Shown in pieces: positions 1-64,000 of a stretch of 64,000 nucleotides of DNA. Positions within the stretch are counted from its first letter, which is position 1. Every line of letters starts with the position of its first letter. This DNA is from Pectobacterium punjabense (GTDB lineage Bacteria; Pseudomonadota; Gammaproteobacteria; Enterobacterales; Enterobacteriaceae). Both the position numbers and the translations under genes were made by a program. Location: assembly GCF_012427845.1 (NCBI RefSeq), contig NZ_CP038498.1:3844001-3908000 (forward strand), in the 5' to 3' direction. Under the pieces are notes generated by a model, which saw nothing but the letters and a program-made list of their open reading frames with translations, was not told the DNA's origin and searched no databases.

Positions 1-2099
1 TTGGAACGTGGTGTTCGACCGATCGGGCTTTGATCGATATCGATCACCTTATCGAAATGCTCCAGCCCCTGAATCTCACGGTGAGCGGCAGGTTCTGCCA
101 ACGTCGCACCATTCAACTGGCGCTGTGCCAGTGGAAACAAAGTATCGTTGATAAGCGTAGATTTACCCGACCCTGACACGCCAGTAATACAGGTAAAAAG
201 GCCAACCGGCAGCGTCAGCGTGACGTCTTTCAGGTTGTTGCCTTTCGCGCCAATCAGTTTCAGCACTTTGGTCGGGTCCGCAGGTACGCGCTGTTTCGGA
301 ATTTCGATCTTGCGCTTACCACTAAGGAATTGCCCCGTCAGCGAACCCGGCACCGCCATAATCTCTTCCATTGTGCCTTCGGCGACAATCTGCCCACCGT
401 GCACGCCCGCGCCGGGGCCGATATCAATCACATGGTCAGCAGCGCGAATCGCGTCTTCATCGTGTTCCACCACAATGACGGTATTACCCAGATTGCGCAG
501 GTGAATCAGCGTTTCCAGCAGGCGCTCGTTATCGCGCTGGTGCAGACCAATGGACGGTTCATCCAGCACATACATTACGCCAACCAGTCCGGCACCGATC
601 TGGCTTGCCAGACGAATACGCTGTGCCTCGCCGCCGGACAGCGTTTCCGCCGAGCGGGAGAGCGACAGGTAGTTCAGCCCAACATTCACCAGAAACTTCA
701 GCCGATCGCCAATTTCTTTCAGCACTTTCTCGGCGATTTGAGCGCGTTGCCCGCTGAGCTTCATATTCTGGAAAAACGTCATCGCATGGCCGATGCTCAT
801 ATCGGAAATCTGCGGCAGCGTCGTCTGTTCGACAAACACGTTACGCGCTTCTTCCCGCAGACGCGTCCCGCCGCAGCTGGCGCAGGAACGATTGCTGATG
901 AATTTCGCTAACTCTTCGCGCACCGCCGTGGATTCCGTCTCTTTATAGCGGCGTTCCATGTTGTGCAGCACGCCCTCGAACGGATGACGACGTACCGAGG
1001 TGTCACCGCGATCGTTGATATATTTGAACTCGACGTTCTCTTTACCGGAGCCGTACAGAATCACTTTCTGCACCGCGGCAGTCAGCCCTTCAAACGGGGC
1101 ATCGACGTCAAATTTATAGTGCTCCGCCAGAGAACGCAGCATCTGGAAATAGTAGAAGTTACGGCGATCCCAGCCGCGAATCGCGCCACCCGCCAGCGAC
1201 AGCTCCGCGTTTTGCACCACGCGAGCCGGATCGAAGAACTGCTGCACGCCCAAACCATCGCAGCTTGGGCACGCGCCCGCCGGGTTGTTGAACGAGAACA
1301 TACGCGGTTCCAGCTCATGCATGCTATAGCCACATACCGGGCAGGCAAAGTTCGCCGAAAACAGCAGTTCAGGCTGCGTTGGATCGTCCATATCGGCCAC
1401 GACTACGCTTCCCCCGGACAGATCCAGCGCGGTTTCAAACGACTCTGCCAACCGCTGCGCCAGGTCTTCTCGCACTTTAAAGCGATCGACGACAACTTCG
1501 ATGGTGTGTTTTTTCTGTAGTTCCAGCTTCGGCGGATCGGATAGATCGCACACCTCGCCGTCGATGCGGGCGCGGATATAGCCCTGTGACGCCAGGTTTT
1601 CCAGCGTTTTGCTGTGCTCGCCTTTACGATCTTTCACTATTGGTGCCAGCAGCATCAGGCGCTTGCCTTCCGGCTGTGCCAGCACGTTATCGACCATCTG
1701 GCTGACCGTCTGCGCATCCAGCGGCACATCATGCTCTGGGCAGCGCGGCTCACCTACGCGTGCAAATAGCAGGCGCAGGTAGTCATGAATTTCGGTAATC
1801 GTCCCAACCGTAGAACGCGGGTTGTGAGAGGTGGATTTCTGTTCGATAGAGATGGCGGGCGACAACCCTTCGATATGATCGACATCCGGTTTTTCCATCA
1901 GCGACAAAAACTGACGGGCGTAGGCGGAGAGGGATTCCACATAGCGCCGTTGCCCTTCGGCATACAGCGTGTCAAACGCCAGCGATGACTTACCCGAACC
2001 CGACAAACCGGTGATCACGATCAGCTTGTCACGAGGGATTATCAGATTGATATTCTTTAGATTATGGGTACGAGCACCACGAACTTCGATCTTATCCAT
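1..2099 (-). CDS. uvrA: UvrA, excinuclease ABC subunit A (5' part, C-terminus outside window)
   Basis: UvrA is the damage-sensing ATPase of nucleotide excision repair; it dimerises, loads UvrB on damaged DNA and acts in the cytoplasm. The reading frame runs leftward from ATG at 2099 and leaves the window open after about 699 of the usual 940 or so residues. Visible are the N-terminal Walker A (GLSGSGKSS, about residue 31), the first zinc module (CPVCGY and later CPSCDG), the first ABC signature ([13 protein letters not shown], about 487), the Walker B stretch ([11 protein letters not shown]) and the second Walker A (GVSGSGKST, about 640). The second signature and the second zinc finger lie beyond the edge. 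It is divergent from ssb with a LexA box between them, as in other Enterobacterales. Identification is certain. Confidence 0.98.
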
Positions 2100-2262
2100 T
2101 CACACACTTCCCGGAATAAAAACGGTTTGTCATCGCCTCTCGAACGGAGAGAACCGGTACGAAACCAGCAATTATGGCATAAAAAAAACGCCGGACGCGT
2201 TTTTTAACGTCGCCTGCGACGGCCCGATAGGGTGGCAAGCAGGGATAGCTTGCCATAAAAAA

Positions 2263-2282
2263 AACTGAATGGATATCCAGTA
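2263..2282. promoter_or_regulatory. LexA (SOS) box between uvrA and ssb
   Basis: The sequence CTG-N10-CAG (CTG at 2265-2267, CAG at 2278-2280) has the spacing and outer bases of an enterobacterial LexA operator. Read on the minus strand it resembles the known E. coli uvrA SOS box. It lies 165 bp upstream of uvrA and 143 bp upstream of ssb, so SOS control of at least uvrA is expected. The rest of the 325-bp spacer holds a GC-rich hairpin at 2233-2255 followed by an A-tract, of unknown role. Confidence 0.85.
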
Positions 2283-2424
2283 TTAAACCTGTTTACCTTG
2301 CAAAGGCTGTAAATCTTACTTTCATTTCTGAAGCCATTTCGCAGGTATGACAGAGAGTTTTCCCATGGTAAGATTGATCGTTTAGACTTAGAAAATAAAT
2401 CTACCGATTCATCAGGAGACGAGC

Positions 2425-2967
2425 ATGGCCAGCAGAGGCGTTAATAAAGTGATTCTTGTCGGGAATCTGGGTCAAGACCCGGAAGTCCGCTATATGCCGA
2501 ATGGTGGTGCAGTTGCCAACATCACGCTGGCTACGTCGGAAAGCTGGCGTGACAAGCAAACCGGTGAGCAGAAAGAGAAGACCGAATGGCACCGTGTGGT
2601 GCTGTTCGGCAAACTGGCGGAAGTGGCGGGCGAATACCTGCGCAAAGGCTCTCAGGTTTACATCGAAGGCGCACTGCAAACCCGTAAATGGGCGGATCAG
2701 GCTGGCGTAGAGCGTTACACCACCGAGGTGGTCGTCAATGTCGGCGGCACCATGCAGATGCTAGGTGGACGCCAAGGTGGCGGCGCACCAGCAGGTGGTA
2801 ACGCCGGTGGCGGCCAGCAGCAAGGCGGTTGGGGTCAACCTCAGCAGCCGCAGGGCGGCAACCAATTCAGCGGCGGCGCACAAGCTCAGCAGCGCCCAGC
2901 ACAGAATAGCGCGCCCGCACAAAGCAACGAACCACCAATGGATTTCGACGACGACATTCCGTTCTAG
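2425..2967 (+). CDS. ssb: Single-stranded DNA-binding protein
   Basis: SSB is a homotetramer that coats single-stranded DNA during replication, recombination and repair and recruits partners through its tail. The 180-residue product has an OB fold over about residues 1-112 ([21 protein letters not shown] near the start), a flexible Gly/Gln/Pro linker (about 113-168) and the conserved acidic tip MDFDDDIPF that binds partner proteins. The ATG at 2425 has the Shine-Dalgarno sequence AGGAGA seven bases upstream. Length and tail are those of a normal chromosomal SSB. A strong terminator follows, and a mobile island begins directly behind it. Confidence 0.98.
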
Positions 2968-3003
2968 CTTAGAATAAAAACAAAGTGTAAAGAATTTCAC
3001 CAC

Positions 3004-3033
3004 AAACCTCTGTTTATACAGAGGTTTTTTAAT
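3004..3033 (+). terminator. Rho-independent terminator of ssb
   Basis: A perfect 10-bp stem (AAACCTCTGT at 3004-3013 with ACAGAGGTTT at 3018-3027) around a TTAT loop is followed by T residues. It sits 37 bp behind the ssb stop codon. Confidence 0.92.
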
Positions 3034-3127
3034 TTTAATCCATATAGAAAGTGTAAAATATTTCTTGCAAAAATCAGGTAAAACTATACTATAAATAAAC
3101 TGTAAAATTGTAAAAAATGAGTAAGCG

Positions 3128-4321
3128 ATGAGTTACGGCACTAAGAATTTTATGCTAAAAAGTTCTGAACGGTATTGTCTGATCATAGACTACTCAACGA
3201 AACTTCCCGTCTATCATCCGAATCTTTTCATTACTACCCAAGTAAGAAATAAAAGTGAATCAGTTTCAACAATGAAAGCTACCTCTGCCTCGTTAGTTGT
3301 CTTCTTAAATTTTCTTGATAGTAGGAATATAAATCTTGAAGAAAGGGTTTATACAAATAAATTTTTTAGCCCCTACGAAATTGATGCATTAAGAGATTTC
3401 ACTCAAAAAAAGAAAACTGAGAAAGGTAATGTAAAATTTATCAAAAAAAAGTCTAATGAATATGTAGCGTCGTTAACTCACTATCACAGGCTAACTGTTA
3501 TTTATAAATACATAGAGTGGTTATCTATTCATTTAGTTAACAACCAAAATGATTTTTTCATTAGTCAATTACAGAATTGCATCAAACAAATAAAAGAAAG
3601 AAGACCGCATAAGAAGGGACGAAATGAATTAATCAATGATAAGTCATTAAGCTCAGAAGAAATAGAGCTATTGTTTGAAGTGATAAGGGTTGGTTCTGAA
3701 TTAAACCCATTTAGTGAGAGTGCTCAAAGAAGAAACAGATTAATTATATTAATGCTGTATTATTTGGGTGTTCGTGGCGGTGAATTATTAAATATTAAGG
3801 TCAGCGACATAAATTTCTCTTCAAACCAATTAAGTATATTAATAAGAGCCGATGATAAAACTGACACAAGGATCATGCAACCATTAGTAAAAACAAATGA
3901 AAGAATAATCCCGATCAGTGATAGCTTGGCGAAAGAAATACACTACTATATTTTAAATGAAAGAAGACATTATGTAAAAAATAAAAAACATGATTATCTT
4001 TTCGTTAATCATAAAAAAGGGATGGGACTTCCTTTAAGTTATATGGCTTATAATAAAGTAATAAGCGTTATAAAAAAATCCACTCCTAATTTAGAAAGTT
4101 TAACAGGACACATGTTAAGGCATACATGGAATGTAGAGTTTTCAAAAAGAATGGACTCAATGGACAACCCGCCATCTGAAGCAAGGCAAGAGCAGTTAAG
4201 GTCTTATATCATGGGATGGAAGTCAGGGTCAGGAAGTGCTTCTCATTATAACAAAAGGTTTGTTAACGAAAAATCTCATGAAGTGGCATTATTACTCCAA
4301 AACAATCTAAAGGAAAAATAA
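3128..4321 (+). CDS. Tyrosine recombinase, first of the GInt set (GinA-like)
   Basis: A 397-residue site-specific recombinase expected to act with the next three proteins to insert and excise the island. The catalytic domain shows the usual pattern: Arg in YYLGVRGGEL (about residue 216), the H-x-x-R box in GHMLRHTWNVEF (about 327-330), then a Trp in place of the second His (MGWKSGS) and the nucleophile Tyr in SHYNKRF (about 373). The N-terminal part resembles a core-binding (SAM-like) domain. The stop overlaps the start of the next gene (TAATG), which suggests translational coupling. Family assignment is firm. The name GinA comes from gene order and size, not from a search. Confidence 0.85.
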   Translation: MSYGTKNFMLKSSERYCLIIDYSTKLPVYHPNLFITTQVRNKSESVSTMKATSASLVVFLNFLDSRNINLEERVYTNKFFSPYEIDALRDFTQKKKTEKGNVKFIKKKSNEYVASLTHYHRLTVIYKYIEWLSIHLVNNQNDFFISQLQNCIKQIKERRPHKKGRNELINDKSLSSEEIELLFEVIRVGSELNPFSESAQRRNRLIILMLYYLGVRGGELLNIKVSDINFSSNQLSILIRADDKTDTRIMQPLVKTNERIIPISDSLAKEIHYYILNERRHYVKNKKHDYLFVNHKKGMGLPLSYMAYNKVISVIKKSTPNLESLTGHMLRHTWNVEFSKRMDSMDNPPSEARQEQLRSYIMGWKSGSGSASHYNKRFVNEKSHEVALLLQNNLKEK

Positions 4322-5880
4322 TGTATAATGCAATAAAAGATCCAGAATGGTTGAAAATAAAAGCAAAAGCGAATGGATATACATTTTCTTTGCATGAAAA
4401 TATTTGGGTTTTGAATAAAGACTCAAGTATATACTTCACAGGTTTAGATGATCTATTAAAAGGAGAGTTGAAAATTAACTTTCTAAAGACCTTAGCGTAT
4501 TTTGCCGAGCATTATAGTGGTAAATACACTATGAATTTATACTATAGAACGAAAGAGTACCTTCTCTTTTGCAAAGGAGAAAACACTTTTAGCCCCGAAC
4601 AAATAATTAACTATAAATATTTCCTGTCAGATAAAATTTGGTATTTAAGTTTCGTTAAAATTTTCCTTAAGAAATGGTATGGATTAGGCTATTCAGGCAT
4701 TACCAAAGAGATAGTTGATTTATTTGACAACTGGAGAATAAAAGGAAACATTAAAGGTGATTTAGTTAAGAGAAAAGACCCAAATGAAGGCCCACTAACT
4801 AACTGTGAGTTATCGGCTATCAATGAAAAATTAGTTCAGGCATATGAAAAAAATAAAATTAACAAAAGAGACCTAACTATCTCTTTGCTGCTCAGTCATA
4901 CAGGAAGAAGAACCCTTCAGATCAGTCAATTAAAAATTAAAGACTTAATTTCCACTTCAAATAAAAAAGGAGAGAAAATATACTTCATTAACATCCCAAG
5001 AATAAAACAGAGAAATGTTGACTTTAGAAGTTCGTTTAAGTCGTTCGCACTTCATAAAGAATTATGGGAGTTGATCTATTCATTGATAGAAGAAAACCTT
5101 AAAAAGATGGAGAGTTATTCTGTTTTCAAATTAAATGATGAAGACTTAGAAGAGCTTCCTCTGTTTCCTTGTTGGAACGCCTTATCGGAAATAAAAAATG
5201 AAGGTGAATTTAAAAACAATTTATTAACAGATAAATATCACATCAAAACTAACAACATAAGAAGAATAATAAATAATATGGCAGAAAGATGCCAGATTTA
5301 CTCAGAAAGAACAGGTGAGTTAATAAACCTTAATCCGCGTAGGTTTAGATATACCATAGGTACAAGAGCCGCAAGAGAAGGTTTTGGTGAGTTAATTATT
5401 GCGGAATTGCTCGATCATTCTGATACGCAAAATGCAGGTATTTATGTAAAGAACGTTCCTGAGCATGTAGCTAAACTGGATGAGGCGGTAGGCTACCAGC
5501 TTGCGCCATTCGCACAGGCTTTTGCTGGCAAGCTGGTAGATAAGGAAAGCGACTCAGTTAGGGGAAATGACGCTACAAGCCGCATAAGGAGTGAAGAAGG
5601 GAAATCTATAGGTAACTGTGGCGATCATGGCTTCTGTGGTGCAAATGTGCCTATTCCTTGTTATACCTGCATACACTTCCAACCTTGGGTAGATGGACCA
5701 CATAAAGAAGTCTATGACAGTCTTTTAGAAGAGCGTAAGAGAGTAGAGCAGATCACAGGAGATATCGCCATAGTTGAAATTTTAGACCGAAGTATTTTAG
5801 CTGTTGCCGAAGTCGTTTTGAAATGCGAGAAACGAGTCAAGGAATTATCAGAGCTAGAAAATAATGTAAAAGGAATATAA
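4321..5880 (+). CDS. Tyrosine recombinase, second of the GInt set (GinB-like)
   Basis: A 519-residue recombinase. Catalytic residues are visible: Arg in HTGRRTLQISQL (about 194), the box NPRRFRYTIGTRA (about 337-345), the LDHSDTQ motif and Tyr in AGIYVKNV (about 373). Behind the catalytic domain is a Cys/His cluster (GNCGDHGFCG and CYTCIHF, about 430-460) that looks like a small metal site. Such a cluster is also seen in transposase A/B proteins of Tn554-like elements. It overlaps the gene before by one base and is separated from the next by one base, so the set is one operon. Confidence 0.85.
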   Translation: MYNAIKDPEWLKIKAKANGYTFSLHENIWVLNKDSSIYFTGLDDLLKGELKINFLKTLAYFAEHYSGKYTMNLYYRTKEYLLFCKGENTFSPEQIINYKYFLSDKIWYLSFVKIFLKKWYGLGYSGITKEIVDLFDNWRIKGNIKGDLVKRKDPNEGPLTNCELSAINEKLVQAYEKNKINKRDLTISLLLSHTGRRTLQISQLKIKDLISTSNKKGEKIYFINIPRIKQRNVDFRSSFKSFALHKELWELIYSLIEENLKKMESYSVFKLNDEDLEELPLFPCWNALSEIKNEGEFKNNLLTDKYHIKTNNIRRIINNMAERCQIYSERTGELINLNPRRFRYTIGTRAAREGFGELIIAELLDHSDTQNAGIYVKNVPEHVAKLDEAVGYQLAPFAQAFAGKLVDKESDSVRGNDATSRIRSEEGKSIGNCGDHGFCGANVPIPCYTCIHFQPWVDGPHKEVYDSLLEERKRVEQITGDIAIVEILDRSILAVAEVVLKCEKRVKELSELENNVKGI

Positions 5881-5881
5881 C

Positions 5882-7897
5882 ATGGATAATATATTTCAAT
5901 TTAAATCTAAATCACATAGAACTGCTGAAGAAAACATGTCTGAGTTCATCAGGAAATGTCGTGACGAATTAACTGTTTTTGGTGTAGATTTAAATTGGAA
6001 TAGCCATATTTGGCCTAATGTTGCCGTCTTCTCACAGTTTGGTGTAACAACAAGAAAACCAAACCCAGACCAAATCATGGACGAAAAATTTATTGATTTT
6101 GCAAAAGCATATTTGAGATATCAGCAAGGCCATAATCCAACTGGTACTAAAAATGAACTTAAAGCATTACGAGCAATTGAACTTTCATTAAAGGAATATA
6201 CTGGTAGCTGTAATGCACAAGAAATTAATATATCAGTCTTGAATAAAGCGATTGAAGTAGCAAAACCTCATTACTCAGTAGGCGCGGTCTATCAGTGTGG
6301 TAGAGAGTTGGAAAAATTAGCAAAGTTTTTAACAAAAAATAAATTAGTTCCAACCAAGCTTGACTCTTGGAAAAATCCCATTAAGCGACCAAACGATACG
6401 GTTAGAACAGGATTGAAAGGAAAACAAGAGCGAGAAAAGAAACTTCCAAGTGAAGAAGCTTTAAATGCTATGGCTGAGATTTTTTCCCGTTCCCCAGATA
6501 AGCCACGAGATATTTTCACCTCATCAATATTTGCAATATTAATGTCAGCACCTTCAAGAATATCAGAAGTTTTATCATTACCAGTAGATTGTGAATATAC
6601 TGAAAAAGATAAAAATGGTATTGAAAGATATGGATTACGATTTTTTTCTGGAAAAGGATATGATGGCGATATCAAGTGGATACCAACCACTATGGTTGAA
6701 ATTGCAAAGGAAGCGATTAAGAGAGTTCGAGAATTAACCGAGCCTGCCAGAAAATTTGCAAAATGGGCAGAGATGCATCCACTCGAATTCTATAATTTAG
6801 ATGATAGCATTAACATTAATAACAAAAAACCTTTAAGCATTAAAGAAATATGCTATTTTTTAGGAGTTACTTACCACAAGAGCAATTCACTTTCATTTTT
6901 AAGAAGTAAAGGGTTTATTACTGAGAATGGACATTATTGTTTAGACACATTATGGCCTGTGATCATGAAGAATTTGCCGCAAGATTTTCCTTGGTACGAT
7001 GAAAAGCTAAAAATAAAGTATAGCAACGCTTTGTTTTGCATGAATGAAAATCAATTACATGAAACAAGGATGTCGATCCCCCACTCACTTTTTAAACCAG
7101 ATAATACATTTTTCTCTAATGATATATCTTCAAAAACTCATGTTGGAGACACTAGGAAAAACATTTTTGTCAGAAACGGCTATATAGGTGAAAATGGAGA
7201 GCCGATTGTTCTTAGGAGCCATCAGGCAAGGCACTTATTAAATACAATAGCCCAGAGAGGTGGACTCTCAAACCTTGAAATTGCGAAATGGTCTGGTAGA
7301 GCAGATGTAAAGCAAAATCGTGTATATAACCATATGACCGAATTTGAAATGGTGAAAATAGCAGAGTTGGTAGATATAACAGCTAATAAACACTCGATTA
7401 TTAGTGATGTAATCAATGAGAATTTACCGATCACCACTCAACAATTCAACCTATTAGAAACTGGTGCAGCACATGTAACAGAATACGGATATTGCGTCCA
7501 TGACTACACAATGAGTCCTTGCAATAAATTCCGCGACTGCATTAATTGCTCAGAACAAGTGTGTATAAAAGGGGATAAATTGAAATTAGAGCGAATAAAA
7601 GAACGAGAAAATAAGCTTAATAAGCTATACAACAATGCCATATCGAATAAGGATGATTACTATGGCGAAGACCGTTGGATTGAATATCACAAGAAAACAT
7701 TAGAAAGACTTAGAGAACTAATATCTATAATGGAGAACCCAGATATTGCAGACAATGCTCAAATAAAATTACGTGGTAAAGATTTTAGTCAGTTAAGTAA
7801 AGTAATGAATAAAGAAAAAGAGCCTCAATTAGATGACAAAAAGAAACAAGATGAAAATGATATTCTTTCAGACATCAGAGCAATAATGGGAAATTAA
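5882..7897 (+). CDS. Tyrosine recombinase, third and largest of the GInt set (GinC-like)
   Basis: A 671-residue recombinase of the TnpB/GinC size class. The catalytic Arg lies in SAPSRISEVLSL (about 225). The distal box is RSHQARHLLNT (about 445-450), with Trp in IAKWSGRAD and Tyr in NRVYNHM (about 481). A second Cys cluster (CVHDYTMSPCNKFRDC and CINCSEQVC, about 538-565) follows, then a charged helical tail rich in Lys and Glu. The ATG at 5882 has AAGGAAT eight bases upstream. It probably forms a complex with the two smaller recombinases. Confidence 0.85.
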   Translation: MDNIFQFKSKSHRTAEENMSEFIRKCRDELTVFGVDLNWNSHIWPNVAVFSQFGVTTRKPNPDQIMDEKFIDFAKAYLRYQQGHNPTGTKNELKALRAIELSLKEYTGSCNAQEINISVLNKAIEVAKPHYSVGAVYQCGRELEKLAKFLTKNKLVPTKLDSWKNPIKRPNDTVRTGLKGKQEREKKLPSEEALNAMAEIFSRSPDKPRDIFTSSIFAILMSAPSRISEVLSLPVDCEYTEKDKNGIERYGLRFFSGKGYDGDIKWIPTTMVEIAKEAIKRVRELTEPARKFAKWAEMHPLEFYNLDDSININNKKPLSIKEICYFLGVTYHKSNSLSFLRSKGFITENGHYCLDTLWPVIMKNLPQDFPWYDEKLKIKYSNALFCMNENQLHETRMSIPHSLFKPDNTFFSNDISSKTHVGDTRKNIFVRNGYIGENGEPIVLRSHQARHLLNTIAQRGGLSNLEIAKWSGRADVKQNRVYNHMTEFEMVKIAELVDITANKHSIISDVINENLPITTQQFNLLETGAAHVTEYGYCVHDYTMSPCNKFRDCINCSEQVCIKGDKLKLERIKERENKLNKLYNNAISNKDDYYGEDRWIEYHKKTLERLRELISIMENPDIADNAQIKLRGKDFSQLSKVMNKEKEPQLDDKKKQDENDILSDIRAIMGN

Positions 7898-7898
7898 G

Positions 7899-8318
7899 AT
7901 GGCTAAACACTTATCAGATAGAGACGTTGAAGCGATTGTAAACATGATCAATGGATGGAGTGAAGAAAAAATATCGTGGAATAGCATCTGTTTTGCTGCT
8001 GAAAACCTTATAGGCAAGGTTCCCACAAGACAATCGTTAAATGGATATAAAGATATTGTTTTTGCATATACAGCAAAGAAAAAAGGTTTGACTGATGCAC
8101 CGCCAGTAGAGAAAAAAGCAATTAATTTAGATTTTGCATCTCAACGAATTAACAATTTAGAAAGTAAGATCGCCCAACTCAAAGAGGAAAATAACTACTA
8201 CCATGAGATGTTTGTTGTGTGGCAGTACAATGCCTATAGGTTGGGGATCAAAGAAAATGAACTAAACGCTCCGCTTCCTAAGATCGACAGGGAACGGTCG
8301 GATGGGGAAAAGCGATGA
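7899..8318 (+). CDS. Small coiled-coil protein completing the recombinase operon (GinD-like)
   Basis: A 139-residue protein starting one base after the third recombinase. The N-terminal half (ISWNSICFAAENLIGKVPT, then a helix) looks like a small helix-turn-helix domain. The C-terminal half (about 80-110) is a heptad-rich coiled coil (RINNLESKIAQLKEEN). In GInt islands the fourth gene, ginD, is needed for integration and excision, and TnpC of Tn554 holds the same place. The function is assigned by position and size only. Confidence 0.7.
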   Translation: MAKHLSDRDVEAIVNMINGWSEEKISWNSICFAAENLIGKVPTRQSLNGYKDIVFAYTAKKKGLTDAPPVEKKAINLDFASQRINNLESKIAQLKEENNYYHEMFVVWQYNAYRLGIKENELNAPLPKIDRERSDGEKR

Positions 8319-8624
8319 CATCCCAACAGGGACCGACCAGCCTGTTAAAGGACTAACAACATGGCTATAGCAAGTATAGTGATACTTTCATAAAAGTGAT
8401 ACAATACGTGAAGATCATGGGTGATCCTTTTTCAAAAGCTTCGCATTACTTTACTAAAAATATGAAAAAATATTATTTTCAGCACCTTACAAGAAATTAA
8501 ACAATTAATGCCTTTTTACGCCTTTGGTAGGCTGGTTTCATGCAGAATTACCCTATTAATACAGTTGACTTCTTATCATTTTTATGGTAGAAAATGTACT
8601 GAAAGGTGGTAATAGGAGAACAAT
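8319..8624. other. Spacer behind recombinase operon with short direct repeats
   Basis: No gene is supported here. AGTGATAC occurs twice in direct orientation (8378-8385 and 8395-8402, 17 bp apart). Just behind is a weak stem (AAGATCA/TGATCCTT, 8411-8429) followed by T residues, which may terminate the recombinase operon. The direct repeats could be protein-binding sites; this is a guess. Confidence 0.4.
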
Positions 8625-8678
8625 ATGAGATTATTTAATACTTACGAGAAACAGGCTGAAGACGTAGATTTTTTCTAA
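8625..8678 (+). CDS. 17-codon ORF with its own ribosome site and terminator
   Basis: A tiny ORF, MRLFNTYEKQAEDVDFF, with AGGAGA six bases before its ATG. It is followed after 12 bases by a perfect terminator hairpin (8691-8720). Ribosome site, ORF and terminator together make a compact unit of about 120 bp, which argues for a real short transcript. I do not recognise the peptide. It may be a leader peptide, a small effector or chance; nothing links it to a function. Confidence 0.4.
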   Translation: MRLFNTYEKQAEDVDFF

Positions 8679-8690
8679 AATAAGATTTCT

Positions 8691-8720
8691 AAATGCAGGA
8701 CATCAGTCCTGCATTTTTTT
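8691..8720 (+). terminator. Strong Rho-independent terminator
   Basis: Perfect 10-bp stem AAATGCAGGA (8691-8700) and TCCTGCATTT (8707-8716) with a six-base loop, ending in a run of seven T residues. It directly follows the 17-codon ORF. The next gene's apparent upstream start (8693) lies inside this hairpin and is therefore unlikely. Confidence 0.85.
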
Positions 8721-8731
8721 GGAATATTGAA

Positions 8732-9469
8732 ATGGATTTAATTTTTTTAACGACACAATCACTCCCGCAAAATGTTTCATTTATTGATTGGCTTCTAAAA
8801 AACCTCCCTGCAGCAACACCAATAATTGCTTTATCAGCTACAGTTATTGCATATTTTGGATATAGAAGACAAAGAAGATTACATCAAGAAAAATTATCTT
8901 ATGACTTTGAGAGTTTTTATCAAAATGATAAAGAGCTAAAAGAGCATAGAGAAAATCTTAATACTCTTTTCAAGAAGCATAGAAGAGAGAAATTAGATCT
9001 GAAGGTGTTCGCAAATTTAGATTCAGAAAATGATTATGGAAAATCTATTATGTTTGTACTTAACAATTGGGAGAAATGTGCTCATGCAATAAAAGAGGAA
9101 CTTTTAGATGAAGATTATTTATATAATGTATTTCATATTGTAGCGTTGCGAGCATATACTCTCTTGGAGGGCTATATTGATGCACGAAGAAAACTTCCTG
9201 GGAACAGTGATGCTTATCTTAATTATAGATGGTTAGCAGAAAGATGGAAGCTAAAACGGCTAATTGAAGAAGAAAAAAATGATACAAAAGACCTAGAAGA
9301 TTTAGTGATGAAAGCTTCAACCTTGTGCTTTAAAACTAAAAAAAATAAAGAAAATGGAGTAAAGTATAAAACAAAAGATTTAAAAAAAGCATACAATGAA
9401 TTAACATTAATTAATAAGAAAAAAGGTTTTATTCAATGGATAAGATATCTATTACTTCAAAAATTTTAA
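8732..9469 (+). CDS. DUF4760-like single-pass membrane protein
   Basis: Hypothetical protein of 245 residues from the ATG at 8732; the frame opens at 8693 but that start lies in a terminator. One N-terminal membrane helix (about residues 18-38, PAATPIIALSATVIAYFGY) is followed by a basic stretch (RRQRRLHQ) and a cytoplasmic helical domain. The pattern NNWEKCAHAIKEELLDEDYLYNV and the later LNYRWLAERWK resemble the DUF4760 family, which is common in mobile islands. Its function is unknown. The tail overlaps the next small ORF by 34 bases in another frame. Confidence 0.6.
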   Translation: MDLIFLTTQSLPQNVSFIDWLLKNLPAATPIIALSATVIAYFGYRRQRRLHQEKLSYDFESFYQNDKELKEHRENLNTLFKKHRREKLDLKVFANLDSENDYGKSIMFVLNNWEKCAHAIKEELLDEDYLYNVFHIVALRAYTLLEGYIDARRKLPGNSDAYLNYRWLAERWKLKRLIEEEKNDTKDLEDLVMKASTLCFKTKKNKENGVKYKTKDLKKAYNELTLINKKKGFIQWIRYLLLQKF

Positions 9470-9648
9470 AAATTTACAATAAAGAACAACATCCTACTGA
9501 AAAAGAAATAATTGCTTTCATATCTGCTTTAGGGAATATTGGAAATGATAACGTAGTAGATATTATATTAAAAACTTATGACGAATCCAATAAAACTAGT
9601 GGGATTAGAATTGCAACTATCACTGCTTTATCTCGTTGCTGCGACTAA
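9436..9648 (+). CDS. Small HEAT-like protein (hypothetical)
   Basis: A 70-residue ORF overlapping the end of the DUF4760-like gene by 34 bases, with AAAGG about ten bases before the ATG. Two helices (EKEIIAFISALGNIG and IRIATITALSRCCD) have the alternating pattern of one HEAT repeat. It could be a genuine accessory protein, the remnant of a longer HEAT-repeat protein or an artefact. Nothing more can be said. Confidence 0.35.
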   Translation: MDKISITSKILKIYNKEQHPTEKEIIAFISALGNIGNDNVVDIILKTYDESNKTSGIRIATITALSRCCD

Positions 9649-9880
9649 TAACAAATCTAATTTTCATGGGCTAACTCTATGAAGCAGTCGTGCTGTTTTT
9701 TGAGTTACCCCAACCATCTTTTATCTCGTATAAATAAAATGAGCATAAAAAACACTTACTATACAGAAGTATTTTCACAATCCAAGAAATAACACTTTTA
9801 ATAATCTAATATTGATAGGCATGGTAGTTCACATCATAAAATATTATATATCAATAGATATATTTTCATTATATATACAT

Positions 9881-10058
9881 CCATGTTCAATAAAAAACCT
9901 AACGTTTCTAAATGTTTTTCATACCTAAAATAATTTTAAAAAACACTTAAACTTCTAAATATTATCAACCCGCAGTAATTTTAAACTGTTAGGTAAACGG
10001 TTGACCTTGATTAAGCAGGCAAAAAATAACGCTTAAATGACATATCTCACAATAAATA
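9881..10058. repeat. Diverged repeat, copy 1 (about 180 bp)
   Basis: This stretch matches 11562-11742 in the same orientation at roughly 70% by eye. Shared anchors are CCATGTTCAATAAAAA at the start, AATATTATCAA in the middle and AATAACGCTTAAAT followed by ATATCTCACAAT at the end. No ORF is conserved between the copies, so it is probably a non-coding or regulatory segment duplicated with cargo. Bases 9649-9880 before it are AT-rich and hold nothing I recognise. Confidence 0.65.
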
Positions 10059-10068
10059 TACAGTTCGA

Positions 10069-10344
10069 GATGAGCAGTATTGTTCAGTTGATTATCAGGC
10101 ATTTCTGAAACGACGTACACTGCGTGGTCGTGTGAGCGCCAGAGGTTTTCTGTTACGATAACGCCTGCGCGGAAAGTTTATTTCACACACTGAAAGTAGA
10201 ATGTATCCACGGGGAACGCTTTACCTGCAGAAAAATGATGCGCTCAACGGTATTTAATTATATTGAGCGCGATTACAATCCCACAGTGCCTGTGGCGGTC
10301 CCAGCCCAGAACAGTTTAAAAACCAAAACCCCGCTTAGGGTTTT
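10069..10344 (+). pseudogene. IS3-family transposase (OrfB) 3' remnant
   Basis: Translation in shifting frames recovers the end of an IS3-type transposase: YCSVDYQAFLKR, then [20 protein letters not shown] and [17 protein letters not shown], then [17 protein letters not shown] and a stop at 10338. The DNACAESFFHTLK-type block is the last part of the DDE domain. At least two frameshifts and the missing front show it is dead. A small hairpin (AAAACCC at 10325-10331 with GGGTTTT at 10338-10344) marks the end. Bases 10345-10548 to the next gene hold nothing recognisable. Confidence 0.8.
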
Positions 10345-10548
10345 GTCTACATTGGCTAGGTAGGATCAAAAGCTGGCATACGCACTGGGAAAATTGGTGG
10401 GCAGGGGAAGAAAAGTAGACTTACCGGATTAACATTTTTGGACTTGTAGTTGTAATGATTGAGCAACGCTGGACGATAACTAATAGATCCCATGTGTAAA
10501 CATGGTGCTTTTCAGCAAAAAAATATACTAACCATAATGAGAAAAACT

Positions 10549-11226
10549 ATGCCAAGAAAACGAATTTCTCCAGTTACACAGGCTGATGTCGTCATCAAAA
10601 GTAAGAGAAGATGTCCACTATGTGTTTTTATCGATGGTAATGAAACAGAACGCCCAGGACAAATTGCTCATCTAAATGGAGATAATACAGATGACAGGTT
10701 TGAAAACTTAGTCTGGCTTTGTCTAGAGCATCACGACAAGTTTGATTCAACAACTCGGCAAACCAAAAACTATACTGAAATTGAAGTAAGAACATACAGA
10801 AATAAGCTATATGAGAAATATGAAGATCGAGAGTTTAATGAAGAAGATATCAAACTGGTACGTACATACTTGCGGGAATATTCAGATATATTCACCTACA
10901 TCCTTTATGAATATAAAGAGTTGGCGTTCAAAATTGACTCTAATGTTATGCAGTCTATGTCCGAAATTCGCGACTTCTGGCACACTAATGCTCTTCGTTC
11001 ATTCACGCCGTCGATAAGAGAGATTCAGGATCATATCGCAAACAATATTACGGGAATTTTAGGAATATATGAGATAAGTATGTACGATATTGTTGGCACA
11101 TGGGTTAGATTTGATACTAAGAATTTTTCTCACGATATACTCAATGATAAGAAAATTGAAGTTGCTAGATTTGTTGATGCAATCGCCGATCATTATAAAA
11201 AACTTGAACGTATTGCGCTCCAATAA
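10549..11226 (+). CDS. HNH endonuclease-domain protein
   Basis: A 225-residue protein from ATG 10549; in-frame ATGs at 10492 and 10537 lack ribosome sites, while GAGAAAA precedes 10549. The N-terminal domain (about 1-90) has the HNH metal-finger layout: CPLC, then GQIAHLNGDNTDDRFENLVWLC and EHHDKFD, giving paired cysteines, the A-H-L motif, Asn and the final His pair. The rest is helical with no clear family. It stands alone between degenerate IS remnants. Stand-alone HNH proteins in islands are often nucleases of phage defence or toxins, but here this is only inference. Confidence 0.65.
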   Translation: MPRKRISPVTQADVVIKSKRRCPLCVFIDGNETERPGQIAHLNGDNTDDRFENLVWLCLEHHDKFDSTTRQTKNYTEIEVRTYRNKLYEKYEDREFNEEDIKLVRTYLREYSDIFTYILYEYKELAFKIDSNVMQSMSEIRDFWHTNALRSFTPSIREIQDHIANNITGILGIYEISMYDIVGTWVRFDTKNFSHDILNDKKIEVARFVDAIADHYKKLERIALQ

Positions 11227-11264
11227 AAATAAATAGTTGTTATTGATAGTTATAGTTCCTTTTG

Positions 11265-11297
11265 ATAATTCGCATATAGATGCTATATGCGAATTAT
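11265..11297. repeat. Perfect 15-bp stem hairpin behind the HNH gene
   Basis: ATAATTCGCATATAG (11265-11279) and its exact reverse complement (11283-11297) surround an ATG loop. There is no T-run on either side, so it is not a classic terminator. It may stabilise the 3' end of the HNH transcript or be a protein-binding palindrome. Confidence 0.6.
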
Positions 11298-11312
11298 TAA
11301 TGAGACTTAATT

Positions 11313-11396
11313 AAGATGTATCCACAGAGAACGCTTTACCAGCAGGGAAATGATATGCTCAACGCCATTTTAATTATATGAGTGAAATTATAATCG
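11313..11396 (+). pseudogene. Second, more decayed IS3 transposase remnant
   Basis: About 84 bp closely follow the piece of the first remnant around 10200-10284 (TGTATCCACAGAGAACGC against TGTATCCACGGGGAACGC, and AATGATATGCTCAACGCC against AATGATGCGCTCAACGGT). Several small indels are present. The same transposase end therefore occurs on both sides of the HNH gene. Confidence 0.7.
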
Positions 11397-11561
11397 ATGC
11401 ATGGAATATTTTTGGATGCATTAATTAGAAGCTGAACTGTATTGCGATCCATATCAACAATAAAGACCCTGATAGCTAACTCATGAATACAGAGTTTTTT
11501 TTCAAGTCAGACGGATCAGTGAGCTTCGCCAAAATCTTATCTCAGCAGATACTGCAAGTGC

Positions 11562-11742
11562 CATGTTCAATAAAAATAGCTAACTCTTCTCAACGATTTT
11601 TCACGCCTAAAAATTATCTAAACAACAAAACACTTAACCCTATGAATATTATCAATTCACAGTAACGGGAAACCATTAAGCGAACAGTTAATCTTGGTTA
11701 AACAGGCAAGAAATAACGCTTAAATAATATATCTCACAATCA
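11562..11742. repeat. Diverged repeat, copy 2
   Basis: Partner of 9881-10058 in the same orientation, ending with AATAACGCTTAAATAATATATCTC-like sequence. In copy 1 the repeat lies before the IS remnant; here it lies after it. The arrangement is therefore not a simple tandem duplication. Bases 11397-11561 between remnant and repeat hold nothing clear. Bases 11743-12017 are AT-rich with scattered GATCGAT-like words and no gene. Confidence 0.65.
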
Positions 11743-12017
11743 ATGTGAATATTGTCACTTACAGCATAGCTACCGTTTAAATCGCTCTGAGTGAAGTCCT
11801 GCGAGCTTCTGGTGGTGCTTGCTCTGTTTTAACACATCAAAACTTGGCCTATCCAACTGTCAAAACAGAAAAAAATTTAATACTATAAAACAATAAGTTA
11901 AATACATTTATCAGCATGGCTAGATTATGTCGTTAGTTTAGTCAAGAAAATATCGATCGTTATTACAGATCGATAAGTAACATATGATAGATTTTACCTA
12001 TTAAGAGTGATCTATTG

Positions 12018-12032
12018 ATCGTTACAAACGAT
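12018..12032 (+). repeat. 15-bp inverted repeat, left arm
   Basis: ATCGTTACAAACGAT occurs here and in exact reverse complement at 13162-13176. The pair brackets the lipoprotein and zinc-ribbon genes. Each arm is also nearly palindromic, as expected of an operator. The surrounding 12.0-12.2 kb sequence holds further ATCGAT/GATCG-type words. Confidence 0.55.
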
Positions 12033-12237
12033 TTTACTAAAGACAGTAATTAATCGAAAATCTAGAAAAACATAGCAACAGCTTAGTTGCAGCCTATATG
12101 GATGATAAGAATATAAATTCAATTTTTATTTTAAATAGATCGCTAATTGGATTTATCGCGATAAAAAATATCGATCATAAATATTTTCCGATAAGGTTGT
12201 TTTTATACATAAAAATTAAATATATAAGGAAAAGCCA

Positions 12238-12561
12238 ATGAAAAAACACTCACTTCTTGCAATTATTATTTCCTCTTCTTTTTTTCTTGCTGGTTGTAGT
12301 GATGAACCATCTGAAAAAGATATTTATAATGCCTTCAATGATGCCATTGAAGACTCTCGTAATGCTTCAGGATTAACTGGCTACAATCCCGAATTTTTAA
12401 ATAACATGCTCAAGTCAATAAAGAAAATAAATTGCTCAGAGCAGCAAGGAAAAAACTATAAATGTAATATAGAAATTGTCATAGAAAATAAAAAAGTAGA
12501 GCGTGAAGTTAATTTAACAAAAACAGATAAAGGGTGGAGAATACCAGACAGAATTTTTTAA
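12238..12561 (+). CDS. Small lipoprotein
   Basis: A 107-residue protein with a classic lipoprotein signal: Lys-rich start, hydrophobic segment and lipobox LAGC with Cys at about residue 20. It is predicted to be exported and lipidated; Ser-Asp after the Cys makes inner-membrane retention possible. The mature part is charged, with two Cys (NCSEQ and YKCNI) that could pair, and ends in KGWRIPDRIF, resembling DUF4878-like secreted domains. AAGGA lies seven bases before the ATG. A terminator follows at 12625-12653. Function unknown. Confidence 0.7.
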   Translation: MKKHSLLAIIISSSFFLAGCSDEPSEKDIYNAFNDAIEDSRNASGLTGYNPEFLNNMLKSIKKINCSEQQGKNYKCNIEIVIENKKVEREVNLTKTDKGWRIPDRIF

Positions 12562-12624
12562 TTACATTTAAAGAACTAATAAAAATAACAATTAAAAAAT
12601 TTTAATTACCCCCCATAAAATATA

Positions 12625-12653
12625 GAAAGGCTTCTGCTGGGAAGCTTTTTTAT
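12625..12653 (+). terminator. Terminator behind the lipoprotein gene
   Basis: Hairpin AAGGCTTC/GGAAGCTT with a short loop followed by six T residues, about 65 bp behind the stop codon. Confidence 0.65.
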
Positions 12654-12774
12654 AACCGCTTACTACTCATCTCTATTTTTATTAAAACAAAAAATAATCT
12701 AAAGTGTTTTCATGGTGAGATTTATCTCTCACCATATAACAGGCTTGTTTAATATTGGTGTTATACGTCAAAAA

Positions 12775-12795
12775 GAATGGGCATTCAGCCCATCC
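12775..12795 (-). terminator. Terminator behind the zinc-ribbon gene
   Basis: GAATGGGC and GCCCATCC form an 8-bp stem with one mismatch, flanked by T residues when read on the minus strand, 13 bp behind the stop of the minus-strand gene. Confidence 0.6.
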
Positions 12796-12807
12796 TTTTC
12801 AGGAATA

Positions 12808-13095
12808 TCATCTATACCATAGGGTTTTATTCCTATTTAATATACAAAAAAACAATAGAGGTAAGAAAAGACCGATTACAAAAATACTGATACCAATAGC
12901 AAAACTCTTTATTGACAACCCCACCAGCAGCCCAATAAAACCACCCAAAAAACCGCAAAATTTCGTAGCAACTCCAACCTTACGCTCTTGCAGCTTTAGG
13001 TGTCGCTGGACAGTTCTAACCTTTTCAGCACCACAACTACGACACACAGAAGCATCGTCATGCACAGGAGACTTACAGAATGGACATTCAGACAT
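12808..13095 (-). CDS. Zinc-ribbon, two-helix membrane protein
   Basis: A 95-residue protein. The N-terminus carries a zinc ribbon (CPFC at about 4-7 and CRSC at about 18-21), followed by a basic linker and two hydrophobic helices with glycine-rich packing (CGFLGGFIGLLVGLS and AIGISIFVIGLFLP). The ATG at 13095 is preferred over an in-frame GTG nine bases upstream because AAGGTGG lies five bases before it. Proteins with this layout are widespread, small and uncharacterised. It is transcribed toward the lipoprotein gene. Confidence 0.65.
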   Translation of the reverse strand: MSECPFCKSPVHDDASVCRSCGAEKVRTVQRHLKLQERKVGVATKFCGFLGGFIGLLVGLSIKSFAIGISIFVIGLFLPLLFFCILNRNKTLWYR

Positions 13096-13161
13096 GTTAA
13101 CCACCTTCTAATTACAATATAAGTAATTGATATAATTGATCTACATTGGATAACATGTCAT

Positions 13162-13176
13162 ATCGTTTGTAACGAT
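13162..13176 (-). repeat. 15-bp inverted repeat, right arm
   Basis: Exact reverse complement of 12018-12032. It lies about 65 bp upstream of the zinc-ribbon gene, where an operator could act. Bases 13177-13648 are AT-rich and hold no gene I can support. Confidence 0.55.
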
Positions 13177-13648
13177 AAAAGGCAAATTAACGATAGATTT
13201 AGACTATTAAAAAACAAGTATAGATCGCCATAACGAATCAAAAACCCAATCAAACCATGAATTTTCAATATGCATTGACTATCAAATGACCATTTTCAAT
13301 AGGATTTTATTAACTTTTTTTCTATAAGAAATACCAACTTTATGAAGCTTTATACTGCTTAGAGTTGATATAAAAAGATGGCATGTTTTGGTGATGGAAA
13401 ACGCTCACATACTGCGTGTAATTCCCCGCAATAAAACTATATAGAGTTATATGTCCCCATATATTTACCACTTAAATAAAAAAAACCATAAGCGGGTATT
13501 CCCTGTTTATTATTAGATGTTTTTTTCTGAGCGGTAAATTTTATCTACGCTCTCCTTGTTTTTCTGCTTTTTAAAATGACGTCAAAGGATTTATCGAATG
13601 AATAGAATACCTGCCGAGTGACGCGAGCAGACCAAAGGACGGATAGCC

Positions 13649-13753
13649 ATGCAGCAAAGCAGAAGTGTAAAATCCCCAACGGGAGCACTGACAACAAATG
13701 CCTCATCAAGCGCAGCGCTGTCAAATCGTCTTGCCTATGCTATTATGCCTTAA
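13649..13753 (+). CDS. 34-codon ORF near the island's right end (tentative)
   Basis: A Ser/Ala/Thr-rich 34-residue ORF (MQQSRSVKSPTGALTTN at the start, RLAYAIMP at the end) with AAGGAC about nine bases before its ATG. It is richer in G+C than the island. A strong terminator lies 160 bp behind. It may be a small protein or chance. Bases 13754-14115 otherwise hold that terminator and the amidohydrolase leader. Confidence 0.3.
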   Translation: MQQSRSVKSPTGALTTNASSSAALSNRLAYAIMP

Positions 13754-13911
13754 GAGACACAAGCTCTTCTCTTCCAGAGACTATGTTTGTAAAATTTACA
13801 CACTGTTAGTTATTTTATTAATCATGAATAAAATCATCAAGATAAAGCAAAAACAGACGTCAAGGTGAAAATAACCGTTCTAAGCGCGCCGTTTATCAAA
13901 ACATCCTATTG

Positions 13912-13937
13912 AAACCCCGATTTATCGGGGTTTTTCA
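13912..13937 (+). terminator. Strong terminator before the amidohydrolase
   Basis: AAACCCCGA (13912-13920) and TCGGGGTTT (13925-13933) around a TTTA loop, followed by T residues. No convincing gene of more than 34 codons lies directly upstream, so it may end a small RNA or small-protein transcript. Confidence 0.8.
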
Positions 13938-14115
13938 TTTTGTGATGAATGAAAAAACCGAAAATAAACAATCAACCAAAGAAATCATCACGTCATGTGC
14001 GTTTCGTGCTCAGCGGATAATCAGAGCACAATCGGTACAGTTATTTCTCCATCGCTACTGAAAAATAGCAAAGCCTTATCAATAAGGTATAAACGTTATA
14101 TATGGAGATATACGT

Positions 14116-15957
14116 ATGGAAAAAAATAGTGCACGTCGCACCGCTAACACGAGTCAATCCCAAAACACTGTCAAAAACACATCCTCGATACTGGCTAACT
14201 ACACGGCAACAGGACGCTATTCTTTTAGGCTCGCGGCACTGGCTGTCACCGTCTCAGGTTTGCTTTTTTCCTCACCCACGCTCATGGCGGCAGAAACGGC
14301 AGCGACTGCCGATTTAGTGTTACGCAATGGCAATATTTATACCGTTAATCAAGGTCAGCCGTGGGCAGAAGCCGTCGCGGTACGTGATGGCCGCTATGTT
14401 TTCATCGGTTCAAATGCGCAGGCAGCAGAGTTTATCGGCCCGAAAACACAGGTGGTTGACCTCAACGGCAGCATGGCAATGCCGGGGATTAATGATGTCC
14501 ATGCTCATCCGTTAGACGGAGGCTATGAAGATATTTATTCCTGTAACTTCGCACAAACAAGTTCACTGGATGACATTCTGAGTCAGGTCAGTGAATGTGC
14601 GAAAAAAGCAGGTCCCGGAGAATGGGTGATCGGTTCTGCCTGGGGCAGCCCACGTATGGCGGAGCTTTCTACCGCTGAAGCGCTGGCAAAATTGGATAAA
14701 GTCAGTAACGGGCGACCGGTGATTCTACGTGATGATTCTTACCATAACCGCTGGATTAACAGCGAAGCGATGCGTCTGGCCAATATCACTGCCCAGTCCG
14801 TTAGCCCAGCCGGTGGCGTCATTGTTAAAGATGCAAAAACAGGCGAACCCACTGGCCTGTTACAAGAATTCCCCGCGTTCCAGCATGTACAAAGCCTGGT
14901 CCCTGTACGCACAGAAGAACAACGTCTGACTTCAGGACGTGGGGCTGCAAAAACGATGGTGTCGTTAGGTATTACGGGCGTGCAGGAGGCGGTCAGTTCT
15001 GAAGTCAATCTACGTATCTGGAGCAAGATTGACCGGGCAGAGGGCCTGCCTCTGCGTATTATCGGTTCTATCGTCTCCACCCCGCTGTTGGATGAAGGCG
15101 CTGCGGGTATGGAGCTGGTTGCCCGACGCGATGTCTACCGCACCACGAACTTCCTTCCCGATCGTTTTAAATTTGTGTTGGATGGCGTCCCCCCAGCCCA
15201 CACTGCGAAGTTGATTGAGCCCTATCTGCCAACCAAAGCCCATGGCGATCACTATCACGGCGATACCCACTACACCACCGAGCAAGTCGTCGAAATTCTC
15301 TCCAAGCTGGATAAGCAAGGGATATCAACCAAACTTCATGCTGCGGGAGATGGTTCACTCCGTCTGGCGCTGGATGCCGTTGAGCAAGTGCGTAAAATTA
15401 ATGGACCAAATGGTCCGATGCACCAAATCGCGCATACGCATTTGATCTCCCCGCAAGATATGCCACGTTTTGCGCAGTTGCGGGTTGCCGCCGACCTCTC
15501 GCCGATGCTGTGGTTCCCATCCGATATGACTAACGCCAGCGTCGTGACCATTGGCGAAGAGCGAATGAAGGATTTTGTCCCAACGGTTAAATTGTTGCGT
15601 TCTGGCGCAGTGGTCGCTGGCGGTTCTGACTGGCCAGCCGGTGGCCCTACGCCATCTCCCTGGATCGGCATTGAAGGACTGGTAACACGCCAGAATCCGC
15701 TAGGTGATGCACCCGGTACATTGGCTCCTGAAGAGGCTGTCGATCTGTCTGAAGCGATCCGTATCTATACCATCAACAGCGCGAAAGCGATGGGCATAGA
15801 GAAAGAGACGGGATCGGTCGAGCTGGGTAAATCTGCCGATCTGATCGTATTGGATCGCCACTTGTTCAACGTACCGATCAAACAGGTTCATCGCGCCAAC
15901 GTGGTCAAAACGTATTTCAAAGGCCAGCTCGTCCATTCAGCGCCAGAGAAATCCTGA
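14116..15957 (+). CDS. Exported amidohydrolase (Amidohydro_3, YtcJ-like)
   Basis: A 613-residue metal-dependent hydrolase of the amidohydrolase superfamily; the substrate is unknown but would be an amide, imide or similar bond. The N-terminus has about 35 polar residues, then a hydrophobic stretch (LAALAVTVSGLLFSS) and a likely signal-peptidase site before AAETA (about 57), so it is probably periplasmic. Metal-binding positions visible are HAH (about 130-132), Lys in RFKFVLDG, His in TKLHAAGDG, His in AHTHLIS and the final Asp in GGSDWPAG (about 505). The ATG has GGAG nine bases upstream. It is monocistronic. Confidence 0.8.
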   Translation: MEKNSARRTANTSQSQNTVKNTSSILANYTATGRYSFRLAALAVTVSGLLFSSPTLMAAETAATADLVLRNGNIYTVNQGQPWAEAVAVRDGRYVFIGSNAQAAEFIGPKTQVVDLNGSMAMPGINDVHAHPLDGGYEDIYSCNFAQTSSLDDILSQVSECAKKAGPGEWVIGSAWGSPRMAELSTAEALAKLDKVSNGRPVILRDDSYHNRWINSEAMRLANITAQSVSPAGGVIVKDAKTGEPTGLLQEFPAFQHVQSLVPVRTEEQRLTSGRGAAKTMVSLGITGVQEAVSSEVNLRIWSKIDRAEGLPLRIIGSIVSTPLLDEGAAGMELVARRDVYRTTNFLPDRFKFVLDGVPPAHTAKLIEPYLPTKAHGDHYHGDTHYTTEQVVEILSKLDKQGISTKLHAAGDGSLRLALDAVEQVRKINGPNGPMHQIAHTHLISPQDMPRFAQLRVAADLSPMLWFPSDMTNASVVTIGEERMKDFVPTVKLLRSGAVVAGGSDWPAGGPTPSPWIGIEGLVTRQNPLGDAPGTLAPEEAVDLSEAIRIYTINSAKAMGIEKETGSVELGKSADLIVLDRHLFNVPIKQVHRANVVKTYFKGQLVHSAPEKS

Positions 15958-16174
15958 CGTCCAGTCTATTGCACCACATAAATATCAGGGGCGTCGATGC
16001 GGCGCCTCTGCAAACACCGCCCTTCCCTCCCCTCTCCGAATTGGTCCGCCTATCTCTCAATAAATGGCGGGGAACATCCGGCTATTCCGTTGCTATCTTA
16101 TTGCTATGAAAAGCAGCCTGATTTTCAGCACCAATTCGTAACTACAAAATATTCGCGACAACATGAGAGTAAAA

Positions 16175-16633
16175 ATGATGAATTTAGATCGGGAAATTAT
16201 AATTAATTCAGTCGAGCCAGATGATTACGATCAATGGCTGCCCTATTGGGAAAGTTATCAAACGTTCTATAACGTCCAGCTTCACGATGAAGTGACGGAA
16301 ACAACCTGGGATCGTTTTTTTAAAGCGGAGATTCCCGTGCACTGCGCCGTAGCGAGAGAAGGCTTACGCATTATCGGCTTCGTACACTTTGTTTTTCACG
16401 ATTCCACATGGGGAGTAAACTCTTATTGTTATTTAGAGGATCTGTTTGTTGCTCCGACCGCTCGCGGTAAAAACGTTGGCAAAAAACTCATTGAGTACGT
16501 GAGAGAAAAGGCGCAGGAAAAGCACTGCGATCGTCTGTATTGGCATACTCAGGAAACCAATAAAACAGCGCAGCGTCTTTATGATTGGGTGGCAGAAAAA
16601 CCGGGCGTTATCGAATATAGAATGCCGCTTTAA
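16175..16633 (+). CDS. GNAT-family N-acetyltransferase
   Basis: A protein of about 152 residues of the GNAT fold, transferring an acetyl group from acetyl-CoA to an amine. The acetyl-CoA loop is ARGKNVGKKL after the beta-strand YLEDLFVAPT, and the C-terminal block WHTQETNKTAQRLYDW is typical of motif B. The frame opens at 16163, but GAGAG fits ATG 16175 (or 16178) better. The acceptor is unknown. It stands alone, followed by a long repeat. Confidence 0.8.
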   Translation: MMNLDREIIINSVEPDDYDQWLPYWESYQTFYNVQLHDEVTETTWDRFFKAEIPVHCAVAREGLRIIGFVHFVFHDSTWGVNSYCYLEDLFVAPTARGKNVGKKLIEYVREKAQEKHCDRLYWHTQETNKTAQRLYDWVAEKPGVIEYRMPL

Positions 16634-16679
16634 TTATCAAACATTCGGCAGTAAAGTGACGCGTCGAAAACACCGTATA

Positions 16680-17024
16680 TATAACCTAAATAATTCGAGT
16701 TTCAAGAAAAAAACGGCAAGGCGTTTTTGAACAGCGTTTGCGCTGACCCCGAAGGGGTGAAGCCATAAGGCCGAATAACGCGGCAAGAGAAGGACAAATT
16801 CGTCGGGAACGAATTTGACCAGCCAACGGCTGGCCTTCGGTGAGAGACAGGATGTCTCTCATTTCATCCCGATGAGCTTACTCAGGTAAGTGATTCGGGT
16901 GACTGACAAATCTGCTAAAAGCAGATTTGAACGCTGCTTGCAGCGGCCCCTACGGGGCGAGGCTCACGCCAGTGTGCCGAGTATCGCAGCCAACGCACAT
17001 GCAACTTGAAGTATGACGGGTATA
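16680..17024. repeat. 345-bp intergenic repeat built of five hairpins
   Basis: A non-coding element with imperfect terminal inverted repeats: about 17 of 25 positions match between 16680-16704 and the reverse complement of 17000-17024. Inside lie perfect small palindromes: ACCCC/GGGGT (16746-16758), CAAATTCGT/ACGAATTTG (16795-16817), CCAGCC/GGCTGG (16819-16833), GAGAGACA/TGTCTCTC (16842-16860) and CAAATCTGCT/AGCAGATTTG (16907-16929). The ends (AATTCGAGTTTCAAG and CAACTTGAAGTATGACGGG) look like the terminal words of intergenic repeats seen in Pectobacterium and relatives. The downstream gene's first in-frame TTG lies in it and is unlikely as a start. Confidence 0.75.
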
Positions 17025-17038
17025 AATGGATTTATAAA

Positions 17039-17629
17039 ATGAACTACCAATCAACATCTCTTTTTATCTACACCGTCAGGATCTTTTTTGCGATTTGCCT
17101 CTGTGGCGCGCTGGCGCTTGTCGGCATCAGTTCACCAATCTTCTACCTGCTGGCGATGGGGCTGGTTTATCCCGTCATCCTCTCTCTGCGATTACACAGC
17201 CTGAGTGAAAAAGGCATCGTCTTTTTGCCAAAGGAAAAGAGTGAATGGATGGTCTATGTTCATGGCATCCCGGTGCGTGAAACCAGAACGTCATTAACCA
17301 ATCCGTATTTCTTTAGCGCCGAAAGCATACGGACGTTTTCCCTACGTGCCTACATAGGAAAGCTGCTGGTTCAGATCTGCGCCGTCATTTTATTGGTGCA
17401 GCAGACCATGACGGTCAACTGGCCGTGGCTTTATCTTGGCGTGGTTGTCGCCGCGCTCTGGTTTGCTTATGCCATTGCTATGACCATTATTGAACTTGTT
17501 TCAATTATGAGAGGACGCTGGTTTATCGAGAAACTCGTCTCTCCCAGTCAAAGCGAATGGTACGGTGGATATATCGATTTCCGCGACTATCGTGTCACGG
17601 TTCTTGAACGGCTGCTGTCACTGAAATAG
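17039..17629 (+). CDS. Multi-pass inner-membrane protein (hypothetical)
   Basis: A 196-residue protein with about four membrane helices (IFFAICLCGALALVGI, SPIFYLLAMGLVYPVIL, LLVQICAVILLV and LGVVVAALWFAYAIAM). A soluble segment with a VYVHGIPVRET stretch lies between the helix pairs. The ATG at 17039 is chosen because the frame's earlier TTG lies in the repeat. No family is recognised. It is followed by a convergent gene. Confidence 0.6.
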   Translation: MNYQSTSLFIYTVRIFFAICLCGALALVGISSPIFYLLAMGLVYPVILSLRLHSLSEKGIVFLPKEKSEWMVYVHGIPVRETRTSLTNPYFFSAESIRTFSLRAYIGKLLVQICAVILLVQQTMTVNWPWLYLGVVVAALWFAYAIAMTIIELVSIMRGRWFIEKLVSPSQSEWYGGYIDFRDYRVTVLERLLSLK

Positions 17630-17740
17630 CATCCCGTCTATTTCAGTCTCTGTACTGATTCTCTGACCACCACCAGTTCGGAGCGTTGGGCAATACAGTG
17701 ATGACGTCATTTGCTGCGCCTGCAAAGCAGGCGCCATACC

Positions 17741-18172
17741 TTATTGACGCATGCCGATCGCCAAGCGATTAAAGGCGCTCATCAGCGCAACGGCAAAACT
17801 CAGATCGGCGATCTCTGCATCGCTAAAATGCGCTTTCAGCGGTTCGAAATCTTCATCAGGCGCGTGGCTGCGAGCCACATCCACAAGTGATTCAGTCCAG
17901 GCCAGCGCCGCACGCTCGCGTTCATTGAACTGCGTGCTCACACGCCAGCCAGCCAGGCTGTCTAGCTTGGCATCCGGCACGCCGCCAGCACGCAGAGCCG
18001 ACGCATGCATCTCCAGGCAGAAAGCACAGCCATTAATTTGCGAAACACGCAAATAGACCAATTCGATCAACTGTTTTCCAAGGCTGCTCTTGTTCAGGGC
18101 TTTCTTGGTCATGCCCAACCCTTGATAGGCTTCTGGCGAGAGGGTTTGGTAGGGCAAGCGAAGCGTACTCAT
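17741..18172 (-). CDS. AhpD-like carboxymuconolactone decarboxylase-family protein
   Basis: A 143-residue member of the CMD/AhpD family, helical proteins with a redox-active CxxC. Here the motif is NGCAFCLEMHASALR (about residues 45-60), with the proton-relay Glu/His arrangement of AhpD-like peroxidase partners. The ATG at 18172 has GGAGAT six bases upstream; the longer frame up to 18238 lacks a site. It is probably co-transcribed with the GNAT gene before it and may serve in peroxide or xenobiotic defence. Confidence 0.82.
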   Translation of the reverse strand: MSTLRLPYQTLSPEAYQGLGMTKKALNKSSLGKQLIELVYLRVSQINGCAFCLEMHASALRAGGVPDAKLDSLAGWRVSTQFNERERAALAWTESLVDVARSHAPDEDFEPLKAHFSDAEIADLSFAVALMSAFNRLAIGMRQ

Positions 18173-18311
18173 AGAAGATCTCCAATAAGAAATGAAAGAA
18201 CGAGAAAAGAAGCGAACGCATAAAGCGTCTAAGCCCATGTTTCAACCGTTGGGGGGTTACAACCTTGCCATTAGAGGTGAACGTAACGTCGTTTTTCATG
18301 ACGCTTCACGC

Positions 18312-18743
18312 CTACAGCGCCTGGCTGAAATGCAGCCCCCTGGAAAGCAAGCCCTGACGAAAATAGAAGCGTTGCGCCAGCGCATTGCCTAAGGCCGTAT
18401 CGAGCACCAGATGAGCGCAGTTTTGCCGCTGCGCTTCCTCGCGCATTGCCTCGATCAGCAGGCCGCCGAGCCCCTGATGGCGGGCATCCGCAGTGGCGAC
18501 AAGGTCATCGACATAGAGGAATCGGCCATACAACAGGTTTTCCTGAATGCGGTAGCCCGCCAATCCCATGACGAGATCGCCCTGCCATGCCGCAAGCAGA
18601 CGATAACCTTGCCCAGCCTGACGACGAGCCTGCGCAGTGAATGCGGCCGCATCAGGAAGATGAGGCCGTAGTTCCCGCATAACATCGAAACAAGCCAGGT
18701 AGTCCCGATCGCTGTCAATGAGGCTCAATCGAAAGGTGCTCAT
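18312..18743 (-). CDS. GNAT-family N-acetyltransferase
   Basis: A 143-residue acetyltransferase. The acetyl-CoA loop is RHQGLGGLLIEAM after the strand LYVDDLVATADA, and the end block LDTALGNALAQRFYFRQGL is typical. The start at 18743 has a strong AAGGAG site. It lies 139 bp before the AhpD-like gene in the same direction and 73 bp from the divergent MocR regulator. Such GNAT/MocR pairs suggest regulation by the neighbour. Confidence 0.82.
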   Translation of the reverse strand: MSTFRLSLIDSDRDYLACFDVMRELRPHLPDAAAFTAQARRQAGQGYRLLAAWQGDLVMGLAGYRIQENLLYGRFLYVDDLVATADARHQGLGGLLIEAMREEAQRQNCAHLVLDTALGNALAQRFYFRQGLLSRGLHFSQAL

Positions 18744-18816
18744 ATCAATCTCCTTGTAATGAAGCCAGCATGTTAGGAAAATCATGCCCCATAAAAAAGG
18801 TGCAAGAATTGAGTAA

Positions 18817-20253
18817 ATGAATGGGACATTACGTATGGATATGCAGCAACTGAAACCAAGCAGAGAACACGATGCCCCGCTCTATTTACAGTTGTATCGA
18901 CGCTACCGAGACGCCATTGCCGTCGGAAAACTTCACCCAGGCGATCGCGTACCGTCCGTGCGCAGCCTTGCCAGTGAGCTGAATCTGGCACGCGGCACGG
19001 TCGAAATGGCTTATCAGATGCTGGCCAGCGAAGGCTATTTCCTGACCCGCGGCCCAGCGGGTACTATCGTCTCACCTCGGCTGGAAAACCTGAGCGAGTC
19101 GGGATACAGCAACGTATCCCTTTCTCAAATACCCTCGCGCCCGCAAATCGATACCGCTCAAGTACAACCTTTCCAGCTCGGCTTGCCTGCACTGGATGCC
19201 TTTCCTCGCAAGACCTGGGCACGCCTAGCCGGGCACAATTTACGCACTCTGGATACGGCAGCCATGCTCTCTCCCGATCCAGTAGGCTACGAACCACTGC
19301 GTCGCGCCATCGCGACCTACCTGGGGATCTCACGCGGCATCGCTTGCACACACGAGCAGGTGTTCATCACCGCTGGCTACCGGGGAGCGCTGGAACTGGT
19401 GTGCCGCACGTTATTACACCCCGGCGACATTGGATGGTTCGAAGATCCCGGCTATATCTTCGCTCGCCAGTTTTTGGCGCGAGCAGGTATGCGTCTGGAA
19501 CCCGTTCCGGTGGATGAGGAGGGGCTGAACGTGGACATCGGTCAACAGCGAGCCGCAGAGGCTCGTTTTGCCGTGGTAACGCCCACGCACCAAAGCCCCA
19601 TGGGGATGGCGTTGTCATTGCCCCGAAGACTGCAACTGCTGGAATGGGCCAGCTATCGCCAATCGTGGATCATTGAGGACGACTACGACAGCGAGTTCCG
19701 TTACCACGGCCGGCCATTGCCGGCGCTGAAAAGTCTGGATCGCGACGGGCGCGTGCTCTACACCGGCACCTTCAGCAAGGTACTGTTTCCCGGCCTGCGT
19801 TTAGCTTATCTGGTTGTCCCTGAACCGCAGATCGAGCGCTTCAGGGATACGGCAGATCATTTTTGCTGCGCGGGATCGATCCTACCCCAAGCCACGGTGG
19901 CGGATTTCATGGAGCAAGGTCACTTTGCTCGCCATTTGCGCAAGATGCGTTCACTGTATGCCATTCGTCGCGGCTATCTCGTTGATGCGCTTTTACAAAC
20001 ATTAGGTTCACACTTGACCGTCCAGCCACAGGCAGGCGGCATTCATGTGTTAGCTACGCTGAGCACCCGTGGCAATGACCAGTCTCTGGCAGCCGCCGCC
20101 CAATCTCATGGTCTTGCCATTCAGGCGCTGAATAGCTGGCGAACAAGCAGGGCATCACACGGCGGACTCCTTATGGGATTCACGAATGTGACCGAACCTG
20201 CGATGGCAGAGGCATTGGTGCATCGACTGGCAGCAGCCATCGGATTATCGTGA
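18817..20253 (+). CDS. MocR-type transcriptional regulator (GntR HTH plus aminotransferase fold)
   Basis: A 478-residue fusion regulator. The N-terminal winged helix (about 20-90) has the GntR pattern HPGDRVPSVRSLASELNLARGTVEMAY. A class-I aminotransferase fold follows and should bind PLP: the Asp in IEDDYDSEFRY and the Schiff-base Lys in GTFSKVLFPGLR (about 313) are present. MocR proteins usually control a neighbouring divergent gene in response to PLP or amino compounds. Here that is the GNAT-AhpD pair, 73 bp away. ATGs at 18835 and 18841 are alternative starts. Confidence 0.88.
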   Translation: MNGTLRMDMQQLKPSREHDAPLYLQLYRRYRDAIAVGKLHPGDRVPSVRSLASELNLARGTVEMAYQMLASEGYFLTRGPAGTIVSPRLENLSESGYSNVSLSQIPSRPQIDTAQVQPFQLGLPALDAFPRKTWARLAGHNLRTLDTAAMLSPDPVGYEPLRRAIATYLGISRGIACTHEQVFITAGYRGALELVCRTLLHPGDIGWFEDPGYIFARQFLARAGMRLEPVPVDEEGLNVDIGQQRAAEARFAVVTPTHQSPMGMALSLPRRLQLLEWASYRQSWIIEDDYDSEFRYHGRPLPALKSLDRDGRVLYTGTFSKVLFPGLRLAYLVVPEPQIERFRDTADHFCCAGSILPQATVADFMEQGHFARHLRKMRSLYAIRRGYLVDALLQTLGSHLTVQPQAGGIHVLATLSTRGNDQSLAAAAQSHGLAIQALNSWRTSRASHGGLLMGFTNVTEPAMAEALVHRLAAAIGLS

Positions 20254-20295
20254 ACGGGTTTTCCCACCAGCCGAACCGCGCTGCTGCCCGTGAGC

Positions 20296-21345
20296 TCAAC
20301 CGGTATTCGTCCCCACTCGCCGCACTGATTCTCTGACGACCACCTGCCCCGCCAGTTCGGTGCGTTGGGCAATACCCAGCGCCTGTGAGGGAGTCATTTG
20401 CTGCGCCAGCAGTTGTAATGCGGCACGAGCGATAGTTTCAAACGGCAGATGTACCGTGGTGAGCGAAACCGGCAGCATATCGAACGGCAGAATGTCATCC
20501 ATTCCCATCACCGACATGTCTTCCGGCACCCGTAGCCCGTGCTGATACAGCGCGTCGATCACGCCGATAGCCTGATTATCCGCCGCACAGAAAATCGCGG
20601 TCGCACCTAGCCGGTCGGGGTTCGCCGTCAGCCAGCGCAGCAGTGCGTCACGCGCAGTGCGCGGGTGGAAATCCGGCAACGACAGAATCAGATCCTCATC
20701 CACCGCTATGCCTGCCTGTGCAAGCGCATCACGGTAGCCGCGTTCACGCTGTTTGATCGTCATACGCGACGTCCAGGTTAGGTGCAAAATGCGCGAGTGC
20801 CCTTGATCGATCAGATAACGCACCGCGGCTGCCGCGGCATAATGGTTGGCAGGCGTGACGCTGCTCAGGCGCATTGAGGGATCTTCACCGTTGATCAGCA
20901 CCGCCGGAATCCCGCTTTCCGCCACGGCGTTCAGTAGCGTTGGGTGATCGTCATTCACAATCAGAATGCCGCTCTCTTTTCCGCCCTGAAGTTCACGCAA
21001 TAGCTGCTGTTCGTTAATGGTATCGTGTTCCCCCAAAAACGGACGCAGTTGGATATTGCGTTGCAGACACAGCGTTTTCAGAGCATTAATCAGCGTCAGC
21101 GACACCAGATTGTACTCACTTTCCAGCATCAGGTTGCGCGGCGTCGCCAGCAAAATATGGCGCAGCGGTTCCGTCTGCGCGACGGTCGCTTTGGCCACTT
21201 TATGCAGCGGATAACCCTGCTCGGTGGCAATCGCCATGATGTGCTGCCTGACTTTGGCGCTGATCGGTGCCGTCCCGTTCAGCGCGCGGGAAACCGTGCT
21301 GATGGAAACCCCCGCGCGGTCGGCAATATCCTTGAGTGTCGCCAT
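20296..21345 (-). CDS. LacI-family repressor of the glycan-use locus
   Basis: A 349-residue LacI/GalR regulator. The helix-turn-helix is TLKDIADRAGVSISTVSRALNG at the N-terminus (here split by description: TLKDIADRAG, then VSISTVSRALNG), followed by a periplasmic-binding-protein-like sensor domain. Start ATG 21345 overlaps the stop of the permease gene (TAATG); longer frames run through the permease and have no ribosome site. It closes a minus-strand operon of transport and hydrolase genes. It probably binds the two identical palindromes at 28227 and 28423. The inducer would be an imported sugar or its phosphate. Confidence 0.88.
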   Translation of the reverse strand: MATLKDIADRAGVSISTVSRALNGTAPISAKVRQHIMAIATEQGYPLHKVAKATVAQTEPLRHILLATPRNLMLESEYNLVSLTLINALKTLCLQRNIQLRPFLGEHDTINEQQLLRELQGGKESGILIVNDDHPTLLNAVAESGIPAVLINGEDPSMRLSSVTPANHYAAAAAVRYLIDQGHSRILHLTWTSRMTIKQRERGYRDALAQAGIAVDEDLILSLPDFHPRTARDALLRWLTANPDRLGATAIFCAADNQAIGVIDALYQHGLRVPEDMSVMGMDDILPFDMLPVSLTTVHLPFETIARAALQLLAQQMTPSQALGIAQRTELAGQVVVRESVRRVGTNTG

Positions 21346-22394
21346 TATTTCATCCCCGTGTTGGCAATCCCCGTCGTGATGTATTTTTGCAGGAAGACGA
21401 ATACCGCCGTCACCGGCAGAAGCGAGAGCATCGTCATCGCCAGTATATAGTGCCACTGCACCGAGAACTGCCCCTGAAACGCATTCAAACCGATTTGCAG
21501 CGTAAAATTGTCCTGACTGGAGAGGACAATCAGCGGCCAGAGGAAGTCATTCCAGCGCCAGATCACCGAGAAGATCGCCAGCACCGCCAGCGCGGGTGCG
21601 GTCAGCGGCAGGATGATCTTCCAGTAAATACGGAATTCGCTGGCCGCATCGATCCGCGCCGCCTCGATCAGTTCATCGGGGATCGTCAGCATGTATTGGC
21701 GCAGCAGGAATACGCCCGTCGGTGTCGCCACCGTGGGGATAATCACACCCCATAGGTTATCGCCCATATTCAGGCCAATCACCACCAGAAACGTTGGCAC
21801 CATCACCACCGACAGCGGGATCATCATGGTGGAGAGAAACAGCGTCAACACCGTGCCACGCCCGCGAAACTCGTATTTTGACAACGCGAACGCCGCCATC
21901 GAACTGAGCAACAAGGTCAGCAGCGTCGCCATCACCGTTACGAATACGGTGTTTTTCAGGTAAGTGGCAAAGTGGAACTTCGTTATCGGCGTCGTGTAGT
22001 TCTCCGTCTCCAGATGCAAGGCCTTCATTGGTACCAGATCTTTCGTCGATACACGCACCACCTCGCTCGGCGCATCCGGGTTCACCAACTGTGCAATCAG
22101 GCCGATACGCCTGACCAGCGCCATGGTTTTCGCTTCGCCGTCTTCCTGCTTAACCTGCCACAGCTCCAGCGGCTTCGGGTACTCCGGCAACGTGATGGTA
22201 TCCGCCGCCTGCGGCAGAAAGCTGGGCGGAAAGCGGTTAATCTCTGCGGGCGTTTTGAACGACGACATCGCCGCCCACATGACCGGAATCATCACCAGCA
22301 GCGTGCCGACCACCAGCCAGACCCAGCTCATGATATCCGTAATATGAATGCGCCCCGGATGACGGGTGCGGGTGAGAAATGCGATTATCTTCAT
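21345..22394 (-). CDS. Carbohydrate ABC transporter permease (MalG-like)
   Basis: Inner-membrane permease of about 349 residues. The ABC-facing EAA loop is DELIEAARIDAASEFRIYWKI-like near the C-terminus. Six membrane helices are visible (for example WLVVGTLLVMIPVMWAAM and VFVTVMATLLTLLLSSM). An unusual soluble insertion of about 80 residues (NRFPPSFLPQAADTI to about residue 135) lies between helix 1 and helix 2, longer than in MalG-type proteins of standard length. The second ATG of an ATGATG pair (22394) best fits the GGGAG site. It pairs with the next permease. Confidence 0.88.
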   Translation of the reverse strand: MKIIAFLTRTRHPGRIHITDIMSWVWLVVGTLLVMIPVMWAAMSSFKTPAEINRFPPSFLPQAADTITLPEYPKPLELWQVKQEDGEAKTMALVRRIGLIAQLVNPDAPSEVVRVSTKDLVPMKALHLETENYTTPITKFHFATYLKNTVFVTVMATLLTLLLSSMAAFALSKYEFRGRGTVLTLFLSTMMIPLSVVMVPTFLVVIGLNMGDNLWGVIIPTVATPTGVFLLRQYMLTIPDELIEAARIDAASEFRIYWKIILPLTAPALAVLAIFSVIWRWNDFLWPLIVLSSQDNFTLQIGLNAFQGQFSVQWHYILAMTMLSLLPVTAVFVFLQKYITTGIANTGMK

Positions 22395-22405
22395 CATGGC
22401 TCCCG

Positions 22406-23404
22406 TTATTTTTTCCCTTCCAGCCGACGCGTCAGCAGGAACTGCAACGCTGTCAGGATCATCAGCACCACGCCCATCAGTACCGAGGCCGCCGAGGCCA
22501 GCCCATAGAGCGATGCATTTGACGAGAAGGCGGTCTGGTAGATGTACTGCACGATAAAGCTGTTGGCCGTGCCAGGGCCGCCGCCGTTGGTTAACACCCA
22601 AGCTTCATCGAAGATCTGCACGCTGTTGATGGTCAGCAGAATCACTACCACCAGAATATTTGGTGCCAGCAGCGGCAGCGTCAGGCGATAAAAACCGCGC
22701 CAGCGCGAAGTGCCGTCCACCGCCGCCGCCTCATAGATATCACGCGGGATCGCCTGCAATCCCGCCAGCAGGATCAGGGTATAAAACCCGACGTGAAACC
22801 AGACGGAGACAAATACCACCCAGAAACGCGACAGCGTCGGGTCGAGCAGGAAGGTAATCGGCTGTCCGCCCAGCGATGACAGCACCAGATTCAGCAGGCC
22901 GTTACGGTTAAGGAACCACTGCCAGATCAGGCCCACCACCACCGGCGACAGCAGCACCGGATAGAAGAACATCGCACGGAAAAAACCCCGTGCGATAATC
23001 TTGCGGTTAAGGATCAGTGCCGTCACCAGCGCCACCAGCAGCGTGCAGAGCACGTTGAAAAAGGTGAACGACACCGTGTTGTAGACGCCAGTCCAGAACA
23101 GATCTTGTTCACAGCTCGATGGCTCGGCGTAGTTGCCGCAGCTCAGCAGCGTGGAGAAATTATCCACGCCGACGTAAGGACGTTCCCACAGCAGAATATT
23201 GGTGCCACCGGTAAAGGCGTAGCACACCGCCAGTAGAATCGGAATAAAGACAAAAACGGCGAACAGCAGCATGTTGGGCGCGATAAAAAACCACGGCATC
23301 ACTTTGCGGCCACCGAGTTTTTGTAGCAGATTCACCGCTTTCTCTACTGGCGTCACCAGCTTATCGATCAGCGATCCTGCGGGCAGTAAGGCAATCTTTT
23401 TCAT
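22406..23404 (-). CDS. Carbohydrate ABC transporter permease (MalF/UgpA-like)
   Basis: A 332-residue inner-membrane permease with six helices; the EAA-type loop is RDIYEAAAVDGTSRWRGFYR. The periplasmic loop holds a Cys pair (SCGNYAEPSSCEQD) that may form a disulphide. The GAGAGGAC site precedes ATG 23404. Its stop lies about 9 bases before the start of the partner permease and its start 23 bases behind the ATPase gene, so all are one operon. Confidence 0.9.
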   Translation of the reverse strand: MKKIALLPAGSLIDKLVTPVEKAVNLLQKLGGRKVMPWFFIAPNMLLFAVFVFIPILLAVCYAFTGGTNILLWERPYVGVDNFSTLLSCGNYAEPSSCEQDLFWTGVYNTVSFTFFNVLCTLLVALVTALILNRKIIARGFFRAMFFYPVLLSPVVVGLIWQWFLNRNGLLNLVLSSLGGQPITFLLDPTLSRFWVVFVSVWFHVGFYTLILLAGLQAIPRDIYEAAAVDGTSRWRGFYRLTLPLLAPNILVVVILLTINSVQIFDEAWVLTNGGGPGTANSFIVQYIYQTAFSSNASLYGLASAASVLMGVVLMILTALQFLLTRRLEGKK

Positions 23405-23427
23405 GTCGTCCTCTCCCGTCGCGATAA

Positions 23428-24519
23428 TTAATGCTCGCTACCGCGTGGCAATGTGTCATCCGTTTCGCCATCGAACAGATGGCAATACGTCGGCGGGAAG
23501 CGCACGAACACCGACTCACCCGCAGCGAACTCGCGGTGCTGCGCCAGATGGACGATCATCTCATCGTCAATGCCGCCCATCCGCCCATAGATGAAGGTTT
23601 CATGCCCCATCATCTCGCAGCGATCGACGCACAGCGCGATCCCCTCACCTTCCTCCACCAGCTCACAGTGTGAAGGACGAATCCCGAGCGTGACGTTCTG
23701 CCCGACGGTGCCGATAAACGGCAGCACCAGACGATTACCGGACGGACACTGCACCTCGACGCTGTCGGCACCGGTGGCGACGATCTGCGCTGGGAACATA
23801 TTCATGCGCGGTGAGCCGATGAAGCCCGCAACAAACTTATTTTTCGGCCGATTGAACAGCTCCAGCGGCGTGCCAACCTGCTCGATCCGCCCCGCATTCA
23901 GCACCACAATGCGCTGCGCCATCGTCATCGCCTCCACCTGATCGTGAGTGACGTAGATCATGGTGGTACGCAGCTTCTGATGCAGACGGGACAGCTCGCC
24001 GCGTGTCTGCACGCGCAGCTTGGCATCCAGATTCGAGAGCGGTTCGTCAAACAGGAACAGGTCAGGTTCACGCACGATAGCGCGGCCAATGGCGACGCGC
24101 TGCTGCTGTCCGCCCGACAGCGCGCGCGGTCGGCGATCCAGATAGGGTTCCAGCCCCAGCATGCGGGCGGCTTCATCAATACGGCGGGCGATTTCGTCTT
24201 TGGGGAAGTGCAAATTTTCCAGCCCGAACGCGAGGTTCTTGCGCACCGAAAGGTGCGGATAGAGCGCGTAAGACTGGAACACCATCGCAATCTTGCGCTC
24301 TGCTGGCGTGAGATCGTTCACCTTGCGGTTGTCGATCAACAGCTCACCGCTACTGATCTCTTCCAGCCCGGCAATCATGCGCAGCAGCGTGGATTTTCCA
24401 CAGCCCGACGGGCCGACAAAGACCATGAACTCGCCATCATGAATCGTTAAGTCCACGCCTTTGATGATGTTCACCGCACCATAGCTTTTGTGGACGTTTT
24501 TTAGTTCCAGACTCGCCAT
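23428..24519 (-). CDS. Sugar ABC transporter ATPase (UgpC/MalK-like)
   Basis: A 363-residue ATPase that powers the two permeases. Walker [11 protein letters not shown]-loop, signature [14 protein letters not shown], Walker [14 protein letters not shown] and switch His (YVTHDQ) are intact. The C-terminal OB/TOBE domain (about 240-363) is of the CUT1 subfamily. ATG 24519 overlaps the region just behind the hydrolase stop (24522) with GAGGG upstream; the five-residue longer frame is less likely. CUT1 systems usually import di- and oligosaccharides. Confidence 0.92.
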
Positions 24520-24521
24520 TG

Positions 24522-25628
24522 TCAGCCCTCGCAAACAGAATCTAACTGTGCCAATAACATCAGCATGACCAGCGCCTGCCCGTAAGGCACGGCAACATTG
24601 GGGATATCGCGATAGAACTGCAAATCATGCCCCATCGCTGTGCCATCAGAGACACCCTGTACCACGCCCTGTGCGTCAACCTGCGCCACCACGGCGGCAT
24701 AGCCTTTTTCCAGTACGTCCTGCGGGAAATCGCGTAGCATCCCCAGCCGCTGCGCCGTCAGAATACCGGCAATAAACCCCGCGCTGGCGGACGTTTCCAG
24801 CGGTGAGTCCGGGTCATCCAGCAGCGTGTGCCACAGACCGGAATCGTGCTGGACGCGAGCCAGCGTTGTCGTTTGCTGTTCCAGAATCGCTTCCAGCGTG
24901 CGCAACACCGGCGAGGACAGTTGATCCTCCGCCAATACCCGCATTTCCGGCAGCACCAGCGTGATCCAGGCGTTGCCACGTCCCCAGAATGCATTGGCAT
25001 AGTGATGGCGACCGACGAACGTCCAGCCGTGATACCACAGCCCGCTGCGCACGTCGGCGAGATAGCGCGCGTGCGTGACGAGCTGATATTCCGCTTCTTC
25101 AATCAGATCGCGGCGAGAAAGCAATTTCCCCGCGACCACCAGAAACAGACCGGCCATAAACAGCGTGTCGTCCCACAGTTGCCCGGTGTTTGGCCGTTCT
25201 TTCACCGTGTGCTGGAAACCGCCATCCTCCGTTTTCGGCAGCGAGTGCAACAGCCAGTCCGCCCAGTCGCTCACGGTTTCACGCCACTGCGCGGGCGCAT
25301 CCGGTTTGTCCTGACACAGCAACGCCAGCACCAGCATCGGTGCCGTCGAGTTGATCTGGCGCGGTGGCAGACCGGTATCCAGCTTTTGCTGATACCAGTT
25401 CGCCAGCGTCGTCAGCATAGTGTCGTCCTGCGTCAGATGTGCCAGCTTCCAGAAACCGTACAGCCCGACACCAACTTCCCAATCCCACTCTTCAAATTGA
25501 ATCGTCAGCCCGGCGTCCGGTGCGTCGTCCTGCGTGACGCTGTCAATCGCTTTCAGGCGGCAAAACGCCCGCGCCACCTGCGCTAACAGCGCTTCGGTTT
25601 GTTGTCGGTTAAGTGAACCTGTCTGCAT
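24522..25628 (-). CDS. Glycoside hydrolase family 88/105, unsaturated glycan hydrolase
   Basis: A 368-residue (alpha/alpha)6-barrel enzyme of the GH105/GH88 group (YteR-like), which removes the unsaturated uronic acid left by lyases, typically from rhamnogalacturonan fragments. Motifs seen: [13 protein letters not shown] (catalytic Asp region), [33 protein letters not shown] and SAGFIAGI. No signal peptide, so it is cytoplasmic and acts on imported oligosaccharides. ATG 25628 lies one base behind the stop of the larger gene upstream. Its partner lyase may be the 820-residue protein. Confidence 0.85.
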
Positions 25629-25629
25629 G

Positions 25630-28092
25630 TCATGGGTTTCCTGTGTTGAGCTGCGGGACGACCGGGACATCGTCGGGAAAAATGAAAGGCTGCTGCGCCA
25701 CACTGAATCCTGTCTCTTGGCTAAAGGCCAGTTCGCCGTAATCGGGATCGTCGATACGTACGCCGTCGCTGTCCTGTATCAGAGAACGCCCTCGGAAGCG
25801 GGCAGCGAATGCGGCGAATCCTTGCGCGCCGTCGCCGCTGTCCACGGCAACGAACCAGACGTTCTGTTCGCCATACGCCCGCAGTTCGCCTTCGGCCTGC
25901 TGGCCTGCGGTCGCAAACGGCTGTAGCCCGGCAGGATTATGGAAGGCGGCATAGCCGTTGCCACCGCGTACGAAGCACCAGACATCTTCAACGATGACGT
26001 CATCCAGCGCGGTTTGTGGCAAATAGAGGTGCGTCCACGGGCGAATATCCTGTTGCAGATCGAACACCATCAGCGCGCGATTACGATGCTGCATCAGGTG
26101 TGGCAAGCACCCGTTGCCCGCCCAGTACGAAGGTCGATGCACGCCGTCAGGACGATCCTCGCCGGGGTGGTTCACCCACAGGCGGGCGGCATAGTGTGTC
26201 CCCAGCCGCACATCCAGCAGATGCTGCTGGTGTCCGGGCTGGCCGGGGTGATGATCGAAAACGGAAGAAAAGGCCACATCCTGCTGCTTCCAGGCGATGA
26301 TGCGGGCGCTACGGTTCAGCCCTTGTACCCAGCGAGCTTCTACACCGTGTGACAGTGACCAGTGTGCAACCCGATCCGTCGTTTCCGGCGGCTGATAGTC
26401 GCTCAGACACAGCAGCGGCAGCGCAGCACAATGAGGTATCAGCCAGCCTTCGCCCCACATCAGCGCACAGAGGCCAGATAGCTCGGTCAACATGCCGGAA
26501 CGCAGCTCTTTATCGTAGGCACGTCCCATGGTGCCAACCGCGACGCCATTCTGATGCACCCACGCCGTCATCAGCATGATGCGGTCAATCACCACGCGAG
26601 ATTTGTCGCGCAGATCGACATCCTGCGCCAGTTCATACAGTGCCACCAGCCCAATCAGATCGATGGGGTAATAGGCCGCCGAGTTCCACTCCACCAGCCC
26701 GTGTTCCAGAATGGAATCAAACCAGCGCGTCAAACGTTCGTGGGCAATCGCCTTTTGCTCCAGACCACGACGGCCGCTACACGGAAAGGTGTCATCAGGG
26801 AAGTTTTGTCCGGCAAGGTATTGCGCGACGTGGAAACACAGGCAGTGGTTCTCACTCCAGAACCACATGGTGTCGTTGCCTGGTTCATCAATCCAGTAGC
26901 GGAAACCGAGAATGGCGCTGCGCACGCGCCGCCAGTCCTGAGGCGGTAACTGTTGCCCCTGATAGCGCTGCCACAGCCAAATCAGCGGCACCAGTTGGAA
27001 ATCCGCGCAGTCTTCACGGCGGCTGATTTTTTGCAGCGCGCTGTTGAGAATCGGCTCAGCGGCATCGCTGCCCTCGCCCGTCGCGACAATCGCCAACAGC
27101 CGTCCGAGGCGCTCAAAACCGTGCAGCGCAGTATGGCGCAACACCGTTTCACGCCGCGCGGCCAGCGTCGGTAACGCAGGCATCGTTTGCGGTGGCAAGC
27201 GCCCAAAGCTCAGGGTACGCGTCAGCGTAATGCCGTTACAGGTCGCGGCACAGACCAGATCGTAGTAGCCGACTAAAACATCAGGCAGATCCACCTGCCA
27301 ACCCAGATTGCCAGCGGGCAGCGTTTGTTTCTGCTGCCATACGGGGACGGATTCGTTGACGTTGCCAATCAGACGGTGCGCCATCGTCACAGATTCCGGC
27401 AGCGGCTGCGTGCTATTCAGCACCAGCACGGGCGGCTGGATCAGGTTATTTTCCAACGTCAGTCCGTTAACCCAGCTATCCAGCGCGGTCAGCTGTACGC
27501 TGAGTGCCGTATCCTCATCAAGCTGCCAGAAGAGTGTGTCTTCCCCCTGATAGCACAGGCTGAATAGATAATCGGTATCACGTTCGCACAGTTCTTCGCT
27601 ATGCACTACCAGCGTGTTCGCCCCCGCTTGCAGCGGCAGCGTGATGTCACAGGTTTGTTCAGTATTACGGGTAAAGGGCGTAAAGCGGGTGACCTGTTCG
27701 CCGTTCAGCCACAGCGTAATGCCGCCGCAGGTGCTGAGGGTAAACGGTGCCGCCTGCGCGCTGTCGCAGTGGATAACACAGCGGGAAAAACGCTGAACGT
27801 GAACCGGACACGGCCAGAAATCACTGAAATTCACACTGCGACTTTCATCGCCTCCGCTCCACATCAGCGGGAAATGAAGGTCTTCGGGTAACGTCACCTC
27901 ACGCTTTGCTTCTTCCTGCAAAAAACGCACGCGGCAGGGTAAAACACCGACATCGACAAAACCATTGATAAAGCGGTAATTCACCTTATCCGCCAGCGTA
28001 TCCGGCTCGGCGAAATAACGTTTTTCCGTCAGCTCGGTAATCAGAAACCGATTAATGACGCCGTTCTTCTTTAATTTCCAACCGATATTCAT
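25630..28092 (-). CDS. Large carbohydrate-active enzyme, putative toroid lyase/hydrolase
   Basis: An 820-residue cytoplasmic protein, first gene of the minus-strand operon. The first 330 or so residues are beta-rich (LSTCGGITLWLNGEQ and similar strands, resembling a PA14-like or galactose-binding jelly roll). About 340-600 is helical with SENHCLCFHVAQYLAGQ (Asn-His near 415) and WNSAAYYPIDLIGL (Tyr near 490), a pattern like the Asn/His/Tyr catalytic set of polysaccharide lyases with a toroid fold. The end is beta-rich again. I do not know a family for it. Absence of a signal peptide and the GH105 partner suggest it cuts an imported oligosaccharide. Confidence 0.6.
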   Translation of the reverse strand: MNIGWKLKKNGVINRFLITELTEKRYFAEPDTLADKVNYRFINGFVDVGVLPCRVRFLQEEAKREVTLPEDLHFPLMWSGGDESRSVNFSDFWPCPVHVQRFSRCVIHCDSAQAAPFTLSTCGGITLWLNGEQVTRFTPFTRNTEQTCDITLPLQAGANTLVVHSEELCERDTDYLFSLCYQGEDTLFWQLDEDTALSVQLTALDSWVNGLTLENNLIQPPVLVLNSTQPLPESVTMAHRLIGNVNESVPVWQQKQTLPAGNLGWQVDLPDVLVGYYDLVCAATCNGITLTRTLSFGRLPPQTMPALPTLAARRETVLRHTALHGFERLGRLLAIVATGEGSDAAEPILNSALQKISRREDCADFQLVPLIWLWQRYQGQQLPPQDWRRVRSAILGFRYWIDEPGNDTMWFWSENHCLCFHVAQYLAGQNFPDDTFPCSGRRGLEQKAIAHERLTRWFDSILEHGLVEWNSAAYYPIDLIGLVALYELAQDVDLRDKSRVVIDRIMLMTAWVHQNGVAVGTMGRAYDKELRSGMLTELSGLCALMWGEGWLIPHCAALPLLCLSDYQPPETTDRVAHWSLSHGVEARWVQGLNRSARIIAWKQQDVAFSSVFDHHPGQPGHQQHLLDVRLGTHYAARLWVNHPGEDRPDGVHRPSYWAGNGCLPHLMQHRNRALMVFDLQQDIRPWTHLYLPQTALDDVIVEDVWCFVRGGNGYAAFHNPAGLQPFATAGQQAEGELRAYGEQNVWFVAVDSGDGAQGFAAFAARFRGRSLIQDSDGVRIDDPDYGELAFSQETGFSVAQQPFIFPDDVPVVPQLNTGNP

Positions 28093-28226
28093 ACGGAATC
28101 CTGTTTACGATTTTGACAAATAAAATAACGAAAACGTATGACTACACTTATTTGCACATTCACTGTGCACACGCCGCCAACATTTAGGGCAACGAGCCAT
28201 TTCCTGCACTATTAACTGGCAATTAT

Positions 28227-28242
28227 AATGCAAATTTGCATT
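28227..28242. promoter_or_regulatory. Operator palindrome 1, likely LacI-family site
   Basis: AATGCAAATTTGCATT, a perfect 16-bp palindrome, extends by one further pair (28226-28243). The same 16 bases recur at 28423. Between them lie a half-site at 28252-28258 and the CRP site. Position between the divergent operons fits the locus repressor. Confidence 0.7.
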
Positions 28243-28307
28243 AAATTTTTATTTGCATTCATTTTTTGACATTTCGCATTAATAAATAAGATTCTCATAT
28301 TTATATA

Positions 28308-28323
28308 TGTGATTAATATCACA
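28308..28323. promoter_or_regulatory. cAMP-CRP site in the divergent promoter
   Basis: TGTGA-N6-TCACA (half-sites 28308-28312 and 28319-28323) is a perfect match to the CRP consensus, centred between the two operator copies. Catabolite control of both arms is expected. Confidence 0.82.
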
Positions 28324-28422
28324 AAAATACTTTATTTAAACCAACATTTAAAATATCTTTAATCTGCCTCACATAAATCAGTCGTGCTTCTGTCCATGAT
28401 TGCATGATGAAAATGACAGATG

Positions 28423-28438
28423 AATGCAAATTTGCATT
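28423..28438. promoter_or_regulatory. Operator palindrome 2, likely LacI-family site
   Basis: Second exact copy of AATGCAAATTTGCATT, 196 bp from copy 1 and about 98 bp before the binding-protein start. Two identical sites allow repression by a loop over the CRP site. Confidence 0.7.
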
Positions 28439-28535
28439 AATTAGGACAGAGAATAAATCACAGGAATAAAAATAACCCCGCAGCCAACGCCAGGGTATTT
28501 CAACCATTAATCAAACCTATGATGTGGAGATGTTT

Positions 28536-29843
28536 ATGATGCGTTCCAATACCGCGTTATTTTTTTCCGCCCTTACGCTGGGATTATTCAGCAGCAGCGC
28601 GTTAGCCGCCAAAACGCAGATAACATTTTTATATAGTGACGACGATCCCGAATTAGTGCATTTCATGGAGCAGAAAGTTAAATCCTTCTCCCAAAGTAAT
28701 GAACGCATTGATGTGAATTTCGTCAGCACGGGTTATAACGCGCTGCAAACACAGTTGCCGATGCAGCTGGCGGCAGGTTTAGGCCCCGATATTGCCAAAA
28801 CCACGCAAATGGGGCTGCTCGGCTATACGCTGGATTTGCGCCCCTATCTGAAAGATCCGGCCGCCTTTGAGAAACGTTACAGCGCAGGCATCGAAAAAAT
28901 CATGCGCGTGAAAGGCGTGCATAAAGCGGATGCGCTGCCGGGCTTTGTCGCGTCCTGGACCGCTGATCTGCCGTTCGTTAACGTGACGCTGTTTGAACAG
29001 GCGGGCGTGCCTCTGCCGCAGCCGGGCTACACGATTGATGATTTGATGAAAGCCTCGAAACTGGTCGCGGAAAAAACCGGCGTGCATATCCCCTTCACCA
29101 TCGACCGTAGCGGCTTCCGTTTCTCCGGCCCAGCCTACTCTTACGGTGCACGTTACGATAAAGACGGGTTGATCAACTTCCCGGACGCCGCGGCGCAGCA
29201 GTGGATTAAAGATCTGAAACGCTGGTCGGATGAAGGCGTGTTCCCGCGTGAAATGTGGGGCGCGGCAGGCGGCGGTCAGTATAAGAGCATGGCGGACGAT
29301 TTCGTGAACGGCAACATCGTGACCTATTTCTCCGGCAACTGGCTGTTGAACCAGTTCAGTAAGCAGATTGGCGACGGCTTTGACTGGAAAGTACTGCCAG
29401 CGCCTTGCAAAGAGAAGTGTATTTCAATGGGCGGTGCGACCTTCATCATGCCGTTCACCACCACCAAACACCCGCAGGAAGTGGCCGAGTTTATGGAGTG
29501 GCTGGGCAGCGAACCGTTGCAGCGTGAGATCGCCGAGCGCTTCAATATCATCGTCGGCGCGGATATTACCGATCTGCACTACCAAACCAAAGATAAACAC
29601 GTGATCGACGGCCTGAATACCGCGCGCGAAGAAATCAAAAAGATCCCGTCTTATGTCTTTGATTGGGAACGTATGGAAAGTCTGGGTGCGAACGAGCTGT
29701 ACCCCATCATCCTGACGCGTTTTACGCAATATCTGAACGATCAAGTGTCGTTTGATGAGTATCTGCGCCTGACATCAAACGATGTGAAGCGCCTCAACGA
29801 AACGATCGCGACCAACCAACAACAGCGGAAAAACGCACCGTGA
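28536..29843 (+). CDS. ABC transporter sugar-binding protein (CUT1)
   Basis: Periplasmic solute-binding protein of about 435 residues (SBP_bac_1 fold). The signal peptide has the core LFFSALTLGLFSSSALA with cleavage before AKTQ. The region PMQLAAGLGPDIAKTTQMGL and FVNGNIVTYFSGNWLL are typical of sugar-binding proteins. ATG 28536 (or 28539) has GGAG upstream; the frame's earlier GTG overlaps that site. It delivers the oligosaccharide to the permeases of the divergent arm. The stop overlaps the next gene by four bases. Confidence 0.88.
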   Translation: MMRSNTALFFSALTLGLFSSSALAAKTQITFLYSDDDPELVHFMEQKVKSFSQSNERIDVNFVSTGYNALQTQLPMQLAAGLGPDIAKTTQMGLLGYTLDLRPYLKDPAAFEKRYSAGIEKIMRVKGVHKADALPGFVASWTADLPFVNVTLFEQAGVPLPQPGYTIDDLMKASKLVAEKTGVHIPFTIDRSGFRFSGPAYSYGARYDKDGLINFPDAAAQQWIKDLKRWSDEGVFPREMWGAAGGGQYKSMADDFVNGNIVTYFSGNWLLNQFSKQIGDGFDWKVLPAPCKEKCISMGGATFIMPFTTTKHPQEVAEFMEWLGSEPLQREIAERFNIIVGADITDLHYQTKDKHVIDGLNTAREEIKKIPSYVFDWERMESLGANELYPIILTRFTQYLNDQVSFDEYLRLTSNDVKRLNETIATNQQQRKNAP

Positions 29844-30391
29844 AATGGCAACTGAGGGAGATCGACATCGATGGCGATCGCCCCTTTGATCGGTCGCAGG
29901 AGCACGCGCTGTGTGAGCAGCGCTGGCCGGGGCAAAACCGCTATCTGCTGGTGACGGGTGGTTTTACCCGGCTGTTACATTGGCATGACGGACTCTTGAC
30001 CTGTCGCGGCGGCGACAATTTTCCCATCGGGAATCCGGCCAGTCTCTCGCGGCTGGGACTGTGGGCGGTGCAGGAGATGCTTCAGGCCGTTGAGGGCATA
30101 ACCCCGCTTACGCCACTCAGTGAAGCGCTGTTTCAACACTTCGATAAACATGTCGATCGGGTGATCGACTGGTCAAAGCAGGCGCAGGCCAACGATTACA
30201 CCACGCTTGGGCATGCTGTGCTCACACACCCGCAGGATGCGCTGGCGGTGCAGTTGCTGACACGCTGCGCCAGCGAGTTAAACCTGCTGCTCAACAGCCT
30301 ACCGGCCTCACAGGCTGAAACCGTCAGCCTCAGCGGCGATCTGGCGGTGGCCTGTCTTCCTTATCTGGATTCAAGAGAGCGCACATCATGA
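29840..30391 (+). CDS. Half-length BadF-kinase paralogue without nucleotide-binding lobe
   Basis: A 183-residue protein overlapping both neighbours by four bases (ATGA). It aligns by eye with the second half of the kinase encoded next: LVTGGFTRLLHW (37-48) against IAGTGSCGLAW (121-131), CRGGDNFPIG (55-64) against AYGGHEFPIS, then SRLGLWAVQEML against ARLGLAALQHTY, and ASELNLLLNSL against ASEISLLLAAV. The N-terminal lobe with the phosphate loop DGGGTG is missing, so it cannot be a kinase itself. It may bind the kinase or a ligand as a regulator. It looks intact, not decaying. Confidence 0.6.
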   Translation: MKWQLREIDIDGDRPFDRSQEHALCEQRWPGQNRYLLVTGGFTRLLHWHDGLLTCRGGDNFPIGNPASLSRLGLWAVQEMLQAVEGITPLTPLSEALFQHFDKHVDRVIDWSKQAQANDYTTLGHAVLTHPQDALAVQLLTRCASELNLLLNSLPASQAETVSLSGDLAVACLPYLDSRERTS

Positions 30392-31302
30392 CGACATGGC
30401 TCTATGCGGGTGTGGATGGCGGCGGCACAGGCTGTCGAGCGCGTATTTATCAGGCCGACGGCACACCACTCGGGCAAGGGCACGGCGGTCGCGCCAACCT
30501 GCTGCTCGGCGTGGAGAACGTGCGCCAGTCGGTGGACGATGCTATCGCACAGGCGCTGAAACACAGCGGGCTGTCACCGGATGACGTACCCCGGCTGAAA
30601 GTCGGACTGGCACTCGCCAGCGCGGAACATCGCACCGCCTACGAGGCGTTTCTGGCATTACCTCATCCTTATGCCACTCAGGTGCTTAATACCGATGCGC
30701 TCGGTGCCTGTCTGGCCGTCAATCAAGGAAAAGACGCGGGCGTAGTCATTGCCGGAACCGGCTCCTGCGGGCTAGCGTGGCAGAACCAGACAATTACTGC
30801 CTACGGCGGCCATGAGTTCCCGATCTCCGATCAGGGCAGCGGCGCACGCCTTGGGCTAGCAGCGTTACAACACACCTACGATGTACTACAAGGCTGGTGC
30901 ACGTCGTCGGCACTCAGCCAAAGCATCGACGATTTCTTTTCCACCAGCGCAACGCACATACAGGCTGCCAACACGCTTGACGCGCTACAGACATTTAGCC
31001 AGCAGGCAAAACCGGGCGACTATGCGCAGTTCGCCCGCCACGTATTTGACAGTGCTCAGCAAGGCGATACCGTTTCTCACGCGCTGTTGGCGCAGACGGC
31101 CAGCGAAATCAGCCTGCTGTTGGCCGCCGTGGCACGCCATGCCACGCCTCGCTTATCGCTCATGGGCAGCATCGGCCTGCATATTCGTCCCTGGCTGCCG
31201 GACGAGTGGCAATCCCAGCTCGCCGCCCCGATGGGCGATGCGCTCGACGGCGCACGATTGATTGCCTGTCATGATTATGCGTTATACAGCCATCCGTTAT
31301 AA
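30388..31302 (+). CDS. BadF/BadG-family sugar kinase (GlcN/GlcNAc kinase-like)
   Basis: A 304-residue kinase of the actin-like ATPase fold, in the group with glucosamine kinase GspK and N-acetylglucosamine kinases. The phosphate-1 loop is GVDGGGTGCRARI (about 8-20), the phosphate-2 loop is VVIAGTGSCGLAW (about 119-131) and GGHEFPISDQGSGARLG follows. It should phosphorylate a sugar released in the cytoplasm. Translationally coupled to the half-kinase upstream and followed by the phosphoesterase. An amino sugar as substrate is suggested only by family. Confidence 0.8.
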   Translation: MTTWLYAGVDGGGTGCRARIYQADGTPLGQGHGGRANLLLGVENVRQSVDDAIAQALKHSGLSPDDVPRLKVGLALASAEHRTAYEAFLALPHPYATQVLNTDALGACLAVNQGKDAGVVIAGTGSCGLAWQNQTITAYGGHEFPISDQGSGARLGLAALQHTYDVLQGWCTSSALSQSIDDFFSTSATHIQAANTLDALQTFSQQAKPGDYAQFARHVFDSAQQGDTVSHALLAQTASEISLLLAAVARHATPRLSLMGSIGLHIRPWLPDEWQSQLAAPMGDALDGARLIACHDYALYSHPL

Positions 31303-31327
31303 AAAATAAATAATGCCGGAGACATCA

Positions 31328-33151
31328 ATGACATCACTCACTCGCAGAACCTTCGTCAAGCTCGGTGCAGGCAGTGCTATTACGCTAGCTGGCGGCTTTT
31401 TTCACGCTAACGGTGAATCAGCGGTACCCGCTGGGCCGCTACGCATTGCCATTATTTCAGATGTTCACGTCCACAATATCTATGGCAACTACGATTTTGA
31501 CGGCCTGCCCGATACACAGACCGGAAAGAAACTGACCATTCGCACCCTGAAAGATTCGGTGAATTCGACCCGCATCTTCAACGAGCCCTACTTCGCGCTG
31601 CTGGCTGCGCTAGACGAACTGGCAAAACAGCAGGTGAAATACGTAGTGCTGTCCGGCGATTATTCTGATGACGGCCAACAGCCTACCGTTGAAGGCATTG
31701 CCGCCATCCTGACGCAGTATGAACAGCGCCACGGCATGCGCTTTTTCGCCACACCGGGCAACCATGATGTCAATCGTCCACAGGGGGATGACTCGTGGGA
31801 AAGAATGCTCAACGCCGACGGCACCAGCACGCTGTTGAGCAGTAAACCCGGCGTTAAATTGGGCGACGCGCAGTCGTTGATTGTCACCGCTAAAATGCAG
31901 GCACTCGGCTATGAACGCGGCCTGCCGCTGATGAAGCCGTTTGGTTTCTTTAAGCGCGACGACTTTCTGCACTGGGAAACACCGTTTGGCGACAGTGACG
32001 AACTCAGTAAACGTCAGTATCTCGCCCGCTCACCGGACGGTAGCAAGCAGTGGAACATCGTCGATGCCTCCTATCTGGTGGAGCCGGAAGCGGGGTTGTG
32101 GCTACTTTCCATCGACGCCAACGTGTATCAGGTTAAAGACGGCCCGGAGAAACGTGAAGGGATTGAAGGCTACTCCACCAGCAGTAACACGGGCTGGAAT
32201 GCCTTGCTGACCGAGAAACCGTTCATGCTGCCGTGGGTGAAATCGGTGGTACAGCGGGCGAAAGCACAAAATAAGAAGCTGCTGGTGTTCTCGCACTATC
32301 CGCTGGTCGATTTCCTCGACGGCACGGTGGAGGACGAAAAGCAGTTGTTTGGCAGTAACAGCTTCATTAAACGCACGCCGAAGCCAGAGGTTGCCGAACA
32401 GGCGCTGGCGGCAGGCATCCGTTTGCACTTCAGCGGCCACCTGCACGTCAACGACACTGGCGTGTATCGCGGTTCACAAGGGACGCTGGTGAATGTGGCG
32501 GTGCCGTCACTGGCCGCTTACCCACCCGCGATGAAGTTAGCGACGCTGCATAGCGACCGCGTCGATATTGATACGCTGGTCCTACGCAACGTGCCGCAGT
32601 TCAACCATCTATTCCCGTTTTATCAGAAAGAGTTGGATCGCACCGGTGAGCCGCTGGGCGATATTCTGAAAAGCCGCGATTACTACGACTTCCTGCATCA
32701 TCATCTGGCGCTGCTGGTACGCCAGCGTTTTCTGGTAAAAGACTGGCCGGAAGATTTATCGCCTCTCATCAACACACTGAACTGCGCCGATCTGCTGTGG
32801 ATCGCGCAGCAGCAGGAACCGATCAATGCCAAAACACTGCCTGATGCCGACCAGCGTAAACCGAATGCGGTAGCAGGCACCGAAGGGTTACAGGATATTT
32901 CTCTGCTCACGCTGGTCACGGACTGGTACTGCCTGCGCAACGGCAGCGATCTCGCCTGGCAGGATATTCCGGCAACGCGGGTGAAACAGTATCGCGCGCT
33001 GCTGGCAGCCTACACACCGACGACCACACTGCCGCCGGACAGCCTGCAACACCGCTTCGGCCTGATGCTGAAAATCCTCGCGGGTTACATCAACGATGAG
33101 CCAGCTACTCGCTTTGTGGTTGATATGCAGGGAAATTTATCAGCGGTGTAA
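31328..33151 (+). CDS. Tat-exported calcineurin-like phosphoesterase
   Basis: A 607-residue metallophosphoesterase. The start has the twin-arginine motif SLTRRTFVKLG and a hydrophobic segment, so it is folded before export to the periplasm. All metal motifs of the calcineurin-like fold are present: DVHVH (about 44-48), SGDYSDDG, PGNHDVN, FSHYP and SGHLHVND (about 367-374). ATG 31328 has GGAG seven bases upstream and is preferred over 31313. Linkage to a sugar-uptake operon suggests it frees the substrate from a phosphate, for example in a phosphorylated glycan. The substrate is unknown. Confidence 0.85.
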   Translation: MTSLTRRTFVKLGAGSAITLAGGFFHANGESAVPAGPLRIAIISDVHVHNIYGNYDFDGLPDTQTGKKLTIRTLKDSVNSTRIFNEPYFALLAALDELAKQQVKYVVLSGDYSDDGQQPTVEGIAAILTQYEQRHGMRFFATPGNHDVNRPQGDDSWERMLNADGTSTLLSSKPGVKLGDAQSLIVTAKMQALGYERGLPLMKPFGFFKRDDFLHWETPFGDSDELSKRQYLARSPDGSKQWNIVDASYLVEPEAGLWLLSIDANVYQVKDGPEKREGIEGYSTSSNTGWNALLTEKPFMLPWVKSVVQRAKAQNKKLLVFSHYPLVDFLDGTVEDEKQLFGSNSFIKRTPKPEVAEQALAAGIRLHFSGHLHVNDTGVYRGSQGTLVNVAVPSLAAYPPAMKLATLHSDRVDIDTLVLRNVPQFNHLFPFYQKELDRTGEPLGDILKSRDYYDFLHHHLALLVRQRFLVKDWPEDLSPLINTLNCADLLWIAQQQEPINAKTLPDADQRKPNAVAGTEGLQDISLLTLVTDWYCLRNGSDLAWQDIPATRVKQYRALLAAYTPTTTLPPDSLQHRFGLMLKILAGYINDEPATRFVVDMQGNLSAV

Positions 33152-33968
33152 TGTGTCTACGATAGTCGGCATAATCGCACACAAAGCGTAAAAAATTATA
33201 TTAAGGAAAAATTAGGCATCAAAGATGCGAAAAAATCATATATAAAGCCACTACTTCGATAAAGACTTATATCGTGAAAGTATAAAAGTCAGTACCTTCA
33301 CTCATTAAGATTACATTTTCTCCTAGCACGCCATATAACTCTTAGCCACTAGAATTACAAAACATTATAGTGGCTTAAAGGCTGTCCAAAATTCGCCAGC
33401 CAGCCTATTCGCAGTAAGTGGAACAATGTTGGAAAACTGAAGCCACAATTTTTATTCACTATAGCAAAAACCAAGTAAAGTATGATGCTTTATGGAAATA
33501 ACAAGCCCATACCTCACGGGAAACATCTTTTTCTCATTTTTTTCTGTATTAGTGTCAGCTAGTTAACTTAAAAACTCCCTAGAAAAGATTCGGACATGCA
33601 CAACTTACTTAGCTTCTTACTGGTAGATGCTGGTTTTGCAGACTACCTATTTTCGATAATTAGCCTAGTCGTGAACTCACTATTTCTATCTAAAATCGGT
33701 ATTAGATGCATCCATTTACTACATTCAATGGAGAGAACCCCCTTTAACTATTTTGACAAATGGCACCAATTAATATATAAGTTTATTAATAATTTCAGAT
33801 TGAAATAAGAAGCAGGAAAACTCAAGTATATACCCTGTATATATCGCATACCTCCCACCGCCTAGAATTAAAAACCGACTTATAAAAAAACATTAATTTT
33901 TTATAAAAAAATGTTAAAAAAAACAAAATCAACAAGATATATTCGTTTAATTTATAAAATATTATTTT
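33152..33968. other. AT-rich spacer before the RiPP-like cassette
   Basis: No gene is supported. A 70-codon frame at 33596-33808 lacks a ribosome site and a recognisable pattern. Base composition drops sharply from the phosphoesterase gene onward, marking the left border of a transferred block that ends near 37.4 kb. Confidence 0.5.
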
Positions 33969-33984
33969 TGTGACAAGGATCACA
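33969..33984 (+). promoter_or_regulatory. Perfect cAMP-CRP site before the precursor gene
   Basis: TGTGA (33969-33973), six bases, TCACA (33980-33984): an exact consensus. It is centred 94 bp before the precursor ATG, so activation by CRP of the peptide operon is likely. A clear -10 box could not be fixed. Confidence 0.8.
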
Positions 33985-34070
33985 CATTTAAGCAATTATG
34001 CTTAATGTTGTTATTGGATTGTTATTAACTGTTTTGGCGCAAGAGCGCTTAACTAATCAAGGATATTGAT

Positions 34071-34208
34071 ATGAAAAAACTTTCTAAAATTATTAAAGCT
34101 GCCGTTTCTACTGTAAAACCAACTCAAAAAGTTAAAGGTAAGGAACTGTATGCCGGTGGCGAAACTACAGGAAATAGTTCACATTGCCAAGGCGGTGGTG
34201 GCTGGTAA
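34071..34208 (+). CDS. Candidate RiPP precursor peptide (45 residues)
   Basis: A short gene with AAGGA seven bases before ATG. Its product has a Lys-rich amphipathic leader (MKKLSKIIKAAVSTVK, then a basic stretch) and a sharply different end, GGETTGNSSHCQGGGGW (residues 29-45), rich in Gly, Thr, Ser and with one His, one Cys and a terminal Trp. The Gly-Gly pair at 29-30 behind ELYA could be a leader cleavage site. The gene is followed by a perfect hairpin and by genes for a metal-type protein, an exporter and an iron dioxygenase. This is the layout of a ribosomal peptide with later modification. The peptide family is not one I recognise. Confidence 0.72.
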   Translation: MKKLSKIIKAAVSTVKPTQKVKGKELYAGGETTGNSSHCQGGGGW

Positions 34209-34217
34209 TTTAAGCCT

Positions 34218-34237
34218 GGGGAGAGACGTCTCTCCCC
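34218..34237. repeat. 20-bp perfect palindrome between precursor and maturation genes
   Basis: GGGGAGAGAC and its exact reverse complement lie ten bases behind the precursor stop. There is no T-run after it, so it may be an RNA-stabilising or partly terminating hairpin. Such a structure would give more precursor than enzyme mRNA. Confidence 0.7.
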
Positions 34238-34295
34238 AAACTAAGTGTTATCAAGGATGACAAAGTTAAATAGATTTTTTTAATGAGATAAATCA

Positions 34296-34763
34296 ATGCT
34301 GGATAATATTGTAAAAACTCTTCCGCATAGCATGAATGTCAATCTAACTGGCCAGGAACCCAGTTTGGAAGATGCGGTTAATTATATAGACTCCATAGAT
34401 TTTTCCGCACTAAAAAATAAATTATCTCGAAATGATCCACTTATTTCAAGGGTGTGGAGCAATAAAGAATTAATAATGACAGAACAATATTATAAAAATT
34501 TCCTATACTTAAATAAGAAATATAACAAAGAAGTTAAAGTTATTGTCCCTAGCATTGCAATTGATGAATTTTGGCACCATCACATCCTTGATACTCGATC
34601 ATACATTTATGACTGCGATAATATATTTGGATATTATTTTCATCACTACCCATATTTTGGAATGAGAGGTAATGATGATTATAAAAACCTAAAAATTGCG
34701 TTTGAATTAACACAAGAAATTTATGAATTAGAATTTGGTGAAAAAATTGTTGATATTTGGTGA
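34296..34763 (+). CDS. His-rich GRDP-like protein of the peptide cassette
   Basis: A 155-residue soluble protein. The conserved block is IDEFWHHHILDTRSYIYDC (89-107), followed by FGYYFHHYPYFGMRG (111-125). It combines the histidines at 94-96 and 116-117 with Asp 99, Asp 106 and Cys 107, as if to bind a metal. The pattern W-H-x-H-I-L-D-T...Y...D-C and H-H-x-P resembles the glycine-rich-domain-protein-like (GRDP) family, whose bacterial members lack a known reaction. Between precursor and exporter, it is a candidate maturation enzyme. The ribosome site is weak. Confidence 0.6.
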   Translation: MLDNIVKTLPHSMNVNLTGQEPSLEDAVNYIDSIDFSALKNKLSRNDPLISRVWSNKELIMTEQYYKNFLYLNKKYNKEVKVIVPSIAIDEFWHHHILDTRSYIYDCDNIFGYYFHHYPYFGMRGNDDYKNLKIAFELTQEIYELEFGEKIVDIW

Positions 34764-36048
34764 TGGGAAGTATAATAAAAACGTTAAGCTAAAACTTGTT
34801 CCATTTATTACAAGCCGATTAGCACCTTTTATTGGTTTTACACTCATAATAGTTTTAATTTCAAAATTAAATTATCCGGAACTTGGTAAGTTTAGTTACC
34901 TTACCGCAATGTATTCATTACCTGTAGTTTTAATGTCCATGCCACTTGCTATGATAGGGAATATTTCTGTTGAAGAAAAAAACAATGGGAAATCTGGATA
35001 TGATATTTTTTTAAGCGGACTACCAATAGCAATTTTAATGTCATTGCTAGGTTTTATATCTGCCCTTATAATGAAAGACAATATCATTAGCAAAGAGAAT
35101 GAATCCGTAATTACCGCCAGTAAAATTTATATATTTTGCGTCCCACTCCTAATAGCAAACACATATCTATTTTACTTTATTGAAGGGTTCGTAAATAACA
35201 TAGCAATGGCAAAGGTAAAACTAATTACAACCTTCACCAGTTCATTTGTTATTATAAGCATTTCTTTTTATGTTAAAAAACTACTCACATGGCATGTTTT
35301 TTCTGTTTTCTTACTCATAGAAATAATTATATTGATGCTATACACTCATGTTTTGTATAACTATTTTAAAGGAAAATACAAACGACATAAAATTAAAAGC
35401 ATGAAATTTATTTCATCAAAGATCCTTCGTATAGGCTTGCCGGTAGCATTAGGGTTAGCAGGACAAAAACTTGTGTATTTTTTGATTACACAGCGCTTAA
35501 CTAATTTTAATATAGATTTAGTTTCAGATCTATCAATAATAATGAGTATCATAGGGATTATATCGTTACCATTTGGTGCATTTTCGCAGATACACAGTCT
35601 TTTTGTTAGTGAAAGTGATAAGAGGGAACATAAAAAATTTTTCATTAGTGGGGTAAAGTTATCATTTCTTTTCATTATATTAATGATATTTATTACATGG
35701 CTAATTTATCCTTACTTGATAAGACTTTATGGTGCAAATCCTCAGTTGATAGATAACTCATATTTTATAGGTCTCTCTTTTTTATTCGCGACATCTTCTT
35801 TGATGCTTCTATGCATGAGTCACCTGAGAGCATTACAGGATACGTTTTACTCTCAAGCTACAGCTGTAATTATTCTTTTACTAGGTTTTATACCTGCCAT
35901 ATGGCTGTATAAACTTCACAATGGGGAGTTGTATAAAATAATATACACTCAATCCATGTTTACAACTTTAATTATCTTAATTTTAACATTTCGCATACTT
36001 TATTTTAAACAAGAAAATAAAAAGGAATTTTATCATGAAAAAAATTGA
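34747..36048 (+). CDS. MATE/flippase-type exporter, probable peptide exporter
   Basis: A membrane protein of about 433 residues with roughly 12 helices, organised as two halves; the repeated GLPVALGLAGQKL and GANPQLIDNSYFIGLSFLF blocks fit the MATE/polysaccharide flippase superfamily. No ATG exists near the start. GGTGA before TTG 34747/34750 supports a TTG start overlapping the GRDP-like gene; TTG 34735 or GTG 34738 are possible. Export of a modified peptide by a MATE protein rather than an ABC protein is unusual. Confidence 0.72.
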   Translation: MLIFGDGKYNKNVKLKLVPFITSRLAPFIGFTLIIVLISKLNYPELGKFSYLTAMYSLPVVLMSMPLAMIGNISVEEKNNGKSGYDIFLSGLPIAILMSLLGFISALIMKDNIISKENESVITASKIYIFCVPLLIANTYLFYFIEGFVNNIAMAKVKLITTFTSSFVIISISFYVKKLLTWHVFSVFLLIEIIILMLYTHVLYNYFKGKYKRHKIKSMKFISSKILRIGLPVALGLAGQKLVYFLITQRLTNFNIDLVSDLSIIMSIIGIISLPFGAFSQIHSLFVSESDKREHKKFFISGVKLSFLFIILMIFITWLIYPYLIRLYGANPQLIDNSYFIGLSFLFATSSLMLLCMSHLRALQDTFYSQATAVIILLLGFIPAIWLYKLHNGELYKIIYTQSMFTTLIILILTFRILYFKQENKKEFYHEKN

Positions 36049-37213
36049 CTTAAAATCAAAGCCACTGACAAAAGACAATTTAAAAAAGCATACAAGAAAC
36101 ATGACTCAGCCCTGTATATTTTTTAATTTACCATTAAATAAAAAACTAGATTCATGCTCAGTAGAAGATATTCTTTCTTTGAAAGAAAAAAAATTCCTAT
36201 CTAGCATTCATAATGGTTCGTATTGGTCTGATAAACCCCTTTACGCAGAAGTTCAGGGGAGAAATAAAAGATTAGACTTAGAAAGCATGTTTTTAGATAA
36301 TAACGGAGATTATTACGTTACATATTTTCGTTCCACTCGAGACAATCCCACAGGATGGAAAACAATACGAACATGTGGAAATAATGATTTTGACAACTTT
36401 CTAGCAGAAAAAACAGATTTCATGGATTATATGAAAGGAAGTAATCTTCATAATCATTGGGTATCGAATGGTAAAACATTAAGTTTATTACATGCAGATC
36501 CCGTAGATACTCTATTTTTACAGATTAAAGGAGTCAAAACTTTTCGGTTGATACCAGAATCTTATAAAATTGCTCTATTAGCTGATTTTAAACAACCTCA
36601 TAAACTTAAATATAATGTAGAAGAACTTAAAAAAAATGGAAATAGTATAATAGAAATAGATATCCATCCAGGAACCGCCGTTTTTATGCCAGCATGGTGT
36701 TTTCATGAAATAGAAAGCAAAAATGAAGGGTTAAACATTTCATTAACATCTCATTACCTGAGAAAAAGAAAGTTATACGAAATATCTCCATTCCAAATAA
36801 TTAATAAATTCAGAAGATTCTTGTATCCTAAAATTGTCAATAAAAAAAGGATTGAATTTCAACTAAGCAACCTTTCCCCAGAATCAATTCCATTTTTCCC
36901 TTGGTTTTCATCATATGTATATAATAATAACTTCAAATATGATACAACTTTTCAACATAAAAATTTCCTTATCAATAGGGTGAAAGTAAAAATAACCCCT
37001 ATCACTAATGAATTATTGAATTTAATTTTAAATGAAGTTGATGGATATAAAAGCATTTATAGAATTTCAAAAGATAAAGAAATTGAAATTGATAAATTAC
37101 TCAATGTATTCAAACAATTAATTGAGGATGAGTTTATTCAAATACTTTTTGAATCTGATGACAAATATAATTATTTCTATCAAAGCATCGAGCCTAAGAA
37201 TATTTACATATAA
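36035..37213 (+). CDS. JmjC/cupin-type Fe(II)/2-oxoglutarate dioxygenase with PqqD-like C-terminus
   Basis: A 392-residue protein overlapping the exporter by 14 bases; AAGGA precedes the ATG. The cupin core holds the iron triad: His and Asp in LLHADPVDTLFLQ (153 and 155) and His in PAWCFHEIES (224), with Lys in GVKTFRL (168) placed to bind 2-oxoglutarate. The last about 65 residues (310-373) read like a winged helix of the PqqD/RRE type: TPITNELLNLILNEVDGYKS, then spaced helices ending EDEFIQILFE. Such domains bind leader peptides. It probably hydroxylates or otherwise oxidises the precursor core. Distant relatives hydroxylate ribosomal proteins. Confidence 0.72.
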   Translation: MKKIDLKSKPLTKDNLKKHTRNMTQPCIFFNLPLNKKLDSCSVEDILSLKEKKFLSSIHNGSYWSDKPLYAEVQGRNKRLDLESMFLDNNGDYYVTYFRSTRDNPTGWKTIRTCGNNDFDNFLAEKTDFMDYMKGSNLHNHWVSNGKTLSLLHADPVDTLFLQIKGVKTFRLIPESYKIALLADFKQPHKLKYNVEELKKNGNSIIEIDIHPGTAVFMPAWCFHEIESKNEGLNISLTSHYLRKRKLYEISPFQIINKFRRFLYPKIVNKKRIEFQLSNLSPESIPFFPWFSSYVYNNNFKYDTTFQHKNFLINRVKVKITPITNELLNLILNEVDGYKSIYRISKDKEIEIDKLLNVFKQLIEDEFIQILFESDDKYNYFYQSIEPKNIYI

Positions 37214-37493
37214 AATAAATCCAATAAATTAAAATAAGGAAAAAAATATATATGATAAGCATTCGATAAAAATATCGAAAGACATCATTACAATATATTT
37301 GACTTATAAATATAAATCGATGAATAGCTCCGACCTCACAGAAGTCGCTCGGTCAATTGCCATTGGCAGTGGGCACAGCGTTGGTTCCATACAAATATTC
37401 TTATTGTCCCAAAAAGAACGATAACCCTCGCGCTAATATCGACTTACATACTTTTTTACCTATTGCCCCTACCGTCATCGTTAAAAACTGATA
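37214..37493. other. Spacer behind the cassette
   Basis: Mostly AT-rich. A GC-richer patch at 37330-37400 contains a 34-codon frame (37320-37424) without ribosome site. The drop back to chromosomal composition near 37.45 kb marks the right border of the transferred block. Confidence 0.45.
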
Positions 37494-37508
37494 TGTTATA
37501 ATATAACA
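37494..37508. promoter_or_regulatory. Zur box
   Basis: TGTTATAATATAACA, a perfect 15-bp palindrome, matches the enterobacterial Zur operator core (TGTTATANTATAACA). It lies 16 bases before the first ORF of the metal transporter operon. The transporter should be derepressed in zinc shortage. Confidence 0.88.
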
Positions 37509-37523
37509 ATTGATATTTTACCG

Positions 37524-37634
37524 ATGACAATGACAAATTTTTACTCTCTCTCCGCGCTGAAGCGCGTGTTACTGGTTTCCCTGCTGTTAGCACTGTTGTG
37601 GCTATTAGTCGGGTGGGCGGTGATGCTGCCATGA
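37524..37634 (+). CDS. 36-residue single-helix membrane peptide leading the zinc operon
   Basis: A small ORF directly behind the Zur box whose stop overlaps the ATPase start (ATGA). The middle is one hydrophobic helix (VLLVSLLLALLWLLVGWAV) behind a basic KR pair, so it should sit in the inner membrane with a cytoplasmic N-terminus. Coupling to the ATPase suggests a transporter helper or a translation coupler. It is not a family I recognise. Confidence 0.55.
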   Translation: MTMTNFYSLSALKRVLLVSLLLALLWLLVGWAVMLP

Positions 37635-38341
37635 TCACTTTACAGGAACTGGCTTTTGGCTACCGTGGCCAACCACCATTAGGTACGCTCAGCGGGTGTT
37701 TTCATCAGGGATCGCTGACGGCAATTATTGGCGCGAACGGTACGGGGAAATCCACCCTGCTGAAAACGCTGGCGGGTTTGCTGCCACCGCTTTACGGTAC
37801 GTTCAACCTCGGGGCTGGTAGCAAAGAGAATGCTGTCGGCTATCTGCCACAGCTCTCCGAATTCGATCGGCAGTTTCCGATTAACGTGCGCGATCTGGTG
37901 CTGATGGGTTCACTGCCCCATCGCGGATTGTTACGGAGTATTAACGCCAACTGGCACCGCAAAGCCATTGATGCCCTCGACGCCGTCTCAATGGGAGATT
38001 TCGCCGATCGTCATATTGGCGTCCTGTCCGGCGGGCAGCTACAGCGCGTGCTCTTCGCTCGTCTGATGCTAACGCAGGCTCCCATCATTCTGCTGGATGA
38101 GCCTCTTACCGGCGTCGATAGCCAAACCACGCAGGCACTCTTGCAGATTATCGAGCAGCTTCACGCCGAAGGCAGAACCATTCTTACCGTGTTGCACGAT
38201 CTGGAACTGGTTGGGCAGCACTTTCCAACTATCTTGCAGCTCACCCAGGGCGGTCATCGCTGGGGAGATGCCCAACCCATATTACATAGCCTGCGCAAGG
38301 CAGAAAGTGATACGCCAACGCTCAGGATCGTCACGTCATGA
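37631..38341 (+). CDS. Metal ABC transporter ATPase (Zn/Mn type)
   Basis: A 236-residue ATPase. Walker A is GANGTGKSTLLKTL, signature LSGGQLQRVLFARL, Walker B IILLDEPLTGVDS and switch His in VLHDLEL. The ATG at 37631 lies in the ATGA overlap; an earlier in-frame codon at 37598 lies inside the small membrane ORF and lacks support. Together with the next two genes it forms a metal importer of the ZnuABC/PsaABC class. Confidence 0.9.
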   Translation: MITLQELAFGYRGQPPLGTLSGCFHQGSLTAIIGANGTGKSTLLKTLAGLLPPLYGTFNLGAGSKENAVGYLPQLSEFDRQFPINVRDLVLMGSLPHRGLLRSINANWHRKAIDALDAVSMGDFADRHIGVLSGGQLQRVLFARLMLTQAPIILLDEPLTGVDSQTTQALLQIIEQLHAEGRTILTVLHDLELVGQHFPTILQLTQGGHRWGDAQPILHSLRKAESDTPTLRIVTS

Positions 38342-39192
38342 TGCTATTCCACCTGATGACTTCCCCTTTTGCCGAATTCGGTTTTATGCGCCGCGCGCTA
38401 GTCGGCTGTCTGGTACTCACATTGAGCGCCGCGCCGCTGGGCTGTTTCCTGCTGCTACGACGTATGAGCCTGATTGGCGATGCCCTGTCGCATGCCGTAT
38501 TACCCGGCGTGGCAATCGGCTATCTCATCTCCGGGATGTCACTGCTGGCAATGGGAATCGGTGGCTTTATTGCCGGGCTATCCGTCGCCATGCTCTCCGG
38601 CTTCGTCACCCGCCACACGGAATTAAAAGAGGACGCCAGCTTCGCAGGATTTTACCTCGGTTCGCTGGCGCTTGGCGTCACGCTGGTTTCACTGCGTGGC
38701 TCCAGCATTGACCTGCTGCATGTCCTGTTCGGATCGATTTTGGCGGTGGATCGCGCCGCGCTGATCGACATTGCGTTGATCGGATCGTCGTCCTTGCTGG
38801 TGCTGGCCGCTCTCTATCGGGCGCTGGTGATTGAATCGTTTGACGTAACCTTCCTGCGCATCAGCTCAGGCCGCTATCGGGCGCTAATCCACGGCCTATT
38901 TCTGTCGCTGGTGGTGCTCAATCTGGTCGCAGGGTTCCAGCTGCTAGGCACGCTGATGACGGTCGGCATGATGATGCTGCCAGCCGCCAGCGCACGGTTC
39001 TGGACGCAGCGCCTGCCCGCCATGCTCGGTATTGCGGTGCTGCAAGGAATGGTTGCCAGCCTGATTGGGCTGCTGTGGTCTTACTATGCCGAGTTGCCTG
39101 CTGGCCCCGCCATCATCCTGACGATGACGCTGTTTTTCTGTTTCTCCGTCTGTGTTGGTCACCACGGTGGGCTGCTACGCCTGCGTCGTTGA
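38338..39192 (+). CDS. Metal ABC transporter permease (ABC-3 family)
   Basis: A 284-residue membrane protein with eight or so helices, starting in the ATGA overlap with the ATPase. The segments LLLRRMSLIGDALSHAVLPG and GTLMTVGMMMLPAASARFW are the conserved coupling and channel blocks of ABC-3 permeases. It imports the metal handed over by the binding protein. Confidence 0.9.
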   Translation: MMLFHLMTSPFAEFGFMRRALVGCLVLTLSAAPLGCFLLLRRMSLIGDALSHAVLPGVAIGYLISGMSLLAMGIGGFIAGLSVAMLSGFVTRHTELKEDASFAGFYLGSLALGVTLVSLRGSSIDLLHVLFGSILAVDRAALIDIALIGSSSLLVLAALYRALVIESFDVTFLRISSGRYRALIHGLFLSLVVLNLVAGFQLLGTLMTVGMMMLPAASARFWTQRLPAMLGIAVLQGMVASLIGLLWSYYAELPAGPAIILTMTLFFCFSVCVGHHGGLLRLRR

Positions 39193-39232
39193 TCGATAAA
39201 TTTTGTTATCTGCAACTTTCTGTGAGGGAAAA

Positions 39233-40111
39233 ATGAAACGTTCACTATTAGCTATCGCGTTATCCGGCCTGCTGCTTAGTCCACTGGCGATGGCAAAGAA
39301 CCTTGATGTTGTCGCCAGCTTTTCCGTACTTGGCGATATGGTCAGCCACATCGGCGGCGATCGCGTTACCGTGACCGATCTGGTAAAACCGAATGGCGAT
39401 CCACATGAGTTTGAACCGTCGCCAAAAGACAGTAAAACGTTGGCTAGCGCCGATCTGGTTTTCGTTAATGGTCTAGGTTTAGAAGGCTGGATCGACAGAC
39501 TGGTCACCGCATCTGGCTATCATGGCAACGTTATTACCGCCTCCGACGGGATTGAAACACGCTCAATGGTAGAAGACGGCAAAACGGAAACCGATCCGCA
39601 TGCCTGGAACAGCATGAGCAACGGCGTGATCTACGCACACAATATCGTCAATGCGCTGGCAAAAGCCGACCCTGCCAATGCCGATTACTATCGTCAGCAG
39701 GGCGAAGCCTACATTACGCAGCTACAGGAACTGGATCGCTACGCGAAGAAAACCTTTGCCGCCATTCCTCCAGAAAAACGCAAGGTGCTGACCAGCCATG
39801 ACGCGTTCGGCTACTTCAGTCAGGCCTATGGCGTGAAATTCCTGTCGCCGGTGGGCTACTCTACCGAATCTGAAGCCAGCAGCAAAAAAGTGGCCTCGCT
39901 GATTAAGCAAATTAAGCAAGAGAAGGTGAAAAGCTACTTCATTGAGAACCAGACCGATGGACGTCTGGTGAAGCAAATCGCCAATGCCAGCGGCGCACAG
40001 CCCGGCGGTGAACTGTACCCGGAAGCCCTGACCGACGCATCCGGCCCGGCAGCGACCTATACGGCCGCGTTTAAGCACAACGTTGATACCCTCGTCGCCA
40101 GCATGAAGTAA
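39233..40111 (+). CDS. Metal-binding periplasmic protein (cluster A-I)
   Basis: A 292-residue solute-binding protein with signal peptide LLAIALSGLLLSPLAMA. Ligands seen: His in NGDPHEFEPS, His in ETDPHAWNS, probably Glu in GYSTESEASS and Asp in ALTDASGPA. This His/His/Glu/Asp set is that of Mn/Fe binders such as PsaA, while ZnuA has a third His and a His-rich loop that is absent here. The Zur box upstream nevertheless argues for zinc. ATG 39233 has GAGGG upstream. Mn or Zn cannot be settled from sequence. Confidence 0.88.
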   Translation: MKRSLLAIALSGLLLSPLAMAKNLDVVASFSVLGDMVSHIGGDRVTVTDLVKPNGDPHEFEPSPKDSKTLASADLVFVNGLGLEGWIDRLVTASGYHGNVITASDGIETRSMVEDGKTETDPHAWNSMSNGVIYAHNIVNALAKADPANADYYRQQGEAYITQLQELDRYAKKTFAAIPPEKRKVLTSHDAFGYFSQAYGVKFLSPVGYSTESEASSKKVASLIKQIKQEKVKSYFIENQTDGRLVKQIANASGAQPGGELYPEALTDASGPAATYTAAFKHNVDTLVASMK

Positions 40112-40151
40112 GCCCCACACCGGCTAACGCCGGGCGACCAAGAGAAATAGA

Positions 40152-40196
40152 TAAGGGCAGCAATGCCGGGAAACTTCCCGCCAGACGCTGCCCTTA
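40152..40196. terminator. Bidirectional terminator hairpin
   Basis: TAAGGGCAGC (40152-40161) and GCTGCCCTTA (40187-40196) pair perfectly around an inner GGGAA/TTCCC hairpin. It lies between two convergent genes, the metal-binding protein and the kinase. Confidence 0.7.
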
Positions 40197-40227
40197 ATGT
40201 CATGCACACGGTTGGTACAGTCGAACG

Positions 40228-41727
40228 TTAATTGGATACCAGTTGTACCACCACGAGCCTTCCCCCCTCTTGGGTGGAAAGGACAAACTGTGCGCCGTCC
40301 GTCAACGCCAGCTTATCCCCGATGGCGATCCTCTGTTTATCGGGTAACGACATCAACTCCTCAATGCCTTCATTCACCAGCCACCATTGGTCATTATGAA
40401 AGACAAAATAACCCACACGTTTCTTCTGCTCTGGCGTCGTGCGCTCATTTGGGGCAATCAGGCGATTAACATGCCAGGCATACAAAGACTGGCCGTTCCA
40501 GACCATTAGACGATGGTCATCAGGGCGATAGCTCCCTGTTTTACGCGAAGAATACAGGTTGAGTATCGGCAGCTTGCCTTTATACGGCGTACCGCAATAC
40601 GGGCATGAGGGCTGAGTCTTACCCGAAAAGACATACCATTCCTGTTCGCACGCCGAATTCTGGCACGGCTGGATAAGATCGACCGTTTTCACCAGTGCCG
40701 TTTCCCACTCATCCGCCGTCGGACGTTGGGTTGGCTCATGCAAACCGGTAATAAATGCTTTCTCAAACAGAGGCGTAAGATAAGGTCCCAGAATGGTATA
40801 GGGGATCTTATCCGTATCCGCCCACGGCAAAGATGACGGGCTGACTTGGCTGAGCTTAACCGCATTGCTGCGGTCTGTCGGATGTTCGATAAACAGCGCC
40901 CTTTCCCCCATGGACAGCGCTTCGTCCCGCATTTCATCATCCATATCATGAATTTTACCGCCCCGTAGCGGGTGCCGGTAAAACAGATACATGTAGTTCA
41001 ATACGGCTAACGCATGACGATCGGTACTGATGCTAGGCAAAATCCGATTGGCATCTTCTTTCGCCAAGTGAGTCGTTTTCACCACTTCGGGCGCAATAAA
41101 GTCCGGCGTACCCACGACGTCCGGTGGATATTTCCCCGGCACCACCAGACCATCGATATCGATCACACAGGCATGACCCGCTTCGGGATCAACCAGCACG
41201 TTCTTATAACTCAGATCGCTGTGGCACAGACCAGCGGCGTGCATGCGGCGCACTGCCCGGGTCAATAGCAAGCAGACTTTTAGGTAATTCAGCAGGTTAC
41301 CGCGCTCACGCGGATCGAGAAATTTGTTCTGGTTATTCGCACTGGCGAACCATTTTCCTTCTTTTTCTCGTCCTTTGATGCCAAGAAAATCATTATTCTT
41401 GGAACCATACTTAAAGAAAAAGTGGCTGTGGTAGGTTGGCACCACAATGCCGATTCGCCCCTCGTGTTCAACCACGCTGGTCGGCCAGCAGAACAGGTCT
41501 TGCCAATACTCGCCGCCCGCCTGCTCAAAAATACTTTGCCGATAGCGACCGGTGATCATCGCAATTCGCTCTTTCGCCTGCTCATTCTGTGGCTTTTTAT
41601 AGAACGCCACCACGTAGGTCTTGTCAGGAGAGAAATAGACATCTTTCATCGAACCCGAACCGATGACTTCGTCAACGTACTGGACGAGCTCGCCATCTCG
41701 GGTGGTACAACTAATAATATTCGCCAT
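40228..41727 (-). CDS. Ter-cluster serine/threonine protein kinase with zinc ribbon
   Basis: A 499-residue kinase-like protein. Gly-rich loop IGSGSMKDVYF (22-32), catalytic loop HSDLSYKNVLV (169-179, with Ser-Asp in place of Arg-Asp) and metal Asp in VIDIDGL (188-194) are visible. A C-terminal zinc ribbon (CQNSACEQEW and CPYCGTPYKG) follows, then a beta-rich end domain. It is the last gene of the minus-strand operon with PP2C and TerY proteins, so it probably works with them in a phosphorylation relay in the stress response. Confidence 0.85.
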   Translation of the reverse strand: MANIISCTTRDGELVQYVDEVIGSGSMKDVYFSPDKTYVVAFYKKPQNEQAKERIAMITGRYRQSIFEQAGGEYWQDLFCWPTSVVEHEGRIGIVVPTYHSHFFFKYGSKNNDFLGIKGREKEGKWFASANNQNKFLDPRERGNLLNYLKVCLLLTRAVRRMHAAGLCHSDLSYKNVLVDPEAGHACVIDIDGLVVPGKYPPDVVGTPDFIAPEVVKTTHLAKEDANRILPSISTDRHALAVLNYMYLFYRHPLRGGKIHDMDDEMRDEALSMGERALFIEHPTDRSNAVKLSQVSPSSLPWADTDKIPYTILGPYLTPLFEKAFITGLHEPTQRPTADEWETALVKTVDLIQPCQNSACEQEWYVFSGKTQPSCPYCGTPYKGKLPILNLYSSRKTGSYRPDDHRLMVWNGQSLYAWHVNRLIAPNERTTPEQKKRVGYFVFHNDQWWLVNEGIEELMSLPDKQRIAIGDKLALTDGAQFVLSTQEGGRLVVVQLVSN

Positions 41728-41757
41728 TTATTATCACCAGCAATCCATTTCTGAGAC

Positions 41758-43524
41758 TCACCATGCCACGACAATCGTCCGGTCATCATGGTTTCCGGGC
41801 GAGAAAAAGTTTAGCCACTCAGTCAGTTGTTCTGCCGCCTGCTCGCCGTCATTCAGGCAAGGGGCAATGTCGGCAATCAGTGCATCCCATTTTGCCGCGT
41901 TTTGTAGCCCGTTATCCGTTTCAAAATACGGATCGGATACCCCGTCGGTCATCAGGATCAGGTGCGAGATCTCGCTCCATTTACCAATAATAACGCGCTT
42001 ACTAAACTGGGTGTCCTGTACGGCATCCTGATCCAGAAAGCGGGTTTGCCCAGCATATTCACCACTATCCGGCATGCCTAATAGACGGACTTTCCCCGCG
42101 GGCCCATAGGCGGCGATAGCACCGTCTCCTAACCAGAACGACGCGGCAAATAACCCATCATCAGTGCGTAACGCAACCGTTGCTAACAGCGTGGTGGAGT
42201 AGGATTTGATGCTTTCGTTCGTTTCCAGCGCTTCGCCGTGGATCTTATGCACCGCAAGCTGTGCGGCCTTATGAAATTGGCTGACAAAGAAGGTGCCGAC
42301 CTCCCGCTGATCTTCCGGCGTCCAATCGGCGATCGCGCGCTTTAATCCTGACGCCGATTCCCCTGCCAGCTGCCGCGCTAAATAGTCGCCAACCACTGCC
42401 GTGACCAGCCGCGATCCCTGCCGAGAATTTTTCGCACTCCCAGCACCGTCAGCAACCAACAGGACACTCCAGCCGCTATCATTGTCGTGTGCGATAAAAT
42501 AGTCATCATCACGAAACGAACCGACGTGCTCGTGCGAACGCCCTCGACGACTGGCGGCAACAATGTTAACGCCCGGCAGCCGGATCGCTTGTTGCGCGAT
42601 ATTCGCTTTAAAATAACGATCGTCAGCGGGGGGATCGATGATTTTCCATAGGCTGCGCGGATCGGGATTCACGATCAAAAGTACCTTTGTGACGCCCACC
42701 GTCGCAGTTCCGCATGACCAGTGGACAGCGATTTCCCAATCACCACTTCGTGTCGGCACTCCCACCAACGCCGCAGTCTCTCGGTCGAAATGCAGCCCGA
42801 TCGCCTCGCTAAACACCACCTCCTGCACATCAGGCGTCATCCCGTTATCAAGGCTAATCTCAATGGGTGAATTAAAGGGTGTACCGACGCGGGCATTAGC
42901 GATATTCACTTTTGCCTGTGGCAGACTCACCGCCGCGGGAGGGGCTTTATTACTCTGGCTCGGCGTGGGAACTTGCCCAGGTTTTAGCGCATTTACCGTA
43001 GCTGGGCGAGCTTGTGCGGCATTCAACTCTGCAAACGACATCGCTTCCCATTGTTCTTTTTCCACTTTCTCCTGTTCCACAGGCACCGGCGGTGGATCGA
43101 CTGCTTCTGGTGCAGCTATCTCAGAGGAGGTCACCTCGCCCTGTACCGATACAGTGGCCATATCCTGTGATATCTCCACGGCATCCGGCGGCGTAATGAC
43201 AGCGTCCGCTGATGCCGCTAAGGCTTCAACAGAGTCAGGCTTCATGCTCTGAGAGTCATTGTTTTCTTTAGAATCATCGTTTTCTGTAGCACTACGGTTT
43301 TCTGTAGCACTACGGCTTCCTGTAGCGTCACCGTTTTCTGTAATAGAAAGAGGCAGCGCGATACTTTCCACTTTGAGCACTACCTGTTCACGCAGTTTGT
43401 CTAACAGTGCGCGCAGCTCAGCATCATCGTCCCACGCATTAACGTCAGCGTCGGGAAGCGTTTTTCCTGCCTGCTGCAAGATCAGCGCGAAGATCTGGAG
43501 ATCTGGACGGACATCAATATCCAT
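41758..43524 (-). CDS. Ter-cluster PP2C-type phosphatase
   Basis: A 588-residue protein. The catalytic PP2C domain lies in the second half, with the Asp motif LLVADGAGSAKNSRQ (about 357-370) and DGVSDPYFETDN (about 526). The N-terminal half has an Ig-like domain (FNSPIEISLDNGMTPD region) and a low-complexity linker with a short tandem repeat (SATEN twice, about 70-82). It starts in a TAATG overlap with the TerY gene upstream. It presumably opposes the adjacent kinase. Confidence 0.85.
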   Translation of the reverse strand: MDIDVRPDLQIFALILQQAGKTLPDADVNAWDDDAELRALLDKLREQVVLKVESIALPLSITENGDATGSRSATENRSATENDDSKENNDSQSMKPDSVEALAASADAVITPPDAVEISQDMATVSVQGEVTSSEIAAPEAVDPPPVPVEQEKVEKEQWEAMSFAELNAAQARPATVNALKPGQVPTPSQSNKAPPAAVSLPQAKVNIANARVGTPFNSPIEISLDNGMTPDVQEVVFSEAIGLHFDRETAALVGVPTRSGDWEIAVHWSCGTATVGVTKVLLIVNPDPRSLWKIIDPPADDRYFKANIAQQAIRLPGVNIVAASRRGRSHEHVGSFRDDDYFIAHDNDSGWSVLLVADGAGSAKNSRQGSRLVTAVVGDYLARQLAGESASGLKRAIADWTPEDQREVGTFFVSQFHKAAQLAVHKIHGEALETNESIKSYSTTLLATVALRTDDGLFAASFWLGDGAIAAYGPAGKVRLLGMPDSGEYAGQTRFLDQDAVQDTQFSKRVIIGKWSEISHLILMTDGVSDPYFETDNGLQNAAKWDALIADIAPCLNDGEQAAEQLTEWLNFFSPGNHDDRTIVVAW

Positions 43525-44564
43525 TAGCCCCTCCCGCGATTGACATCGAAATCATCCACACCGCCGTTTTCACTAAAGCTAATGTTATGATTGCACCAAG
43601 GGCATATCACAGTTTCTGGCCCATTGATGCACAGGAGTTTTCCGCAGGAACACATCGCAAAGGCACTGGCATTACCGCAGTGGGGGCAACCCGGCGCGCC
43701 GTGTAATTCGCTCGTGTTTACTTGCAATGCAGAGGCTCTGGCATCACTCCAGGCAAAATAATCTTCATCTATCGGGAAACAGCCCGCCAGATTAAATCCG
43801 TTGATATTGAGCTTAAAATTGAGGGACGACAGGTTAACGTTGGGGCGCTCATACTTCATCAGATAGGGGCGGCGAGATTTGTTGCAGCGACCAACCAGAA
43901 TGACACAGTTCTCATCATACGCCCGCGCGACCTCATCCTTAGCCAGCCGAACAATAGACTCATTATTCGACAACAACGGTGGCGCATCTTCCCCGACGCT
44001 ACGGCTATGGGCAGTGACAGACGCGGTGATCCATTTGATAAAACGGGTGAAGTCCCCTTCCTGTGCCTCAGTAAACAGCAATACATTTTCGGTGAGTTGG
44101 CGCAATGTATTCAAATCGGCAGAGGCTCCCAGACCAATCGCGATCAGGTTGACCTTATTAGCGTAGTGCTGTTTCCAACGTGTAATCTCCGGTGCGGTAT
44201 CATCCGTCGGGCGGCCATCTGTCAGCAGATAGACCACGGGTTTCCAATCACCTTTACGCTCTTGCGTCGTCTTTCTTACTTGTTCATCGATCTGCTTAGT
44301 CAATTCCCGCAGCGCGGCACCAAGGCTGGTACCGCCGCCTAACGGCAGACGCGGTGGATAGAATGATACCACCTCCACTAGGGGAACGATGGTTTGCGCC
44401 ACACCGGCAAAAGCGATGACGGAAATCCAAGCTGTTTCGAGGGCGTGAGGATCTTTTTTCAAATCGCTAACGATAGCCTGTAGACCATCGTTCATTTTCT
44501 TCAGATTATCTCCGATCATCGACTCCGAGCAGTCGAGAACGAAGAAAACGGGTAGTCGTCTCAT
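43524..44564 (-). CDS. terY: TerY-type VWA protein with zinc-ribbon tail
   Basis: A 346-residue protein. The VWA domain (about 1-200) has a MIDAS-like motif DCSESMIGDNL near the start, then GGTSLGAAL and TDGRPTDDT. The C-terminal part adds a domain and two zinc ribbons (CPHCGNASAFAMC and CPWCN). Start at 44564 has AAGGTG upstream; the longer frame has no site. VWA proteins serve as scaffolds, in this cluster probably for the kinase, phosphatase and TerD proteins. Confidence 0.85.
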   Translation of the reverse strand: MRRLPVFFVLDCSESMIGDNLKKMNDGLQAIVSDLKKDPHALETAWISVIAFAGVAQTIVPLVEVVSFYPPRLPLGGGTSLGAALRELTKQIDEQVRKTTQERKGDWKPVVYLLTDGRPTDDTAPEITRWKQHYANKVNLIAIGLGASADLNTLRQLTENVLLFTEAQEGDFTRFIKWITASVTAHSRSVGEDAPPLLSNNESIVRLAKDEVARAYDENCVILVGRCNKSRRPYLMKYERPNVNLSSLNFKLNINGFNLAGCFPIDEDYFAWSDARASALQVNTSELHGAPGCPHCGNASAFAMCSCGKLLCINGPETVICPWCNHNISFSENGGVDDFDVNRGRG

Positions 44565-44693
44565 AACAGACACCTTTATTAAGCCAATAGCCTGTAAGCG
44601 AATCGCCTTCGCAGCAAGCACGTCTATGGGTTTAAATGTGAGCGTGGTCGCTAAATAAAAGGCAAGGTCCCTGTCGGGAGCCCTGCCTTGACG

Positions 44694-45332
44694 TCACAGA
44701 ACCAGCTGTATTTCGGGAGGCGGCGGCGGTAGGTTATCCTGACCCGCCGTGACGCCGGAGCTGGTGCTGCCGGACGCGACGCTCGCAGAAACCCATTTGA
44801 AGAAACCGGCAAACGCCGTAGAGTCCAGCGTTTCTAAGGCCACCACTTGGTTGGTCAGTTTTTTCAGGTGTTCATGCTTGGCTTTCGGCCCAACCGCACA
44901 GGCAATGATCGAACCAAAGGCGCGCTTTTTGACTTCGGTCACCGCTTCATCATACGCGTAGGCGTCAGAAGGGCTGCCGTCCGTCATGAGGAATACCAGA
45001 GGACGCCAGTCGCCTTTCTGATCGCCATCGGAGCGTTTAACATCACGATCGACGGACTGGATCAAACACTCAAGGGCCGCCCCCGTAAAGGTGCCACCCG
45101 CGCTGGGAACCACGATATCGGTAAACTGGAAATCTTCCAGCGGCGTCAAGGGGATAAACTCTCGCGCGTCATTGTCGTAGGTGATGATCGAGATATGGAC
45201 GCTTTCTAGCGCGTAAGGGTCCTGACGCAGTGCGCTTAGCATGGCCTGAATCCCCACATTGACCGCATGAATGGACTCGCCGCGCATTGAGCCTGAAGTA
45301 TCAATCAAGAGATAAACAGGTAGCCGCCTCAT
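44694..45332 (-). CDS. terY: TerY-type VWA protein
   Basis: A 212-residue VWA protein: DTSGSMRGESI (MIDAS, about 9-19), GGTFTGAALECL and TDGSPSDAYAYD. The end (NLPPPPPEIQLVL) is a Pro-rich tail shared with the other short TerY protein. Its ATG directly follows the terX stop (TAAATG). Confidence 0.88.
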   Translation of the reverse strand: MRRLPVYLLIDTSGSMRGESIHAVNVGIQAMLSALRQDPYALESVHISIITYDNDAREFIPLTPLEDFQFTDIVVPSAGGTFTGAALECLIQSVDRDVKRSDGDQKGDWRPLVFLMTDGSPSDAYAYDEAVTEVKKRAFGSIIACAVGPKAKHEHLKKLTNQVVALETLDSTAFAGFFKWVSASVASGSTSSGVTAGQDNLPPPPPEIQLVL

Positions 45333-45977
45333 TTACAGGTAGCTCTTTAAATGTGTAATAAAGCTATCTGAATCGGAAGGCTCACCGATAGCGCAGAGTT
45401 TCCAACCCGTGCCTTCACGCACCAGTTCGGCAAATACCATAGAGCATTGTTGGTTAAATGCAGGCCCGCCGGAAAGATCAAAACGCGCCATTTCTACATT
45501 CTTGGCATCGACAGCGCGAATAAACGCGTTCTTCACTTTACCAAAATGCTGTTGCTGTTCCTGGCCGTTATAAATTTGGACGATAAAAACAATTTTTTCG
45601 TATTTGGCATCCAGCGTATTCAGGTTAGCGATGATTTGTTCATCGTCGCCATCTCCTGCTCCGGTACGGTTGTCGCCAGTTAACCAGATTTGACCTGAGT
45701 GGTGACGCTGGTTATTGAAAAAGATCACATCCCCGTTATCCAAAGTGGGTCGGCCATCTTCTATTTGCCCCAAATCAACTACTTTTCCTTCGGCATTGCA
45801 CAGGAAAGCAATAACATCGAGATCATACTCATCTTCTGTTTTCTTACCAAATATTCCCCCCAGGAAGCTTTTTTTCTCTTCGCTAATGTCCCAACCCAGG
45901 CCGATGGTGACAGAGGAGAGATCAAATTCATTCTTCTTGAGGCTAACACTTTGTCCTTTACGCAAACTGACTGACAT
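45333..45977 (-). CDS. terX: TerX, TerD-family Ca2+-binding protein
   Basis: A 214-residue TerD-domain protein. The domain has VTIGLGWD, DYDLDVIAF and the acidic Ca2+-binding loop [15 protein letters not shown] short insertion (EEKKSFLGGIFGKKTED) is typical of TerX. AAGGAG precedes the ATG. It lies between two TerY genes, as in other ter clusters, and is thought to act in a metal-sensing membrane complex. Confidence 0.85.
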   Translation of the reverse strand: MSVSLRKGQSVSLKKNEFDLSSVTIGLGWDISEEKKSFLGGIFGKKTEDEYDLDVIAFLCNAEGKVVDLGQIEDGRPTLDNGDVIFFNNQRHHSGQIWLTGDNRTGAGDGDDEQIIANLNTLDAKYEKIVFIVQIYNGQEQQQHFGKVKNAFIRAVDAKNVEMARFDLSGGPAFNQQCSMVFAELVREGTGWKLCAIGEPSDSDSFITHLKSYL

Positions 45978-46004
45978 ACAGTCTCCTTGTTTTTGATAAT
46001 AGAA

Positions 46005-46643
46005 TTAGAGCACGACATTCACTTCTGGCGGCGGTGGGGGGAGATCGTCAAGACCGATAACGTCTTTTTTACCCGACTCCACTTTTTGGCTTCCAACAGA
46101 AATACTCGCCGATACCCACTTGAAAAATGCTTTGATGGCGTTCGAATCCGCCGTATCAAGCTGTAAAACGATTTCGGTAATTTCCTGCAAAACCTTTGTT
46201 TCCGCGACTTGCCCAGCGGCACAGGCAACAACGACGCCCGTACGTGCCGACTTAAAGTCAGCGACACCTTTACGCCAGTCATCCGTTGGCGCACCATCAG
46301 TCATGATAAAGACCAGAGGACGCCAGTCACCCTTCGTTTCCGCCGTGGTTTTCTGAACCTCGCGTTCAATAGCCTGTGCCACCAACGATAGCGCCTCGCC
46401 CAGCGCAGTCGTGCCATTCGCAACCAGATCGGGGGATTTGAAAGTAAGCAGGTCAGTTAGCGGTACAACTTGGCGGGCGGAGGTATCAAAGGTAATGACG
46501 GAAACATAAGCGGTTTCCAACGCGTAGGGATCTTGTCGCAACGTCGTGAGTAACGTCTGTACCCCATTTTTGACGGCTTCAATTGGCTCACCGTGCATAG
46601 AACCAGAGGTATCCAACAACAAATAGACGGGTAGTCTTCGCAT
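46005..46643 (-). CDS. terY: TerY-type VWA protein
   Basis: A 212-residue VWA protein: DTSGSMHGEPI (about 9-19), NGTTALGEALSLV and TDGAPTDDW, ending in the Pro-rich LPPPPPEVNVVL tail. It is the first gene of the minus-strand operon running to the kinase, with a palindromic motif 27 bp upstream. Confidence 0.88.
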   Translation of the reverse strand: MRRLPVYLLLDTSGSMHGEPIEAVKNGVQTLLTTLRQDPYALETAYVSVITFDTSARQVVPLTDLLTFKSPDLVANGTTALGEALSLVAQAIEREVQKTTAETKGDWRPLVFIMTDGAPTDDWRKGVADFKSARTGVVVACAAGQVAETKVLQEITEIVLQLDTADSNAIKAFFKWVSASISVGSQKVESGKKDVIGLDDLPPPPPEVNVVL

Positions 46644-46669
46644 ATCATCAATCCGTTTATCTTATGCAT

Positions 46670-46691
46670 AATATGATGGAGATATCATAAT
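46670..46691. promoter_or_regulatory. ATATGAT/ATATCAT inverted motif before terY
   Basis: ATATGAT (46671-46677) and ATATCAT (46682-46688) form an inverted motif just upstream of terY. Like motifs occur in the terZ promoter (52691-52700, 52857-52869). Shared sites suggest one regulator, perhaps TerW, for both operons. Confidence 0.5.
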
Positions 46692-46790
46692 CCTTCTGGT
46701 TGTTATCTCAACAAAAAATGCGCACCACCAACCCGCAGAATTGAGAGGGTTGAATGGGATGTTGTAGGGGGGGACGGGAAGACGTGGAGC

Positions 46791-47258
46791 TTATTTCCGT
46801 GGTGGTAAAGACGTACGAATCAGTTCATCAGCACATTTACCGATCAGCATTTCCACCGCTTCGCTGCGCGTAACGTCTTTAAGACCTGCCAGCGTATCGA
46901 TTTTACGCAGCACCGACATCCTTAATGACAGGGAAACGGCTTTCTTTTTTTCTTTATCCAGAAAGACCCGGCTAACCGTTTCTTCTTCTTTCAACTCGGC
47001 ATTGGAATCAAGCGCTTGCGCCATACGACGCAGTTCTTTTTTATCAAGCTGGCCGGGATGAATCATCTGATAAGCATGCAGAGATTTACTGTACTTTATC
47101 TCAGCGGAGTAGGCACTTCTCAACTCTTTCAGTACCCGAGTCAATGTGGGTTCCGAACAGTCCAACATCGTGATGATCTGCTTTGCGGCAACGGGTTTTC
47201 CTGCCCCCAGAATTTTGGCAAGACGGTAAACACGAACCTGACGGGTGCTTAGTTGCAT
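46791..47258 (-). CDS. terW: TerW, putative ter regulator
   Basis: A 155-residue protein. The N-terminus (about 5-60) has a winged-helix pattern (LAKILGAGKPVAAKQIITML then SEPTLTRVLKELR). The C-terminus (about 110-150) looks like a ribbon-helix-helix or helical end (SLSLRMSVLRKIDTLAGL). TerW has been reported as a DNA-binding regulator of the ter genes. It is separated from terY by about 147 bp. The upstream region 47259-47598 (340 bp) holds no gene and no clear motif. Confidence 0.8.
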   Translation of the reverse strand: MQLSTRQVRVYRLAKILGAGKPVAAKQIITMLDCSEPTLTRVLKELRSAYSAEIKYSKSLHAYQMIHPGQLDKKELRRMAQALDSNAELKEEETVSRVFLDKEKKKAVSLSLRMSVLRKIDTLAGLKDVTRSEAVEMLIGKCADELIRTSLPPRK

Positions 47259-47598
47259 AAGAAATCACACCCTGTATTCCAGGACAACGATCGTATGGGC
47301 TGAAAAATAAGTGTGTTCACTAACATTCTTCTGAGGACTCTCTCATGCTAATCGTTGTTAATTAAAGAATTATCAATCGTCCCGCAGCCCTTTATGCTGG
47401 GGTAATTGCCGCATCGCCGTCATTTCCAAGCGTGGAAAAATAATGTAGGTGATAGCGAATAAACGCGCGCTCCCGCATGCTTAAGTAAAATTTTAATCGT
47501 TTTTCACTCTAACAGACAAATTTTCAACGTGAGATAAACCAGAAACACTATCGAACAACGTACCCGGACAAAATATGGCGCATAGCCTATCAACCGCC

Positions 47599-48552
47599 TC
47601 AGTGATTATGGGTCGCAACGATAAGGCGAGCTCCCTGGTTTTGTTCTGATGCAATGCCATAGACCTTCGCCCGTTCCAAAATTCCCGATGCCCAGCGGCG
47701 ATGCGTGGCAGGCTCGCACATCGATCCCTGAGATTTAAAGACCGCCTGGCTGGAATTCAGAATGCGCAACGCATCCGCATAATCTGTCGCGGACACCATC
47801 AGCGCCTGCTCAATGATATCGATTTGATTGGGGTGAATAGCCGTTTTTCCGACCAATCCGTGCGCCATATCCAACGCCAGCTCACGCGACATGATGTGAT
47901 GGTCATCAATATGTTCACAGACTGGCGCGGTCAACGCGAAATTACGTGCTGCAAAGATCGAGACCAACATTTTGATCACGTATCCCATCGGTCCATCATA
48001 TAAAGTCAGGTGGCGTGAGCGCCGCAGTGAGATCACATTCATCAGATCGTTTCCGCCAATACGCAAGGCAATAATGCGCGCATGGCAGGGATGAGACTGG
48101 AGCTGCGTAGCTAACTCACGCATCTGCACCACGTCGAAAACGTCTTCAGTTTCCAGTGTCGGCATCATGCAAAGCTCGCTGTTCCGCACCACCTCCCACC
48201 ACTGTGGCAAAGAAGCCAGAGTAAATTTGGGCAACACCAGCCCATCCAGCGGACTCAAGTCCATCTCATGCGCAAGCCAGCGGCCCATCTCAGCGTCGCG
48301 CGGCCGAACAAAAACCAACGGCCAGTCGGCTTTTCCATTAGCCTGTTTCGCCTGCGCCAATGTCGTCAAAAGCTCACGAAGGCGCAACAACGCCAGAGGG
48401 ACATCACTTTCCGCGACGGCATCTTCAAGGCAAATAACCAGCGAGCGCAGCCCGCTAATTTTATCGGTCAAAATAACGTCAGCGATATCGGCACGCGTCG
48501 CGGGCATATAGAGCGTCGCACCTAAATTCCAGGGAGAAAGCCTTTTATTCAT
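47599..48552 (-). CDS. HpcH/HpaI aldolase-family (CitE-like) enzyme of the ter cluster
   Basis: A 317-residue TIM-barrel enzyme of the CitE/HpcH class: GATLYMPATRADIADV at the start, VICLEDAVAESDVP (metal Glu and Asp), and LVFVRPRDAEMG. The last gene of a five-gene operon (stop/start TGATG overlap with the StiP-like gene). The operon is present in many ter clusters and has been proposed to make a nucleoside-like compound. The substrate is unknown. Confidence 0.82.
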   Translation of the reverse strand: MNKRLSPWNLGATLYMPATRADIADVILTDKISGLRSLVICLEDAVAESDVPLALLRLRELLTTLAQAKQANGKADWPLVFVRPRDAEMGRWLAHEMDLSPLDGLVLPKFTLASLPQWWEVVRNSELCMMPTLETEDVFDVVQMRELATQLQSHPCHARIIALRIGGNDLMNVISLRRSRHLTLYDGPMGYVIKMLVSIFAARNFALTAPVCEHIDDHHIMSRELALDMAHGLVGKTAIHPNQIDIIEQALMVSATDYADALRILNSSQAVFKSQGSMCEPATHRRWASGILERAKVYGIASEQNQGARLIVATHNH

Positions 48553-49634
48553 CAGTGCACCTTTTTGATAATGGTAACCGCGCGGTACTGACCGATTTCA
48601 TCGCCAACTTCAGTAATCGTGATGCCCTTTTCCTTCGCAAGATAAACCAACAGCGCAACATCCGGGTCGTCCATCGTTTGTACCAGAACATGATCCGGCA
48701 CCCGACGTAGCACAGCGCGGGTCGCTTCAGCAATACCTGGTTTGATTCTATTGATGCTATCGATGCCATAGCGTTCAGCCAGAGTACGGATCACCCTTTC
48801 ACTCTGTTGTTGAAGATCGCGTTGCCGTTCAGGCAGTAATTCGCTACATGACAAATCCACGGGAGAGGAGGCTCGACGCAGCGCCTCGACGGTATCTGCC
48901 AGCATTTGGCTGCACTCATAGCGCTTAAGGTGCTCGCATATCACGCAGCCGTGTAACCCTTCCGCCGACCACAGCGATCGGGATATCAGACCCGAAACAG
49001 GGGCTCCCATAATCCCAAACGGAATCAGCCAGTCATCATTACTCGCTGACAGCCAGGCACAGCCGCAGGGGTCCGCCAGTACCACCAGACGTGGCTGTTC
49101 GGGATACCCTTCTCTTCCCTTCAGAGATTTGATCAACTCGCCCGTGATAGCGCCTTTACCGGTCCAGCCATCAACAAACACAATGCCCTTACTGCCGTGA
49201 CGCGCCTCAATCCATTCCAGCGCGGTTTTATCGATGCCCCGATCGCGGATAATGCTGATGCCATAATGGTAAGACGTTTTCCCCATAGCACGTAGGGCGC
49301 GATGCAACATCACACCCAGAGGAACACCGGCCCGCACCAAGCTGGTCAATATCACTGGCGTATCGCCAAAACGCTGTGCCAGCGTTTGCGCAAGCATCTG
49401 CACCTCGCGCGCCAAACGTGCGCCCTCTTGTTCAAGCGCGCGGGAGAAAAGCTCAAGGTGCCAGACCGTCGGTTCCGGCTCCTGGCTCAGCATATCGGAA
49501 TAGTGCTTAGCGCCCGACTGAATCAGTCGCTCCTTCTCTTCCACGGGCGTCACGTCTATCTCGACAGGCTGAAGCAAAAAATGGATATCGTGTGGCAAGT
49601 AGGAGCCAGAGAAAGGCGTGATGTCGTCATGCAT
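48552..49634 (-). CDS. StiP-like cysteine protease / PRTase-related protein
   Basis: A protein of about 360 residues matching the ter-associated family annotated as StiP-like. Early block SGSYLPHDIHFLLQPVEID, then TSLVRAGVPLGVMLHRAL and FVDGWTGKGAITGEL, a PRTase-like Rossmann loop, then CGCAW and HGCVICEHLKRYECSQ with several Cys. The preferred ATG 49634 lies inside the end of the HAD gene (8-base overlap); M at 49643 is possible. Confidence 0.75.
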   Translation of the reverse strand: MHDDITPFSGSYLPHDIHFLLQPVEIDVTPVEEKERLIQSGAKHYSDMLSQEPEPTVWHLELFSRALEQEGARLAREVQMLAQTLAQRFGDTPVILTSLVRAGVPLGVMLHRALRAMGKTSYHYGISIIRDRGIDKTALEWIEARHGSKGIVFVDGWTGKGAITGELIKSLKGREGYPEQPRLVVLADPCGCAWLSASNDDWLIPFGIMGAPVSGLISRSLWSAEGLHGCVICEHLKRYECSQMLADTVEALRRASSPVDLSCSELLPERQRDLQQQSERVIRTLAERYGIDSINRIKPGIAEATRAVLRRVPDHVLVQTMDDPDVALLVYLAKEKGITITEVGDEIGQYRAVTIIKKVH

Positions 49635-50409
49635 CCTGGGCATCTCCGAAAATGCGGTGAGCGATTGCCTCGGCAAACTGACTTTGCCGAGGCAATCCGT
49701 ACCAGGTGCAAAGCGTCATAAAGCGGTGATCGCTGAGACTATCGCCCAAACCAATCACGGGAAAAGTGCCGCGTTCCGCCCGTAATTTGTTGAGTAAATA
49801 GGTCACTGCGCGCCCTTTCTCTACCGGGTCAGGTAACCAGGCCACGTTGTTGCTGTTGCGATGCAGATAGAAACCCTGTGTCGGATAGCGCTGCTCTATT
49901 TCATCAGCAATGGCGTAGAGTTCCTCGATTCTGGTGCTATCGCGGTGCTTCATCACCAGATAAATCGGCGTATCGCCATATTCGTAATTAATCCGCGCCC
50001 AGCCGTTAATATTACGCTCTGCCATCAGTTCGGTGATGCCATGCTGCATGGTCTGAAGCTGCTCGGCATACGGAGCCAAAGCAGTCAGTATCTGCGCTTT
50101 CCAGACAGGATCAGGCTCCCCTTGCGGGGTAAGAATGACAGCACCATGCGTGGTAACGGCCCAGGAACGGAAAGGGATGGTCACACGGGCAATTTCCTCC
50201 GTGCCGCGTGCCGTCACGGGGATCAGCTCCGCGTATTCCAGCATCCAGTCCACCAGCATGGCCTGTTCTTCGGTCATGAAACTGCGCGGCGTCAGGCTAG
50301 GGTCCAACGCCCCCGTACGATAAGGTTCAAGCGCCAACTCATTCACCATCTTACGTCGCGTCTGAAACAGCGTGTCGTCAAGATCGGAAAAAATAACGGG
50401 CTTAGTCAT
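49627..50409 (-). CDS. HAD-family phosphatase of the ter cluster
   Basis: A 260-residue HAD hydrolase with the nucleophile motif FSDLDDTLFQ (about 7-16), motif II PVTARGTEE, Lys in EKGRAV and the metal motif GLGDSLSDHRFM near the C-terminus, a layout of the Cof/SPP group. It overlaps the PRTase gene by eight bases at its start. Its partners suggest a phosphorylated intermediate in the operon's biosynthetic route. Confidence 0.85.
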   Translation of the reverse strand: MTKPVIFSDLDDTLFQTRRKMVNELALEPYRTGALDPSLTPRSFMTEEQAMLVDWMLEYAELIPVTARGTEEIARVTIPFRSWAVTTHGAVILTPQGEPDPVWKAQILTALAPYAEQLQTMQHGITELMAERNINGWARINYEYGDTPIYLVMKHRDSTRIEELYAIADEIEQRYPTQGFYLHRNSNNVAWLPDPVEKGRAVTYLLNKLRAERGTFPVIGLGDSLSDHRFMTLCTWYGLPRQSQFAEAIAHRIFGDAQDA

Positions 50410-51544
50410 AGCTGATAATCTCCACGCTGGGCGCTACCGTCGCCAACGCATCGAGTAATTGGGGATCGACACTCTCTGACGGCGTTTCCACGCAGAGCAG
50501 AATGCGATCGAAACGTTGATGCATCACGTTGTAGACAAAATTTGCAATGCCTAGCCCGTAATTGTCATTGAACGTTATCGCCGACTGAATGGCGAATCCA
50601 GTTGCGATAGGGGATCGCGTGGTAGAGCCGAACTTAACGTCAGCCCCTTGCGCTTGCAAACGCTCCGCCAGTAAAAAAGGTTCCCAAACAAACTCACTAC
50701 TGCCCAGAACCAATATTTTTTCACTCGGCGCTACACGCAAATCACGCCCTAAATCCCCGGCAGGTTCGGCCATACCCAAGCGTCCCCAGCTCTGTTTTCC
50801 CGTGATGGCAACGTTACCGCGCGCCGTGACGTTCACCGTCGGCATAATGGGAAGAGGTGCATCCGGTTTGGGCACCCATTGCCAGTCGCCCTGAACCAGA
50901 GAAATGGACTGAAGAGGTAAAGGACAACGCTGTGCGAGCGCACTACCGCTCCAGTCAGTCAGCGTTACCGTAAATACCTGCTGCAAGTGCGTCAGCCATG
51001 CGGTTTCTCGCAGGGCGGCCAGTAAATTAATGAACGTATTGCCCGTCGTCGCTTCGTCATCAATCAGTATCAGAGTACGTGCTTCACGCACGCGGCGACG
51101 TAACAGCTCATCTTCTGGGAGATAGATTAAGTGATCGGTGGCGTGACTATGCGCTTCCTTAAACTCACAGAGCAGTTCAGCGTCTTGCGGGTGGCGGGTG
51201 GAGGTCAAATAAACGGGTTCACTGACCCGTTGCCTCACTTCATCAAAAACGCCTGCCCCTAAACCTACCGCCGTTTCGGCCATGCCGATAAACAACACCG
51301 GTCCCTCAATAGAGGCGGGGATCTGCTCAGCAAGCTGGCGATACACACCGCGCATCGTCGCGGGAGATACGGGAATGTGTCGTCCCAGTACTTTGCTAAC
51401 AAACAGGAAAGCACGCTTAGGGTTACGACGTTCAGCAATATCAAACAAGGTATCCAGCGCCGCCACGCCGCCAGTTGGCGTTACGCTGAGCGTGCCGCAG
51501 GAAAGGTGGCGGGTATAAACGGGCTGTTGTGGAATCGGTGACAT
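50402..51544 (-). CDS. Phosphoribosyltransferase-TRSP protein of the ter cluster
   Basis: A 380-residue protein. The N-terminal PRTase domain carries the PRPP loop LILIDDEATTGNTFINL (about 157-173). The C-terminal TRSP-type domain ends with TRSPIATGFAIQSAITF and ILLCVETP. It should couple a ribose phosphate to a base-like compound. It follows the ATP-grasp gene after six bases. Confidence 0.82.
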   Translation of the reverse strand: MSPIPQQPVYTRHLSCGTLSVTPTGGVAALDTLFDIAERRNPKRAFLFVSKVLGRHIPVSPATMRGVYRQLAEQIPASIEGPVLFIGMAETAVGLGAGVFDEVRQRVSEPVYLTSTRHPQDAELLCEFKEAHSHATDHLIYLPEDELLRRRVREARTLILIDDEATTGNTFINLLAALRETAWLTHLQQVFTVTLTDWSGSALAQRCPLPLQSISLVQGDWQWVPKPDAPLPIMPTVNVTARGNVAITGKQSWGRLGMAEPAGDLGRDLRVAPSEKILVLGSSEFVWEPFLLAERLQAQGADVKFGSTTRSPIATGFAIQSAITFNDNYGLGIANFVYNVMHQRFDRILLCVETPSESVDPQLLDALATVAPSVEIISYD

Positions 51545-51550
51545 TGCGGC

Positions 51551-52615
51551 TTACCCTTCCTGAAGTCGGTTAGACAACGTAGTCTGGTAGCGGACAACAT
51601 CGGTGATGGTACGCACGGTCGCGGGCTCAAAGGCTTCCGCCGCCAGTTCGACCACCTGTTGCACACTCAGCAATTCCAACTGGCGCAGGGCGAAGAGCCC
51701 AGGCAGGTTTACGCCGCTAAAACGGGTATAGCCAATCCCCCCGGAAGGACGCATGTTAATCTCAAGCAGTTGAGGGACGCCATCATCATTGTGGCGGGTC
51801 TGCACGTTGACTAACCCATCCGCTTGCATCGACTCCGCACAGGCAATGGCGAGCTGGTAAGCTTCGCCGCTATTTTCCAGATATTGCAGCGCACCGGCCT
51901 TACGCCGTGCCACTGCGGCCAACACCTTGCCTTTTTCTACCAGCATATCGACAGAATATTCCGGCCCAGGCAGGTAGGGCATCAGCACCAGCGGCGCAAA
52001 ATTTCCCGCTTCGCTCAGTGCACGTAAATAGTGAGCTGGAGCAACCACACGTCTTTCTGGATGGGTAAATACCGCCATCGGAGAGGCGCTATCATCAAAA
52101 CGCCAAAAACCCATGCCATAAATACCCGTTACTGGCTTAACACACAGTGGCGCGCCGGAAAAAGGTGCCGCGGCGATCTGCTGTCGGAGTTCATCGACGG
52201 AGGACACGCGAATCGAAGGCACGACAGCTAGCCCTAATTTCTCCATTTCATGAGCAAAAGCGACTTTGTCATCGGCTATCAGTAGAGAAGCGACATTAAC
52301 GGTGCCGGTAGTCAGTTTCACGCCAAGCGATTCAATTTCATGTCGATGGTTTTCGCACCAGCGGCCGTGTCGACCGGCATGGATCGCATGAATCCCCTGC
52401 GTTTTGACGGTAGTCAGGATAAATGAGAGACGTTCAGCCTCGTCCTTTGGCTCCAGGAATGCACGATCGGCAAGCGACAGGATTTCATTACGCTCATTAC
52501 GATGAGAAGCAAAAATGGTGACGTCCACACCGCGGATTTCAGCAAAAGATTTAATCGCCAAAATCATATCGCGCTGGGAAGACAAGCCTTCCATTAGCCA
52601 AATTCTCTGTGTCAT
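51551..52615 (-). CDS. ATP-grasp ligase of the ter cluster
   Basis: A protein of about 354 residues, first gene of the five-gene operon. ATP-grasp signs: LCVKPVTGIYGMGFWRF (ATP-binding strand and loop), LVLMPYLPGPEYSVDML and LEINMRPSGGIGYTR (metal Glu-x-Asn). It would join an acid and an amine using ATP. ATG 52615 with GGGAA upstream fits better than the frame's earlier starts at 52681. It is divergent from terZ. Confidence 0.82.
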   Translation of the reverse strand: MTQRIWLMEGLSSQRDMILAIKSFAEIRGVDVTIFASHRNERNEILSLADRAFLEPKDEAERLSFILTTVKTQGIHAIHAGRHGRWCENHRHEIESLGVKLTTGTVNVASLLIADDKVAFAHEMEKLGLAVVPSIRVSSVDELRQQIAAAPFSGAPLCVKPVTGIYGMGFWRFDDSASPMAVFTHPERRVVAPAHYLRALSEAGNFAPLVLMPYLPGPEYSVDMLVEKGKVLAAVARRKAGALQYLENSGEAYQLAIACAESMQADGLVNVQTRHNDDGVPQLLEINMRPSGGIGYTRFSGVNLPGLFALRQLELLSVQQVVELAAEAFEPATVRTITDVVRYQTTLSNRLQEG

Positions 52616-52937
52616 TGGTATGCATTCCCGTGCTGTATTGCCAGATTGAGTTAAGCGCATTGAGTCTATTGACGCCATCATAATATGTCAATCATATGAT
52701 GATTTACATTAAGTAAAGAAAAAACATGATGAAAAAGCTTATGAATATTAAGTAAAAACGTAAAACCACAACAAAAAACACATTTTTCACATAAAAATCA
52801 TATAATTGTAAAATTCAAAACAATAAAAGACAAAAAGTCACTTGCTCACAAACTACATCATGATATGATTTTTTAAAGAATGGGATTTGGTGTAAAAAAG
52901 CGTTGTTCTTTTCAATACCTTTATAAGGAATGTGGCT
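52616..52937. promoter_or_regulatory. Divergent ter promoter region with repeated ATCATAT motifs
   Basis: A 322-bp AT-rich gap. It holds a 10-bp palindrome ATCATATGAT (52691-52700), ATCATAT (52797-52803) and a 13-base ATCATGATATGAT (52857-52869). The same motif class stands before terY. It is likely bound by a ter regulator. Confidence 0.55.
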
Positions 52938-53519
52938 ATGGTTTCTTTAAGTAAAAACCAGACAATTTCTCTCAGCAAACAGTCTTCTGCTATCAGTAAT
53001 CTTCACTTTGGGCTCGGCTGGGACCCAGTGAAAAAGAAAGGCCTCTTAGGGGGATTATTTGGCGGTAATGCGTCAATCGATCTTGATGCCGGATGCGTTC
53101 TGCTCGACAAAGCAGGTAATGAGATCGACACAGTGTGGTTTCGTAAACTGAAATCATCCTGTGGCTCGGTGGTACACAGCGGAGACAACCTGACTGGCGA
53201 GGGAGACGGCGATGACGAAGTGATCCGCGTTGACCTGAACCGATTGCCACAAAACGTCGAGTTCCTGGCATTTACCGTCAATAGCTTCCGTGGCCAAACG
53301 TTTAATGAAGTTGAAAATGCCTTCTGCCGCGTCGTTGATCAAGCCAATAAAGAACAGGCTCGCTATCAGTTGACCGAACAAGGCTCTCATACCGGGATCG
53401 TTATCGCTTCACTGCGCCGCAATAATGGCCAGTGGGATTTCACCGCTCATGGGCAGGCCTGTCGTGGCCGCACCATCAGTGATATGCACGCCGATATCGT
53501 TACCACGGTGGTACGCTAA
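52938..53519 (+). CDS. terZ: TerZ, TerD-family protein
   Basis: A 193-residue TerD-domain protein: SLSKNQTISLSKQ at the start, HFGLGWD, then SIDLDAGCVL and [14 protein letters not shown] for Ca2+. An insertion (KKKGLLGGLFGGN) follows the first strand. ATG 52938 has AAGGA upstream; a GTG two codons earlier lies next to that site. First gene of the terZABCDE operon, which gives tellurite, phage and colicin resistance. The stop overlaps terA (TAATG). Confidence 0.92.
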   Translation: MVSLSKNQTISLSKQSSAISNLHFGLGWDPVKKKGLLGGLFGGNASIDLDAGCVLLDKAGNEIDTVWFRKLKSSCGSVVHSGDNLTGEGDGDDEVIRVDLNRLPQNVEFLAFTVNSFRGQTFNEVENAFCRVVDQANKEQARYQLTEQGSHTGIVIASLRRNNGQWDFTAHGQACRGRTISDMHADIVTTVVR

Positions 53520-54673
53520 TGAATCTGACCCCAGGCGGCAATGCGTCCGTCCCTAACAAAGCGTTGCAGGTTCGCGTCCTCTCCGGTGCCGCCGTTGATG
53601 CCAGTGCTTTCCGTCTGTTTGCAACAGGCAAGGTACAGGGCGACGCAGATATGGTGTTTTATGGTCAGCCACGCAATGATGACGGCAGCATCAGTCTGAT
53701 GCATGAAGGGCACAACACCCTCTTCACCGTTGACGTCACTCGACTAAAGCCAGAAGTACAAAAGGTCGCCTTTACCGTTGCTTGTGAAGGTAGCCAAACC
53801 ATCGCGAATTTACAGCGGCTCAACATTCAGGTTGAGGCTGATAATGAGGTTCTGGTTAACGGCAATGTCGAACTGGCTGGGCGTCAGGAAGCCGCCCTGA
53901 TCCTGGGAGAACTTTATCGTCGTAACAATGACTGGAAGTTTCGCTTTATTGCGCAAGGATTCAACGGCGGCCTACAGCCCCTTGCCGAGCACTTCGGCAT
54001 CGAAGTGGCCGCGCCTACCGCACACACTGAACCTACGCCTCCTCCGGCACCACCAGCGACAAGCCGCATCAATCTGAGCAAGGTGTCACTCACCAAAGAA
54101 AAACCAGCCATTAGCCTGGAAAAACGCGATAACTTCGGTGAGATTCGCATCAACCTAAACTGGCATCGCGAGGCCAAAGCATCCGGTCTGCGTGGGATGT
54201 TTGGGGGCAGTAACGGCGTCGATCTCGACCTCGGTGCCTTTGTCGAAATGCAAGACGGTCACAAAACCGTGGTTCAGGCGTTGGGCAGTCGCTTTGGCGA
54301 TTATCAGGACGAACCCTTTGTCCTGCTCAAAGGTGACGACCGCACTGGCGATGTCTCAGAAGGCGAATGGCTGCATATCAATGGCCGCGAATGGAAAAAC
54401 CTGCGCCAGGTACTGATTTACGCCTTTATTTACGAAGGTGTACCTAGCTGGAATAAAACCGACGGCGTGGTCACGCTGCACATCCCCGATCAACCACCGA
54501 TCGAAACCCGCATGACGGAAGGGCAAGATAGCCGCAGCATGTGTGCGGTTGCGCGTCTGGTCAATGAAGGCGGGAACATCAAGGTCGAACGTATCAATCA
54601 GTTCTTCCGTGACCACAGCGAGATGGATAACGCACTTGGCTGGGGGTTCCGCTGGAAAGCGGGCTCAAAATAG
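53519..54673 (+). CDS. terA: TerA, double TerD-domain protein
   Basis: A 384-residue protein with an N-terminal TerD-like domain (about 1-165) and a second after a Pro-rich linker (EPTPPPAPPATSRINLSKVS, about 172-191). The second domain has VDLDLGAFVEMQ and GDDRTGDVSEGEWLH, a weaker Ca2+ loop. It is one of the core ter proteins. Confidence 0.92.
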   Translation: MNLTPGGNASVPNKALQVRVLSGAAVDASAFRLFATGKVQGDADMVFYGQPRNDDGSISLMHEGHNTLFTVDVTRLKPEVQKVAFTVACEGSQTIANLQRLNIQVEADNEVLVNGNVELAGRQEAALILGELYRRNNDWKFRFIAQGFNGGLQPLAEHFGIEVAAPTAHTEPTPPPAPPATSRINLSKVSLTKEKPAISLEKRDNFGEIRINLNWHREAKASGLRGMFGGSNGVDLDLGAFVEMQDGHKTVVQALGSRFGDYQDEPFVLLKGDDRTGDVSEGEWLHINGREWKNLRQVLIYAFIYEGVPSWNKTDGVVTLHIPDQPPIETRMTEGQDSRSMCAVARLVNEGGNIKVERINQFFRDHSEMDNALGWGFRWKAGSK

Positions 54674-54696
54674 TTTCATTTTACGAGGGGTTCAGC

Positions 54697-55152
54697 ATGA
54701 GTTTTCTTAATAAGGTTAAAGGCGCCTTCAATGCCAGCCGAGAAGAGTTGACCAAACAGGTCGGACGCTTCAAGAACAAGAAGTTTCTGCAAGGTACTGT
54801 CGCCGTTTGTGTCCGCATCGCGGTATCCAGCGGTGGCGTGAGTACGGAAGAAAAACAGAAGATGATTGGTTTTCTCAAATCATCAGAAGAGTTGAAAGTG
54901 TTTGATACTGCTGAAGTTATTGAATTCTTTAACAAACTGGTTGCCAGTTTCGATTTCGATGAAGAAGTCGGAAAAGGTGAAACCATGAAATATATCCTGG
55001 CGCTCAAAGATCAGCCTGAAGCCGCACAGCTGGCGCTGCGAGTCGGTATTGCTGTTGCTAAAAGTGACGGTGATTTCGATGCAGCAGAGCAACATGCCGT
55101 GCGAGAGATCGCGACTGCGCTTGGGTTTCAACCAGCCGACTTCGGCCTTTGA
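54697..55152 (+). CDS. terB: TerB
   Basis: A 151-residue helical protein with the TerB fold: two acidic metal sites are expected around RIAVSSGGVSTEEKQKM and VGIAVAKSDGDFDAAEQ. AGGGG lies upstream of the ATG. It interacts with TerC at the membrane in known systems. Confidence 0.93.
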   Translation: MSFLNKVKGAFNASREELTKQVGRFKNKKFLQGTVAVCVRIAVSSGGVSTEEKQKMIGFLKSSEELKVFDTAEVIEFFNKLVASFDFDEEVGKGETMKYILALKDQPEAAQLALRVGIAVAKSDGDFDAAEQHAVREIATALGFQPADFGL

Positions 55153-55177
55153 TGTCAATATCCTCTAAGGGTTATCT

Positions 55178-56221
55178 ATGGTATCCACTCATATCGGCTT
55201 CCCGACAGAAACCGTCATTGTTTTTATAGCACTGGCCGTCGGGGCCATTTTTATCGACCTGTTCATGCACCGCCATGACAAGCCGATTTCATTGAAAAGC
55301 GCCGCGCTGTGGTCTGTATTCTGGGTCATTGTGGCAATGGCTTTTGCCGGTTTCCTCTATATTCATCACGGTACTGAGGTCGCCAGCCTGTTCATTACCG
55401 GCTATGCGCTGGAAAAAGTGCTATCGGTGGATAACCTGTTCGTGATGATGGCGATCTTCTCTTGGTTCGCTGTTCCCGATCGTTACCGTCACCGCGTACT
55501 CTACTGGGGGATCATCGGAGCCATCGTGTTCCGTGGTATTTTCGTCGCAATCGGTACAGGGCTGCTCAGCCTGGGGCCGTATGTCGAAATCGTCTTTGCT
55601 TTGATCGTTGCCTGGACCGCCGTCATGATGCTGAGAAGCGGCGATGATAACGACGAGATCGAAGATTACTCACAGCATCTCGCTTACCGTTTAGTGAAAC
55701 GCTTCTTCCCTATTTGGCCAAAATTGAAAGGTCACGCATTTCTGTTAAACCAGAAAGAAGTGGACGAAGAACTGGCCAAACCGGAAAACAAAGACGTCAC
55801 GATTGGCCGTGGAACCAAAGCCGCTTTCTACGCCACGCCACTGATGCTCTGTGTCGCGGTAGTAGAACTTTCTGACGTAATGTTCGCCTTTGACTCGGTT
55901 CCCGCTATTATTGCCGTGAGCCGTGAACCGCTGATTGTCTACAGTGCGATGATGTTCGCTATCCTAGGTTTGCGTACACTCTACTTTGTACTGGAAGCAC
56001 TGAAACAATATCTGGTTCATCTGGAAAAAGCCGTTATTGTGTTGCTGTTCTTCATCGCTGCCAAGCTTGGCCTGAATGCAACCGATCACATATGGCACCA
56101 TGGCTACAGCATCTCGGCAACCACCAGCCTGTTTGTTGTTCTGGGCGTACTGGCGCTAGGTATTATCGTCAGCGTACTGTTCCCAGCCAAACCCGATGCT
56201 GAGGAGAACAAGGAGAGTTAA
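55178..56221 (+). CDS. terC: TerC, membrane protein of tellurite resistance
   Basis: A 347-residue inner-membrane protein with about nine helices; conserved acidic positions lie in IFIDLFMHR, EKVLSVDNLFVMM and VVELSDVMFAFDSVPAI. It is the core of the ter membrane complex. The central cytoplasmic loop (RSGDDNDEIEDYSQH) is acidic. Confidence 0.95.
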   Translation: MVSTHIGFPTETVIVFIALAVGAIFIDLFMHRHDKPISLKSAALWSVFWVIVAMAFAGFLYIHHGTEVASLFITGYALEKVLSVDNLFVMMAIFSWFAVPDRYRHRVLYWGIIGAIVFRGIFVAIGTGLLSLGPYVEIVFALIVAWTAVMMLRSGDDNDEIEDYSQHLAYRLVKRFFPIWPKLKGHAFLLNQKEVDEELAKPENKDVTIGRGTKAAFYATPLMLCVAVVELSDVMFAFDSVPAIIAVSREPLIVYSAMMFAILGLRTLYFVLEALKQYLVHLEKAVIVLLFFIAAKLGLNATDHIWHHGYSISATTSLFVVLGVLALGIIVSVLFPAKPDAEENKES

Positions 56222-56273
56222 TCTTCTGCTCCTAACACTACATTCTGAAATATCAACTTAAGAGGTTAATTTA

Positions 56274-56852
56274 ATGAGCGTTTCTCTTTCTAAAGGCGGT
56301 AATGTCTCACTGAGTAAAGCAGCACCGACGATGAAAAATGTCTTAGTCGGTCTTGGCTGGGATGCACGCGCGACGGATGGTCAGGACTTTGACCTGGATG
56401 CTTCGGCATTCCTGCTCAATGCGAATGGCAAAGTCCGTGGCGATACTGACTTCATTTTCTACAACAACTTGAAGTCTGCTGATGGCTCAGTGGCCCACAC
56501 CGGCGATAACCGTACAGGCGCGGGTGATGGAGATGACGAATCATTGAAAATTAAGCTGGATCTGATTCCGGCTGAGGTCGACAAAATCGTTTTCGTTGTC
56601 ACTATCCATGATGCACAGGTTCGTAACCAGAGCTTTGGTCAGGTATCCGGCGCTTTCATTCGCCTGGTAAACGATGACACCCAAGCCGAAATCGCACGCT
56701 ACGATCTGACTGAAGATGCTTCAACTGAAACCGCCATGCTGTTCGGTGAACTGTATCGTCATAATGCGGAGTGGAAATTCCGTGCCGTCGGTCAGGGCTA
56801 TGCGGGTGGTTTGGCATCGGTCTGCTCACAGTATGGTATCAACGCATCCTGA
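56274..56852 (+). CDS. terD: TerD
   Basis: A 192-residue Ca2+-binding TerD protein: [36 protein letters not shown] and [15 protein letters not shown]. It is nearly identical in layout to TerE downstream, pointing to gene duplication. Confidence 0.95.
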
Positions 56853-56926
56853 TAAACCTCACCTTGTCTTTCCCTTTGGGCAGTCTCGCACTGCCCAGTA
56901 ATCCACTCTAAAGCAGGAGCTATAAA

Positions 56927-57502
56927 ATGGCAGTTTCTCTGGTAAAAGGCGGTAATGTATCCCTAACGAAAGAAGCACCAACCATGAATGTTGCCATGGT
57001 CGGCCTGGGATGGGATGCTCGCGTCACCGACGGGCAAGCATTCGATCTGGATGCGTCAGTATTTATGGTGGGAGAAGATGGCAAGGTCCTGTCTGACGCT
57101 AATTTTATTTTCTTCAATAACAAACTGAGCCCTTGCGCCTCCGTTGAGCACCAAGGCGACAACCGTACCGGAGAAGGTGACGGCGATGATGAGCAAGTAA
57201 AAATTCATCTGGCGAAAGTGCCGGCTGAAGTGAAAAAGCTGGTGTTTTCCGTAACGATTTATGATGCCGAAGGCCGTAAACAAAACTTCGGTATGGTCAG
57301 CAACAGTTTCATGCGCGTCTATAACAACGATACCAGTGCTGAAATTGCGCGTTTCGATCTGTCTGAGGATGCATCCACCGAAACGGCCATGATTTTTGGC
57401 GAACTGTACCGTAATGGCACCGAGTGGAAATTCAAGGCAGTAGGCCAAGGTTTTGCGGGCGGATTGTCAGCCCTTGCCGCTCAACACGGCGTTAATGTGT
57501 GA
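56927..57502 (+). CDS. terE: TerE
   Basis: A 191-residue TerD paralogue: [35 protein letters not shown] and [14 protein letters not shown]. It ends the operon; the terF gene often found next is absent here and a convergent phosphatase follows. Confidence 0.95.
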
Positions 57503-57513
57503 TTGATACCGTC

Positions 57514-57533
57514 TCCCCGACTTAGGTCGGGGA
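57514..57533. terminator. Terminator hairpin behind terE
   Basis: TCCCCGAC and GTCGGGGA form an 8-bp stem with a TTAG loop, 11 bp behind terE and 13 bp before the convergent phosphatase stop. The T-run is short. Confidence 0.6.
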
Positions 57534-57546
57534 AGTTTCCTGATGT

Positions 57547-58230
57547 TTAAGGATGAACCTTAATCACACCCGATAGAAGTAGTCGTTCCGAAAGTGGTTT
57601 ACGCCGCAGCCAGCGCGGATGGAAATGACGCCAGTGCGCATCGTGAGCGGATGCCAACAGCTCGTAGTCGCCACGGGTGTCGCCCCATGCACGTATATGG
57701 TATTGGTTTAGCGGGCCATACACGCTTTCCAAACGCTGTACCTTATAGCTACACCGACAATTATGCCCGTTAATCTTTCCGGTCAGTATTCCGTTTTCTA
57801 CCTCAAGCTGCGTCCCAATCAGTTTTACACCTAATCGTTCGGCAAAAGGCCGTAGCACGATCTCCGGCGATGCCGAACAGAGCGTCACCTCAGCCCCGGA
57901 ATGCAGTTCCGCAGCGACGCCAAGCACCCCAGACTTACGCATTAACGTATTCCACTTACGCTGACAAAACGCCTCTGCTTTTTCCTGTATCCAGGCTGCT
58001 TCAATGCCAGAAAGAAACGTGGCAATGAGGTATTCTTTGAGTTCATCGCGCGTCAGCTTACGCTGAACACAACGTGCAGAAGGCAGCACCAGATGCATCA
58101 TCCGCCGGGCAAAAACACGCTTACCGAAGGCAAAACGTAAAAAAGGAATAAAGCTGTCATGGTAGGTCAACGTTCCATCGAAATCGAAAACCGACAGAAC
58201 CTGACGAGTCCCATTGAACTCAGTACTCAT
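57547..58230 (-). CDS. HAD-IB phosphatase
   Basis: A 227-residue phosphatase of the SerB-like HAD-IB group: nucleophile motif VFDFDGTLTYHDS (about 15-26), motif II LCSASPEIV, Lys in CSYKVQRL and metal motif AWGDTRGDYELL. The substrate is unknown. It lies 15 bp behind the DeoR gene, in the same direction. Confidence 0.85.
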   Translation of the reverse strand: MSTEFNGTRQVLSVFDFDGTLTYHDSFIPFLRFAFGKRVFARRMMHLVLPSARCVQRKLTRDELKEYLIATFLSGIEAAWIQEKAEAFCQRKWNTLMRKSGVLGVAAELHSGAEVTLCSASPEIVLRPFAERLGVKLIGTQLEVENGILTGKINGHNCRCSYKVQRLESVYGPLNQYHIRAWGDTRGDYELLASAHDAHWRHFHPRWLRRKPLSERLLLSGVIKVHP

Positions 58231-58245
58231 TATAAAACTCTCCTG

Positions 58246-59025
58246 TCAGCCACCAACCAACGTAAGATTGAATGTTTTACCTTTCAGTTGCGCCTGTACG
58301 TCGGGCACTAACGCGCTGTCGGTAATGATATCGGTCAGTTCTGACAACGGTGTCACGCAGAACAGGGAATACGCACCATATTTACTGCTATCGGCCAGCA
58401 ACACGCGCCGGCTGGCATTCGCGCCAAGATCTTGCTTCACACCGGCTTTTTCTTCTGTCGGTGTGGTCACCCCTTTATCGAGGCTCCATGAGTTGCAGCT
58501 AATAAACGCGATATCGGGGTAAATATTGCGTAACAGGCGGCGACCGTGCTCACCAATACAAGATTGGCTGCTGTCATCAATACGCCCGCCAATAATCGTC
58601 ACTTCGATCTGCTTGAATTCAGACAGAAATAACGCAATTTGTAAATCGGCGGTAATCACGCGCAGCGGCAGATGCGTTAAATTACGCGCCAATTCCAGCA
58701 TCGTCGTTCCCGCATCCAGAACTACTGCACTGCCCGGCGTCACCAATGTTGCGGCATAACGTGCGATCGCCTGCTTTTCCTGAAGATTACGATGCAGTTT
58801 CTCGTTCGTCGTCGGCTGGGAAGGAATAAAGCGATTAAGCGTTACACCACCATGACTACGGCTAATCACGCCCTGCTCATCCAGCTTAATCAAATCACGA
58901 CGAATTGTCGCCGGGGAAGCGTCGATCACAGACACCAGTTCCTCTACCGTCACCAGATTATGGCTTTTCAGATAATCCATAATCTGATCAAGGCGGCTTT
59001 GTCCTTTTACTTTATCCCCGCTCAT
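58246..59025 (-). CDS. DeoR-family repressor
   Basis: A 259-residue regulator: DeoR helix-turn-helix ([20 protein letters not shown] then [16 protein letters not shown]) and a sugar-phosphate-binding C-terminus ([14 protein letters not shown] and [11 protein letters not shown]). Start uncertain: ATG 59025 fits the family length, ATG 59067 is possible. Its position beside pdxA2-dtnK suggests control of that locus. Confidence 0.82.
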
Positions 59026-59328
59026 GCGGAAAGCATCAGTTAATGTAGGGTCCACGGCGATATCCATCTGACAGTCATAAAATAATTTTAAGTTGTTGGT
59101 CAATCGATATAAAGAATGAAAACAATGATAATGGGATGATAGAGGAGTGAAGCGTTTTCGCCAGGAACGCTTTTACACGTTACCCAACAAACGTTATCAG
59201 CAATGTAATGCGTAATCATTCTTGGTTGCAGGATACCAGAAACCTTCCCGAAGGCGGGAAGGAAGATATCCTGCAATGTGCTCTGTAGCTTAAAAAACCG
59301 TACGGACAGCAGCCGTAGTCACCGCAAA

Positions 59329-60309
59329 TTAGGCCAGTTGCATCGCGAGTTGAATAGAGATCGCCATGCTTTCAGGCTTCGCTTTACCCGTCCAGGCAAT
59401 GTCAAAGGCCGTGCCGTGGTCAGCCGATGTGCGAATAAACGGCAGCCCAGCGGTAATGTTCACCCCATCATAGAAGCCCAGCAGCTTGAGCGGGATGTGC
59501 CCCTGATCGTGATACATCGCCACGACCATATCGTACTGGCCTTCATACGCCTGCAAATAGACGGTATCCGGCGGGCACGGGCCATACACATCAATACCTT
59601 TGGCCTTCATAGCTTCAACCGATGGCGAGACAATTTTAATCTCTTCATCACCAAACAGACCATTCTCACCCGCGTGCGGATTAACCCCGGCAACGGCGAT
59701 ACGTGGGTGGGTAAAACCGACGCGCTTAAGGAAGACATCCGCCATGTCGATCACCGTTTCCACGCGATCGCGGTTCAGCGTATCGAGGAATTTACGCAGC
59801 GCAATATGCGTTGAAACATGGATAACCTTCAGCTTGTCGGTATACAACACCATCGCATAGTCGCGGCTGTTGGTCAGCTTAGCCAACAGCTCCGTGTGAC
59901 CTGGGTAGAGGTGGCCTGCCGAGTGCAGCGCTTCTTTATTTAGCGGCGCAGTCGCGATCGCATGCACTTCACCTGCCATTGCCAGCTCGGTGGCCTTCTT
60001 GATACAGCGATAAGCTAAATCGCCCGCCTGTGCCTGAACGACGCCAGGCTCTAGTGCCTGCGGATCTTCCAGCGGCTCGTCGATAATGTTGATGACGCCA
60101 GGTGCGAATACGGCGTCAGCCGGTTTATCAATGATTTTTAACTCTACGGCTGGCACCACATTCAATGCCAGAACACGCCGCATCGTTTGTACGCAGCCCA
60201 CCACCACGGCAGATGCGCCGGAAAGCTCGCCTTCGGCCAGAGATTTGATAATAATTTCCGGTCCAATCCCTGCCGGATCACCCATCGTTACTGCAATAAT
60301 TTTACTCAC
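59329..60309 (-). CDS. pdxA2: PdxA2-like 4-phospho-D-threonate 3-dehydrogenase
   Basis: A 326-residue NAD-dependent dehydrogenase of the PdxA family. [16 protein letters not shown] (start), [16 protein letters not shown] block, and [17 protein letters not shown] (metal His) are present. The GTG start at 60309 overlaps the dtnK end by eight bases with GAGGAG upstream. Next to dtnK this fits PdxA2, which turns 4-phospho-D-threonate into dihydroxyacetone phosphate and CO2, rather than vitamin B6 synthesis. Confidence 0.85.
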
Positions 60310-61630
60310 TGACCTTCTCCTCAATAAAACGTAAAACGTCGAGCAGAGTAGTTTCGTTGCCAAAACCCCCCGCTTTAGTCATCACAGGGGTCATGCCGAC
60401 AACGCTATTCAGCAGGTATCCCCAAGGCACGCAGGATGCGATTTGTCCCTTAATCTGAAAACCGGTAGCACCCAGTGCGGTTGCCACGGCAATCGCGATA
60501 TCGCCCCCAGATAAATACAAACCTCCCGGCAAGCGTCGGCTAGCGCCGTCCGCAGCCTGGCTATCTAGTGTCTGAACAATGCGGCGCGTGAGTTCCCCCA
60601 GATAGTGGCTGATCGTTTCGCCAAGCTGCTGGCGACTAAGTCCAAGCTGCTGACACCGCGCGTCGATCTCGAAGCGCTGATTTTCGTTATGACAGGTGCG
60701 AATAATGCAGTGATTACCGCTCATCAGCGCCTTCACCGCGTCCTCACTCTGGGATGCCATGACGGTGGATGACTCGGCTGAAAAGAGTGCGTTGATATCA
60801 ATATCAACCAGCGTGACATCGCTGCGCAGCCTGACGGCCGCAATCTGCTTTTGAGCGATGTCGCTCATCGACCCGACGACAGCCAGCAGCGGCTTTTCGG
60901 TTTTACGCGTAAAATTCTGCGTATTCGCCAACGCGTCGCTCAAACCTGCCGAACCGACCAGCAAGGGGCGAAACGGCAACGTTCTGGCGGCATCAACGAT
61001 ATGTGTCAGATCGTCCTGCACATCGGTATCAAGAATAATCAGACGCACGCCCTCGTCCGCCAGCTGCTGCAAACGGTGGGCTAAATTAGCCTGACGGACG
61101 TCATCAAGGTGTATCTCCGCCACCGGTAACGCGGTTTGTTCTGCCAGACGGGCAGCGATAGAAGCGGAGGTCACCGGCGTTTTGGGATCGCTGGCAAACT
61201 CCGTGTCGGTAAGCAGACGGCCATTCACCCAGACTTCACCTTTGCGGGTCACGCGTCCCAGCGTCGGTGACGCCGCGGCAATCAGCGCGACGGGCACGTC
61301 AGCAGCAGACAGCGCAGCGGCGATTTCCGCGCCCAAATTCCCGCGCAGCGTCGAATCAATCTTCTTGATAATCCAGCCTTGTCCGCCAGCGGCCTGCCAG
61401 GCTGCAACCGCTTCTGCGGTACGTTGAGACGCCACGTCGTCACGCGCCGCACGGCTATCGGTGTTGATCACCACCGCATCGCCCAGTAAATCCGCGTGCA
61501 GTTTATTAACGTCAAAGACGACGCTAACCCGCGCACCATGCTGCGCCAGACCGACGCCCGCATCATTGGCACCCGTAAAGTCATCAGCGACCACTAATAC
61601 CTGTTCTGCTGATTGCTGCACGTTTGGCAT
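60302..61630 (-). CDS. dtnK: Four-carbon acid sugar kinase (D-threonate kinase-like)
   Basis: A 442-residue member of the DUF1537/four-carbon acid sugar kinase family. [20 protein letters not shown] at the start, [15 protein letters not shown] and, near the end, [17 protein letters not shown] are typical. It would phosphorylate D-threonate for PdxA2. GAGG precedes ATG 61630. The enantiomer (threonate or erythronate) cannot be read from sequence. Confidence 0.82.
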
Positions 61631-61865
61631 ACCTCATCCCCGCTTCATGATTACCTGATAATGATTATATTGAATCACGTTTGATTATATGTGAGCAACA
61701 TCAAATTATTTAAAAGGAATTTCACCTATAAATTATCACCACGATGTGGCAAATGGCGTTCAGTCGTGATGAGAAACATGCCATTTGACTGAAAATAATC
61801 ACCATCGCAACCATTATCATCGCGATAACGCTCTGGCGAAGAAGAGAAAAGGCAAGGTAATAAGC

Positions 61866-63002
61866 ATGAACATCAATAGCACTATCCTCAGCGGCTACCG
61901 GGTACTTCAGGACATCAGTCATCTGTTGTCAGGTAAACAGCACGTTTTATTTGTCACCGACAAAAACATTGTCGGGCTGCCTGACGTTCAGGCGCTGATC
62001 GCACAAGTTAAGCAAGCCGTTCCGCAGGTTCTGCTGGTTGATAACGTGCCTGCCGAGCCGAGCCAACATGACGTTGCCCAGATACTGAGCCAACTGACAC
62101 AAACCCAGACCGATCTGGTCATCGGCGTAGGCGGCGGCAGCGTGCTGGATGTTGCCAAACTGCTTTCCGTACTGTGTGCGGGCGATGAAACCGTGACGTT
62201 GGATAGCCTGCTGGCAGGGGAAAAACCCACCCGCCGCACAACATCACTGCTCATCCCAACCACGGCGGGAACCGGCTCTGAAGCCACGCCAAATGCCATT
62301 CTGGCGATCCCAGAGAAAGAGACGAAAGTCGGCATTATTACGCCAGTGATGCTGCCGGACTACGTTGCGCTGGTGCCAGAGCTGACGGTCAGCATGCCGC
62401 CGCATATCGCCGCTTCCACCGGTATTGATGCACTCTGCCACCTGATCGAGTGTTTCACGTCAACAATTGCCAACCCGGTCAGCGACAACTACGCACTGAT
62501 TGGCTTGAAAAAGCTGTTTGCCAACCTCGAAACCTCCGTGCGCGAGCCAGGCAATATGGAAGCCAAGCTGAACATGCTGTGGGCATCCTATTATGGCGGT
62601 GCCGCCATTGCCCACTCCGGTACGCACCTGGTCCATGCGATGTCCTACCCGCTCGGCGGCAAGTATCACATCCCACACGGCGTGGCGAACGCCATTCTGC
62701 TCGCCCCTTGCATGCGTTTCGTGCAGGACGCCGCACAGGACAAATTCGCACAGGCGTATGACCTGGTGCCGGATGCCGACCTAACCCTCAGTACAGCGGA
62801 AAAAGCGCAGGCGCTGGTGGCCTACTTCAGCGAGTTGGTCAAACGACTCAATCTGCCCAACACCCTACAGCAGCTCGGTGTGGAAAAAGATCACCTGCCC
62901 TACTTGGTCGATGCCGCATTACAGGTTCAGCGCCTGATGAAAAATGTACCGACGCAGGTCAGTGCTGACGATGTGCGTGAGGTTTATCTGACCCTGTTTT
63001 AA
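61866..63002 (+). CDS. Iron-containing alcohol dehydrogenase
   Basis: A 378-residue group-III alcohol dehydrogenase. NAD-binding loop GVGGGSVLDVAKL and GTGSEATP, and metal ligands in GIDALCHLIECF and HLVHAMSYPLGGKYHIPHG. ATG 61866 has AAGG upstream; the longer frame from 61785 is unlikely. It is divergent from dtnK with a 235-bp spacer and may oxidise or reduce a related small polyol or aldehyde. Confidence 0.88.
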   Translation: MNINSTILSGYRVLQDISHLLSGKQHVLFVTDKNIVGLPDVQALIAQVKQAVPQVLLVDNVPAEPSQHDVAQILSQLTQTQTDLVIGVGGGSVLDVAKLLSVLCAGDETVTLDSLLAGEKPTRRTTSLLIPTTAGTGSEATPNAILAIPEKETKVGIITPVMLPDYVALVPELTVSMPPHIAASTGIDALCHLIECFTSTIANPVSDNYALIGLKKLFANLETSVREPGNMEAKLNMLWASYYGGAAIAHSGTHLVHAMSYPLGGKYHIPHGVANAILLAPCMRFVQDAAQDKFAQAYDLVPDADLTLSTAEKAQALVAYFSELVKRLNLPNTLQQLGVEKDHLPYLVDAALQVQRLMKNVPTQVSADDVREVYLTLF

Positions 63003-63060
63003 CCGCACAGCGTTAAAGAACTGATGCCGACCGTTCAAGCATCGAGATACACGGGGCGAC

Positions 63061-63099
63061 CACAGGGGTGAGGCATCCCTGCGGGAACCTCCCCCTGTG
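63061..63099 (+). terminator. Possible terminator or hairpin behind the alcohol dehydrogenase
   Basis: CACAGGGG (63061-63068) and CCCCTGTG (63092-63099) pair around a GC-rich inner part. A short T-run follows. Confidence 0.5.
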
Positions 63100-63209
63100 T
63101 TTCCCCTAACAACAGGCTTAAGTGAATAGTATTAGGCGTTAAAGAACACCGTTTTGAGTAGGGCAGTTTTAGGTTTTCACTTTTTGATTACGTGTCACGA
63201 GGAATAACA

Positions 63210-64000
63210 ATGAGTAAGAAAATTGCTGGCGTCCTGACCGCCATCGTCACGCCGTTTGATAATCAGGGCGAATTTAACCCCGCAGCTATGCGCCTTCAGG
63301 TTCAGCGCCAGATGCGCTATGGCAACGGTATTTTCTGCAACGGCACCAACGGTGAGTTCTTTGTTCTACACACCGATGAGAAAGTCGCCGTCACCGAAAC
63401 CTGCGTGGATGAAGTTGCCGGAAAAGTGCCCGTTGTCGGCCACATCGGTGAAATCTCCACGCGGGAAACCATTAAGCTCGGCAAGCGTATCGCCGCGCTG
63501 GGTGTCGATGCCGTTTCAGTCATCACCCCTTATTTCATCCCATTAAAACAGGAAGAGTTGATCGCCCACTACACCGCCGTCGCCGATGCGCTGACCGTGC
63601 CGGTGTTCCTCTACAACATTCCTGCACGCACGGGGAATACGCTGGCACCGGAAACCGTCCGCACGCTGGCGGATCACCCGAACATCATCGGCATCAAAGA
63701 CAGCGCAGGCAGCTATGAAAGCCTGAGCAGCTATGTGCAAGCGGTGAAAGGCGTACAGGGTTTTGACGTACTGAATGGCCCAGACTCGCTCATTCACCAG
63801 GGCTTTGTTGACGGCTGCTCCGCCTGTATTTCCGGGCTAGCTAACGTGGCACCGGAACCGATCAGCCAGATTTGGCACCGTTTCCATGCTGGTGACATCG
63901 AAGGCTCCCGTCAGGCACAAGAACAGGTTGCCGAATTGCGTAAGACGCTGTACGCCATCGCGTTTTCACCGGCTGTGGTGAAGAAAGCGCTGGCGATCAT
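63210..64000 (+). CDS. DHDPS/NAL-family aldolase (partial at window end)
   Basis: A TIM-barrel class-I aldolase of the DapA/NanA family, about 263 residues visible of roughly 300. The substrate loop is CNGTNGEFFVL, the catalytic Tyr lies in FLYNIPARTG and the Schiff-base Lys in IIGIKDSAGS. GAGGAA lies upstream of the ATG. Neighbours in the D-threonate locus suggest a catabolic aldolase, not lysine synthesis. The end lies beyond the window. Confidence 0.85.
   Translation, partial: MSKKIAGVLTAIVTPFDNQGEFNPAAMRLQVQRQMRYGNGIFCNGTNGEFFVLHTDEKVAVTETCVDEVAGKVPVVGHIGEISTRETIKLGKRIAALGVDAVSVITPYFIPLKQEELIAHYTAVADALTVPVFLYNIPARTGNTLAPETVRTLADHPNIIGIKDSAGSYESLSSYVQAVKGVQGFDVLNGPDSLIHQGFVDGCSACISGLANVAPEPISQIWHRFHAGDIEGSRQAQEQVAELRKTLYAIAFSPAVVKKALAI

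What the first reader, a model, noticed from the sequence alone, without database searches (positions are those of the whole stretch)
34071..37213. Undescribed RiPP-like cassette: short precursor, His-rich protein, MATE exporter and JmjC dioxygenase
Four genes in one direction form a compact AT-rich block between two ordinary chromosomal loci. The first encodes a 45-residue peptide with a basic leader and an abrupt Gly/Ser/Thr-rich end carrying one His, one Cys and a terminal Trp. The others encode a GRDP-like putative metal protein, a multidrug-type exporter and an Fe(II)/2-oxoglutarate-type cupin. Precursor, enzyme and exporter in one operon is the usual mark of a modified peptide, but I know of no class with this set. 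A secreted oxidised peptide (antimicrobial or signal) is the simplest reading.
Basis: partly seen in the sequence, partly recalled or inferred. Interest (0 to 1): 0.92.

Follow-up and report, generated by a model that had tools for sequence, protein, structure and literature searches.

The report
Conserved secreted-peptide cassette with invariant core
A small mobile gene set, found in scattered proteobacteria, appears to make, chemically modify and export a short peptide whose last eight or so residues (His-Cys-Gln-Gly-Gly-Gly-x-Trp) hardly change between distant bacteria, with a domain of unknown function as the likely modifying enzyme.

Summary
In detail: four overlapping or closely spaced genes in an AT-rich 4.3 kb island, 33157-37437; its JmjC gene is missing from the 24 other congeneric genomes searched. 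The 45-residue ORF is a real gene. Relatives sit just upstream of GRDP-like and MATE exporter genes in Pseudomonas, Halomonas, Yersinia, Neisseria and others. Of 31 GRDP loci from a genome scan, 11 have the peptide, all beside MATE; none was found in the 19 without MATE. A strong hairpin follows the precursor in 13 of 14 loci folded, a weaker one in the last. JmjC is an accessory (2 of 15 precursor loci). Its model matches FIH/JMJD hydroxylases. Best reading: a RiPP-type pathway, not found described in my searches, in which GRDP, a domain without known biochemistry, modifies the core, JmjC sometimes hydroxylates it and MATE exports it. Modification, export and activity are inferred. Metal-binding, antibacterial and signal roles remain open.

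The parts
33157..37437 (.). AT-rich island holding the cassette; edges are where alignment to empty-site congeners stops
   Evidence: in G001 and G002 the flanks align up to 33156 and from 37438 (G018: 33154 and 37439); 229, 408 and 387 bases lie between in these three; flanks found in 25 of 25 genus genomes, JmjC only in the window's own
33969..33984 (+). Perfect CRP-type palindrome TGTGACAAGGATCACA, 102 bp before the precursor start
   Evidence: 2 exact sites in 64 kb against 0.04 expected; exact site at the same 102 bp distance in L005; in the other 13 upstream regions (400 bp) the best has 2 mismatches
34071..34208 (+). Precursor peptide gene, 45 aa, basic variable leader
34182..34205 (+). 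Core HCQGGGGW
   Evidence: 15 loci; 75 protein clusters; core pN/pS 0.09
34217..34238 (+). Stem-loop (9 bp stem, 4 nt loop) just after the precursor stop, without a T tract
   Evidence: best hairpin beats all 25 within-operon controls here and in 13 of 14 loci in all; one search finds no terminator-like site here
34296..34763 (+). GRDP-like protein, 155 aa, motifs DEFWHHHILD and FHHYPYFG; proposed core modifying enzyme
34735..36048 (+). MATE-family exporter, 437 aa (start codon uncertain)
36035..37213 (+). JmjC/cupin Fe(II)/2-oxoglutarate hydroxylase-like protein, 392 aa, putative triad H153, D155, H224
36920..37213 (+). C-terminal winged-helix-like domain of the JmjC protein (residues 296-392), candidate leader-binding domain
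   Evidence: searches (strands followed by three helices; PqqD profile match above 200 shuffles), weak

Best explanation
The cassette is a RiPP-type pathway. A short precursor is made in excess over the enzymes because a hairpin after its stop codon protects or punctuates the message (inferred). GRDP, the only putative enzyme shared by all the precursor loci, modifies the C-terminal core HCQGGGxW, most likely at the His/Cys/Gln end, using a metal held by its conserved His/Asp motifs (inferred). In the enterobacterial/Vibrio form a JmjC hydroxylase with a C-terminal leader-binding-like domain adds a hydroxyl group to the peptide (inferred). The MATE protein exports the product (inferred from family). 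The near-invariance of the core suggests one conserved chemistry, for example metal binding, rather than an arms-race toxin. In the window and in Yersinia the operon is probably switched on by CRP-cAMP (site shown, regulation inferred). Patchy distribution, plasmids, a phage neighbourhood and an empty site in congeners show that the set moves horizontally.
Confidence: 0.72

Rival explanations
1. Metallophore or metal-buffering peptide: the modified HCQGGGxW core binds Cu, Zn or Fe outside the cell, as methanobactin does, with MATE as exporter. (A sub-reading of the best explanation.)
For: His-Cys kept in 15 of 15 loci and MATE export; methanobactin operons also pair a small Cys-bearing precursor, enzymes and a MATE pump (PMC3621798 passages). 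The Neisseria iguanae locus L012 has a Fur-like box 69 bp before the precursor, 4 mismatches in 19. The island adjoins a zinc-type ABC importer (by eye) with an exact Zur-like box at 37495-37507.
Against: In the part of the neighbour comparison that I saw, no gene besides GRDP and MATE recurs across genera, importers included (18 loci compared, output cut in the middle; five Pseudomonas loci share chromosomal flanks). The best Fur-like match has 6 or more mismatches of 19 in the other 14 upstream regions, and no precursor has a Zur-like match with fewer than 3 mismatches of 13. The zinc-type operon is also in the congeners without the island, so its proximity may be chance.
Confidence: 0.35
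2. Antibacterial peptide (microcin-like) with the exporter also giving self-protection.
For: Mobile accessory gene set: plasmids of Pseudomonas and Halomonas, next to P2-like phage genes in Yersinia, island in the window. Precursor, putative modifying protein and exporter in one operon.
Against: No immunity gene recognised among the four genes; the core is nearly invariant between gamma- and betaproteobacteria, unusual for arms-race toxins.
Confidence: 0.25
3. Extracellular signal peptide.
For: Small nearly invariant core; the Halomonas locus L003 lies beside an acyl-homoserine-lactone synthase and a LuxR regulator.
Against: No receptor or sensor kinase seen to recur in the neighbourhoods viewed; the AHL neighbour is in 1 of the 4 annotated records that I opened.
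Confidence: 0.2
4. Not a secreted product: the peptide is a small partner or regulator of GRDP or MATE.
For: No peptidase in the set; small basic peptide; GRDP chemistry unknown.
Against: Conservation is confined to the extreme C-terminus with a variable leader; the hairpin arrangement suits a product made in excess; a JmjC hydroxylase joins in some loci.
Confidence: 0.15

Closest known systems
Methanobactin (MbnA/MbnB/MbnC/MbnM)
   Same: Small precursor with Cys near the C-terminus, enzyme gene downstream, MATE exporter after it (PMC3621798 passages)
   Different: No MNIO/DUF692 (MbnB) among the four proteins; one Cys, in an HCQG core; GRDP instead; no TonB importer in the island
Biphenomycin RiPPs with the JmjC hydroxylase BipG
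   Same: A JmjC Fe(II)/2OG protein in a peptide pathway (PMC12707348 passages)
   Different: No MNIO, radical SAM, HExxH or TldD match among the four proteins; unrelated precursor; JmjC optional here
PQQ and mycofactocin type conserved-core RiPPs (recalled)
   Same: Short C-terminal core with conserved chemistry across taxa; JmjC C-terminus weakly PqqD-like
   Different: No radical SAM match; MATE and GRDP instead
FIH / JMJD5 / JMJD7 hydroxylases
   Same: Fold of the JmjC protein, HxD...H motif
   Different: 12-16% identity in the rows shown; bacterial, in a peptide operon, extra C-terminal domain
GRDP (DUF1399) proteins of plants and bacteria
   Same: PF07173 match over its cut-off
   Different: Short single-domain form beside a precursor. 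Plant papers seen only as a listing; that their biochemical activity is unknown, and that DUF1399 is this family, is recalled

Membership tests
RiPP | Ribosomally encoded precursor with leader and core | tested here: met
   Conserved ORF with variable leader and conserved C-terminal core; translation inferred from selection, leader cleavage not shown
RiPP | Dedicated modifying enzyme encoded with the precursor | tested here: inconclusive
   GRDP adjacent in all 15 precursor loci, which were found through GRDP, so this is partly by construction; its activity is unknown. JmjC fold and triad, in 2 of 15 loci
RiPP | Post-translational modification of the core | not testable with these tools
   Needs mass spectrometry
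Methanobactin | MbnB (MNIO, DUF692) next to the precursor | tested here: not met
   Pfam scan of the four cassette proteins gives no DUF692 match
Methanobactin | Core with paired heterocycle/thioamide sites (two Cys; group V of the 2013 paper has one) | tested here: not met
   One Cys per core in 15 of 15 loci
Methanobactin | MATE exporter in the operon (found in 13 operons of the 2013 paper, passage) | tested here: met
GRDP-like (PF07173) | Score over the Pfam cut-off | tested here: met
   26.5 against 22.7 bits
MATE transporter | Homology to PF01554 | tested here: met
   Window protein has no direct Pfam hit, nor have L002, L005, L008 or L013; homologues L014 and L015 do. The window protein scores 1.7e-144 with the family profile it helped to build
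JmjC Fe(II)/2OG hydroxylase (FIH class) | Fold of the catalytic domain | tested here: met
JmjC Fe(II)/2OG hydroxylase (FIH class) | HxD...H iron triad | tested here: met
   H153 and D155 invariant in 13 sequences; H224 in 12 of 13 (P0002 has Leu); assignment by analogy with FIH, recalled
RRE (PqqD-like leader-binding domain) | Three strands then three helices, PqqD-like profile | tested here: inconclusive
   Model has strands 292-296, 310-314, 319-322 then helices 326-332, 341-348, 352-364; hhalign score 25.5 against a maximum of 17.7 in 200 column shuffles, probability 35.8%, 26 columns aligned
Microcin/bacteriocin | Immunity gene and killing activity | tested here: inconclusive
   No immunity-type gene recognised among the four genes; activity not testable here

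The most novel reading that the evidence does not exclude
GRDP/DUF1399 is a new family of metal-dependent peptide-modifying enzymes, and HCQGGGxW peptides are a new RiPP class with one conserved extracellular chemistry, spread by plasmids, prophages and islands across proteobacteria; plant GRDP proteins would then share an unsuspected catalytic ancestry.
Probability: 0.4. Interest if true: 0.88.

Novelty: new variant of a known kind. Interest (0 to 1): 0.74.

Why it matters
RiPP classes are usually found through known enzymes; this one carries none of the usual markers apart from an optional JmjC protein, so enzyme-first mining that looks only for such markers could miss it. It gives a testable substrate (an eight- to ten-residue core) for a domain of unknown biochemistry that also occurs in plants, in a genetically simple three-gene set.

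Tried and rejected

Bias notes: the MATE profile was built from 14 sequences, one of which (L008) I cut in the wrong frame (30 stop positions replaced by X); L008 still matched in its right frame. In one search two rows (L005, L013) began one codon late; corrected for L005, where L013 and the near-duplicate L004 were left out. The hairpin test used 14 of 15 loci (L004 left out). The pN/pS test used 13 of 15 (L004, L013 left out); synonymous sites are near saturation there. Of the 19 GRDP loci without MATE, L028 holds only 539 bases from the GRDP match to its end and L034 1,770, so MATE could have been missed in them. An earlier count gave rough cluster counts (66 and 71); the right ones are 65 and 72.

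Full report
What is there. GRDP-like (PF07173) and Cupin_8/JmjC_2 are supported by Pfam; the transporter is a MATE protein through two of its homologues. The last three genes overlap; an 87-base gap after the precursor holds a stem-loop.

Island. All 25 genus genomes, the window's own included, have the flanks. In G001, G002 and G018 the flanks align up to 33154-33156 and from 37438-37439, with 229, 408 and 387 bases between. G007 has a different insert of 4.4 kb at the same place, and in G015 only the right flank matches in the stretch fetched, so this looks like an insertion hotspot. JmjC was found in 1 of 98 relatives, GRDP at 1e-20 in 1 of 392 family genomes. The closest relatives of GRDP and JmjC, 96% and 91% identical, are both on a 210,006-base Pectobacterium contig by length and locus tags, which suggests recent transfer between genera.

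The precursor is a real gene family. A genome-wide scan guided by GRDP, not by the peptide, gave 31 loci. With three plasmid loci and the window, 15 loci have a small ORF just upstream of GRDP. HC is kept in 15 of 15 and HCQG in 14 of 15; W is the last residue in 14 of 15. The exception, a Delftia MAG (L013), ends HCEGRWPDHT. Third codon positions vary while residues hardly do: over 78 pairs of 13 loci pN/pS is 0.09 in the core and 0.63 in the leader. A profile search of about 5.8 billion proteins gave 75 clusters, 65 at E <= 1e-3: all have HCQG; 63 end in W, 8 have one to three residues after W, 3 end in HCQGGGDA without W, and 1 (P0207) looks spurious. From Gln to Trp there are four residues in 51 clusters and six in 21, never five, an unexplained rule. 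That search is biased towards HCQGG by its word step. The three W-less clusters suggest that His, Cys and Gln matter more than Trp. Named holders include Enterobacter ludwigii, Klebsiella (plasmid), Dickeya, Serratia, Achromobacter, Pseudomonas, Halomonas and Neisseria.

Co-occurrence. Of the 31 loci, 12 have MATE beside GRDP; 11 of these have the precursor, and L011 shows none and seems to have a damaged GRDP start. In 19 loci GRDP stands without a MATE match and without a precursor by motif or by a looser scan of small upstream ORFs; examples are Xenorhabdus L016 and L023. L028 and L034 hold too little downstream DNA to judge MATE. The shared set is therefore precursor-GRDP-MATE. Among the 15 precursor loci JmjC is present in the window and Yersinia L005. 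Of the 12 JmjC clusters in the protein database others are named Pectobacterium, Dickeya and Vibrio cholerae, and one shares its contig length with a Serratia GRDP; their neighbourhoods were not opened.

Operon design. In the 14 loci folded, a hairpin lies within about 55 bases of the precursor stop; it beats all 25 control segments of the same operon in 13 (in L013, 2 of 25 controls are as good), and stems differ in sequence between lineages. A consensus of seven Pseudomonas loci shows one pair with a compensatory change, though two rows are misaligned. In the window no T tract follows; by eye L012 and L013 have one, so some may be leaky terminators. In either case the arrangement would raise precursor over enzyme; this is inference. 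An exact CRP palindrome lies 102 bp before the precursor start in both the window and L005 and in none of the other 13 loci; the two upstream regions are otherwise only partly alike.

Enzymes. The JmjC model (pLDDT 79.5) matches FIH, JMJD5 and JMJD7, so a hydroxylase is likely. Its last 97 residues score 25.5 against a PqqD profile built from ten genomes, above the largest of 200 column shuffles (17.7), above five windows of the catalytic part (all under 11) and above GRDP (13.1); a sixth window that overlaps the same segment scores 26.6. This fits a leader-binding domain, and JmjC-RRE fusions have been noted (PMC12710340, one passage seen), but only 26 columns align and the match is weak. GRDP gives a confident helical model (pLDDT 87.9) without a significant PDB match; its invariant residues include D90, W93, H94, H96, D99, H116 and H117 in the 23 sequences aligned, which suggests a metal site.

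Interpretation. The simplest account is a RiPP-type pathway with GRDP as the shared modifying protein, MATE as exporter and JmjC as an accessory hydroxylase. Shown: gene family, association, selection on the core, hairpin, JmjC fold, CRP motif. Inferred: modification, leader removal (no peptidase in the set), export, metal use and biological role. A conserved chemical role such as metal binding is favoured slightly over killing or signalling because the core hardly varies; single-locus hints are a Fur-like box in Neisseria and an AHL synthase neighbour in Halomonas.

Literature. Searches for RiPP with JmjC or GRDP, the GRDP family names, the core motif and MATE-exported new RiPP classes showed no description of this set among the titles listed. 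Seen as passages: PMC12710340, PMC12707348 and PMC3621798; all others only as listings. Most subscription journals are not held, so 'undescribed' is limited to these searches.

Noticed in passing
L079 (G007), between the same two flanking genes: A congener carries a different 4.4 kb insert at the same intergenic site, by eye a response-regulator/sensor pair and a TonB-type receptor: an insertion hotspot.
   Followed up: partly
window 37495-37507: Exact Zur-like box GTTATAATATAAC before a zinc-type ABC importer operon next to the island; that stretch is also present in empty-site congeners.
   Followed up: partly
window 28308-28323: Second exact CRP-type palindrome, in another AT-rich stretch around 28000-28750.
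   Followed up: no
L004 4887-5566 (Pseudomonas savastanoi pv. phaseolicola 1448A plasmid): GRDP gene is split into two ORFs while precursor and MATE stay open; P. amygdali plasmids give GRDP matches in three pieces.
   Followed up: no
L005 538-5414 (Yersinia thracica): The cassette lies beside P2-like phage capsid, terminase and portal genes, pointing to carriage by a prophage.
   Followed up: partly
L003 4062-5619 (Halomonas plasmid): LuxR regulator and acyl-homoserine-lactone synthase directly upstream of the cassette.
   Followed up: no
L012, 69 bp before 5694 (Neisseria iguanae): Fur-like box (15 of 19) before the precursor; the MATE gene there is in pieces.
   Followed up: no
Precursor family, 75 clusters: Gln-to-Trp spacing is 4 or 6 residues, never 5: a spacing rule that nothing here explains.
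   Followed up: partly
P0028 and P0030 N-termini: Predicted GRDP starts in Pseudomonas look too far upstream: by eye the extra residues are an out-of-frame reading of the precursor's end.
   Followed up: partly
L016 6055-6462 and L023 5992-6399 (Xenorhabdus): Stand-alone GRDP genes without precursor or MATE, so GRDP also has another context.
   Followed up: no
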